Shown here in pieces: positions 1 through 43,082 of a DNA stretch of 43,082 nt. Under the pieces are notes generated by a model. That model did not search any database, was not told the DNA's origin, and worked only from the letters and a program-made list of their open reading frames with translations. Numbering within the stretch: position 1 is the stretch's first letter; each line of letters begins with the position of its first letter. The DNA is from Acidobacteriota bacterium (GTDB lineage: Bacteria > Acidobacteriota > Terriglobia > Bryobacterales > Bryobacteraceae): positions 1-43,082 of the forward strand of contig JACQZR010000159.1 in assembly GCA_016213775.1 (NCBI GenBank). Reading direction: 5' to 3'. The position numbers and the translations under genes are program-made.

Positions 1-34
1 ACTAAACACAGCGACATAAATATTTGCGCATAAT
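1..34 (+). repeat. IS630 left terminal inverted repeat
   Basis: It begins ACTAAACACAGCG and matches the reverse complement of 1086-1119 at 29 of 34 positions. The outermost eight bases are identical. It may extend beyond the window. Confidence 0.85.
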
Positions 35-58
35 TGGCAGACGTGGTCTCATGGACTC

Positions 59-565
59 ATGAGGCCATTAGCTATTTCCGAAACTGCCAAACAAATCCTG
101 CTGTTGCAGCAGGAGATTCAACGATCCCAGGAATCTCGATACGACCACCGCCTCCATGCGGTGCTCCTTGTGGCGCACGGGGTAACGTGCCCGGATGTCT
201 CTCACATGTTGGGCGACGCGCCGCGGACGGTTGAGTATTGGGTTCACCGTTTCCAGGAAAAGGGTCTGGACGGTTTGATGGAAGGAGAGCACCCCGGGAG
301 GCCATCGCGCCTCACCGCCGAGCAGTTGGCCGGAGTCAATCGCGCACTCCGCCGCAACCCTGCCGAGCAGGCGATGGGCGTGAATCTGTGGGATGGCAAG
401 ACGCTCTCCGCATGGATCGCCAAAGAGTATGGGGTCCACTTGGGCACGAGGCAATGCCAGCGCTTGTTTCGCCAGTTGAACTTCCGTCTTCGAAAACCTC
501 GTCCAGTAGTCGCTGGTGCGAGCAAGACCCAGAAGCAGACCTTTAAAAAAAACTCCGCAAAGTGA
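59..565 (+). CDS. IS630 transposase, N-terminal (HTH) part
   Basis: This 168-residue frame encodes the DNA-binding part of an IS630 transposase. Residues about 30-75 resemble the family's helix-turn-helix (VAHGVTCPDVSHMLGDAPRT), and residues 75-150 resemble its winged-helix region (GRPSRLTAEQ, then WDGKTLSAWIAKEYGVHLG). It runs into a lysine-rich end coded by an A-run at 545-552 and stops at 565, overlapping the second frame by four bases. Reading through by a -1 shift on the A-run joins it to the DDE domain, so this alone would be a truncated product. Assignment to IS630 is secure; whether the short form has a role is unknown. Confidence 0.85.
   Translation: MRPLAISETAKQILLLQQEIQRSQESRYDHRLHAVLLVAHGVTCPDVSHMLGDAPRTVEYWVHRFQEKGLDGLMEGEHPGRPSRLTAEQLAGVNRALRRNPAEQAMGVNLWDGKTLSAWIAKEYGVHLGTRQCQRLFRQLNFRLRKPRPVVAGASKTQKQTFKKNSAK
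547..553 (+). other. Candidate -1 ribosomal frameshift site (A_AAA_AAC)
   Basis: In the frame of the first transposase ORF the codons are TTT AAA AAA AAC. Bases 547-553 form the slippery heptamer A_AAA_AAC. A one-base backward slip moves reading from the frame of 59-565 into the frame of 562-1104 and gives the continuous junction L-R-K-V-R-K-D-P. Programmed frameshifting on A-runs is known in IS630 elements. I did not identify a stimulatory stem-loop. Confidence 0.7.
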
Positions 566-1104
566 GGAAAGATCCTCAAGTCGATGTATGGGCTCTTGAC
601 GAGGTGCACTTTCAACAACATGGCTCGCGTTGCCGGATGTGGGTGCCGCCGGAAACCAAGGACCCAGTTTTGTACCATCACCCGACGCGAAAGAGCGTTG
701 GCTATTTCGGAGCCGTACGTCTCAGCGACGGCAGGTTTATCTATCAGAGAGAATCCGGGCGGTTCAACGGCGAAAGCTTCTGGTGCTTCTTGAAAGCGTT
801 TCAGACGCAGGCGGCGATGGATGGCCGCAAAGTGGTGGCGATCAGCGACAATGCACAATACCATCGTTCGCGGTTACATCTGTCGTGGCGGAAGCTGCAG
901 GAGCCAGCGTTCAAGTTGGCGTTCCTGCCACCCTACAGTCCGGAATTGAATCCCATCGAGCGAGTATGGAAACTGACGCGGAGGTTGTGTCTTCACAATC
1001 GGTACTTTGGATTCTTGGATGGTGTCATTGAAGCCGTGGAAACCCAGTTCGAGAAGTGGGTCGTTCCGAACGATTCGCTGTATCGACTATGCGCAAAGAT
1101 TTAA
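562..1104 (+). CDS. IS630 transposase, C-terminal DDE domain
   Basis: This 180-residue frame carries the catalytic DDE_3 domain. The motifs run in order: VWALDEVHFQQHGSR (first acidic residue, near residue 11), VVAISDNAQYHRS (second acidic residue, near residue 92) and FLPPYSPELNPIERVWK (third, the Glu of NPIE). The triad is complete, so the element could be active. The nominal start is a GTG at 562 that overlaps the end of the upstream frame, with no convincing ribosome site, so expression is more likely by -1 frameshift from 59-565. The stop codon lies in the right terminal repeat. Confidence 0.88.
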   Translation: MRKDPQVDVWALDEVHFQQHGSRCRMWVPPETKDPVLYHHPTRKSVGYFGAVRLSDGRFIYQRESGRFNGESFWCFLKAFQTQAAMDGRKVVAISDNAQYHRSRLHLSWRKLQEPAFKLAFLPPYSPELNPIERVWKLTRRLCLHNRYFGFLDGVIEAVETQFEKWVVPNDSLYRLCAKI

Positions 1105-1119
1105 GACGCTATGTTTAGT
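1086..1119 (-). repeat. IS630 right terminal inverted repeat
   Basis: Inverted partner of 1-34, with five mismatches over 34 positions. It overlaps the transposase stop codon (1102-1104). Confidence 0.85.
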
Positions 1120-1692
1120 TTCCAGCCAGTTGCGGGCCAGCGACTGGTTGGCTTAGCATAGCTCTTCCACGTTTAGGTATGGCCTCGATGAATACGGGCA
1201 AGTCGGCCTCGCCCTGCTTCACCTTTTCCGGTTGAGAAACTGGATTTAGCATCCGTGCTTCTCTGCGTCGTCACGGCTGGCCAACGACCCCACATTTCGG
1301 CGCCTACGGGTTTTCGTGTTCTTCTTGTGCGAATAAAGTCGATACTCGCCCGACTCAGGATCGACTCCTCACCCTTCAGCCAACCATCCGGAGGCCCGCT
1401 GAGGCGGTCCCAGTGGTAGCGGTAGGCGCGGCGAGACACGAGGGGTTGTAGAGAGCCGCGGAAGCGGCATCTAGCATCCGCGGGCTATGCAGATACCGAA
1501 ATCCGAGTGCTGAGAACTTCCTTGCCCGGACGAGCGCAAGAAAACGAACTCGGGAAGTTGAGGCAACCCCGGCCTGAACTTGCGTGCGAACAGAGGCGCA
1601 CGCAAACCAGCAGTCGAAAGCCGCGGATCAAATAAGGCCGCGCCCCCCGTGTGAGACAGCCGGAGGGCACGGCGTAATTCGGTAAGCGGGTT
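1120..1692. other. Intergenic stretch with no supported gene
   Basis: About 570 bases between the insertion sequence and the next gene. An open frame at 1173-1439 on the minus strand has no ribosome site and no recognisable family pattern. The stretch contains several short GC-rich inverted repeats but nothing I can assign. It may be degraded mobile DNA next to the insertion sequence. Confidence 0.5.
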
Positions 1693-2175
1693 TTAGGCGG
1701 CGGCTGACTTCGCCGTTTGCTGCATCATTTGCTGGCGCATCTTCCGCATTGCGGCGAGCGAGCCCGGAGCCCGTTGTTCCTTCCAATGCTCGAAGCGTTT
1801 GGAAACGCTCTCGAGATGGCTGAATATCTCCTTGTCGCCGAAGCGTTCGCGGAATTGCGGGACGACGTTCTTGACTTGCTCCCAAACGCCATAGAACTCG
1901 CCGCTGGTTTCAAAGAACAGATCCTCGTTGAGAAGGCCGTAATCGACCAGCGCACAGGCCTGCTCCCAATAACCCATGACCATCCCGGCAAACGCGCCGT
2001 TGTCTGATCCCGGCGCGGCGATGCGCATGGCGTCATCAGTGGTTTCGACGTGATAGTTCTTAAAGAACCAGTCTCTCGCCTGGCGGAGGCGCGCTTCGCG
2101 GCGAAGTTCATAGACCTGCAGATGAAGCTGTGCTTGCTCGAAAGTCGGTTTCACATGTTTCGTTGATCCTGCCAT
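1693..2175 (-). CDS. Conserved hypothetical protein (DUF4760-like)
   Basis: A soluble, largely helical 160-residue protein with no signal peptide or membrane segment. Aromatic and charged stretches such as ARDWFFKNYHVET and MGYWEQACALVDYGLLNEDLF recall small bacterial proteins annotated as DUF4760, but this is a resemblance, not proof. An AGAGAG stretch just upstream supports the ATG at 2175. The end is rich in Met, Gln, Lys and Ala. It stands alone, downstream of the orphan permease gene and separated from it by about 200 bases, so the context suggests no role. Confidence 0.75.
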   Translation of the reverse strand: MAGSTKHVKPTFEQAQLHLQVYELRREARLRQARDWFFKNYHVETTDDAMRIAAPGSDNGAFAGMVMGYWEQACALVDYGLLNEDLFFETSGEFYGVWEQVKNVVPQFRERFGDKEIFSHLESVSKRFEHWKEQRAPGSLAAMRKMRQQMMQQTAKSAAA

Positions 2176-2383
2176 CTTCTCTCTATTCCTTTCGGGTTTC
2201 CATGTGCTTACACCGTTCCGATACGGTGGGCATTCTCGTTGGATGCGGCGGATCGCCGTGAGGCCCCACGAAAGGTGTAAACTTCGCCGCAGTATTCGGG
2301 TCGACCATTTTAGTATCGTGAAAAAGGTCTCAACGATCGTTGCGGACGCAAAGATGCGCGAGTGCCGTTGAGCCCCTCCAATG

Positions 2384-4801
2384 TTATTCGAAGCGCAGCG
2401 ACTCCAATGGATCGAGCCTGGCGGCGCGGCGGGCTGGCAGGTAGCTTGCGGCGAGCGCGACCGCGAAGAGCAACATGGCGACGGCTGAGAGGGTGGCCGG
2501 GTCGGTTGGCCTCACTTCGAAGAGTAGAGTCTCGAAGTAGCGCCCGAGGAGGAGTGCGCCGCCGGTTCCCGCAGCGAGGCCGATGACGCAGAGTTTTGCA
2601 CCACGGCCGAGGATCATGCGCGCGATGTCGCTTTGCTGAGCGCCGAGGGCCGTTCGGATTCCGATTTCGTGGGTTCGCTGGGCGACGCCGTAGGACATGA
2701 CGCCGTAGATGCCGATGATCGCAAGAACGAGCGCAAGGCCCGCGAATGCCGCCAGCAGTTGCGTCTGGAAGCGTGGGCGTGCGACGGATTCGTCGATCCA
2801 GCGCTGCATGGTGCCCACTTCGGCCACCGCGAGCTCGGGGTCGATCTGGTGGATCAAATTGCTGACCGGGCGGGCGAGCGCGAGCGGATCTCCGGCGGTG
2901 CGCACCACCAATGTTCCAAAGTTGAAAAACAGGTGAGCTTGCGGGTAGTAGACCATCGGGCCCGTTTTCGAATCTAGCCCACCGTGTTTGATGTTGCCGG
3001 TAATGCCGATGATCTCGCCGGGCAGGTTCTGCGCCTTCATCAGCACGATGATGCGTTTGCCGATGGGGTCTTCGCCGGGGAAGAGAAACTTCGCCAGCGA
3101 CTCGTTTATGACGAAGCGGAGCGGCGCTTTCGCATCGTTGTCGGCATCGGAGAAGACGCGGCCCTGGCGCACGGGGATGTTCATCGCTTCAAAATAGCCC
3201 GGTTGGATCATGCGGACGTCGGTTACGGGCTCCTGTCCGGGGGCGGGTTTTTCCTTGTCGGCGCGCCAGTAGTAGGTGCCGGAACCAGGGCCTTTGAACG
3301 GGAGGAAGGTGATGTTGCTCGCGCTCACCACACCGGGAAGCGTGCGGACACGGCGGTTGAGCTCGGTGAAGAATTGCACACCTTTCGGATCCGGATAGCG
3401 GCTGTTGGGGAGGGATAGGTCGGCAGTGAGTACCTGCTCCGTGCGGAAGCCGGGCGAGACGGCGGTGAGGCGGAGGAAGCTCTTGAGCAATAAGCCGGCG
3501 CCTGCGAGGAGAATGACGGACATTGCGATTTCGGCGACCGTGAGGGCTTCCCGGAGGCGATTGGTACGAGCTCCGGAAGTGGCTCCTCGTCCTCCGTCAC
3601 GCATGGCTACGCTCGCCGAGGCGCGGGCCGTAGTGAAAATGGGGGCGACGGCCAAGAGGGCGCCCGTGAGCAGAGTGATCGCGAGCGTGAAGGCGAGAAC
3701 TGATGGGTCGAGGGAAGCGCGGTCGAGGCGGCGGAGTTCCGGTGGGCCCACCTGCTTGATCAACTGGAGCAACCACCATCCGAGGGCGATACCAGCGACT
3801 GCGCCTATGCCCGCGAGAGCCATGCTTTCGGCGAACAGTTGCCGGATGAGCATCATACGGGTGGCGCCTAGGGAGATGCGAACGGCGAGCTCGCGTGCGC
3901 GGCCGGCGGTGCGCGTGAGCAGCAGGTTGGCGACGTTGGCGCAGACGATCAACAGGACGCAAGCGACGGCGGCGAGCAGGACGAAGAGCGGGGTTCGGGC
4001 CTGGCCGGTAAGTTCTTCAGTGAGGGGGGAGACGCGGGCGCTCCACTTGGCATTGGCCCCAGGGAATTCCTGTTCCAACTGGCGCGCGATGGTGACCATT
4101 TCGCGATCGGCTTGTTCGACGGTGACGCCTGGCTTGAGGCGGGCGAGCACCGCCATGTTGCGTCCGGAGGAGCGCCTGCCGTTTTGGCTCAGGCCGGAGA
4201 TAGTGGCGTTGCGCCAGAGGACTGGGGCGCGGTCGCTGATGGTCATGATGCCCGGCGGAGTAATGCCGATCACCGTGGCGGAAGTGGTGCCGAGCCGGAT
4301 GGAGCGGCCGATGATGGAGGGGTCGGCGGAGAAGCGGGTGCGCCAGAGCGTATCGGAGAGGATGGCGACTTCGGGTGCGCCGGGCTTGCACTCCTCCGCG
4401 GAGAAGGCCCGTCCGAGCTGCATGGAGATGCCCAGCATGGGGAAGAACTCCTCACCGACGATTTGGGTGCGGATTTCCTCCGGTTCACCAGCGGAGGAGA
4501 GCGTGGTGGTGCGGTGGAAGAGCGGGCTCATGGCGTCGAAGACATGGTTCCGAGCGCGCCAATCGAGGAAGTTTGCGTTGGAGACAACGTTGCGCATGGC
4601 ACCCCGGTCGGGCCGGGTTTCCCAGACCATCACGAGGCGGTCGGGTTCGGTGAAGGGGAGCGGGTTGAGGATGACAGCGCGGACAACGCTGAACAGGGCG
4701 GTGTTGGCTCCGATGCCGAGAGCGATGGCGGCTACGGCGACTAGGGTGAAGCTGGGGTTGAGGCGGACGAGACGGAGGGCGTGGCGAAGGTCGTGGAGCA
4801 T
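2384..4801 (-). CDS. MacB-like ABC permease (acidobacterial orphan permease)
   Basis: An 805-residue inner-membrane protein of the large FtsX/MacB permease group that is greatly expanded in Acidobacteriota and usually lacks a paired ATPase. The N-terminus (LRLVRLNPSFTLVAVAAIAL) holds the first membrane helix, followed by a large periplasmic MacB-PCD domain (about residues 50-260), an FtsX core with three helices (about 265-390), a second periplasmic domain, and a last FtsX core ending DPLESLRFE, the usual C-terminus. Length and ends indicate an intact gene. It lacks the short N-terminal extension seen in the second permease of this window. Substrate unknown; no ATPase is adjacent. Confidence 0.93.
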   Translation of the reverse strand: MLHDLRHALRLVRLNPSFTLVAVAAIALGIGANTALFSVVRAVILNPLPFTEPDRLVMVWETRPDRGAMRNVVSNANFLDWRARNHVFDAMSPLFHRTTTLSSAGEPEEIRTQIVGEEFFPMLGISMQLGRAFSAEECKPGAPEVAILSDTLWRTRFSADPSIIGRSIRLGTTSATVIGITPPGIMTISDRAPVLWRNATISGLSQNGRRSSGRNMAVLARLKPGVTVEQADREMVTIARQLEQEFPGANAKWSARVSPLTEELTGQARTPLFVLLAAVACVLLIVCANVANLLLTRTAGRARELAVRISLGATRMMLIRQLFAESMALAGIGAVAGIALGWWLLQLIKQVGPPELRRLDRASLDPSVLAFTLAITLLTGALLAVAPIFTTARASASVAMRDGGRGATSGARTNRLREALTVAEIAMSVILLAGAGLLLKSFLRLTAVSPGFRTEQVLTADLSLPNSRYPDPKGVQFFTELNRRVRTLPGVVSASNITFLPFKGPGSGTYYWRADKEKPAPGQEPVTDVRMIQPGYFEAMNIPVRQGRVFSDADNDAKAPLRFVINESLAKFLFPGEDPIGKRIIVLMKAQNLPGEIIGITGNIKHGGLDSKTGPMVYYPQAHLFFNFGTLVVRTAGDPLALARPVSNLIHQIDPELAVAEVGTMQRWIDESVARPRFQTQLLAAFAGLALVLAIIGIYGVMSYGVAQRTHEIGIRTALGAQQSDIARMILGRGAKLCVIGLAAGTGGALLLGRYFETLLFEVRPTDPATLSAVAMLLFAVALAASYLPARRAARLDPLESLRFE

Positions 4802-4897
4802 ACAGACATTACGGTCGGTGGCGGGAAAAGTTCCGGAAGAACTTTGAATGGGTCAACTCGAAGCGCCAGGGTTTCCAGGAATGTCGATTCGCGGCTC

Positions 4898-5344
4898 TCA
4901 TTCGTCTTCGAACTGATAGCGCTTGCTGGTGAACTCGCTCCTGACACGTTCGATCACCATTGCCCGTCTCCCACGAAAGCCCGGGTAGTCACGGTCCCAT
5001 GTCTCCCGCGAGGGGAATTTTACCGCATGGCCATTGATCAACATTTCGCCGTCAATTGGAACACCGATCCACTTGCCGTCGATGCATTCTTCGTAGAGAA
5101 GTGCATCTCTCCCGTGGTGGCGCACGCGCCAACCGCGATGTCTTTCCATACTGCTACTGACGATCGCGATCACCAGAAGCAGGCAGGCGCAAGCTGCCAG
5201 TACCCAGGCCGTTGCCCTTGGGTACATGTGTCCGCTGTACCAAAGCGCGTAAGCCAACCCGCCAACGATGCATCCGAGCCTGAGGCAGCCGGTCTTGACA
5301 AGGACGAGCCACAGAATAGATCCCAACTGCCTCCGCTTTTGCAC
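4898..5344 (-). CDS. Small membrane protein of unknown function
   Basis: A 148-residue protein with two predicted membrane helices near residues 12-36 and 44-63, then a soluble charged domain of about 80 residues (ERHRGWRVRHHGRDALLYEE onward) containing several aromatic and acidic positions. No family recognised. It starts seven bases after the end of the Gfo/Idh/MocA oxidoreductase gene, so it is probably co-transcribed with that gene and the fucosidase. Sequence composition matches its neighbours. The reading is supported by the clear membrane pattern and tight spacing. Confidence 0.7.
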   Translation of the reverse strand: MQKRRQLGSILWLVLVKTGCLRLGCIVGGLAYALWYSGHMYPRATAWVLAACACLLLVIAIVSSSMERHRGWRVRHHGRDALLYEECIDGKWIGVPIDGEMLINGHAVKFPSRETWDRDYPGFRGRRAMVIERVRSEFTSKRYQFEDE

Positions 5345-5351
5345 AATGCCG

Positions 5352-6671
5352 CTACACTTCCAATTTCCACGGACTCCGATACTTCGCCTTCAGCATAGGT
5401 TTTACTCTGTCCTGCTTGACGGTCCAGTTGGCTTCGTCCCAATCGAGGACGGTCTTACTGCGCATGGCAAGGTTGCCGAGGATGCAGGTTGTCGATGAGC
5501 GGACGCAGGTTTCGATTTCGCTTTGTGGTTTTTCGCGGGACTTGACGCAGGCGATCCAGTTCTTCCAGTGGGGGAGGTTCATGTCGCGCATGTCGTTGTT
5601 GTTTTCGAAGGTCTGGGCTTCCACTTTGGAGCCGCGGTTGGGGATGAGCCAGCAGCCGCTGCGGTTGACCATGAGGGAGGCTTCAGTACCGTGGATCATG
5701 GTGCCTGCGCCCTGGTTGAGGCCGAACATCGGGAGCGGGTTGGCGGTGCGGCTTTCGTAGGTGAGCAGCCACTTGGGGTATTGGAAGGTGGCGAGCATGG
5801 TGTCGGGCGTGTCGGTGTTATCGGTGACGTAGAACTTGGAACCCAGCGTGGCGATGGTGTGGGGCATCACTTCGTCCAGGCACTGGTGGGCGGGGTCAAC
5901 GAGGTGGACGCCCCAATCGGTCATGGCGCCACCGGCGTAATCCCAGAAATAGCGGAAAGTGGGGAAGCGGGCGGATTCGACGCCCCACCGGTTGGCGTTG
6001 AACTCGACTTTTGGGGCGGGGCCAAGCCACATGTCCCAATCAAGGCCGGCGGGCGGCTTGCTGTTTTCCGGACGGCCGTAGCCTTGCTTCTTGGTCATGC
6101 CGCTCTGGAAAGTGTGAATGAACGTGATGTCGCCGAGGGTGCCGGCGTGGACGATCTCTGACGCCTTCTTGAAGTAGCCGCCGGAGCGTTGCATGGTGCC
6201 GGCCTGCACGATCTTCTTGTACTTGCGCGCGGCCTGCACCATCTTCTGGCCTTCTTCGACATAGACGCAGGCAGGCTTTTCGACATAGACGTCCTTGCCG
6301 GCTTTACAGGCCTCGACGGTCATGTAGGCGTGCCAGTGATCGGGGGTGGAGATGCAGACGGCGTCGAGGGATTTGTCGTTGAGGATCTCACGGAAATCCT
6401 TCACTGTCTTGGGCTGATGGCCGCCGCGTTTGGCTGCTGCTTCCACGCGTTCGAGCGTTGGCTGATAGACATCGCACAACGCAGCGACGGCGATTTCGGG
6501 CACCTTCATGCCAAAGCCGACGTTGCCGGAACCCATGGCACCGAGGCCGATGTAGCCGACGGCAACTTTGTCGTTAGCGCCCTTCACCTGGCCGGTGAAG
6601 AGATTGGTGGTGAAGGCTGCCGCAGCCGAGGCGACAACTTCGCGCCTTCCTACCGTCTTGTTCTCACTCAT
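5352..6671 (-). CDS. Gfo/Idh/MocA-family oxidoreductase, probably exported
   Basis: A 439-residue NAD(P)-dependent sugar or cyclitol dehydrogenase-like protein. The N-terminus has a Tat-like signal (GRREVVASAAAAF). The Rossmann nucleotide-binding loop follows (IGLGAMG, residues 41-47), then the family EKP motif with its lysine (E131-K132-P133), and a C-terminal alpha/beta domain with a WGVHLVDPAHQ segment near the active site. Bryobacteria and planctomycetes hold many such secreted paralogues. It follows the alpha-L-fucosidase gene by 18 bases on the same strand and precedes a small membrane protein, suggesting a fucoside or related sugar catabolism unit. The exact substrate cannot be told. 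Confidence 0.92.
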   Translation of the reverse strand: MSENKTVGRREVVASAAAAFTTNLFTGQVKGANDKVAVGYIGLGAMGSGNVGFGMKVPEIAVAALCDVYQPTLERVEAAAKRGGHQPKTVKDFREILNDKSLDAVCISTPDHWHAYMTVEACKAGKDVYVEKPACVYVEEGQKMVQAARKYKKIVQAGTMQRSGGYFKKASEIVHAGTLGDITFIHTFQSGMTKKQGYGRPENSKPPAGLDWDMWLGPAPKVEFNANRWGVESARFPTFRYFWDYAGGAMTDWGVHLVDPAHQCLDEVMPHTIATLGSKFYVTDNTDTPDTMLATFQYPKWLLTYESRTANPLPMFGLNQGAGTMIHGTEASLMVNRSGCWLIPNRGSKVEAQTFENNNDMRDMNLPHWKNWIACVKSREKPQSEIETCVRSSTTCILGNLAMRSKTVLDWDEANWTVKQDRVKPMLKAKYRSPWKLEV

Positions 6672-6689
6672 GCTTTTCCTTCCTGTCTC

Positions 6690-8288
6690 TTATCGAGCGG
6701 TGACACGCTTTTCGCCGCCATAGAGGGTGATGAGCGGGTGCTTCACCACGGCGCGAATTTCATAGACTTCGCCGCGCTGCAGGGCTTTCGTCCGCAGCGA
6801 ATAATTGCCGGTCGTGTTGCGGGCGAGCATGCCCGCGGGGAGCCAGGGTTCGGTGCGTTCGTTGACGTCCTGGCCGGTGATCTTGCGGTATTCAAAGCCG
6901 GCCTGCAATGAAGAGGAGTCGCCGAGGCTGCGGAGGTTACCTTGCAGGGTTGCGGTGGCGGTGGAGGCGTCCCAACTGCCGCTGATGGTTTCGATGACAG
7001 GCGGCTGAAGCGCCGGCTTCACGTTGGTGAGTTTGAGCACGACGGGATTGGGCCACTTGCGATCGTTGTAGAGGCGCTGGGCGCGGTTGGCGCGGATGTG
7101 GAGGCCGCCCGGTTTCTGCTCGAAGGTGGTAGCGGGGACGACACCGGCGCGGTATTCGACGACCTTGTCATTCTGGCTCAGCACGGAGACTTTCGTGTTG
7201 GCGGAGGCGCGGACGGAGTGGAGCACGATGTCTTTCCATTCACCATGGGGCCAGCGGTTCTTTGGTTCCAGTTTGACGGCGACGTAGAGCGTCTCTTCGT
7301 TCTTCGCTTTGGTGAACCAGTAGTCCTGCTCGTTGGTGATGATCCAGGGTCGGACGCCGTAGATCATTTCACTGTTGACCATCATCCAAAGGGCGACTTC
7401 GCGGAGGCGTTCTTCCTGTTCGATGGGGAGTTCACCGTCGGGTTTGGGGCCGACGTTCAATAGAAAGTTGCCGCCTTTGGCGCGGGTCTCGATGAGGTTG
7501 GAAATGAGCTGCCAGCCGCCTTTGTAGAGGTCGTTAGTGGGTTTGTACTGCCACTGCGTGCCCATGGTCATGTTGCCTTCCCATGGGCCTTTTAGGGGAA
7601 CGCCGGGGATGTACTGCTCGGGCGTTTCGATTTCGCCGCGGGTGACGACGATGTTGGGCTGAATCTGCCAGGCGAGATCCTTGAGGCCTTCGGCTTCGCC
7701 GTCAAAAAAGATCACGTCGACAGGGCCGTATTGCGTGAGCAACTCGCGCACCTGCGCCTGATCGTGCTTCATGAGGCCGGGGTTGGCTTTGGGTTGCACT
7801 TCCGGGATTCCGCGCTGGATGGTTTTTCCGTTTTTGTAGAGCCACCAGAAATCGTCCGGCGAAAAGTACAGTCCGGGGGCTACGCCTTGCTCTTTGAAGG
7901 CTTTCAATAGCTCGCCGGTGATGTCGCGTTGGAAGGGAGTGTTTTTGATGCTAAAGCCGGTGGTGGCGGTGTGGAACATGCAAAAGCCGGAATGGTGTTT
8001 GGCGGTGAAGACGACGTAGCGCATGCCGGCGAGTCTGGCGAGGACGGCCCAATCGCGGGGGCGGAATTTGTAGGGGTCGAAAGTCTTGGGGAGGTCGTTG
8101 ATGAATTTACGGAGGTAGCCTTCTGATGAGCCGACCATCGAGTGGCTGATGACCGAACCGACCTGGCTATCGTGGCTCCAGTGGATGAACATGCCGAAGC
8201 CCTGATCGCGAAACCATTCGATGCGATCGTCCTTATTCGCGGCGAAGGATGCGGCGGAGGCCAATAGCAACAGGGCGAGCTTGTGCAT
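6690..8288 (-). CDS. Alpha-L-fucosidase, GH29, secreted
   Basis: A 532-residue glycoside hydrolase with an N-terminal signal peptide (residues 1-17, MHKLALLLLASAASFAA). The GH29 barrel begins with FGMFIHWSHDS (31-41) and KHHSGF (97-102). The predicted nucleophile is Asp196 in VIFFDGEAE, the equivalent of the family's W/F-F-D-G motif. A C-terminal beta-rich part follows after residue 330. It is expected to release fucose from glycans outside the cytoplasm. It is first in a three-gene minus-strand unit with the oxidoreductase and small membrane protein. Family assignment is firm; the precise linkage is not. Confidence 0.93.
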   Translation of the reverse strand: MHKLALLLLASAASFAANKDDRIEWFRDQGFGMFIHWSHDSQVGSVISHSMVGSSEGYLRKFINDLPKTFDPYKFRPRDWAVLARLAGMRYVVFTAKHHSGFCMFHTATTGFSIKNTPFQRDITGELLKAFKEQGVAPGLYFSPDDFWWLYKNGKTIQRGIPEVQPKANPGLMKHDQAQVRELLTQYGPVDVIFFDGEAEGLKDLAWQIQPNIVVTRGEIETPEQYIPGVPLKGPWEGNMTMGTQWQYKPTNDLYKGGWQLISNLIETRAKGGNFLLNVGPKPDGELPIEQEERLREVALWMMVNSEMIYGVRPWIITNEQDYWFTKAKNEETLYVAVKLEPKNRWPHGEWKDIVLHSVRASANTKVSVLSQNDKVVEYRAGVVPATTFEQKPGGLHIRANRAQRLYNDRKWPNPVVLKLTNVKPALQPPVIETISGSWDASTATATLQGNLRSLGDSSSLQAGFEYRKITGQDVNERTEPWLPAGMLARNTTGNYSLRTKALQRGEVYEIRAVVKHPLITLYGGEKRVTAR

Positions 8289-8417
8289 GAGTATCGTCTA
8301 AGATTGTACCGGTCCCTGCGGCTCCATGCTGGATCGAGTCCATGCCCCCTATGACGACAGTGGCGCGCGCCCACATCGAGGCGACCCGGGGCTTTGGCCT
8401 GCAATGGGTGAACAACT

Positions 8418-8972
8418 ATGCGCACACTCTCAATCGCAATAATCATCACGATGGGCCTGGCGACTATCGTAAGCGCCGCGCCATTTACGAACGGTAGTTT
8501 TGAAAGCCCCGGAGGCGCCGGCCTTGTCCTGCTCGGCAACGGCAGTGCCTTTGTCACCGGCTGGACCCACGGCGGCTCCAATGAGGGGTACACGGCCAGT
8601 GGAGATTTCGGAATCAACGCGGCAGATGGCACACACTACATCAGTCGGGGCTTTACCAGTGCAACCGGCGGCACCCTCTTGCAGACGTTCGATACATTGA
8701 TTGGAACCATCCATAACGTCGACTAACCGCTTCAGGTGAACCCGGTGGAAGCTTTGGACGCGGAGCCACCTCGTCGTTGGTCGCCATATCAACGTCCCCG
8801 ACACTGCGCTCTACGGATCAGACAACGAACCAGAATTCGATTGGCATCAACTCGGGATTGGATGCGGTACAGACGCTGCCGAACTGCGCCGGTTCCCGAA
8901 CCGGGCACCCGGTTTCTGAGGGGATTGGGTTTGGCCTTCTCGGTGGTGGTCACTACGGGGCGGTTCAATTAA
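8418..8972 (+). pseudogene. Broken PEP-CTERM exported protein gene
   Basis: The first 102 codons give a signal peptide (MRTLSIAIIITMGLATIVSA) and a carbohydrate-binding-like beta domain (TNGSFESPG, then NAADGTHYISRGF and GGTLLQTFDTL), as in DUF642-like PEP-CTERM proteins. A stop occurs at 8726. Matching sequence continues in other frames: TASGEPGGSFG near 8730, and the sorting motif VPEPGT with a hydrophobic helix and basic residue near 8894-8970. At least two frame changes are needed to join these, so the gene is probably dead. Its 3' end meets the convergent propeller gene. Confidence 0.7.
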
Positions 8973-10177
8973 ACTTCGAAGCGGTAGAGACTGCGCTCCC
9001 CTCTCAAATAGATGGCCTTGCCCGAAATGGCGAGCGAAGCAAGCGTGCGTTCCGGAATCGAATTGCGCGCCAACTCCCGGAACTGTTTCCCTGGCGCGAT
9101 CACCACACACTCCCCTTCCTCACTCAGAAAATAAACGCGCCCGTCGGCGAAAACCGGCGACGCCGAATGATTCCCTCCCAATCGCTGCTGCCAGTTGACG
9201 CTTCCGGCCTTCGCATCGAGACACGTCGCAACACCGTTATCGCTCACCATGTAGAGTTCGTCACCCACCACAATCGGCGAAGGCGTCAGTGGAACAGCCC
9301 GCGGGTACGACCAAGCCACGTGCGATTTGGTGACATTCCCCTTGCCATCCGGGCGCACCGCAAACAGCACCGGCTGAAAGAACCCCGAACAGATGTAGAC
9401 CAGCCCGTGCGCATACACCGCCCGGGGCACATTCGAAAAGCCCTCTCCATATTCGATATGCCACAATTCCTTTCCCGTGCGCGGATCGTAGGAGTACGCC
9501 CGGTGTGCACCGGGGCTCACCAATTGGGGCTTGCCGCCAACATTGATCACCAGCGGCGTCGTATATGCCTGATTGCCCTTCCCTCGCGCTGTCTTCCAAC
9601 GGACCCTGCCGCTGCCGGCATCGAGCGCCACCACGAACTGCGCATCAAAACCGTCGCAACTGAAAATCAGCAGATCCTCAAACAGCGCCGGCGACCCGCC
9701 CGGCCCGTGCTGCGGCTCATACTTCAGAGTCTGCTTCCAGAGAATCTCGCCGTTCGTGCTCACGCCAGCGGTCCCATAAAAACCGTAATGCACGTACACC
9801 CGGTCGCCATCAACAATGGCCGTCGGGGAAGCGAAACTGTTCTTGGCGTGAATGCCCGGCCCCTTGTCGCGGACGCGAAACACTTCCGTGTCCTGCTGCA
9901 ATTTGCCTGTCTGCGCATCCATGCAGAGAAGCCGCAACGACGCACCATTCTCCGTCGCGGTGGTGAGCCAGAGCCGATTCCCCACGATCGACGGACTCGA
10001 CCATCCGAGACCCGGAATCGCCACTTTCCAACGCACGTTCTTCGTATCGCTCCACTGCTGCGCAAGCCCCTTCTCTGTAGAATGGCCCTGTCCGGAGGGA
10101 CCGCGAAATTGTGGCCAGTCCTCGCCCAGCAACGGAGCCGCAAGCGCCTGAGACAGAAAAATCCTTCGATTCAGCAT
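8969..10177 (-). CDS. PQQ-like beta-propeller protein, exported
   Basis: A 402-residue propeller of the outer-membrane-assembly/PQQ-dehydrogenase-like type. The start at 10177 gives a basic and hydrophobic leader (MLNRRIFLSQALAAPLLG) followed by the common opening DWPQFRGPSG; an AGAGGA stretch lies just upstream. Blade motifs include VVALDAGSGRVRWKT, SYDPRTGKELWHIEY and TCLDAKAGSVNWQQRLGG. No catalytic calcium or heme site is evident, so a scaffold or binding role is likelier than dehydrogenase activity. A longer frame to 10312 exists but adds residues unlike any leader and would run into the divergent ABC operon. Divergent from that operon with an 81-bp gap. Confidence 0.9.
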   Translation of the reverse strand: MLNRRIFLSQALAAPLLGEDWPQFRGPSGQGHSTEKGLAQQWSDTKNVRWKVAIPGLGWSSPSIVGNRLWLTTATENGASLRLLCMDAQTGKLQQDTEVFRVRDKGPGIHAKNSFASPTAIVDGDRVYVHYGFYGTAGVSTNGEILWKQTLKYEPQHGPGGSPALFEDLLIFSCDGFDAQFVVALDAGSGRVRWKTARGKGNQAYTTPLVINVGGKPQLVSPGAHRAYSYDPRTGKELWHIEYGEGFSNVPRAVYAHGLVYICSGFFQPVLFAVRPDGKGNVTKSHVAWSYPRAVPLTPSPIVVGDELYMVSDNGVATCLDAKAGSVNWQQRLGGNHSASPVFADGRVYFLSEEGECVVIAPGKQFRELARNSIPERTLASLAISGKAIYLRGERSLYRFEV

Positions 10178-10258
10178 GTTCCTCTGTAATAAGTCTCGCA
10201 TCCCACGATACGTTGGTGTTCTCATCTCCTGGCATACTGGTTCTTTCTGGCAATCGGG

Positions 10259-11083
10259 ATGATACCGGAATCGCAAACCAGCGCAACGACGTTCGCCGAA
10301 CCGGCCCTCCATCTATCTTCCATATCGGTCCGGTATCGCGGAGGGGGTGGGACGCTCGCAGTGGATAACTTCACTGCCACTCTGTATAGGGGCGAGAGTG
10401 TTTGCCTGTTGGGTGAGTCCGGCTGCGGGAAGACGACACTGTGCCGGCTGCTGCTTGGGACGATTCCACCCGATGCTGATTTGCGCGGATCCGTGCACTG
10501 CGGCTCTATAGCAATCGAGGCAAAGGACCGGCGGCGGACGGCGCTTCCAATTCGCGTGGCGTGCATCCCACAAGAGCCGCGCGAGAGCATGCATCCGATG
10601 CTGAAAGCCGGGACGGTTCTGGCGGAGATTGCTCGGGCTCACCATGCGCCGCCGCGGCGCAGGCAGGCGGTGGCCGCGGCGATGCAGGCCGCGGAGCTGC
10701 CGGAGCCATGGATTCTGAAAGCCTATCCCCACGAGCTGAGCGGAGGCCAGAGGCAGCGTGTGCTCATTGCGCAGGCTCTGCTCTGCCGTCCGGATCTCCT
10801 CATCGCCGATGAGCCGACATCCGCTCTCGATGTGATCCTCGAAGCATCGGTGATACGGTTAATCAAAGGACTGGTCAAGGAACGAGGGATGAGCCTGTTG
10901 TGGGTCACACACAACCCACTGCTGTGCGCGGGGATGCACCGTGTATTGGTGATGTCGGAAGGTCGCCTCATCGAAGAGACGACCCCGGCGCGCTTGTTGG
11001 GAGCGCCTCAACATCCCTATACTGTGAAGCTGATTCAGGCGCTTCCGCCACCGCTAGGAGAGTCGCCATCTGCTGATCGTTGA
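10259..11083 (+). CDS. Oligopeptide ABC transporter ATPase (DppD/OppD-like)
   Basis: A 274-residue ATP-binding subunit. Walker A is GESGCGKTT (residues 52-60), the Q-loop IPQEP (103-107), the signature LSGGQRQR (from 160), Walker B LLIADEP (D184, E185) and the switch histidine H218 in WVTHN. The C-terminal ending APQHPYTVKLIQALP is typical of dipeptide/oligopeptide transporter ATPases and leads toward the short OppD C-terminal region, which is truncated here. It opens a five-gene operon (ATPase, ATPase, permease, permease, binding protein) with overlapping ends. It would energise peptide uptake, or nickel or other small-solute uptake, at the inner membrane. Confidence 0.92.
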   Translation: MIPESQTSATTFAEPALHLSSISVRYRGGGGTLAVDNFTATLYRGESVCLLGESGCGKTTLCRLLLGTIPPDADLRGSVHCGSIAIEAKDRRRTALPIRVACIPQEPRESMHPMLKAGTVLAEIARAHHAPPRRRQAVAAAMQAAELPEPWILKAYPHELSGGQRQRVLIAQALLCRPDLLIADEPTSALDVILEASVIRLIKGLVKERGMSLLWVTHNPLLCAGMHRVLVMSEGRLIEETTPARLLGAPQHPYTVKLIQALPPPLGESPSADR

Positions 11084-11783
11084 CGATGTCTCGAAACGAT
11101 ACTTCATTCGCGGCCGCGAAGTGGACGCGGTGCGAGGGGTGAGTCTGTCGCTCCAGCCAGCCGGGAGTCTTGCCCTTGTCGGCGCATCCGGGGCGGGGAA
11201 ATCCACTTTGGCAAGGCTCATTGCAGGCTGGGAACAGCCCGATGCCGGCTCCATTCGCTGGACCGTTGAGGATTGCCGCGTTCAGATGATTCCTCAGGAC
11301 CCGGGACCGAGTCTCAATCCCTGGTTGACTGCCCTCGAAGCCACCAGTGAACCTCTTGCGATTCGAGGATGCGATACTTCGCCCGCGCGCGAGATGCTTC
11401 TGCGGTGCGAGATCCCCGCGGGTTTGTTCCCGCAACGGACAGCGCAGTTGAGCGGTGGACAAAAGGCACGCGTGGCACTGGCTCGGGCATTGGTTGCTCG
11501 GCCGCGCCTGCTGATTCTGGATGAATCTTTCGCCAGCCTCGACTTGATCACGCGAACGCAACTGACGACTATGGTCATGGGCATCCAAAGTCAGCAACGG
11601 CTCGCCATGATCTGGGTTCTGCACGATCTGGACTACGCCGGACAGGTGGCAACGGAAATCGCCGTAATGGCGGAAGGCCGGATTGTGGAATGCGGCACGC
11701 CCCGGCAACTGTCGCAGGGGGCGAAGCAGGATGCGACCAGAGCGCTGCTGAATGCACAGCCGGACAGGAGTCTGCTGCGATGA
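11070..11783 (+). CDS. Oligopeptide ABC transporter ATPase (DppF/OppF-like), probable CTG start
   Basis: The second ATPase, 237 residues from the proposed start. Walker A GASGAGKST is at 38-46, signature LSGGQKAR from 127, Walker B LLILDE with D151/E152, and a switch His in VLHDLDYAG. The conserved opening IVDDVSKRYF and AVRGVSLSL lies upstream of the first standard start (GTG at 11121), which would remove the first strand of the fold. The only upstream candidates before an in-frame stop at 11055 are CTG codons at 11070 and 11073. AGGAG at 11056-11060 sits nine bases before the first. It overlaps the previous gene by 14 bases. The start is an inference; the function is firm. Confidence 0.88.
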   Translation: MLIVDDVSKRYFIRGREVDAVRGVSLSLQPAGSLALVGASGAGKSTLARLIAGWEQPDAGSIRWTVEDCRVQMIPQDPGPSLNPWLTALEATSEPLAIRGCDTSPAREMLLRCEIPAGLFPQRTAQLSGGQKARVALARALVARPRLLILDESFASLDLITRTQLTTMVMGIQSQQRLAMIWVLHDLDYAGQVATEIAVMAEGRIVECGTPRQLSQGAKQDATRALLNAQPDRSLLR

Positions 11784-12685
11784 AGCGTTTCGTGGCCCGC
11801 AGACTAATGCAGGGTGCGCTGACGCTGTGGGTGGTGTCTGTAGTTGGGTTCGCTCTGATGAGTCTCGTGCCCGGGAGTTACTTCGACGAGGCGCGGTTGG
11901 ATCCGCGGCTTTCGCCGCAGACCGTGGAGGCAATGCGAAACCGCTCCGGAGAATTGAGAACTCTTCCCCAGCGGTATGGCGAGTGGCTTGTATCCTGTTT
12001 TGCGGGTGAGGGTGGGTATTCCGTCGTGTATCAGGTTCCGGTTCTGCATCTGATGCTCCCCAGATTGGTGAAGACAGCGCAACTGGCCACTGCCGGTCTC
12101 GCGCTTTCCTGGCTGACCGCATTGGTGCTCGGGGCCTGGAGTGCGAACCGCGCCGGCAAACACGCGGCGGCGGTGGCCGATTGGCTCACTTCGGTGCTGG
12201 CGGCGATTCCGGAGTTGGTGCTCGCTTGCGGCCTGATGCTGATTGGCCTCTATGCGGGATTGGTTCGCGAAGACAATCTGACGATTCCGGCATTGGCGTT
12301 GGGCATGGGCGGTATTCCTGCATTGCTGCCCCAAGTGCGCGCCGGCCTGCGCCAGGTCGCTGATGCACCGTATCTCGAACTTGCCTGGGCCCACGGAATA
12401 CGCGGCTGGCGATTCACCTTGCTCTTCTGGCTTCGGGCGGCTGCGAATCCGCTGCTTCCGCTGCTCGGGTTGTCCGTGGGAACCATGTTGAGTTCTTCGC
12501 TGGTGGTGGAGATCATCTGTGGTTGGCCGGGGTTGGGCCCGCTGTTCCTATCCTCTGTCGAGACAAGAGACAGCCATGTGGCGTTAGCGGTGGTGCTGAT
12601 AGCGAGCGGGTTGCTCATCACGGCAAACACCGTCACGGACATCCTCCAGGCGGCAGCGGATCCGCGAATCCGGGAGTCGTCATGA
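11780..12685 (+). CDS. Oligopeptide ABC transporter permease (DppB-like)
   Basis: A 301-residue inner-membrane permease. The start at 11780 overlaps the previous stop as ATGA, with AGGAG nine bases upstream. The N-terminus (MKRFVARRLMQGALTLWVVS) matches the first helix of DppB-type permeases. Later helices surround the binding-protein-dependent loop, where HGIRGWRFTLLFWLRAA corresponds to the EAA region that contacts the ATPase, and IICGWPGLGPLF is a family signature. The periplasmic loop after helix one is shorter than in Escherichia coli DppB. It pairs with the next gene to form the channel. Confidence 0.9.
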   Translation: MKRFVARRLMQGALTLWVVSVVGFALMSLVPGSYFDEARLDPRLSPQTVEAMRNRSGELRTLPQRYGEWLVSCFAGEGGYSVVYQVPVLHLMLPRLVKTAQLATAGLALSWLTALVLGAWSANRAGKHAAAVADWLTSVLAAIPELVLACGLMLIGLYAGLVREDNLTIPALALGMGGIPALLPQVRAGLRQVADAPYLELAWAHGIRGWRFTLLFWLRAAANPLLPLLGLSVGTMLSSSLVVEIICGWPGLGPLFLSSVETRDSHVALAVVLIASGLLITANTVTDILQAAADPRIRESS

Positions 12686-13635
12686 GAGTTCGAGTTGGCC
12701 CGGTGCAGTTGTTGCTGTGCGCCATCGCGATCTACTCCGTGTTTGCGGGACGCCTCGCGCCTTATCCGGCGATCCGCGAGCACCGTGAGTTCCCTTTCAC
12801 CCCACCAATGAGATTGCATTGGGCCGGATTCGCGGGCGTCTATTACTGTGGTCTTCAGAGTGCCGGAGCCTGGCGTGGATTCTCCGAGGACTGCACACGC
12901 AAATGGCAGCTCCGCTTTTTCGAGGAAGGCAGATTGGTGCAACCCGCCAAGGAAGGCCCCTTCTTTCTGCTGGGTTCGGACGAGTTGGGGCGCGATCAGC
13001 TTTCGCGCCTGCTGGAAGGGGGAAGGGTTACATTGTCCGCGGGCGTGGCCGCCTCCTTACTAACGATTCTCATTGGTCTCGCGATTGGGATTGTCTCCGG
13101 ATACCGCGGCGGGCGATTGGATGATCTGCTGATGGCGCTGGCGTCGTTGTTCCTCACCTGCCCGTGGATCTACCTCCTGCTCGGCATTCGCGCCTTGCTT
13201 CCTCTTTCGCTGCCGTCGGAGCAGTCGTACCTGCTCGTACTGGTGGTGGCCGCGTCGGTCGGTTGGCCCCGCACCGCGCGCTTGATTCGCGGCGTGGTGC
13301 GAAGCGCCCGCGAGCGCGAGTATGTTACGGTCGCCCGCTCGCTCGGCGCAAGCGAATGGCGCATCTTCCGCGTGCACCTGATGCCGGAGTTGCGCCACGT
13401 GGCAACAGCGCAGTTTGCCGTGCTGGCTCCGCAGTTCGTCCTTGCTGAAGTCACCCTCTCCTTTGTTGGCCTCGGCATCGGTGAACCCGGTGTCAGTTGG
13501 GGAACGATGCTGGCCGGCTTGCGCGATGTGTCGATATTGTTGCCGTATGCGTGGATGGCGCTCCCCTGCATACCGATCGCTGCCGTCTTCTTCGCGTTTC
13601 AATGGGTGTCCCGCCGGATGCAGTACACTGAGTGA
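12682..13635 (+). CDS. Oligopeptide ABC transporter permease (DppC-like)
   Basis: A 317-residue second permease, starting in an ATGA overlap with the preceding stop. It has the DppC landmark LLGSDELGRDQLSRLLEGGR ahead of the membrane core, and the EAA loop VTVARSLGASEWRIFRVHLM. SFVGLGIGEPGVSWGTML near the end is characteristic of the family. A larger frame continues upstream to 12523 but that part overlaps the DppB gene and is unlike any permease. The periplasmic loop between helix one and the GSDELGRD motif (about residues 35-95) is longer than usual and contains two Cys residues. Confidence 0.9.
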   Translation: MRVRVGPVQLLLCAIAIYSVFAGRLAPYPAIREHREFPFTPPMRLHWAGFAGVYYCGLQSAGAWRGFSEDCTRKWQLRFFEEGRLVQPAKEGPFFLLGSDELGRDQLSRLLEGGRVTLSAGVAASLLTILIGLAIGIVSGYRGGRLDDLLMALASLFLTCPWIYLLLGIRALLPLSLPSEQSYLLVLVVAASVGWPRTARLIRGVVRSAREREYVTVARSLGASEWRIFRVHLMPELRHVATAQFAVLAPQFVLAEVTLSFVGLGIGEPGVSWGTMLAGLRDVSILLPYAWMALPCIPIAAVFFAFQWVSRRMQYTE

Positions 13636-15380
13636 TCATGACCGGGCGATTGGTTACGGTTCTGCTCTTTTGCATCTTCAGGACAGCAGCTTTCCAGGCG
13701 CCTTTTGAGCCTGGAGTGCCTGGAGGCACTCTTCGAGTCGCGCAAAAGGCGGAGCCAAAAACGCTCAACCCTCTCGTTGCGATTGACGCTCCCTCGCGAG
13801 AGGTCATCCGCCTTCTTCATGCGGATCTGATTACCATCAACCGGTACACACAACGCACCGAACCTGCACTAGCGGAATCCTGGAAGGCAGCGAAGGACGG
13901 ACGCAGTTTCACCTTGGCGCTGCGCAAGGGTGTGCATTTCTCCGATGGACATCCCTTCGATGCGGACGACGTTATCTTCACGTTCCAGGTGTACACGGAC
14001 AAGGCAGTGGCCGCCCCCCAGCGCGATTTACTGATGGTTGGCGAGGAACCGGTTCGTGTCCGGAAGACGGGCAGCCACACAGTGGTGGTCACGTTATCGC
14101 AGCCATACGCGGCCGCGGAGCGGATCTTCGACGGCATAGCGATATTGCCCCGCCACCTGCTGGAGGCGGACTACCGGGCCGGACGGCTGGCTAAGATCTG
14201 GACCGTCGCGAGCACCCCTCAGTCGATGGCCGGCCTCGGTCCCTTTCGCTTTCGCGAACACAAGGCAGGTGAATGGATCCGCCTCGATCGAAATCCTTAC
14301 TACTGGAAGAGTGATGCGAACAGACGCCGTTTGCCCTACTTCGATGAGGTTGTCCTGCGCGCCACGGGGACGGAAGAAAATCAGGTGATTCGGTTCCTCG
14401 CCGGTGAGTTGGATGTGCTCGGCCGGTTAGCGGCACGCAGTTACGCAGCCATCGAACAGAAGGCGCTTCCCGATGTGCAATTGGTCGATGCGGGCTCAAG
14501 CCTGGAATACAACGTGGCCTTCTTCAATCTCAACACTTCGGCGCCTGCCCACGTGGCATCCAAGCAGACCTGGTTCGGCGATAAGAGGTTTCGGCAGGCC
14601 CTTTCCCTGGCCGCCGATCGTGAAGGGATGGCCCGGCTCGTCTATGGGGGCAGGGCAACTCCGCTTTGGGGACATGTTCCGCCGGGCAACAGGATCTGGG
14701 CCGCGCAGGATATTGCGAAGCCGCCACGCTCCATCCCGGCCGCGAAGCAGATACTCACGCAAGTCGGGTTCCAATGGGATTCCGCCGGCCGCTTGCTCGA
14801 TCGCGCCGGCACCCCGGTTCGCTTCACCATCGTCGTTTCTTCCAGCAATTCCGAACGCAGCCGCCTGGCCACCATTCTTGCCTCCGACTGGCGCGAACTT
14901 GGGATCGATGTGCAGGTGGTGCCACTCGAGTTCCGTGCGCTGTTAGACCGGCTGATGAATTCCAAAGATTACGATGCCTGTCTGCTCGGCTTCGGCGGCG
15001 GCGATGCCGATCCGAATCCGGAGATGAACATCTGGCTTTCCAGCGGCTCGATGCACTTTTGGAATCCCCAGCAAAAAAGCCCTGCCACACCATGGGAGGC
15101 GCGCCTGGATGAGTTGATGCGGCGGCAGATGACGACCACCGATTTTGCGGCTCGCCACGCTCTCTTTCGTGAGGTCCAACAAATCGTCGCCGGCGAACGG
15201 CCCGTCATCAGCCTCGTGAGTCCGAACGTGTTGGTTGCCGCCCGCCGCTCCGTTGGCAATTTTCGGCCTGCCATACTCGACTCCTATGCCCTCTGGAATG
15301 CTGAATACCTGTATCGTGTGACAAGTACTGGCGGCTTGGGGCAGATCACAAAATCGGCGCAAGTGCCCGGGAAGCGATAA
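13632..15380 (+). CDS. Peptide-type ABC transporter substrate-binding protein (family 5)
   Basis: A 582-residue extracytoplasmic solute-binding protein. A signal peptide (RLVTVLLFCIFRTAAFQA) is followed by the family opening GGTLRVAQKAEPKTLNPL and the motif LRKGVHFSDGHPFDADDVIF. RQALSLAADREGMARLVYGG and the LRLTD-like late segments complete a full SBP_bac_5 fold. No lipobox cysteine is visible, so it may be free in the periplasm or anchored by an uncleaved leader. Start is GTG 13632 (overlapping the previous stop) or ATG 13638. It is the last gene of the transport operon and supplies ligand to the permeases just upstream. Confidence 0.92.
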   Translation: MIMTGRLVTVLLFCIFRTAAFQAPFEPGVPGGTLRVAQKAEPKTLNPLVAIDAPSREVIRLLHADLITINRYTQRTEPALAESWKAAKDGRSFTLALRKGVHFSDGHPFDADDVIFTFQVYTDKAVAAPQRDLLMVGEEPVRVRKTGSHTVVVTLSQPYAAAERIFDGIAILPRHLLEADYRAGRLAKIWTVASTPQSMAGLGPFRFREHKAGEWIRLDRNPYYWKSDANRRRLPYFDEVVLRATGTEENQVIRFLAGELDVLGRLAARSYAAIEQKALPDVQLVDAGSSLEYNVAFFNLNTSAPAHVASKQTWFGDKRFRQALSLAADREGMARLVYGGRATPLWGHVPPGNRIWAAQDIAKPPRSIPAAKQILTQVGFQWDSAGRLLDRAGTPVRFTIVVSSSNSERSRLATILASDWRELGIDVQVVPLEFRALLDRLMNSKDYDACLLGFGGGDADPNPEMNIWLSSGSMHFWNPQQKSPATPWEARLDELMRRQMTTTDFAARHALFREVQQIVAGERPVISLVSPNVLVAARRSVGNFRPAILDSYALWNAEYLYRVTSTGGLGQITKSAQVPGKR

Positions 15381-15401
15381 TTCCGGTCGATATGAACAGA
15401 G

Positions 15402-17888
15402 GTGTCAACGCGGTACCGGCAACTCGTTCTCTGTGGCGCACTACTCGCCTGCGTGGGCGCTGTCGTCCGCTACAAAAGCAGCAGTGTACTCGACAATGCC
15501 GTCGAGTACCGCATTGGCTTTGAGCACTCCCCGCCCCGGCAATTTCTTGACGCCAGCGGGCGTCCGATAGGCCCCGCGATTGATCTATTGAACGACGCCG
15601 CGCGCCGTGCCCACGTGCGCCTCTCCTGGGTGCGCGTAGAAGGCGGTCCTGACAACGCCTTGCGCCGTGGCCTTGTGGACCTGTGGCCGGTTCTCAACCG
15701 ATTGCCGGAACGCAAGGATCTCTATATCACGGCTCCGTATGCTGAGTTGACCTATTGGTTGGCATCGCTGGATGGGGGTGTGCCGTTGCCGATCGGCGCC
15801 CTTGCCGGGCAGCCGGTTGGCATTACGCCAGGCCTTGCCTCATTGGTTGCCAGGCAGTGGCTGCCGGCGTCGCAGATTGCGACGTTCAAGAGCATGGATG
15901 CCCTCCTTCAGGCGGTGTGCGCCGAGCGCGTCCGGGCGGGAGTCATTGTCGAAAGCGCTGTCCACGCATCACTGTTTCGCAAACCGGACGGTTGCTCGTT
16001 GCGCCTCTCGCCGATTCCTGGCGCGCGATTCTACGCCGGCATCGGCGCGGTAAATCGCAGCGGTCCCATACAAGCTGCAAATTCTCTACGTCAGGCGCTG
16101 GACGACATGATTCGTGACGGGGCATTCTCCACCATTTCCGTACGCTGGTACGGATACCCCACAAGCGAGGCCGTCACGGCACAGCGCCTCGTACAGGTTG
16201 AGCAGCAGGCAAAATTACGCATCATCCTCCTCGCCTGCACGGTGCTTGCTCTGATCGTCCTGCTGGTCATGGCGGTGTGGTTGTACCGTGCGCGCCGTGC
16301 CGCCGAACAGGCCACCAGGGCCAAGTCGGAGTTCCTGGCGAATATGAGCCATGAGATTCGTACCCCGCTCAACGGCGTCATTGGCATGAACGGGTTGCTG
16401 CTGGACACCGAGTTGTCGTCCGAGCAGCGTGAGTTCGCCGACACGGCCCGCAAGTCTGCCGAGGCTCTCCTTGCCGTCATTAATGACATTCTGGATTTCT
16501 CCAAGATCGAGGCCGGCAAGCTCGTGCTCGAAGTATGCCCGTTTGATTTCCAGTCCGTGCTGGAAGACGTCGGTGAGGTGCTCGCCCCGGCAGCGGAGCA
16601 AAAAGGCATTGACCTGATCGTACGCTACCCCCCGTCCTTGGACCGGCACTTTCTTGGCGATCCCAGCAGGATTCGACAGGTGCTGCTGAACCTCGTCGGC
16701 AATGCGGTCAAGTTCACCCATCAGGGGCATGTCACCGTGTGCGCGGAGGAGACCCTTCGAGAACAGCAGCATGTGCGAGTGCGAATCACCGTCAATGACA
16801 CCGGCATTGGCATCGCGCCGGACAAGCTGGGTTTGCTCTTCACGCACTTTACACAAGCGGATATGAGCACCTCGCGCCGCTACGGCGGCACCGGCCTCGG
16901 GCTCGCCATCAGTAAGCAACTCGTTCAGCTCATGGGCGGCGCCGTCGGTGTGCGGAGCGTAGTGGGAGAGGGGTCCACTTTCACGGTCGAGCTACCGCTC
17001 CTGCCTGACCATGCCGCACCGCCCGCGGCGCTACCTGCCGTCGGCCTTGCGGGGCTGCGAGTCCTGATTGTGGACGATAACGACGTGAATCGGCGTGTGC
17101 TGGAGGAGCAGTTGTCGGGATTAGACATGCGCACGGACAGCTTCGCATCGGCCCTCGCGGCATTAGCGGCGCTGCGCGATGCACACGCTGCCGGTGATCA
17201 CTACCAGGTGCTTCTCTCGGACTACCAAATGCCCGTCATGGATGGCGCCGCGCTTGCGCACACGATTCAGATCGACCCGGACCTGCGCGCTACCATCGTC
17301 GTGCTCCTCACCAGTGTCGGGCACTGGCGGGACATCAAAGGACTCCAGGGAGCAAGCGTGGATGCGTGTCTGCTCAAACCCATCCGGCAGGCGCAACTGC
17401 TCCAGACGATTGCAAGCGCCGTTGCGCGCCGCCAGCCAGCCCGGCCACCAACAATCACTCCCCCCGTGCGGGCAACGAGCGTTGCCGGGAGGTTTGCCGC
17501 CATGGGCATTCGCGTCCTGGTCGTCGAAGATAATATCGTGAATCAGCATGTCGCCTCGCGCATGCTCCAGCGGCTGGGCGCCCGTGTCGATGTTGCCGCC
17601 AACGGACAAGAGGCACTGGACCTCCTCCGGGCGCTCCCGTACCATCTCGTCTTCATGGATTGCCAGATGCCCGTAATGGACGGGTATGAAGCGACAGAGC
17701 GTGTGCGCGCGACTCCGGATCGCAATCAGCAGGTGCGCATCATCGCGATGACCGCCGAAGCATCAGCGGAGTGCCGTGAGCGCTGCTTTGCCGTCGGCAT
17801 GAATGAGTACATCACCAAGCCGGTACAGCTCAGTGACCTCGTCACGGCGCTCGAAGCGCTCCCCTCGCCCGCGAACGTATCAACGTAA
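15402..17888 (+). CDS. Hybrid sensor histidine kinase with periplasmic SBP domain and two receivers
   Basis: An 828-residue inner-membrane sensor. Order: leader helix (about 7-22), bacterial type-3 solute-binding domain in the periplasm (35-250), membrane helix (272-296), dimerisation domain with phospho-accepting His317 in SHEIRTP, ATPase domain with N434 and DTGIG 466-470, receiver 1 (acidic pair D558/D559, acceptor D607, K659) and receiver 2 (E709/D710, acceptor D753, K806). All catalytic residues are present. No HPt domain is attached, so the phosphorelay partner is elsewhere. It starts 21 bases after the peptide-binding protein, implying it senses a ligand handled by that transporter. 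The only possible start is a GTG with a poor ribosome site. Confidence 0.92.
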
Positions 17889-19100
17889 GCGGTTCTCAAG
17901 CCAATCCACGTGTACGCGGCCGCCATTTCCATTTCCGCCCCAAACACGCCATATCTTCGAGACGATGTCGATATCCCCGTCGCCATCCACATCTCCCGTC
18001 CACACATCATGCCCTCCAAGCCGGGCGTCGAGTATCACCCGCTCCTCAAACTCGACTTTGCCGCCCTTGGTCAGGTTCTCCCAAACATACCAACGCGGAC
18101 CGGCGCCAACCGGAAGTATCGACGGATCCTCCTGTTCGATCACAAGTATGTCCGGATCTCCATCACGATCGAAGTCAGCCACACGCAGCGAATGAAAGGA
18201 TCCCCGCGTACCGGCAGCCTTGTTGCCCAGGTAGTGCGTGGTGAATCCCGGCGGCGTCTTGCCGTTGTTCTCCAGCCAGCCCACGCCCGAGTTCTGGCCA
18301 TCCGAGTCGGTGACGACGACATCAGTGTCACCGTCTTTGTCCAAGTCCAGAATGACACTGCGCGTCGAGAACCCCCACGGACCACGTCTCCCAAAGAACA
18401 CTCGATGCGGCATCCACTGCTTGCCGCCGTCCCGATTCTCCATCCACCTGTCCGCCAGGAAGATGTCCGGGTCCCCGTCGCCATCCAAATCGCCGATACC
18501 CGCTGGATAGAAGCCGGAGTGGATATCGGTTTTGTCGTTCAGGACTTCGGTTGTGATCGAGCTCTTTTTCCATTCCACGTCGCGAACCGGGTCGCTCGGA
18601 ATCGCGTACCAGAAGCAGCCTTCTCCATCCCCCATCGCCACCACATCCGGTTTCCCGTCGTGATCAATGTCGGACGCCACCATGTCGTGGATCTCCGACC
18701 GGATTGTGCTGTCGTAACGATACCGGTCAAAGGGCTTCCCGGCTGGTTTGCCGCGGTTGTGGAACCAGAAGCCGCCCACCACCAGGTCGGGCCAGCCATC
18801 GGAATCGACATCCATCACAGCGCCGCCCAGTTGAGCAACTGGCAGGTCGCCAATCCAGTGCCGCACCCATTCGCTGCGGCTTTTCTGCTCGAACCAGTAG
18901 ACCTTTCGATCGCCTCGATTCACAACCGCGAAATCGAGATCCCCGTCGCGATCGAAATCGGCCAGTGCGGACGCGCCGAATCCAACGTTGCCTCCCGGCA
19001 TCTCGCGCGCAATGAAACGATGGTGGAACATTGACGCTGTGATCTCGGCTACGGCTACCTGCGCGCTCACTACCGTGCACAAGAGAAAAACTGGCAGCAT
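17880..19100 (-). CDS. FG-GAP/VCBS-repeat propeller protein, secreted
   Basis: About 406 residues from the proposed start, which gives a clean signal peptide ([18 protein letters not shown]). The mature part has at least seven calcium-binding-like repeats, each built on D-x-D-x-D-G-x-x-D: [73 protein letters not shown] and [11 protein letters not shown]. Such proteins form seven-bladed propellers outside the cell; the ligand is unknown. A start at 19151 would add a longer basic leader; neither has a strong ribosome site. It converges on and overlaps the last nine bases of the histidine kinase gene. Confidence 0.88.
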
Positions 19101-19135
19101 ATGATTTACCCGAAATCCAAGTTTACTCTGAATGC

Positions 19136-19441
19136 TCAATTCACGGTGCATGGTTGGGCGTCGCGAACCAACCTTCCGGGATTGAGAACTGTTCCGGCAC
19201 GCGTGGGCGAACAAGGCGGGGCCGCGTGAGCATTGCGAAACAGCATGCCGCGCGTGGCGAGTCTGTCGATGTCCAGCGTCTCACAACACTTTCTGCCATT
19301 GACTCCCCTATCGCGCCAACTCCAATCGTCCTCAAGAACAAAAACGACGTTCGGTTTGCGCGTTTGCCCCTGGATCAGCGGCGCGGCGATCGTCGCCGCA
19401 GAAGTCCTTCGCGAGAGCGAATTCATAGCCCTGCCTGACAA
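19136..19441 (-). pseudogene. Sulfatase N-terminal fossil
   Basis: The 101 codons read as the start of a type I sulfatase: KPNVVFVLEDDW (the metal-binding Asp pair of the family), ETLDIDRLATRGMLFRNAH, then CSPTRAG, the C-x-P-x-R formylglycine motif. A functional sulfatase needs about 400 more residues; here the frame ends at 19136 and the leader of the FG-GAP gene follows. Several family positions are altered (for example WSWRDRG for the usual GWxDxG). I read it as a truncated, decaying gene in the promoter region of the FG-GAP gene. Confidence 0.75.
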
Positions 19442-19484
19442 TCTTAATCGGATTGGCCCGTCGCCCTATGGTCTAATCGGCTTG

Positions 19485-20480
19485 ATGACGAAACATCTAT
19501 TCCTGTTCGTGCTTCTCCTTGTTCAAACGGGCGAATCGCATGAACTCACCATCGCCGGTACCCGATTCCTTCTGGATGGCAAGCCCTTCCCATACACCGG
19601 AGTCAGCTTCTTCAACGCCGTCTACAACCCCGCATTCAACAAGACTAGCGAAGACCGCGTCGCGTGGATGCGCAAGTTCCAGCGCTACGGCATCAACGTG
19701 CTGCGTATCTGGTCGCAGTGGGACAACAAACGCGGTTTCGTGGACTCCTGTGCGGAATGCTCCCTGTACCATCAGGATGGACGCCTGCGAAACGAGCATG
19801 TAGGAAAGCTGAAAGCGATCCTGACCGACGCCGATCGAGAGGGCATGGTCATCGAATTAACGCTGTTCAGCCAGGAGAGCTGGCACGACGGAATCAAACT
19901 CGCTCCCGATGCAGCCGCACGAGGCCTCACAGCGCTGACCCGCGAACTAGCCGCCTTCCGCAACGTCACCTTCCAAGTGTGGAACGAGTTCTCCGAGCTT
20001 GTGCCGGAACACGTCAAGACCATCAAGTCCATCGACCCCAAGCGCCTCGTCTCCAACTCGCCCGGCGGCGGTGGCGCCATCATCGGCGAGCCCGCCCAGC
20101 AGCGCGTTCTCGATTACCTCTCACCACACACCTCACGCCAAGGGAACGGCAAAACGTGGCTCGTTGCGCCCACCGAAATCCGTTACCTCGTGGAACGCTA
20201 CCGCAAGCCCGTGGTCGACGACGAACCGGCCCGCAACGGCACTTCGCAGTTCGGCGGACCAAAGGAGCGGACTCACCCCACCGATCATATTCTTCATATC
20301 TGGGAAGTGTGGAAAGCCGGCGGCTACACTACCTATCACCACGACATGTTCCAACTGGGAGCCGGCAGCCCATCCGTACCGCCCAGCGGAATCCCCGATC
20401 CGGAGTTCAACCCATACCACCGCACTGTGTTTGAGTTCATCGCACAACGCGCCCGGTACGCTCCGGATCATGCGCGATAG
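19485..20480 (+). CDS. Secreted cellulase-like glycoside hydrolase (TIM barrel)
   Basis: A 331-residue protein. The start at 19485 gives a signal peptide (MTKHLFLFVLLLVQTGESHE). The body resembles GH5-like or related (alpha/beta)8 hydrolases: FLLDGKPFPYTGVSFFNAVY at the barrel entrance, GINVLRIWSQWD, and VWNEFSEL carrying the N-E pair expected of the acid/base residue. The second catalytic Glu may lie in PVVDDEPARNG, but I cannot fix it. Upstream codons of the same frame overlap the sulfatase fossil and are not believed. It stands alone on the plus strand. Specificity unknown. Confidence 0.82.
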   Translation: MTKHLFLFVLLLVQTGESHELTIAGTRFLLDGKPFPYTGVSFFNAVYNPAFNKTSEDRVAWMRKFQRYGINVLRIWSQWDNKRGFVDSCAECSLYHQDGRLRNEHVGKLKAILTDADREGMVIELTLFSQESWHDGIKLAPDAAARGLTALTRELAAFRNVTFQVWNEFSELVPEHVKTIKSIDPKRLVSNSPGGGGAIIGEPAQQRVLDYLSPHTSRQGNGKTWLVAPTEIRYLVERYRKPVVDDEPARNGTSQFGGPKERTHPTDHILHIWEVWKAGGYTTYHHDMFQLGAGSPSVPPSGIPDPEFNPYHRTVFEFIAQRARYAPDHAR

Positions 20481-20708
20481 CTACCACCTTCGTGTTATGC
20501 GGCGACTACCGGCCCGGGTGAGTCCGAAGTGCGAAGCCTGGCTCCAGGGCCCCGCGTGAGCGTGCCGCTTTGGCCGCGCTTGGTCGATGCGGACGCGCTC
20601 ATCGGTATCCACCGCCCACAAAGGCGTCCGCACGTGATCGTATTGCCATCTGCCAGGGCGCTTCAATGAATGTAGTTTCAGGCTGACTCAAATCGCGGCG
20701 AGTCGCCG

Positions 20709-20947
20709 CTATTCGTAGCGCAGCGCGCGAACGGGAGAGACCGGGAGGCCCGCCACGCCGGAAGGAACGAAGCCCCCAGCGACGCGATCAGCAGTGTCGC
20801 GATGCTCACCACAAGGTGTGGCCCGTCACCTGCCTCGACCAAGTCGATCCTTACGCCCCGGCGTATCAAGTCCTGCCCTGAACTGTGGAGCGGCGAAATA
20901 CAGCCGGACGAGCCCCGGAAGCACCCAAGCGCGGACAAAAACACCAA
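20709..20947 (-). pseudogene. C-terminal fossil of an orphan ABC permease
   Basis: The frame encodes a helix-like stretch (LLIASLGASFLPAWRAS) typical of the last FtsX helix of the large orphan permeases. A one-base frame change then gives V-S-P-V-R-A-L-R-Y-E followed by a TAG at 20709-20711, exactly the usual family ending (compare ESLRFE and VALRYE in the two intact copies here). Only about the last 60-70 codons remain, so it is a decayed remnant. Confidence 0.72.
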
Positions 20948-20966
20948 AGCCCGCCAGATGGCGGGC
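20936..20966 (-). terminator. Rho-independent terminator after tRNA-Thr
   Basis: On the minus strand a perfect 7-bp GC stem (GCCCGCC/GGCGGGC, 20949-20966) with a four-base loop is followed by a T-rich tract (TTTGGTGTTTTTG). It lies 23 bases beyond the tRNA 3' end. Confidence 0.8.
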
Positions 20967-20988
20967 CTCTAACCGTTTGATTTTGATC

Positions 20989-21064
20989 TGGAGCCACCCG
21001 CCGGGATCGAACCGGCGACCTGCTGATTACGAATCAGCCGCTCTACCAACTGAGCTAGGGTGGC
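20989..21064 (-). tRNA. tRNA-Thr (anticodon CGU), intact
   Basis: A 76-nt cloverleaf with encoded CCA. The acceptor stem GCCACCC/GGGTGGC pairs fully; D-arm GCTC/GAGC, anticodon stem GCTGA/TCAGC with loop TTCGTAA (anticodon CGT, reading ACG), and T-arm GCCGG/CCGGC with loop TTCGATC. Nucleotides 1-39 (21026-21064) lie inside a 186-bp direct repeat whose other copy is at 23780-23965. The gene now sits at the left end of the inserted island and is separated from rnpB, its presumed upstream neighbour before the insertion. Confidence 0.97.
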
Positions 21065-21211
21065 CCGTGAAACCTCTATTTTGCCACACTACCGCCACCC
21101 CGCACAATCACAGGACCCCGCCGGACGATAAGCCGGTTTCTGTTCCCTCCGCCGAAGCGAAAGGCGGCAGCCATTCTTCTAGACCGGACATTGCTGCCCG
21201 GCTCCAGCGAC
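21026..21211. repeat. 186-bp direct repeat, left copy (island boundary)
   Basis: Identical to 23780-23965 at 181 of 186 positions, with no gaps. It contains tRNA-Thr nt 1-39 (minus strand), a 48-bp spacer and the last 99 nt of rnpB. Four of the five differences are in the spacer; the fifth is in a hairpin-loop position of the rnpB part. Sequence identity ends abruptly on both sides. Confidence 0.95.
21113..21211 (-). pseudogene. rnpB: Truncated rnpB 3' fragment
   Basis: Ninety-nine nucleotides matching the 3' end of the intact RNase P RNA at 23867-24250, including the CTAGAAGAATGG conserved region and the ACAGAAACCGGCTTATC segment. The 5' three-quarters, including the GAGGAAAGTC core, is missing, so it cannot form an active ribozyme. 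It lies in the left copy of the direct repeat. Confidence 0.92.
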
Positions 21212-21439
21212 ATCTAGAGATGGACTGTTAGTGGACCACGCTGAGCGCAAATCGTGGCGCCAGAATGTGGGTAAAATCTCACCACTGGCCGAATTCTTGC
21301 AGCCGCGTGGGAAATGTCACGCAGGCCTCCGAGTGCCTTCTCCAATTCGAGCACAGGTACAACTCCGCTGACTGATCGGTCGGCATCGATTACGCCAAGG
21401 AGACGCTGTCACAGCTCTCGGTAGTGTGGCGAGCAGCGG

Positions 21440-22264
21440 CTAGTCTTTTGGGCCCAGGGTCGCTGGGTTAGCACCGACCTTAGGTGTGAGCTGCGATGGA
21501 CTTAGCTTAGGAGAGCACGGCTGGCCTGGAGGTCCCGGCGGGCCCTGGGGGCCGCGGAAGGTCTCTGCGAGCGCTCTCCGAAACGATGCGTCGTTCGCGA
21601 GACGATCCACCAGATCTGGGCGTGGGGGCGCGACGAGGCGGGAAACCGTCGCCAAGAGGGCGAGTACAAGCAAGCCTGCGATGAAGTTCTTCGTCGCACA
21701 ATGCGCAACATCCATTTGCGTGACCTTCTCATTATTCCGCTCCTGGTGCTCGACGAAAATTTCAAGGAATTCCCGCAGCCTACATCGCGCGTGGTGCGCG
21801 GGAGTTTCATCAACGGCAACGAGAAGATCCGCCGTAGAAGGTTGGGGATAGGGTCGCCTTTCGAGACCTCGGACCCCGGCGAGGATGGCGCTGGCGATCT
21901 GCAGAACCAAGTATAGGAGGCAGGCAAGAATCAGCCAATCCAGCAGTCCGCCTGCACGCGGAGTGTTTGCAAGCAAGGTGCCGAACACGATCGTCCCTGC
22001 GATCGAGGAGAGGCCGATCATCGTGGTAAGCCGACTCTCGATGCTTTGCCGTCGTTGTCGTTCCTGTTCGAGGGCTGCCGCGCATACCGCGTAAGCATCG
22101 CCCACACGTTCGGGAGTGATGACGGCCACACGGGCTTCCCATGTCTGCCTCTCTTCGGCCTTATGTGATTGAATGGCCTCCTCTTCTTGCGGCATCAGCG
22201 GTTCCGGCAGTGGAAAGATGTGATCGCGGAGCCGTTGCCACCTCTCGCGGCGAGTCAGTCTCAT
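21440..22264 (-). CDS. Membrane protein with coiled coil and collagen-like tail, graspetide operon
   Basis: A 274-residue protein starting in an ATGA overlap with the ATP-grasp gene, so translation is probably coupled. Residues 1-78 are charged and helical (coiled-coil-like), followed by two adjacent membrane helices (about 79-99 and 107-128), a soluble stretch with REFLEIFVEHQERNNEK, a third helix (about 196-215), and a C-terminal tail with FRGPQGPPGPPGQPCSPK, three to four collagen-like G-P-x triplets, then Pro/Ser-rich residues. The helix-plus-paired-membrane-segment layout resembles SLATT-type membrane modules, a weak comparison. A role in export, anchoring or self-protection for the modified peptides is inference from position only. 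No family was recognised with certainty. Confidence 0.85.
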   Translation of the reverse strand: MRLTRRERWQRLRDHIFPLPEPLMPQEEEAIQSHKAEERQTWEARVAVITPERVGDAYAVCAAALEQERQRRQSIESRLTTMIGLSSIAGTIVFGTLLANTPRAGGLLDWLILACLLYLVLQIASAILAGVRGLERRPYPQPSTADLLVAVDETPAHHARCRLREFLEIFVEHQERNNEKVTQMDVAHCATKNFIAGLLVLALLATVSRLVAPPRPDLVDRLANDASFRRALAETFRGPQGPPGPPGQPCSPKLSPSQLTPKVGANPATLGPKD

Positions 22265-23226
22265 AACGTGCTCGTTTCCGTCAGCCAGTCGGCCACGGCA
22301 TCGGTGATACCAAGGTGCAACATGTCATCGAGCCAGAGCCACTGTCCGCTCGGATTGACTTCCAGAAACACATACTCGCCACTCGGCGTAAGAACAAGAT
22401 CGATTGCGCCAAACGTGAGACTGAGAAGTCTCATCAGCCTGTGAAGCGCCGCTTCGAGATCGCCCGGCAATTGGATCGGGTGATGCGGGAGTTCTGGGTT
22501 ATCTGTCTGCCTCCAATCTATGCGCGCAGCAGGGTCCGTTTGTGAATCGATGGCTGCTGCAAAACACCGCTCGCCGACGAAAGTAACGCGCACATCGTAC
22601 CGCTTCGGAATCAAGGCCTGATAGATGCTCGGACTCCAACGAGCGCTATCAAGTTCGTCCAAGTGGCTTTCCAGGAGCTGTGAGGTGTAAATGGCGTGGT
22701 CCGCACCGTCTTTCACCACGTGCCCGCTCCTTGTCGGCTTGATCACCATGCTGCCGAAAGCCCGAAACCGGGCGCGTATGATGGCCGGGTCGTTCGTGAT
22801 CACGGTAGGCGGAATTCGAAGCCCTAAACTCGCCGCGAGCCGCAACTGATAGGGTTTGAACTCGGCCGCCCATACGTCGGCAGGGTGACTCATCCATCGC
22901 GCTTCTTGCCCGATGATGCTTCCTAGAATGGTTGCTCTAGTCTCGTTGCGGCAGAACGTGGCGACGCCTTCATCCATACGCTCCGGAGTGCTTGGTATCC
23001 TCATCCGACGGTACCAGATGCTGGTCGGCTCCATGAGCGGCTCGTCGTCACATTGCAGCCACGCTGCAGAATCAGACGGGTTGTATGTAATTCGGCGGTG
23101 AAAGGGATACTCTTCAGTATTGAGTCGATGGTGAGGAATCCCCTGACGTGCCAGCCGTTGAACGACGTCATCCGTGGCAGCATCGACTTTCGTGCTTACG
23201 ATGAGGACGACCGCCTTACGCATCAT
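22261..23226 (-). CDS. ATP-grasp peptide ligase, MvdC/MvdD type (graspetide maturase)
   Basis: A 321-residue ATP-grasp enzyme expected to link side chains of Thr/Ser (esters) or Lys (amides) to Asp/Glu in a precursor peptide. The N-terminal VVLIVSTKVDAATDDVVQRL and the PYQLRLAASLGLRIPPTVIT segment (125-143) are typical of this subfamily. Predicted ATP/Mg residues are K163 (MVIKPTRSG), R213 (YDVRVTFVG), D276 (AIDLVLT), and E289 and N291 in LEVNPSGQWLW, the subfamily hallmark ending G-Q-W. All key residues are present. The start (ATG 23226 or 23223) overlaps the end of the adjacent precursor gene, and the end overlaps the membrane protein by four bases. No methyltransferase companion is present. 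Confidence 0.92.
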   Translation of the reverse strand: MMRKAVVLIVSTKVDAATDDVVQRLARQGIPHHRLNTEEYPFHRRITYNPSDSAAWLQCDDEPLMEPTSIWYRRMRIPSTPERMDEGVATFCRNETRATILGSIIGQEARWMSHPADVWAAEFKPYQLRLAASLGLRIPPTVITNDPAIIRARFRAFGSMVIKPTRSGHVVKDGADHAIYTSQLLESHLDELDSARWSPSIYQALIPKRYDVRVTFVGERCFAAAIDSQTDPAARIDWRQTDNPELPHHPIQLPGDLEAALHRLMRLLSLTFGAIDLVLTPSGEYVFLEVNPSGQWLWLDDMLHLGITDAVADWLTETSTL

Positions 23227-23389
23227 CCGTCGTCTCGGCTTTTACCATCGTGAACCGAGTCGATTTGTCCGACATTGACGTTCGTTCCTCGGGATTCTCA
23301 AAACCCTGCCCGAGATCGGAGTTCTCACAACTACCTTGCGGATCACCCGCAGCAAGGGGCTCGGCGAAACGCAGGATGAAAGGCGTCAT
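23216..23389 (-). CDS. Graspetide precursor peptide 2 (57 residues)
   Basis: A small gene with a good ribosome site (GGAG, seven bases before the ATG at 23389). It ends inside the start of the ATP-grasp gene. The N-terminus TPFILRFAEPL matches the P-F-x-L-R-F-A leader box of ATP-grasp-modified RiPP precursors. The C-terminus (41-57) reads DKSTRFTMVKAETTDDA, with possible donors S43, T44, T47, T53, T54 and K50, and acceptors E52, D55 and D56. It aligns without gaps with the upstream peptide: 5 of 9 leader residues and 9 of 17 core residues identical, but only 2 of the 31 between. Which residues are joined is unknown. Confidence 0.87.
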   Translation of the reverse strand: MTPFILRFAEPLAAGDPQGSCENSDLGQGFENPEERTSMSDKSTRFTMVKAETTDDA

Positions 23390-23418
23390 CTGATTGCTCC
23401 TCTGGGTAGATTCTTCGT

Positions 23419-23592
23419 TTACTTATCGTCCGTCGTTTCCTGACGGATTTCCGTGATCCGCGTCGTTTGGTCGGTGAGCGTTCCTGCGGTGCCGGCATAG
23501 ACGACCGCTGCCGGAGGGTCTTCTCCCGAAGGATCATCACAAAACGGCCCGCGTATACCGTGTATGGCGTAATTTAGAATGAGCGGCTGCAC
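23419..23592 (-). CDS. Graspetide precursor peptide 1 (57 residues, GTG start)
   Basis: First gene of the island operon, 29 bases upstream of precursor 2. The GTG start at 23592 is the only one that keeps the leader box, with GAGG four bases before it; an in-frame TGA lies directly upstream. The N-terminus MQPLILNYAI corresponds to MTPFILRFAE in precursor 2. The C-terminus (41-57) reads DQTTRITEIRQETTDDK, with possible donors T43, T44, T47, T53, T54 and K57, and acceptors E48, E52, D55 and D56. Equal length and matching ends but an unrelated middle argue that both are real coding sequences under selection, not a recent duplication. Two Cys-free cores; the single Cys (residue 18) is in the linker. 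Confidence 0.82.
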   Translation of the reverse strand: MQPLILNYAIHGIRGPFCDDPSGEDPPAAVVYAGTAGTLTDQTTRITEIRQETTDDK

Positions 23593-23649
23593 AAGTCCTC
23601 ACTTCTGCGACGTGTCCTTCTGCACTTGAAGGCTGATCTGTAAACTTTC

Positions 23650-23655
23650 ATTGTA
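23650..23655 (-). promoter_or_regulatory. Possible -10 box of the graspetide operon
   Basis: On the minus strand TACAAT occurs about 58 bases before the precursor 1 start, in the lower-GC right end of the island. No good -35 box stands at the proper spacing, so this is weak. Confidence 0.25.
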
Positions 23656-23779
23656 GCGAGGAGGCCTTAAGGAAAGTGGGTTCAGAATCGGGTTCAAAAA
23701 GCGCCCAACAGGCCGAATCTGCCGAGGAAACAGGTTTCGGGCCGAAAATGGAATCAATTACATAACGATAGACTAGGAA

Positions 23780-23818
23780 ATTACGAATCAGCCGCTCTAC
23801 CAACTGAGCTAGGGTGGC
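23780..23818 (-). pseudogene. tRNA-Thr 5' half (nt 1-39)
   Basis: Identical to nucleotides 1-39 of the intact tRNA-Thr(CGU), through the anticodon loop, then breaking off into island sequence. It cannot fold as a tRNA. It lies 48 bases downstream of the intact rnpB on the same strand. Confidence 0.93.
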
Positions 23819-23965
23819 CCGTGAAACTTCTATTTTGCCACACTCCCACCACCCCGCACAATCATAGGACCCCGCCGGACGATAAGCCGGTTTCTGTTCC
23901 CTCCGCCAAAGCGAAAGGCGGCAGCCATTCTTCTAGACCGGACATTGCTGCCCGGCTCCAGCGAC
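23780..23965. repeat. 186-bp direct repeat, right copy (island boundary)
   Basis: Partner of 21026-21211 (181/186 identical, ungapped). Here the rnpB part continues into the intact gene, while the tRNA part stops after nucleotide 39. Confidence 0.95.
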
Positions 23966-24250
23966 CTACCCGAGAGTGGTAACGGAGCGGGTCGCTCCTC
24001 CCCTCCTATTTGGTCTTGCTCCGCGTGGGGTTTGCCCTGCCAGCCGCATTACTGCGTCCGCGGTGCGCTCTTACCGCACCATTTCACCCTTACCGCGCCG
24101 GCCGTTGCCAGCCAGCACGGCGGTATATTTTCTGTGGCACTTTCCGTGAAATCCGCTTTGAGCGAATCCCCCCGGCCGTTAGCCGGCACGCCACCCTGTG
24201 GAGACCGGACTTTCCTCGCTTACGCGCGGCTGCCTGTCCGGCGGGTTCCT
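23867..24250 (-). ncRNA. rnpB: RNase P RNA (bacterial type A), intact
   Basis: The RNA subunit of the tRNA 5'-processing ribozyme. On the minus strand it carries the universal core GAGGAAAGTC (24217-24208), GTAAGGGTGAAATGGTGCGG and GTAAGAGCGCACC in the middle, then CTAGAAGAATGG and the ACAGAAACCGGCTTATC 3' segment. The 5' end (near GAACCCGCCGGAC) pairs with the 3' end (GTCCGGCGGGGTC) as helix P1, fixing the borders to within a few bases. It follows a response-regulator gene by about 27 bases and presumably preceded tRNA-Thr directly before the island arrived. Confidence 0.95.
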
Positions 24251-24277
24251 TCAACCAGCTTACCGCTTTGGCGCCTC

Positions 24278-25018
24278 TCAACGCTCCTGTGCGATATGGA
24301 GACCCTTGTGGATCGCGTACAGCGCCAGTTCCAAGCGGTCGGAAACGCCGAGCTTGTCGAAGATGTTGTGAAGGTGGTTCTTCACGGTTTGTTCACTGAT
24401 GAACATCTTCTCGGCCATCTCTTTGTTCTTGTAACCCTGCGCCACCAACTGCACGATCTCGCGTTCGCGGGTACTCAGCGGCGACCTCTCACGCGCCTTT
24501 CCGTTCATCTGGTTCAACGAATCGGCCGGCGATGCAAACTGCCGCATTACCGCCGCCGTCGTGTGCGAATCGAGCCAGATCTCGCCCGAGTATACCTTGC
24601 GGATCGACTTCACTATCAGTTCCGTCGCCGTCTGCTTCAGGACGATTCCCGAGCAGCCCAGCTTCATTGCCTGGACGAATTCGTTCTTGTCATCAGAGGC
24701 CGTGAGTACAATCACCCGCGTCTTCCGCCCGCTCGTCTGAAGGCTCTGTAAAACCCCCAAACCGTCGAGATTCGGCATCCGCAGGTCCAACAAAACTACA
24801 TCGGGTTCCAGGTCCTGCAACAGCTCCAGAACCTGGCGCCCGTCACTCGCTTCGCCCACCACCTTGATGTCGTCTTCGAACGCAAGCAGCTTCTTCAAGC
24901 CGTCGCGCACGATGGGGTGATCGTCCGCAATCAACACCCGGATATTCTTTTCCTCCGCCGGAGTCTCCTCAACCGGAAGATCTGTTTCTGTCGTGAGAAT
25001 GGCTGTGCCCTTATTCAT
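24278..25018 (-). CDS. NarL/LuxR-family response regulator
   Basis: A 246-residue two-component regulator. After an acidic, flexible N-terminus of about 24 residues comes the receiver domain: acidic pair in LIADDHPIVRDG, phospho-acceptor Asp in VVLLDLRMPNLDG, Thr in IVLTASDD and Lys in GIVLKQT. A LuxR-type helix-turn-helix follows (LSTREREIVQLVAQGYKNKEMAEKMFISEQTVKNHLHNIF, written here only to mark the domain at about residues 180-220; its key part is NKEMAEKMFISEQTVKNHL). It is divergent from a Ser/Thr kinase gene with a 198-bp gap and lies just upstream of rnpB. No cognate histidine kinase is adjacent; target genes unknown. Confidence 0.93.
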   Translation of the reverse strand: MNKGTAILTTETDLPVEETPAEEKNIRVLIADDHPIVRDGLKKLLAFEDDIKVVGEASDGRQVLELLQDLEPDVVLLDLRMPNLDGLGVLQSLQTSGRKTRVIVLTASDDKNEFVQAMKLGCSGIVLKQTATELIVKSIRKVYSGEIWLDSHTTAAVMRQFASPADSLNQMNGKARERSPLSTREREIVQLVAQGYKNKEMAEKMFISEQTVKNHLHNIFDKLGVSDRLELALYAIHKGLHIAQER

Positions 25019-25216
25019 AGCCTGTTCCTTCCTACCACGACTTTGATTCTATTGTGAGTTTCGATGGCGGTCAAACTGAGGTAACCCTTAGTACGCCCTC
25101 AGATTTTGCTCCATGGGGATTTTCCGTAGTTCCTTAGAACTTCATCCGGGCTGCACGTAGAAACCCCCTAAGGCGTTAGAACTAGAGTCTCCAAGCCCGT
25201 TCATCGGCGTTCATCG

Positions 25217-27907
25217 ATGGCCATGGAGTTCTTTCGCCCCAAAGCCGATAGATACGGCAGACCCTCCATGTCTGCCCCAGATCCGGACAACACGCTAAGC
25301 TGGGATCCCCGTGCCGATCCGCCGGCTCCCGACTGGACACCCCGTCAGATCGGCCCCTACCGCATCCACCGCGAACTCGGACGTGGCGGCATGGGCGTAG
25401 TCTATCAGGCCAGCCGCGCAGATAACCAGTTCCGTAAACAGGTCGCCATCAAGGTGTTGCAGGGCAGTCTCGCCAACCCCGAGATGATGAAGCGTTTCCG
25501 CCTCGAGCGCCAGGTCCTTGCCGGCCTCGAACATCCCAACATTGCCCGCCTTCTCGACGGTGGCGCAACCGAGCAGGGCGAGCCGTATTTCGTCATGGAA
25601 TACGTCAGCGGCGGCCTTCCCCTCGACCATTTCGCCGACCAGAAAGGCCTCGGCGTCCACGAGCGTCTCAAGTTGTTTCTCGATGTCTGTGCGGCAGTTC
25701 AATACGCCCACCAGCATCTGGTGGTGCATCGCGATCTCAAGCCCGGTAACATCCTCGTCAACCCCGAAGGCCATGTCAAACTCGTCGACTTCGGTATCGC
25801 AAAACCGCTGATCCCCGGCCTCAGCCACGAAGAGATCGTGCGCACGCTCACCGGAGCCCATGCTATGACTCCCGAGTTCGCCAGCCCCGAACAGATTCGT
25901 GGTGAGTCCATCGGCGTCGCCACCGACGTTTACACCCTCGGTGTGGTGCTCTATCAGATCCTCACTGGGGAATTGCCGTTTTCCAACCGCCAGGCCGGCA
26001 TCGCAACCCTCATGCGTGAGGTCTGCGAAAAGGAACCCCAGAAACCCAGCACTCGAGTTGCTTTCACCCAGTCGGACAAATGGCCCAGCGTCGGCATCAT
26101 CGATGTCGAGGGCCGCCAACGCTTAGCACGTAAACTCTCCGGAGACCTCGACAACATCGTCATGATGGCGCTCCGCAAAGAAGTCTCGCGGCGCTATGCC
26201 TCCGTTGAACAACTGGCTGAGGACATCCGTCGCGCGATGGGTGGACAGCCCGTGCAGGCCCGGCCGGCGACGCCTCTGTACATGGCCTCGAAGCTGGTGC
26301 AACGTCACCCGGGAGCCATCGCCGCCTGCGTACTGCTGATGACATCGCTGGTGGGCGGGATTATCTCCACCAGCCGCCAGGCCGCGAAGGCGGAAGCGCA
26401 GGCGCGCGAGGCTCTCATGCAGCGCACGCGTGCCGAGGAATTGGCTCAGGTCGCCTTGGCCAACCAGGTGCGAGCCGAAGAGAAGGCCGCCGAAGCTGCC
26501 CGCGCCGCCCTCGAAGCCGACCGTCAACGCCAGCGCGCCGGCCGCCGCCTGGAAGATGTTCAAAACCTCGCCGGCAAGTTCCTCTTCGAGATGGATCAGG
26601 ATATCCGCCTGTTGCCCGGGGCCACGCCCGTTCGCAAGAAACTGGTGGACAAAGCCTCGCAGTTACTCAGCCTGCTGTCCCGCGAGGAAGCACCGAGCAC
26701 CGAGGTTCTGTTGGGTCTCGCCTTGGCCTACAACTCTATCGGCGTCATCCAGCGAGCCCGCAACCTGCCGAATCTGGGGGATGCCGAAGGCGCCAAAGCC
26801 AGCTATTTGAAGGCTCTGGCCGTTGCCGATGCCTTGCGCCGCAAAGACGGCGATTCGCCTCGCTTGAACGCCGCCCGGATGAACACCTTCAACGGCCTCG
26901 GCGACGTACTCTCGCTGGAAGGGGAAAGCCGCAAGGCCGCCAGCTATTATCGCCAGGCATTGGACTTATCCCTCCGTCTGGCTGCGGACCCCAAGTATGC
27001 TCGCGACCCAATCCGTTTCTACGACAAGCTTGCCAACATGCACCTGGATCTGCGGGAGAACGCAGCGGCACTCGAAAAGTATCAGCTCGCCGCCGAATAC
27101 ACCCAGCGGAGGCTTGCGCGAAATCCGGACAGTCCAGCGGCACTGCGCGACCGCATGGTCAGCCTCAACCAGCTAGGCGCCTATCACAAGCGTATGAACA
27201 ACGCCCGCCAGGCGCTGCGTCACTTCGAACAATCTCTCGCCATCGTCGAGCGGCTTTTATCAACACCCGAAAAGGCCCGCTATCTCCGCGATTCCATGGT
27301 CGTCCATGCCCTGCTTGGCTGGTGCTGGTATCAGTTGGGATCCCGCGAAAAGGCCCTCGAAGAACACACCAGGGAAGCCGAACTGGCGACCTCCCTGTTT
27401 CAGGTGGATTCCAAAAACATACTCGCTCACCACGACCTGAGTTCCGCCTACACCCATATTGCCCGTCTGCAGCGCGAGTCCGGCAAACTCGACGACGCCC
27501 TACGCAGCAGCCGCGAGGCTCTGCGCATCGCGGAGGAGGCCTCCCGAATTGACGCCAAGTCGATTCCTTCGATCCAGCATCGAAACTCCGCCCGCTTCGA
27601 GGTCGCCCTCACCTTGGAAGCCGCGGGAGACTGGCCGGAGGCGGAAAGGATCTACTCGCAGACCGTGACGGACAACGAATCATTGCTCGCGGGCAACAAT
27701 AGCGAAGGCATTCAATCCGCACTGGCCCACGTCTACACCACAGCCGCCGACTTTCACCGGAATGCCGCTCGCCATTCCCCTGATCCCGCCACCCACCATC
27801 TCAAGGCGCGCAAGTACCTGGAGAGCGCCATCCTCATTCATCGCAAATTGAACGATGACGGCCGGCGGGACGAGGCAGCCAGAAAACTGGCTGCGCTCCT
27901 TCCTTAG
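25217..27907 (+). CDS. Membrane Ser/Thr protein kinase with TPR-type C-terminal region
   Basis: An 896-residue Hanks-type kinase. Glycine loop GRGGMGVVY (55-63), Lys79 in AIKVL, catalytic Asp173 in HRDLKPGN, and DFG at 191-193. The kinase domain ends near 340; a single membrane helix follows (about 367-384), then an Ala/Arg/Glu-rich coiled coil (385-450) and tetratricopeptide-like helical repeats to the end (AYNSIGVIQRARNLPNLGDA, then FNGLGDVLSLEGESRKAASYYRQALDL marks one repeat near 560-590). The kinase is cytoplasmic and the repeats periplasmic. An internal Met at 25268 is an alternative start. Divergent from the response regulator. Confidence 0.93.
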   Translation: MAMEFFRPKADRYGRPSMSAPDPDNTLSWDPRADPPAPDWTPRQIGPYRIHRELGRGGMGVVYQASRADNQFRKQVAIKVLQGSLANPEMMKRFRLERQVLAGLEHPNIARLLDGGATEQGEPYFVMEYVSGGLPLDHFADQKGLGVHERLKLFLDVCAAVQYAHQHLVVHRDLKPGNILVNPEGHVKLVDFGIAKPLIPGLSHEEIVRTLTGAHAMTPEFASPEQIRGESIGVATDVYTLGVVLYQILTGELPFSNRQAGIATLMREVCEKEPQKPSTRVAFTQSDKWPSVGIIDVEGRQRLARKLSGDLDNIVMMALRKEVSRRYASVEQLAEDIRRAMGGQPVQARPATPLYMASKLVQRHPGAIAACVLLMTSLVGGIISTSRQAAKAEAQAREALMQRTRAEELAQVALANQVRAEEKAAEAARAALEADRQRQRAGRRLEDVQNLAGKFLFEMDQDIRLLPGATPVRKKLVDKASQLLSLLSREEAPSTEVLLGLALAYNSIGVIQRARNLPNLGDAEGAKASYLKALAVADALRRKDGDSPRLNAARMNTFNGLGDVLSLEGESRKAASYYRQALDLSLRLAADPKYARDPIRFYDKLANMHLDLRENAAALEKYQLAAEYTQRRLARNPDSPAALRDRMVSLNQLGAYHKRMNNARQALRHFEQSLAIVERLLSTPEKARYLRDSMVVHALLGWCWYQLGSREKALEEHTREAELATSLFQVDSKNILAHHDLSSAYTHIARLQRESGKLDDALRSSREALRIAEEASRIDAKSIPSIQHRNSARFEVALTLEAAGDWPEAERIYSQTVTDNESLLAGNNSEGIQSALAHVYTTAADFHRNAARHSPDPATHHLKARKYLESAILIHRKLNDDGRRDEAARKLAALLP

Positions 27908-27909
27908 CC

Positions 27910-28135
27910 GATCCCGCGCAGATTGTGGAGTTGAACCGGCACCTGAAAGGATGGGAGAACTACTTCAAACTCGGCTATCCGGCGGCGGCGTTTCGCGACA
28001 TCAATTCGTATGTTCATAGCCGCCTCAAGCAACATCTGAGGCGGCGCAGCCAGCGTCTACCGACCGCCGCAGGGGGAGAGCGGGTCGCACTCCAGTGTCG
28101 CCCTCTCTCCTACATCTACCGTGAAACCTCCTGCC
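27910..28135 (+). pseudogene. Group II intron maturase, C-terminal fossil
   Basis: Directly after the kinase stop, in another frame, sequence reads VELNRHLKGWENYFKLG, FRDINSYVHSRLKQHL and RRRSQR, the maturase-specific (domain X) pattern of group II intron reverse transcriptases. A one-base shift near 28060 then gives VYRPPQGES, the usual following motif. The reverse transcriptase part is absent and no intron RNA domains V/VI were recognised. It is a remnant of about 60 codons. An imperfect inverted repeat at 28075-28110 could act as a terminator for the kinase gene. Confidence 0.75.
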
Positions 28136-31100
28136 CTACGGGTTGACAGCGATGGTAGTGACGATAGGCGCGGTTACGCTGGAAGCATCGAAGTTGCAGG
28201 CGGTGCTATTCACCGTACAGGCAACGCGAACCGCCGGATCCGGGGCAACCGCATCCGGGATCTTCACATCCACCTGGTAGACGCCCACCAGTCCCGGTGC
28301 AACACCGACGTAGGTTATGTTGCTGCTGGGGACGATGCCTGCTCCCATCAACAGATCGAACCTGCCGGTCACGGGAATCTTGTCCGTGGCCGGGCTTCCG
28401 TCTGGAGGACCACCCGGAACCACCCCAAGCCCGACCATGAATAGCGAAATAACTTCGCCGCGTTTGGCGCGATCATTCGGACCGTTTACCGTGCCGCTGG
28501 CGTTCGTGGCCTGGATCTGCCCTTGACCAGAACCGCTGGTTGTGAGGAAGGCGGGAGCCAGAGCGGTGAGAGCGATCGAACTTGCGCCAACCACCTGGCC
28601 GGTCGATTTCCGCGTAAGCACGAGCGGCAGAGGTTGCGATGTCGGCAGGCTGGAGGGGATCACGAAAGCGATCTCGTTGGGCGCTACCGAATCGAGCGGA
28701 GCCGGTATCTCGTTCACCAGCAATTCCAGATCCCCAAGAACCGTCGGCCATGGCGGAGTCCCGGGAACGTCCTTCGAACTCACTGTCTCCGTCCCGAAGT
28801 TGGAGGCGCTCGACACCGGGCGCAGTTTCGCCAGAGTGCCTGGCGCATATCGCCGGAACTGGTTACCGGCATTCACAACACTCAACCCCGGGTAATACAC
28901 AGCGACACGGTTGGCTCCGTCGGTGACAAAAAGTGCGCCGTTGTTATCCAGCGTCACACCTATCGCCCGTGCCTGCGGTTGGAGCAGTGCAGTCGGCGCC
29001 ATCGGTATTGCATAGTTCGGCCGCAAGTCTCCGAGCAGCGCCAGTTCCAGGAATCGCGGATACCGGCGTGCCCACCCCCCTCGCGTGTCGGCTGCCCAGA
29101 TTTCTCCAGTCTGAGGGCTCACATAGACGGAATACGGAATGCCCACCCCGGGCAACGAGAATGCCGCCGCAGTGTCCGGCTCGGCGAAGATAATGGTATC
29201 GAAGACGAGCACCCGGTCGTTGCCGGTATCGGCCACATAAAGCCTGTCGTCAGTATCCATAGCCACGCCATGCGGTACGAACATACGGTTCAACTGCGTA
29301 CCAGGCAGTATGGTGGAGAAGTCAGGCTGCCCGAATACTCTCTCGGCTGCCTGGCCGTTGCTAAAATCGCTCCCCGCCGGTTTGCGGAAGAAAAGCACCC
29401 GATTATGGGCGGAGTCGCACACCACTATGTGCCCTTCCACCGAAAACGCGATGGCCTGCGGCCGGGACATTGTCCGTGCAGTCGCGTCGCTGGATTTCTG
29501 ATAAAAGTCCGGCTGGCCCAATACCAGATCCGGTGTAACAGAGTCCTGGATCTGCAACTGATCGAATGGGCGCGGAAAGCGGAGAACACGGCCGTTGCCG
29601 CTGTCCGCCACGTAGAGATTCCCTGCCGCGTCGATCGCCATGCCTGTGGGTCTGTACAGACCGCTATCGGTCAACTGGTTGCTATCATTGGTTGGGCTGT
29701 TGATGAGGTTGCGCTGGTAATCCCGTTGTCCTATCACTAAGTCTGCCCGGTCACCAGGACGGATTTTGCGAGCATCGGCGAAACCGAGAATGCGGTTGTT
29801 GTAGGTGTCGGAAACATACATCCGTGGAGGATTCGACTGATTGTCCACCACGACCGTACCCCCTTCGGTGGAATCATCCCAAAGGAAGAACTCCCGTCCA
29901 TCGATATAGTTGGGAGCCGACTGGAAGAACTCGCCCTGCCCTAACACCCGCACCGCATTGACAAGAGTCCCACTTTGCAGCGGGAAATCCAGAACACGGT
30001 TGTTCCCCGCGTCGGCAATAAACACATTCACCGAACTCGAGGTCTGGTAGACCGCTGCGCCAAGCGGGAAACTGAAGCCTGTTTGGCCGGGTTCTCCCCC
30101 GCCTCTATTGATCTTGGCGCTTACCATATCCACCTGCCCAATCACCGCACGCGCTGGTGGGCTGAAGGTGCTGCTTTCAACAGGCCACAATTCGTACGGA
30201 TCGTAGCGCAGGATGCGGTGGGACGGAGTGTCGATGACAAATGGAATGCCGCTGATGATGAAAATGCCCTCGGGCGGCCCTTGCCCCGCTCTTCCGAGAT
30301 TCGTCTCGTTGATTTCCGGCGGCGCCGGACCCGAAGCCGGAAGCAGAACGCCCATGATCCGGTCGGCCTGTGCTCCCGTTACAGGTCGTGCGTACACCAG
30401 CACACGATTCCCCGCATCGCATACATAGAGCCGCCCGGAACTGTCGAGGGCAAGCCCTGAAGGTTGGGTGATGGCGCCCTTGTTGATGCGGTCGCGCTGG
30501 TTCGGGGCGTTGGTGGTAAAGCCGAACTGGCCGATCACCGTGTCCGCGGAGGGGTGATTATTGTTGGCGCGCAGAGACGCTGCTGGATATCGCAAAACTC
30601 GATTATTGCCAGCATCAGAAAACCACAGGTTGCCGGTGCCGTCGAAAATCATCCCTGTGGGGAATGGGGTGTTGCCGGACAGGAGAAGGAGCGATTGCGC
30701 CGAAGGAGTCGTGCTGCCATTATTCGGCAGATTGGAATTCTGATCCGGTTGTCCGATGATCAGATCCGGTATTCTCAAGTCCTCCATCTGCGAAAAGGGT
30801 TTCGCATACCGTAAGATACGATTGTTGCCAGAGTCGGCAACGTAAAGGTTGCCCTCACCATCCACTGCAATCGACGTCGGCCACCGCAGACCGGCTTGCA
30901 GGGTTGTCCCGGGACCGGCGGGAAGCGTTGTATAGAAGTCGCGCTGTCCAACGACAATATCCGCAGGATCGCCGTTGGCAAAGCCCGTCAGATTCCTCCA
31001 ACCAAGAACGCGATTGTTGCCGAAATCGGCGACATACAAAATGGGCGGCGAACTTGCCGTGTCGATGGCAATTGCCCAGGGCCTGTAGAGGTCTCTGGCC

Positions 31101-31330
31101 TCAACCAGGTTGGGTGAGGTAGTCGCAACCGCCAGTTGCCTTTGCCCGAGGATTCGAGTGGGCTGGAAATTGAGGGCAATCTGCGCGCTGGCGCCTGGCG
31201 CCAACCACATCAAAAGGCTAGGGATAAGGGCAAAGTGCCGCACGGCATAGAATTTCAGTGGGTTCCTCTTGTGTTGCATGGAAAGTTCTCGAGCGGGGTG
31301 ACGGACGCAGGTGGATTCCCCAGTTTTCAC
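28136..31330 (-). CDS. Secreted NHL-repeat protein with Solibacter-type C-terminal domain
   Basis: A 1064-residue extracellular protein. The GTG start at 31330 has a strong ribosome site (GGAGGAG, eight bases upstream); an ATG at 31279 would give a shorter leader. The signal segment is at about 33-49 (FALIPSLLMWLAPGASAQ). Residues 55-860 are NHL-type repeats with the recurring pattern L-Y-V-A-D-S/T-G-N-N/D-R-V/I-L, alternating with D-x-V-I-G-Q blocks. The last 190 residues form the C-terminal domain named for Solibacter paralogues (APAFLTTSGSGQGQIQATNA and GEVISLFMVGLGVV). Likely adhesive or ligand-binding; no catalytic site seen. Its leader contains a palindrome. Confidence 0.93.
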   Translation of the reverse strand: MKTGESTCVRHPARELSMQHKRNPLKFYAVRHFALIPSLLMWLAPGASAQIALNFQPTRILGQRQLAVATTSPNLVEARDLYRPWAIAIDTASSPPILYVADFGNNRVLGWRNLTGFANGDPADIVVGQRDFYTTLPAGPGTTLQAGLRWPTSIAVDGEGNLYVADSGNNRILRYAKPFSQMEDLRIPDLIIGQPDQNSNLPNNGSTTPSAQSLLLLSGNTPFPTGMIFDGTGNLWFSDAGNNRVLRYPAASLRANNNHPSADTVIGQFGFTTNAPNQRDRINKGAITQPSGLALDSSGRLYVCDAGNRVLVYARPVTGAQADRIMGVLLPASGPAPPEINETNLGRAGQGPPEGIFIISGIPFVIDTPSHRILRYDPYELWPVESSTFSPPARAVIGQVDMVSAKINRGGGEPGQTGFSFPLGAAVYQTSSSVNVFIADAGNNRVLDFPLQSGTLVNAVRVLGQGEFFQSAPNYIDGREFFLWDDSTEGGTVVVDNQSNPPRMYVSDTYNNRILGFADARKIRPGDRADLVIGQRDYQRNLINSPTNDSNQLTDSGLYRPTGMAIDAAGNLYVADSGNGRVLRFPRPFDQLQIQDSVTPDLVLGQPDFYQKSSDATARTMSRPQAIAFSVEGHIVVCDSAHNRVLFFRKPAGSDFSNGQAAERVFGQPDFSTILPGTQLNRMFVPHGVAMDTDDRLYVADTGNDRVLVFDTIIFAEPDTAAAFSLPGVGIPYSVYVSPQTGEIWAADTRGGWARRYPRFLELALLGDLRPNYAIPMAPTALLQPQARAIGVTLDNNGALFVTDGANRVAVYYPGLSVVNAGNQFRRYAPGTLAKLRPVSSASNFGTETVSSKDVPGTPPWPTVLGDLELLVNEIPAPLDSVAPNEIAFVIPSSLPTSQPLPLVLTRKSTGQVVGASSIALTALAPAFLTTSGSGQGQIQATNASGTVNGPNDRAKRGEVISLFMVGLGVVPGGPPDGSPATDKIPVTGRFDLLMGAGIVPSSNITYVGVAPGLVGVYQVDVKIPDAVAPDPAVRVACTVNSTACNFDASSVTAPIVTTIAVNP

Positions 31331-31347
31331 TATATCATCTCCTCCGT

Positions 31348-31374
31348 GGGACCGTAAATATTACCAACGGTCCC
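31348..31374 (-). promoter_or_regulatory. Palindrome in the 5' leader of the NHL-repeat gene
   Basis: A perfect 8-bp inverted repeat, GGGACCGT and ACGGTCCC, with an 11-base AT-rich centre, ends three to five bases before the GGAGGAG ribosome site. It could be an operator or an RNA hairpin affecting translation. No regulator is assigned. Confidence 0.5.
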
Positions 31375-31603
31375 TTACTGTAGTTTCGTAACCATTACAA
31401 CCCTTCCGGAATCTGCGTTCCGGTTTGGGCTCTAAGAATGCACATGTTTAAACACGCCTGTTGTTGAATTCGATGCAGCCTCAAGTTGTGCCAAAACGAC
31501 ACGCTTCCGGGTCTGCCTGCCTGCTCTGTGAAGGATGCGATCCCTCCCTAAATCGTTGCCATACCGTCCCATCGGCGGAAACGGCTCCGGCTCTTAGCTT
31601 GGA

Positions 31604-33034
31604 TCAGAGCAACTTGCGTACCAATTGGCCCCCGACATCGGTCAGCCGGAAGTCACGGCCCTGAAAACGGAACGTCAGCTTCAGGTGGTCGATTCCCATC
31701 TGGTGCAGCATCGTCGCATGCAAATCATGGACATGCACTTGGTCCTCCACCGCGTAGAAACCAACATCGTCGGTCTCGCCGATGGTCTGGCCCCCTCTGA
31801 TCCCCCCGCCTGCCAGCCAGGTGGAATACGCATCAATATGATGATTGCGCCCGATGGCCTGTCCCTCTTCGCCGTCGCTCAGTGGTGTGCGGCCAAACTC
31901 GCCGCCCCACACCACCATCGTCTGATCGAGCAACCCTCGCCGTTTCAGATCCTTCACTAACGCCGCCGAAGGCCCGTCCACTTCGCCACATACCTTGCTC
32001 ATGCCGTTCCTGATGTTGGAATGATGGTCCCAATCGGTATGGTAAACCTGGACGCACCGGACACCTCGCTCCACCAACCTACGCGCCAATAAACAGTTGT
32101 TGGCAAATGAGTTCTTCCCCGGCTGGGCCCCATACAACTCCAGCGTTTCCTTCGACTCGCCCTCCAGATTCATCAACTCCGGACCGCTGGTCTGCATCCG
32201 GAAAGCCGTCTCATACGCAGCGATGCGCGTGGCAATCTCGTCGTCCCCGCTGGCCTCGTATCGCAATTCGTTCATCCCGCGGATGGCATCCAGCGCCCGC
32301 TGCTGCCGCACCGCAGTCACCCCCGGCTGGCTGGCCAGGTTGAACACCGGCTCGCTGCCTTGCAGAAACGGCACCCCCTGATACGCGCTCGGCAGGAATC
32401 CGGAACCCCAAATCAGGGGCCCGTTGCGCGGCCCCCGAGGACCACTTTGCAGCGCCACAAACCCCGGCAGGTTTTCCGATTCGGAACCGAGTCCATAAGT
32501 GAACCACGCCCCCATGCTCGGCCGTCCCGGCACGATCGACCCGGTATGGGCAAACACCTTCGCCGGCGCATGGTTGAAATTCTCGGTCTTCATCGTGTTG
32601 ATCACCGCGATATCGTCCGCAATCCCGGCCGTGTGCGGCAGAAGCTCGGAGATCCAGGTTCCTGCCTGCCCATGCCGGGCAAACTGCCAAGGCGAGGCGA
32701 GCATCTTCTGTTGGGCCATGCGCTCCATGAACGCGAATCGCTTGCCCTTCATGAACGATTCCGGTGGTTTCTGCCCGTTCAACTCACGCAACTTCGGCTT
32801 GTAGGCGAACATGTCCAAATGGCTCGGACCGCCGGCCATGAACAGGTAAATGATGCTGCGGGCCTTGGCCGCAAACTGCGGCGGCTTGGGCGCCATCGGA
32901 TTCTTCGTGCTCGAAGCCGCCGGGAGCGACCGCGCCAGCAGCGAACCGAGCACTATACGCCCGAGTCCCACACCACAATCCTGGAAGAAGTGGCGGCGCG
33001 TACGGCGGAGCGTTTCAAGGTCGTCGTGCTGCAT
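31604..33034 (-). CDS. DUF1501 protein (sulfatase-like fold), Tat-exported
   Basis: A 476-residue DUF1501 protein. The ATG at 33034 has GAGGG about nine bases upstream; an earlier in-frame Met at 33061 overlaps the preceding gene. The N-terminus has a twin-arginine-like leader (RRTRRHFFQDCGVGLG). Landmarks: IYLFMAGGPSHLDMF, KTENFNHAPAKVFAHTGS, VQVYHTDWDHHSNI and VVWGGEFGRTPLSDGEEG, the histidines and acids of the alkaline phosphatase-like fold. It follows the DUF1549/DUF1553 gene by four bases, the standard pairing in Planctomycetes and Bryobacterales. Function of the pair is not established. Confidence 0.92.
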   Translation of the reverse strand: MQHDDLETLRRTRRHFFQDCGVGLGRIVLGSLLARSLPAASSTKNPMAPKPPQFAAKARSIIYLFMAGGPSHLDMFAYKPKLRELNGQKPPESFMKGKRFAFMERMAQQKMLASPWQFARHGQAGTWISELLPHTAGIADDIAVINTMKTENFNHAPAKVFAHTGSIVPGRPSMGAWFTYGLGSESENLPGFVALQSGPRGPRNGPLIWGSGFLPSAYQGVPFLQGSEPVFNLASQPGVTAVRQQRALDAIRGMNELRYEASGDDEIATRIAAYETAFRMQTSGPELMNLEGESKETLELYGAQPGKNSFANNCLLARRLVERGVRCVQVYHTDWDHHSNIRNGMSKVCGEVDGPSAALVKDLKRRGLLDQTMVVWGGEFGRTPLSDGEEGQAIGRNHHIDAYSTWLAGGGIRGGQTIGETDDVGFYAVEDQVHVHDLHATMLHQMGIDHLKLTFRFQGRDFRLTDVGGQLVRKLL

Positions 33035-33038
33035 CTCG

Positions 33039-35399
<2,361 letters not shown>

Positions 35400-35634
35400 A
35401 TCACTTTGCGATTGCGATGCGAGTTTGGCGCTCCGTTGCGGCGCCGCGCGCGTCAGCAAGCGGTCGGGCGTTAAACCGCAACAGGCTAACATCCGCAAGT
35501 TGGTACTCAGACCGTTCGCTGCAATGCGTAGCGACTGGCGCAACTTCAATCCCAACTCGAGTCCGCAGGCTGCGGTGGGCATTTTGGTAAAACACTGGAG
35601 GCGGCCAGGCTGGAAGTTATCGTCGCGTGAGGCG

Positions 35635-38292
35635 TCACTCGTATCGCAGAGCCACCATCGGATCGACGCGGGTGGCCTTCCGCGCCGGCAGGTAGCTCGC
35701 GAACAACGCGACCGACGCAAGCACCAACGGTACTGCTGCGAAGGTCCATCCATCGAGTGGTGCTGTCCGAAAAAGCAACTTCTCTATCAATCGCGCCAGC
35801 ACGATTGATCCGCCGAGCCCCAGGCATGTGCCCAGGCCGATCAACACCGCCGCGCGGCCAATGACGAACCGCAGCAGGTCGCCCCTTGTCGCGCCCAGGC
35901 TGAGACGGATGCCGAACTCGCGCGTACGCTGAATTACCAGATAGTTCATCACCCCGTAGATCCCGATCGACGCCATCAGCAGCGCTAGAATCGAGAAGGC
36001 CATCAGCAGCATCGTGCGGAAACGCGGCGGCGCCACCGATCTCGATAGCCATTGGTCCATGGTCTCGATACGGTCCACTGGGAAGTGGCGGTCGATCGTC
36101 GAAATCGCTTCTCGAACCACCGCTGCGCTGGCGGTTGCATCCAACCCCGTCCGCACCACGATGGTCGGCCCGGCCTCGAGATTCGCCGCCTGGTCGACCG
36201 GCATATACATCTCCGCTCTCGGTTCGCCGTCCAGTCCCTCGTGACGCACATCCCCTACCACCCCGATCACCGTGCGCCACGTCGGCCCGCCGAAACGAAG
36301 CCTCTCCCCGACCGGATTCTTCGATCCCCAGTACCGGCGGGCCATAGAATCGTTGATCACCACCACCCACGGAGAATCCGCGACATCCGCCGGAGTGAAG
36401 AGGCGGCCACGCAGCAAGGGGATTCCGAGTGTTTCAAAGTATCCCTCACTCGCAGGCCGGTATTTCGCAAAATGGAAGACACCCACTGGCAGCGGAGGTT
36501 GGCCCTCGATGAAGAAAGCCCAGCCGTTATCCGAGCCGCTCAGCGGCAGGTAGGTGGCGAACCCCGCGGACTGGATCCCCGGTCTGGCACGAAGCGTGTC
36601 CAGCACCTGCCGTTCAAATGCGGCGATCCTGCGGTTGTCGGGATATCGCGACTTCGGTAGTGAGAGCCGAGCCGTAACTATGTTCTGAGTGCGAAATCCG
36701 GCTGGGACGTGAATGAGTGTCCAGAAGCTCTTCGCCATCAGGCCCGCGCCGATGAGGAGAATCGTCGCGATGACGATCTGCGACACGGTGAGCGCACTCC
36801 GCAGAACGGACTGGCCTCCACTCACGACGCGATTGGTCTGTTTCAGAGATTCCCCTGGATTCACCCGTTTGATTCCGAGCAAAGGCCCCAGTCCGAAGAG
36901 AACTCCGGTCACGACCGAGATGGCGGCAGTAAACACCAGCATTCGCGCATCAACCGCAATCCCGGCAGCGCGCGACAGCTCGGCAGGCAGCAGTGGAGTC
37001 ACAAATCGTATCGCTGCGAACGCAAGCCCGAAACCTGTGACGGCCCCCAAAGCTGCGAGGAGCATGCTTTCGGTCAACAACTGTTGCGCGAGGCGCCTCC
37101 CGCTTGCGCCCAACGCAACTCGCACCGCCATCTCTCTCTGGCGCGCGGCTGCCCTGCTTAGCAGAAGGTTGGCCACGTTCGCGCATGCAATCAACAGCAC
37201 CAGGCCCACGGCGCTCAGGAGCGCCTGGAGCGCGACGCGGACATTCTCCGTCACCTGCTCCGCGATGGGAACCGCCGCAATTCCTTTCTCCTTGTTGTCC
37301 GACGGATACGCCCGCGCCAGGTTGGCGCCGAGAACATTCAACTCAGCCTGTGCCTGATGCAGTTCAACACCCGGCTTGAGCCGCGCAACCACTCGGAGAG
37401 GATGTGTGCCGCGTTTGAGTTTTCCTAAGTCCAGCGCCAGCGGCACCCAAATGTCGTTTTGACTACGCGCCTCAAAGTCCGCTGGATTGGTGGCAAACTG
37501 AAAGTCCGGAGGGAGGACTCCGACTATGGTGTACATGCCGTCGTTGAGCCGGATGGTCTTCCCCGCGACGCCGGCATCGGCGCCGAAGCGTTCCTGCCAC
37601 ACCCGATGACTTAGGATGGCCACGCGGCTGTTCTCCGGAAGATCCTCCTCCGGGAGAAAACCGCGGCCCAACGCGAAACGGATTCCCAGCACGGAGAAGA
37701 AATTCGCCGATACGCCGGCCCCGGATAAACGCAACGGCTCATCTTGCGACCACAGAGTGAACCCGGAACTCGGGTTGACCGCCGCCATTTCGCTGAACGA
37801 CTGGCTCGCATTGCGCCAATCCACGAAATTCGCTGGCGCCACCGTGATCCGGGTCCCCTTGTTCATCGTTTCCCAGAGCAAGACGATGCGGTCCGGATCC
37901 GTATAAGGAAGCCTCCGGAAAAGCACTGCATTGCATAGGCTGAAAATGGCTGTGTTTGCGCCGATGGCGAGAGCCAGCGTCAACACTGCGGCCGCGGCAA
38001 ATCCCGGGTTCTTCCTCAGCATGCGTGTGGCAAGAATCAGATCGCCACGCATTTCGTCGATAGTGCGTATGGTCAACATGGCTCTGTGATCCTCCTCCAG
38101 CAAGACCGTATTCCCGAATTGCCGCCGCGCAGCCAACTCGGCGTCTTTCGCTGTCATGCCCTGCCGGCGATATCGCTCCGCCAGTAATCCGACGTGGTCT
38201 TCCATCTCAGTCACGAAATCCTGATCGCGGGGCTCATCGCGAACCGAGCGGCGCACCCTACTCCAAAGGTCCCGAAGCTTGCCTACTCTCAT
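35635..38292 (-). CDS. MacB-like orphan ABC permease with N-terminal prefix domain
   Basis: An 885-residue relative of the permease at 2384-4801. The first 90 residues form the prefix domain (DFVTEMEDHVGLLAERYRRQ, then AARRQFGN) typical of copies regulated by PadR. The first helix (NPGFAAAAVLTLALAIGANT), a MacB periplasmic domain, the FtsX core (LLIACANVANLLLSRAAARQ), a second periplasmic domain and the last core ending VDPMVALRYE follow. The start overlaps the PadR gene by four bases (ATGA), so the two are co-expressed. Substrate and ATPase partner unknown. Confidence 0.94.
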   Translation of the reverse strand: MRVGKLRDLWSRVRRSVRDEPRDQDFVTEMEDHVGLLAERYRRQGMTAKDAELAARRQFGNTVLLEEDHRAMLTIRTIDEMRGDLILATRMLRKNPGFAAAAVLTLALAIGANTAIFSLCNAVLFRRLPYTDPDRIVLLWETMNKGTRITVAPANFVDWRNASQSFSEMAAVNPSSGFTLWSQDEPLRLSGAGVSANFFSVLGIRFALGRGFLPEEDLPENSRVAILSHRVWQERFGADAGVAGKTIRLNDGMYTIVGVLPPDFQFATNPADFEARSQNDIWVPLALDLGKLKRGTHPLRVVARLKPGVELHQAQAELNVLGANLARAYPSDNKEKGIAAVPIAEQVTENVRVALQALLSAVGLVLLIACANVANLLLSRAAARQREMAVRVALGASGRRLAQQLLTESMLLAALGAVTGFGLAFAAIRFVTPLLPAELSRAAGIAVDARMLVFTAAISVVTGVLFGLGPLLGIKRVNPGESLKQTNRVVSGGQSVLRSALTVSQIVIATILLIGAGLMAKSFWTLIHVPAGFRTQNIVTARLSLPKSRYPDNRRIAAFERQVLDTLRARPGIQSAGFATYLPLSGSDNGWAFFIEGQPPLPVGVFHFAKYRPASEGYFETLGIPLLRGRLFTPADVADSPWVVVINDSMARRYWGSKNPVGERLRFGGPTWRTVIGVVGDVRHEGLDGEPRAEMYMPVDQAANLEAGPTIVVRTGLDATASAAVVREAISTIDRHFPVDRIETMDQWLSRSVAPPRFRTMLLMAFSILALLMASIGIYGVMNYLVIQRTREFGIRLSLGATRGDLLRFVIGRAAVLIGLGTCLGLGGSIVLARLIEKLLFRTAPLDGWTFAAVPLVLASVALFASYLPARKATRVDPMVALRYE

Positions 38293-38654
38293 GGAGTCCG
38301 GACTCCTAATCGCAGCACGCGACCGATCACGCCGGATATCCTCTCCCAGCTCTCTGTCTCTTTCACGAGTTGCCTCAGTCCGCGCCGTGTAATCGAATAG
38401 AATTTCGCTTTACGGTTATTCTCCGAAGCGCCCCATTTCGCCTCAATCCATCCCTTCTGCTGCAGCCTCAATAGCGAGGTGTAAACCGTGCCTTCATTCA
38501 GGCGGAGCACGTCTTCACTCACCTGCTCCAGACGGCGGGCAATGCCGAATCCGTGCAACGATCCCATCGCCTGTAGCGTTTTCAGAATCATCAGGTCGAG
38601 CGTCCCTTGGAGAATTTCCGATTTGGTGTTTGCGCCGCCTTTTCCTTTGGACAT
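38289..38654 (-). CDS. PadR-family transcriptional regulator
   Basis: A 121-residue winged-helix regulator from the ATG at 38654 (an earlier in-frame Met at 38708 adds an unlikely extension). The PadR pattern is clear: EILQGTLDLMILKTLQAMGS, HGFGIARRLEQVSEDVL, LNEGTVYTSLLRLQQKGWI and KAKFYSITRRGLRQL. Acidobacteria commonly pair such a gene with an orphan permease, as here with a four-base overlap. It probably represses its own operon; an 8-bp inverted repeat straddles its start codon. Inducer unknown. Confidence 0.93.
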   Translation of the reverse strand: MSKGKGGANTKSEILQGTLDLMILKTLQAMGSLHGFGIARRLEQVSEDVLRLNEGTVYTSLLRLQQKGWIEAKWGASENNRKAKFYSITRRGLRQLVKETESWERISGVIGRVLRLGVRTP

Positions 38655-38691
38655 TGCAAACAGGATAACAGACCTTCCTTTGGAATGTCCA
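38648..38691 (-). promoter_or_regulatory. Inverted repeat over the PadR start, possible operator
   Basis: TGGACATT (38648-38655) and AATGTCCA (38684-38691) are perfect 8-bp inverted arms 28 bases apart; the inner one overlaps the PadR start codon. PadR proteins often bind ATGT/ACAT-type dyads, so auto-regulation is plausible, but the wide spacing is unusual. Confidence 0.35.
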
Positions 38692-38822
38692 TAGGTACGC
38701 CGGTCCACCGCCCGCGCGGCCCATCCGATGTCACATCGCCGCGAGATTGAGGGTTTCGATTGTGAGAAAACATTTCTTCAGGGAAATGTTCTGGAATTTT
38801 CAAAGTGGTACGATGGACCTTC

Positions 38823-39809
38823 ATGCGCCCCTCCTCCGGCAGCCTCGCAGCCTACGGACTCACTGTCCTGTTTTTATGGGTGGCTGGGTCGGCGGTGGCC
38901 ATCTGGTACGCCGGACAGCAAAAGATGCCACAAAGCGTTTGGATGTTCGTACTTCCGGCGCTGCTGCTGGAATCCTCGTTCTATATCGCGCCCGCCTTTG
39001 GCGCAATCCGGGAGAAGCTGTCGTCGCTGCGGAGTTGGTTGCTTCCCGTGGGGTTGGTATGTGCCGCGGTCCCCTACCTGATCGTCAGCATCGGATTGGG
39101 CAACTTCTCATTCATTGGGCTGCTAACGTTGGTGGTTCTTCCGGGAATTGTCCTGTTGTGGTACAGGATTCTGCCGCACACGATGGCGACGGACCTCGTT
39201 TTTCTCGTTTTGATGGCGACCGTGTTTCTCTCGGGAACGTTCGCCTCGATCTACATGAATCCCGCGGGCAAGCCATCGATAGACATCATCGGACGGATGA
39301 TGTGGATCCGCACGGGGGTATTGGCGGTATTGCTGATCCGAGGGGTGCAGAACGTGAACTACGGGTTTTTCCCGTCGGCGTCGGATTGGCTCACCGGCAC
39401 CAGGTTCTTCCTCTACTCCGTCCTGCTGATTGCCCCGGTGGCACTTGGGATCGGGTTCGTCCAACTCCGCGACGTCTCGTTTTCTTCGCGGACGCTGATC
39501 ACGGCGGCGGGCACGTTTATCGGCATGCTTTGGGTGGTGGCGCTATCGGAGGAGTTCTTCTTCAGGGGGATGCTGCAGCAGATTCTTCAGGGGGCGACGG
39601 GCAGTCTTGCCGCCGGCATCGGAATGACGTCGCTGCTTTTTGGGGCGGCACATCTGCCGATGCGCGGGTTTCCCAATTGGAAGTTCGCGCTGTGCGCCAC
39701 GCTGGCGGGCGTATTCTATGGCCTTTCGTACGCGAGGGGTAAGAGCATCCGGGCGTCCATGGTCACGCACGCCCTGGTCAACACGGCATGGCGGGTCTTC
39801 TTCACCTAA
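38823..39809 (+). CDS. CPBP-family intramembrane metalloprotease
   Basis: A 328-residue polytopic membrane protein with about eight helices. The CPBP catalytic motifs are all present near the C-terminus: E-E-F-F-F-R-G (E243, E244), G-A-A-H-L (H277) and a final His (H316) in VTHALVNTAW, the expected zinc/catalytic set. Start taken at the ATG of MRPSSGSLAAYG; an upstream GTG in frame has no support. Members process prenylated or membrane-bound peptides or give bacteriocin self-immunity; no precursor peptide gene is adjacent here. Divergent from PadR. Confidence 0.9.
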   Translation: MRPSSGSLAAYGLTVLFLWVAGSAVAIWYAGQQKMPQSVWMFVLPALLLESSFYIAPAFGAIREKLSSLRSWLLPVGLVCAAVPYLIVSIGLGNFSFIGLLTLVVLPGIVLLWYRILPHTMATDLVFLVLMATVFLSGTFASIYMNPAGKPSIDIIGRMMWIRTGVLAVLLIRGVQNVNYGFFPSASDWLTGTRFFLYSVLLIAPVALGIGFVQLRDVSFSSRTLITAAGTFIGMLWVVALSEEFFFRGMLQQILQGATGSLAAGIGMTSLLFGAAHLPMRGFPNWKFALCATLAGVFYGLSYARGKSIRASMVTHALVNTAWRVFFT

Positions 39810-39914
39810 CTGGAATTGGTAAGCCGGTTAAGTTCGACCAGTGAGACTCGAAAAGGTTTGACCGTTGCTGGAGTAGGTGCCGTGTGGTCTTGTAGAGGCA
39901 ACAGCAAGAATATC

Positions 39915-39990
39915 TCTCACTGAAGGACACGGAGATCACGGAGCCAAACCAACCTGATCTGTCTCCGTGACCTCCGTGCGCTCCGTGAGA
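39915..39990. repeat. Hairpin repeat built on CTCCGTG units
   Basis: Left arm (39928-39943) and right arm (39963-39978) pair at 15 of 16 positions; looser pairing continues out to 39915 and 39990. The arms consist of repeated CACGGAG/CTCCGTG units. It lies 105 bases after the protease gene and 119 before the sigma factor gene. It may be a copy of a dispersed intergenic palindrome or a bidirectional terminator. The rest of the 39810-40108 gap holds nothing I recognise. Confidence 0.7.
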
Positions 39991-40108
39991 AAGAAAAACG
40001 GCCGGACAACATGGAAATCCCAATGAAGCCGCGGATGAAAACAGTGGACTGTTTTGAGATTGTCTAACTGCTTGTAAGTTTCCGTTCCCAATCGCGACAA
40101 ACTGAAGT

Positions 40109-40582
40109 GTGGGCAACTTCGAGCGGCTGATGGAAAGCAACCGGAGACGGCTTTGGGCCGTTGCCCGGACGTATGCTCGGGGTGCGGATGCCGAGGATCT
40201 CTACCAGGAGATTGCTCTGCAGCTTTGGCGCGGCTATGCCGGCTTCAAACGCGAATGCGCCGAATCCACGTGGGTCTACCGGGTGGCGCTCAACACGGCA
40301 ATGAGCTGGCAACGCAAAGCCACCACCCAACGCCGGAAGGCACATGTAGAGCCGATTGAAGGCGAGTTGGCGGGCGGGCCGGCGGGTGGACGGGACGAGA
40401 TCGCTATCCTTGGCGAGTTTCTTGCATGCCTTGAGGAAACCGATCGCGCCTTGTTGGTGCTCTATCTCGAGGACATCACCTATCGCGAAATAGGCGAAGT
40501 GATGGGGATGACGGAGAGCAACGTCGGAGTGCGGATCACGCGCCTGAAATCGGCATTCACGGAAAGGTACGTGGGAGGTTGA
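40109..40582 (+). CDS. ECF-type RNA polymerase sigma factor
   Basis: A 157-residue sigma-70 family factor with region 2 (ARTYARGADAEDLYQEIALQ) and region 4 (YREIGEVMGMTESNVGVRI). Start is a GTG at 40109, forced by an in-frame stop six bases upstream; no good ribosome site. Region 2 is short at its beginning. One base after its stop begins a membrane protein, which is the usual place for an anti-sigma factor. Which promoters it reads is unknown. Confidence 0.92.
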   Translation: MGNFERLMESNRRRLWAVARTYARGADAEDLYQEIALQLWRGYAGFKRECAESTWVYRVALNTAMSWQRKATTQRRKAHVEPIEGELAGGPAGGRDEIAILGEFLACLEETDRALLVLYLEDITYREIGEVMGMTESNVGVRITRLKSAFTERYVGG

Positions 40583-40583
40583 C

Positions 40584-41138
40584 ATGGAGTTGGACCAGTT
40601 CAAATCCGTCTGGCAAAGCCAGGATCCCGGCCCCGAGCAACGGCTTCGCGAGCGTGTGGCCGCCACCGGGCGCGTGATCGTCACGCGCGACCGTGTCGAG
40701 ATCTCCGCAGTGGTGGTTCTTATCCTTATTTTCGCTGTGATGTTCTGGCTGGTGCGCGCTCCCCTGGCCAGGTTCGGCGCCTTGTGGACCATAGGTGCAT
40801 CCATTCACGTTGGCGCGCGGTTGTACCTCACCAGACGGCGGACGCCTCCGTTGGATCCGTCGCTGCCGGTGCGCGAGTACTGCGAGCGCGAGATCTCCAG
40901 AGTTCAGGACCAGATTCGCCTGCTCCAAACGGCCGGTGTCTGGTATGTGCTCCCCCTGCTCACTGGTGCCTTCCTGACCTTTGCCGGTCTCAGCGGTTGG
41001 AACCGGCGGACCGCATGGTATGCGGCGGGGCTCGTGGTCCTCGGCATACTGATCACGTTGTTCAATCTGTATGCCGCACGGACGCAACTCGAACCCCTGG
41101 CGGCGAGATTGCGCCAGCTTAGGGACTCGCTTTCCTGA
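40584..41138 (+). CDS. Membrane protein, probable partner of the sigma factor
   Basis: A 184-residue protein with about four membrane helices (near 41-57, 62-77, 119-137 and 144-160) and a short cytoplasmic N-terminus (MELDQFKSVWQSQDPG). No zinc-binding anti-sigma motif (H-x3-C-x2-C) is present. The one-base gap from the sigma gene and a ribosome site inside its end suggest coupled translation. An anti-sigma role is inferred from position only; similar proteins stand behind ECF factors in other Acidobacteriota. Confidence 0.82.
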   Translation: MELDQFKSVWQSQDPGPEQRLRERVAATGRVIVTRDRVEISAVVVLILIFAVMFWLVRAPLARFGALWTIGASIHVGARLYLTRRRTPPLDPSLPVREYCEREISRVQDQIRLLQTAGVWYVLPLLTGAFLTFAGLSGWNRRTAWYAAGLVVLGILITLFNLYAARTQLEPLAARLRQLRDSLS

Positions 41139-41202
41139 CAACGCTGGCTCTGGCACACAACGTGCAACACAATCCGGGATATATCTGTCCCAGGAGCGCG
41201 AC

Positions 41203-42735
41203 ATGCCCTCACTCGACCGGCGCGAGATTCCACTCGCCCTGCTTCGCATCCTCATCGGCTGGCACTTCTTCTACGAGGCGCTGCCCAAGCTGATTTATCC
41301 AGGTTGGTCCTCGGCCGGGTATCTGCAAAACAGCACGGGGCCGTTGGCTCCGCTCTACCAGGCGATCTCGTCGAGCCCCGCATGGATCCAAACTGTTGAC
41401 TTACTCAACATCTTTGGTCTGCTGCTTATCGGGCTGGCGCTGATGACGGGCTTATTTACACGCTATGCGGCGGCTGCCGGTATCGCGCTCCTTGGTCTGT
41501 ATTACTTCGCATACCCGCCGTGGTTTGCTCCGGCCCTTTCCGGTGTGAGCGAAGGCAGCTACCTGATCGTCAACAAGAACGTCGTCGAATTGGCGGCGCT
41601 GGCTGTGGTGATCGCGTTCCCAGCGGCGGCATTTGGGCTGGACGGGTGGCTCTCGCGGCGAAAAACTGCGCCAGCCGACACAGCGGCAGCAGCGGAAACA
41701 CCCACTCTCGACAAGCCACTTCCGGCAATTCTCGGTCCGCTCCCCCGGCGGCAGCTCATCACCAGCCTGACCGGCGTCCCATTCGTTGGAGCGCTGGTGT
41801 TTGCGGTGCTCAAGAAGCATGGCTGGAAATCGCTTGAGGAGGTCCACCTGGACAACCGCGCCAAACGGAAGGACACGTTCGTGAGTAGCGCGACGGTGAG
41901 GAGTTTTCAGTTCACCTCTCGCAGGGACCTGAGGGGCAGTTTGCCGGCGGGCAAGATCGGGAACGTCCCAATCAGCAGGCTGATCCTCGGGGGCAACCTG
42001 ATGGGGGGATGGGCGCATGCCCGCGATCTGATTTATGTCTCCAAGCTCGTGAAAGCCTATCATCATCGGGACAAGATCTTCGAGACGCTGGCGCTGGCGG
42101 AATCCTGCTCTGTCAACACGATTCTCACTAACCCTGCGCTATGCGAAGTGATCAACGACTACTGGCGCAACGGGGGCAAGATACAGTTCATCTCCGATTG
42201 CGGCGGTAAGGACGTGATGGAGATGACCCGCAAGTCCATCGATCGTGGGGCTTGCGCCTGCTACATTCAGGGCGGCGTGGCCGACAGGCTGGTGGAAGAA
42301 GGGAAGTTCGACCTGATGGCGCAAACCATGGAACTGGTGCGCAGGAACGGTCTCCCGGCCGGGATCGGCGCGCACAGCCTGAAGACCGTTCAGGCTGCCG
42401 TGGAGAGAGGGCTGATTCCCGACTTCTGGATGAAGACTCTGCATCATACGGACTACTGGTCAGCCAAGCCCAACGAAAAGCAGTGCGACAACATCTGGTG
42501 TGAACAGCCGGTGGAGACTGCCGCGTTCATGCGCGAGCGGAAAGAGCCGTGGATCGCGTTCAAAGTGATGGCGGCCGGAGCCATCACCCCAAAGGTAGGA
42601 TTCCGCTATGCGTTTGAGAACGGCGCGGATTTTGTGTGTGCGGGGATGTACGATTTCCAGATCGTGGATGACGTGAATCTGGCGCTCGAGATTCTCAATA
42701 AGGGACTGGCCCGGAATCGCGAGTGGCGGGCTTAA
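41203..42735 (+). CDS. DoxX membrane domain fused to a TIM-barrel (aldo/keto reductase-like) domain
   Basis: A 510-residue two-part protein. AGGAG six bases upstream supports the ATG at 41203. Residues 1-150 form a DoxX/DoxD-type four-helix membrane domain (RREIPLALLRILIGWHFFYE, GLLLIGLALMTGLFTRY). A linker contains a Tat-like leader (PRRQLITSLTGVPFVGALVF, 181-200). Residues 230-505 resemble a TIM barrel of the aldo/keto reductase type (NVPISRLILGGNLMGGWAHA, PAGIGAHSLKTVQAAVERG and VMAAGAITPKVGFRYAFENG). The linker suggests that a formerly separate Tat-exported enzyme was joined to DoxX, placing the barrel outside the cytoplasm. It follows the sigma-factor pair by 64 bases. Reaction unknown. 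Confidence 0.85.
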   Translation: MPSLDRREIPLALLRILIGWHFFYEALPKLIYPGWSSAGYLQNSTGPLAPLYQAISSSPAWIQTVDLLNIFGLLLIGLALMTGLFTRYAAAAGIALLGLYYFAYPPWFAPALSGVSEGSYLIVNKNVVELAALAVVIAFPAAAFGLDGWLSRRKTAPADTAAAAETPTLDKPLPAILGPLPRRQLITSLTGVPFVGALVFAVLKKHGWKSLEEVHLDNRAKRKDTFVSSATVRSFQFTSRRDLRGSLPAGKIGNVPISRLILGGNLMGGWAHARDLIYVSKLVKAYHHRDKIFETLALAESCSVNTILTNPALCEVINDYWRNGGKIQFISDCGGKDVMEMTRKSIDRGACACYIQGGVADRLVEEGKFDLMAQTMELVRRNGLPAGIGAHSLKTVQAAVERGLIPDFWMKTLHHTDYWSAKPNEKQCDNIWCEQPVETAAFMRERKEPWIAFKVMAAGAITPKVGFRYAFENGADFVCAGMYDFQIVDDVNLALEILNKGLARNREWRA

Positions 42736-42862
42736 CCTGGGTCTGGTCTGGATTCGGCACGCTACGCCGGGTTTGCTGGCGGACCACCTTGGCAGCATCC
42801 ATGGCAGCGAGCAAACTTCCCGCGAGCAATAAGACCACCGTCAGTCTTCTTTGGATTTTCAT
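42695..42862 (-). CDS. Possible small secreted peptide (low confidence)
   Basis: A 55-codon frame with a credible signal peptide (MKIQRRLTVVLLLAGSLLAA) and a short charged mature part. It overlaps the end of the DoxX fusion gene by 41 bases on the other strand, and an open frame also runs on the plus strand here. No family or ribosome site supports it. Confidence 0.3.
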   Translation of the reverse strand: MKIQRRLTVVLLLAGSLLAAMDAAKVVRQQTRRSVPNPDQTQVKPATRDSGPVPY

Positions 42863-43023
42863 AGCATCCGCTGTTTTCGCTTTGTTTTCTATTTGGCCAA
42901 CGGGCCTACACACTCTCATGCGAATTCTCTTCGGCAAAAGTCTAGCCAAAGATATTTGAAATTTGATTCCACCGGCATTCTGCCGATGGTCTGGTTGTCA
43001 AGACTGGACCGAAGGAGAAGCCG

Positions 43024-43082
43024 ATGGAATCGTTCACAAAGCTGTTTGGCAGCCTGCTGGTTTTTGTATACCACTGTTTCGA
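43024..43082 (+). CDS. Start of an unidentified gene cut by the window edge
   Basis: AAGGAG (43012-43017) stands six bases before ATG 43024. The 19 visible codons read MESFTKLFGSLLVFVYHCF. The pattern gives the impression of a repeated, possibly transposon-related protein, but too little is visible to assign it. The preceding 288 bases (42736-43023) hold only the doubtful small peptide. Confidence 0.55.
   Translation, partial: MESFTKLFGSLLVFVYHCF

Follow-up and report, generated by a model that had tools for sequence, protein, structure and literature searches.

A four-gene operon in a window of 43,082 nt (the whole stretch of DNA that was analysed, from an Acidobacteriota bacterium) is, judged from its genes, a graspetide system, for which ring formation and the role of a membrane protein can be predicted. 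The operon runs on the minus strand from 23592 to 21440 and comprises two 57-codon genes, an ATP-grasp ligase of the MvdC/MvdD type and the gene for the membrane protein. According to their coordinates, 29 nt separate the two precursor genes, and from there on the genes overlap, by 11 nt between precursor 2 and the ligase and by 4 nt between the ligase and the membrane protein; purine-rich candidate ribosome-binding sites (AGAGGAG and TGAGG, recognised by eye) lie directly upstream of both precursor genes. An earlier, sequence-only reading had proposed two 57-codon genes with tight or overlapping junctions ahead of such a ligase, and a cassette without methyltransferase, protease or ABC exporter. 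Both points were borne out, the latter in NCBIfam and Pfam profile searches of the four genes. The features of the cassette are as follows.

23419 to 23592, minus strand: precursor peptide 1, 57 aa, GTG start, leader PLILNYA, core TTRITEIRQETTDDK
23425 to 23463, minus strand: core motif TRxTxxxxETTDD of precursor 1, from a DNA pattern search
23216 to 23389, minus strand: precursor peptide 2, 57 aa, ATG start, leader PFILRFA, core STRFTMVKAETTDDA
23222 to 23260, minus strand: core motif TRxTxxxxETTDD of precursor 2, from a DNA pattern search
22261 to 23226, minus strand: putative ATP-grasp graspetide synthetase (MvdC/MvdD/TgmB-like), 321 aa, assigned from TIGR04187, PF21068, AMdnB 7m4s and the tree
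21440 to 22264, minus strand: putative three-helix membrane partner with collagen-like tail, 274 aa, assigned from alignments, ligase adjacency and a structure model
21518 to 21553, minus strand: collagen-like tail GPQ GPP GPP GQP, residues 238-249

An ungapped comparison of the two precursors gave identities of 5/9 in the leader, 2/31 in the middle and 9/17 in the core, reproducing the figures of the earlier reading. TRxTxxxxETTDD closes both small genes, and both cores do end in E-T-T-D-D as that reading had it; as a DNA pattern the motif occurs twice in the window, once at each small-gene end, against a mean of 0.00 in 100 dinucleotide shuffles of the window. Small precursors beside a ligase, a conserved leader box and a core of Thr/Ser and Asp/Glu, by which graspetides are recognised, are thus all present. 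In the comparison with RiPP family models that the earlier reading had advised, the ligase gave matches (TIGR04187, PF21068), and the two 57-residue peptides were matched by no NCBIfam or Pfam model. NCBIfam includes a TgmA precursor model, and eight precursors (the two of the window and six from related loci) found no NCBIfam family at E values up to 10. Both leaders (P-h-h-L-x-F/Y-A) conform to the rule 'Phhx(1,2)h' for graspetide precursor leaders given in PMC8939145.

On sequence comparisons, the ligase groups with graspetide synthetases. It matched TIGR04187 (GRASP_SAV_5884) at E 7.3e-75 with 252.1 bits, below the model cut-off of 350, and PF21068, the MvdD pre-ATP-grasp domain, with 42.6 bits, above the cut-off of 27. 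It also matched the AMdnB chain 7m4s at E 1.5e-48, and its ATP-grasp stretches DVRVT and FGAIDLVLTPSGEYVFLEVNPSGQW align to the solved chains 7m4s and 5ig8. For the microviridin ligase models MvdC and MvdD, the scores were 218 and 206 bits against cut-offs of 425 and 475, and the ligase exceeds the cut-off of no NCBIfam graspetide model that it matches. In the tree, the window ligase and those of loci L003 and L018 form a clade of their own (support 100/100), and three TgmB sequences form another. Membership of the TgmB group was rejected because of the TIGR04187 score and the separate clade, and that of the microviridin group because there is one ligase and it falls below both cut-offs. A TIGR04187 search found this to be the single ligase of its kind in the whole genome.

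Ligases 54-61% identical to that of the window were found in Silvibacterium bohemicum and in another genome of the same class. Three small peptides lie upstream of each of these single ligases, two of the three ending in the window core TRxTxxxxETTDD at both loci. Homologous small peptides therefore adjoin the two full-length ligases most closely related to that of the window, where their absence would have spoken against the earlier reading; the three peptides per single ligase also support its proposal that one enzyme serves several peptides. The third peptides of L003 and L018 deviate from the core spacing, and peptide 1 of L018 lacks the leader box, given the start chosen. The cores of the plasmid and phage relatives read TKTxxxxExDD, and those of six further partner-bearing loci (L006, L009, L021, L024, L025 and L027) are built differently. 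Since the flanks read around most relatives were about 1.5 kb, a distant exporter could be missed there.

From the spacing of the core, a pair of nested esters can be predicted, with Thr4-Glu9 inside Thr1-Asp12 and a loop of four residues at the centre. In fuscimiditide, the esters Thr7-Asp18 and Thr3-Asp22 each sum to 25 (PMC12291112); the window core would give 4+9 and 1+12, each 13, and the TKTxxxxExDD cores 3+8 and 1+10, each 11. A script covering nine loci, and leaving out the six loci with differently built cores, listed 28 cores, 25 of which can be read so that the Thr-Thr spacing equals the Glu-acid spacing. Extra Thr residues do permit alternative pairings. Where a single reading was listed (n=17), the spacing was equal in 16, and the three cores with no such reading in the list came one each from L063, L090 and L010. 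The predicted ring-within-ring hairpin with its constant cross-strand register resembles fuscimiditide and plesiocin, the latter being a hairpin graspetide according to PMC13097080. In the window core, two residues would separate the links on either strand and the loop would be four residues long; the loop of fuscimiditide is ten residues long, and that system includes a methyltransferase.

The membrane protein, which the earlier reading had counted simply as a member of the cassette, is indeed encoded in the operon, but it is one of a family of partners that accompany many related ligases. By its sequence relationships, the collagen-tailed protein is a local form of this three-helix membrane family. 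Members lie directly 3' of related ligases in Acidobacteriota, on Pseudomonadota plasmids and in a Leptospira phage. With the Sinorhizobium partner as query, 72,556 plasmid records yielded five matches with a ligase adjacent in all five; two of these, from a second Croceicoccus and from Agrobacterium, were new to the analysis. Profile searches, in which at most six candidates were scored per genome, found no convincing copy of the partner without a ligase alongside in 399 genomes of the class or in 396 of the phylum. Because the strong matches (two in the class search and five in the phylum search) were the profile's own members, these searches show absence elsewhere and not new cases. One further match, G344 (locus L103), begins at a contig end, so that its ligase is not visible, and four marginal phylum matches (E 1e-4 to 7e-4) were dismissed as unrelated, since each spans some 60 to 100 positions of the profile within a much longer open frame (733-844 aa). 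At L010, a protein with three hydrophobic segments lies 3' of the ligase and was undetected by the partner profile; this locus is counted as 'none' for the partner in the annotation of the ligase tree. In PHROGs, the Leptospira phage partner corresponds to phrog_21292, of unknown function, which the membrane protein of the window matched at E 0.017 only.

Structure models of the partner had mean pLDDT values of 71.5 (first) and 80.1 (second). Foldseek returned nothing at E 0.001 from the PDB for both models, the top rows being mostly generic helical proteins, or from BFVD for the first model; the role of the partner accordingly rests on gene order. A sequence search of the PDB with the partner profile gave one match, at E 0.35, which was disregarded. 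The Gly-X-Y tail occupies the same place in all five aligned close members, with four to seven triplets, and a partial sixth member (L103) carries 12. Pfam Collagen weakly matched two of the five collagen-tailed members (best E 0.011). Runs of four Gly-X-Y triplets are not rare by themselves, being present in 32 of 704 frames of at least 150 residues in the loci examined (a count that includes duplicate copies of the same genes), and the claim of a collagen-like tail thus rests on its conserved place.

The cassette lacks the double-glycine peptidase-exporter by which C39/PCAT-exported graspetides are recognised. Peptidase_C39 (PF03412) had no match in the whole genome, which is 98.48% complete, and the same model was positive in 8 of 14 control genomes. 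At L005, L022 and L045, an ABC protein, of the C39 type to judge by a motif, directly follows the ligase, and no partner was detected.

The cassette was probably inserted at a tRNA-Thr/rnpB junction, as it is flanked there by direct repeats of 186 bp whose copies differ by mismatches at five positions. The repeats enclose 2.57 kb, largely taken up by the four genes. The flanking features are listed below.

20989 to 21064, minus strand: intact tRNA-Thr (CGT), left of the cassette
21026 to 21211, no strand assigned: direct repeat, left copy (186 bp), with the tRNA-Thr 5' part, a spacer and an rnpB 3'-end fragment
23780 to 23965, no strand assigned: direct repeat, right copy (186 bp), with a tRNA-Thr 5' fragment, a spacer and the 3' end of the intact rnpB
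23867 to 24245, minus strand: intact RNase P RNA, right of the cassette, 281.9 bits

The rnpB locus was recovered in 10 of 11 other genomes of the genus; in G009 the tRNA part alone matched. None of the 10 rnpB loci (about 1.5 kb each side, one shorter) yielded a tRNA with ARAGORN, and in the seven genus genomes with a scanned tRNA locus tRNA-Thr(CGT) lies on another contig than rnpB. Thus, an uninterrupted tRNA-rnpB junction could not be demonstrated in the relatives.

We consider it probable that the cassette comprises one synthetase, two precursors that receive nested esters, and a dedicated membrane partner for retention or release. The leader box would dock each precursor on the one synthetase, which would phosphorylate Glu9 and Asp12 of the core T1-R-x-T4-x4-E9-T-T-D12-D. 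Attack by Thr4 and Thr1 would then close the inner ester Thr4-Glu9 and the outer ester Thr1-Asp12 with a loss of 36 Da, the same enzyme acting on both precursors despite their differing middles. The partner would be an inner-membrane protein with N-terminal cytoplasmic helices, three membrane helices and a probably periplasmic tail, which in the clade of the window is a short collagen-like segment and perhaps trimerises. Most likely it would hold the enzyme or the modified peptide at the membrane and help release, and thereby replace the peptidase-exporter that other graspetide loci have.

If the graspetide set is as proposed, the membrane protein may instead confer self-immunity against the peptides of its own cassette, a real possibility, albeit an unlikely one. 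Peptide bacteriocin operons commonly encode small multi-helix membrane immunity proteins, and such a function would suit a partner gene that overlaps the ligase gene or closely trails it in many lineages and a whole set that is carried by a Leptospira phage. Nevertheless, the partner accompanies several quite different cores, and the graspetides whose action is named in the introduction of PMC13097080, microviridins and plesiocin, are protease inhibitors, which would not call for membrane immunity. Very probably wrong is the idea that the membrane protein is the effector, an oligomer that the modified peptide opens or keeps shut, in a phage-defence or toxin-antitoxin-like system on mobile DNA. 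Consistent with it are the direct repeats, which enclose no evident cargo besides the cassette, the plasmid and phage locations of relatives, one more relative on an IMG/VR contig close to a serine-recombinase-like gene, and the genome without a C39 peptidase match. Pfam includes SLATT models; neither these nor other pore-effector models were listed for five collagen-tailed and four tail-less members at E up to 10, a range in which HMMER filters hide most matches above 0.1, and a SLATT-like identity was rejected for want of a profile match. PADLOC models gave no match to any of the five collagen-tailed members, and the lack of a fold match likewise argues against an effector.

It is scarcely credible that the ligase is an ordinary RimK-like enzyme and the small ORFs are chance frames. 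The RimK-family model does match weakly (E 9.7e-07) and the precursors have no family model, but its 28 bits are about one ninth of the 252 reached with the best graspetide model, and the core motif, with none in the window shuffles, recurs at small-ORF ends at two other loci; a RimK-like housekeeping ligase was rejected on the profile scores.

Microviridin loci have two ligases, the core TxKxPSDx(D/E)(D/E), an acetyltransferase and an ABC transporter. The window cassette resembles MvdC/MvdD and MdnB/MdnC in the PF21068 domain, the ATP-grasp layout and the P-h-h leader box, but it has one ligase, an unlike core and neither of the two accessory proteins. TgmA/TgmB of Streptomyces share with it the best-scoring model, TIGR04187, a single ligase after the precursor, and a leader, P-W-A-L-R-F-A (L061, L064), that resembles P-F-I-L-R-F-A; those loci have a methyltransferase, whereas the window kind has a membrane partner in its place, two or three precursors and a different core. 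Clusters 18 and 40 of Makarova 2022 likewise join uncharacterised membrane proteins to ATP-grasp ligases (PMC8939145), a likeness drawn by description only; a transport role was proposed there for cluster 18 because its loci mostly lack known peptide transporters, and the word 'collagen' does not occur in the main text. We found no description of a TRxTxxxxETTDD core with a membrane partner in the mostly open-access graspetide and SLATT literature, which does not extend to the core groupings published by Lee 2020 and Ramesh 2021. On these comparisons, what is new here is a three-helix partner family linked to graspetide-related ligases, with a collagen-like tail in one branch.

It is attractive to speculate, though most probably mistaken, that the three-helix partner defines a widespread mobile graspetide class, in which ring-locked peptides act on or through an oligomeric partner inside the producer as a peptide-controlled membrane switch, the periplasmic tail being a stalk for oligomerisation that can be exchanged, of collagen type in the window and possibly a coiled coil elsewhere. 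Whatever its function, this membrane family tracks graspetide ligases across Acidobacteriota, Pseudomonadota plasmids and a Leptospira phage. The core spacing predicts the ring register in advance and in a form directly testable by mass, and substrate tolerance could be studied with one ligase on two precursors that have diverged in nature. Should the partner prove to be the factor for release or immunity that is missing, it would bear on how graspetides are finished and handled without a peptidase-exporter.

The cassette comprises four co-directional genes lying between two copies of a direct repeat:

21026-21211: direct-repeat copy, 186 bp, with 5 differences from the other copy
21440-22264, minus strand: membrane protein, fourth gene
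22261-23226, minus strand: ATP-grasp ligase, third gene
23216-23389, minus strand: precursor 2, second gene
23419-23592, minus strand: precursor 1, first gene
23780-23965: direct-repeat copy, 186 bp

The two precursor genes are separated by 29 nt, precursor 2 overlaps the ligase gene by 11 nt, and the ligase and membrane-protein genes overlap by 4 nt. The gapless alignment of the two precursors proposed in the sequence-only reading was reproduced exactly, with identities of 5/9 (leader), 2/31 (middle) and 9/17 (core). The pattern TRxTxxxxETTDD matched the window only at the two precursor cores, and never in 100 shuffles. Homologous small peptides, which that reading expected next to related ligases, were also found: the loci of G155, a genome of the same class (L003), and of Silvibacterium bohemicum (L018) each carry three small ORFs upstream of the ligase, in the same position and direction as in the window. 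Of these six ORFs, four end in TRxTxxxxETTDD plus one residue; the remaining two have the endings TRxTxxxxKTTDD and TKTAVNTESTDWR. None of the eight precursors (two from the window and six from L003 and L018) matched an NCBIfam model. In the N-terminal region of five of the six peptides, a proline is followed by hydrophobic residues, the exception being L018 peptide 1, given the start chosen; these residues fit the leader rule for graspetide precursors, 'Phhx(1,2)h', of PMC8939145. The window precursors are real genes.

The ligase carries an MvdD pre-ATP-grasp domain scoring over its Pfam cut-off. Among the ligase models, TIGR04187 scored best (252 bits), followed by MvdC (218), MvdD (206), SPASM-associated (115) and RimK (28), all five being under their respective curated cut-offs; TIGR04187 matched no other protein in the window's genome. 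At E 0.001 the ligase matched six distinct solved chains, including AMdnB, CdnC, 5ig8 and 5ig9, the last two of which are entitled 'ATP grasp ligase' and are MdnB and MdnC. Matches at the same threshold were present in 23 of 399 genomes of the window's class, where identity exceeded 50% only in the window's own genome and G155 (61%). A scan of named genomes yielded S. bohemicum, an Acidobacteriota species (54%), as well as a partial Candidatus Solibacter contig that is 73% identical across 85 residues. In a tree of 54 ligases, of which the deeper branching order is weak, the window, G155 and Silvibacterium formed one clade (support 100/100) apart from three Streptomyces TgmB. The enzyme step, in which the ligase would act on the precursors, is well supported by homology.

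The two links of fuscimiditide, Thr7-Asp18 and Thr3-Asp22, have equal position sums (PMC12291112), as expected for facing positions of a hairpin. The window-core pairs Thr4-Glu9 and Thr1-Asp12 are likewise equal in sum, with a loop of four residues, and we put forward this ring register as a specific prediction. Most cores of relatives that encode the same membrane partner are TKTxxxxExDD variants, each strand being one residue shorter; these relatives are from Sinorhizobium, P. aeruginosa, Croceicoccus and Agrobacterium plasmids and a Leptospira phage. Nested links predict just such a paired change on both strands, but few independent lineages are involved. When precursors from nine loci (window, L003, L018, L062, L063, L088, L090, L108 and L010) were run through a core-spacing script, it listed 28 cores; the third peptide yielded none at L003 and none at L018. 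Both strands could be read with equal spacing in 25 of the 28, and in 16 of the 17 cores with a single listed reading. The three cores without an equal reading belong to L063, L090 and L010, one each; by eye, those of L063 and L010 can be read as equal too. The script left out the precursors of partner-bearing L006, L009, L021, L024, L025 and L027, whose cores look different. Multi-core precursors with repeated GETTxTxTREGADQ-like units precede ligases with the window's partner family at L025 (960-1523) and L006 (1181-1535, minus-strand reading). The L010 precursor (1028-1345) has three TxxT...ETY(D/E)D cores, two of them symmetric like the window's but with a three-residue loop, and adjoins a very divergent ligase and a profile-undetected protein with three hydrophobic segments.

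The membrane partner was first seen conserved in five loci, namely the window, L003, L018, L019 and the IMG/VR contig L060. On the contigs of L019 and L060 the ligase is truncated to its C-terminal part. After four proteins without a tail, taken from plasmids and the Leptospira phage, had been added, the profile found six more partners in ligase loci (L024, L009, L025, L006, L021 and L027, the last significant in the second profile round only), all directly after the ligase. The Sinorhizobium partner matched five of 72,556 plasmid records, two of them previously unused, and a ligase adjoined in all five. In first-look searches scoring at most six candidates per genome, the five-member profile matched in two of the 399 genomes of the class, each time at the ligase, and the 15-member profile in 10 of 396 phylum genomes, where five strong matches lay at the ligase, another lay at a contig end and four marginal ones were set aside. 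The strong matches are themselves profile members, and thus both searches inform only on absence elsewhere. On the 54-ligase tree (13 with the partner, three TgmB and 38 with neither), the partner label required three changes versus 11.7 with shuffled labels. In three of the 38 'neither' loci (L005, L022 and L045), an ABC protein with a C39-like start follows the ligase. Contig C159 of G258 (L020, L043 and L045) carries three graspetide-type ligase matches in tandem, one followed by such a protein.

Simple hydropathy indicated two membrane segments in three of the 15 partner members and three in the remaining 12. The predicted model of the window partner has long helices at 51-99, 106-135 and 155-211, with a tail of low confidence. 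Fold searches gave no solved or viral match for the partner. Charges flanking the segments weakly suggest a cytoplasmic N-terminus and a periplasmic tail. Each of the five aligned close members has four to seven Gly-X-Y triplets in its tail, and the partial L103 (G344) has 12. By eye, the tails of the L025 and L006 partners look coiled-coil-like instead, so that one may reasonably guess at an oligomerising stalk.

In the flanking repeat, a spacer joins the 5' part of tRNA-Thr to the 3' end of rnpB. A complete tRNA lies left of the cassette and a complete rnpB right of it, plus one fragment of each. G+C content is 57.2% between the repeats versus 60% in the window. It looks as if the cassette was inserted as a small circle or fragment carrying the same tRNA-Thr/rnpB junction. 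None of the four genes encodes an integrase. Among the 10 other rnpB loci read in the genus, none adjoins a tRNA, so that none could serve as an example of the empty site. Relatives were found on two plasmids classed as conjugative, in one phage and on an IMG/VR contig near a serine-recombinase-like gene, settings compatible with a mobile system. On the latter contig (L060), the collagen-tailed partner (74-871) and the ligase end lie near a 570-aa protein (2506-4218, minus-strand reading) that by eye is serine-recombinase-like. The Leptospira phage locus (L062; KF114876.1 56108-63061) carries a complete precursor-ligase-membrane partner operon at 2691-4592; its precursor frame has 106 residues, of which the record annotates the last 37 only, starting just before the second core.

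Graspetide chemistry and the enzyme class are already known. A literature search, covering neither the lists of Lee 2020 and Ramesh 2021 nor the supplements of PMC8939145, did not find together a core with the predicted spacing, two to three diverged precursors per ligase and a collagen-tailed partner; part of this combination may already be in those three sources.

No C39 peptidase was found in the window's genome. Given this absence, the gene linkage and the different genes in the partner's place elsewhere, the partner most likely handles the peptides at the membrane. An immunity protein is the nearest rival, and an effector is possible. In the most likely scheme, one enzyme, guided by the leader, would esterify both peptides twice, and the modified peptides would then be handled at the membrane via this dedicated partner.
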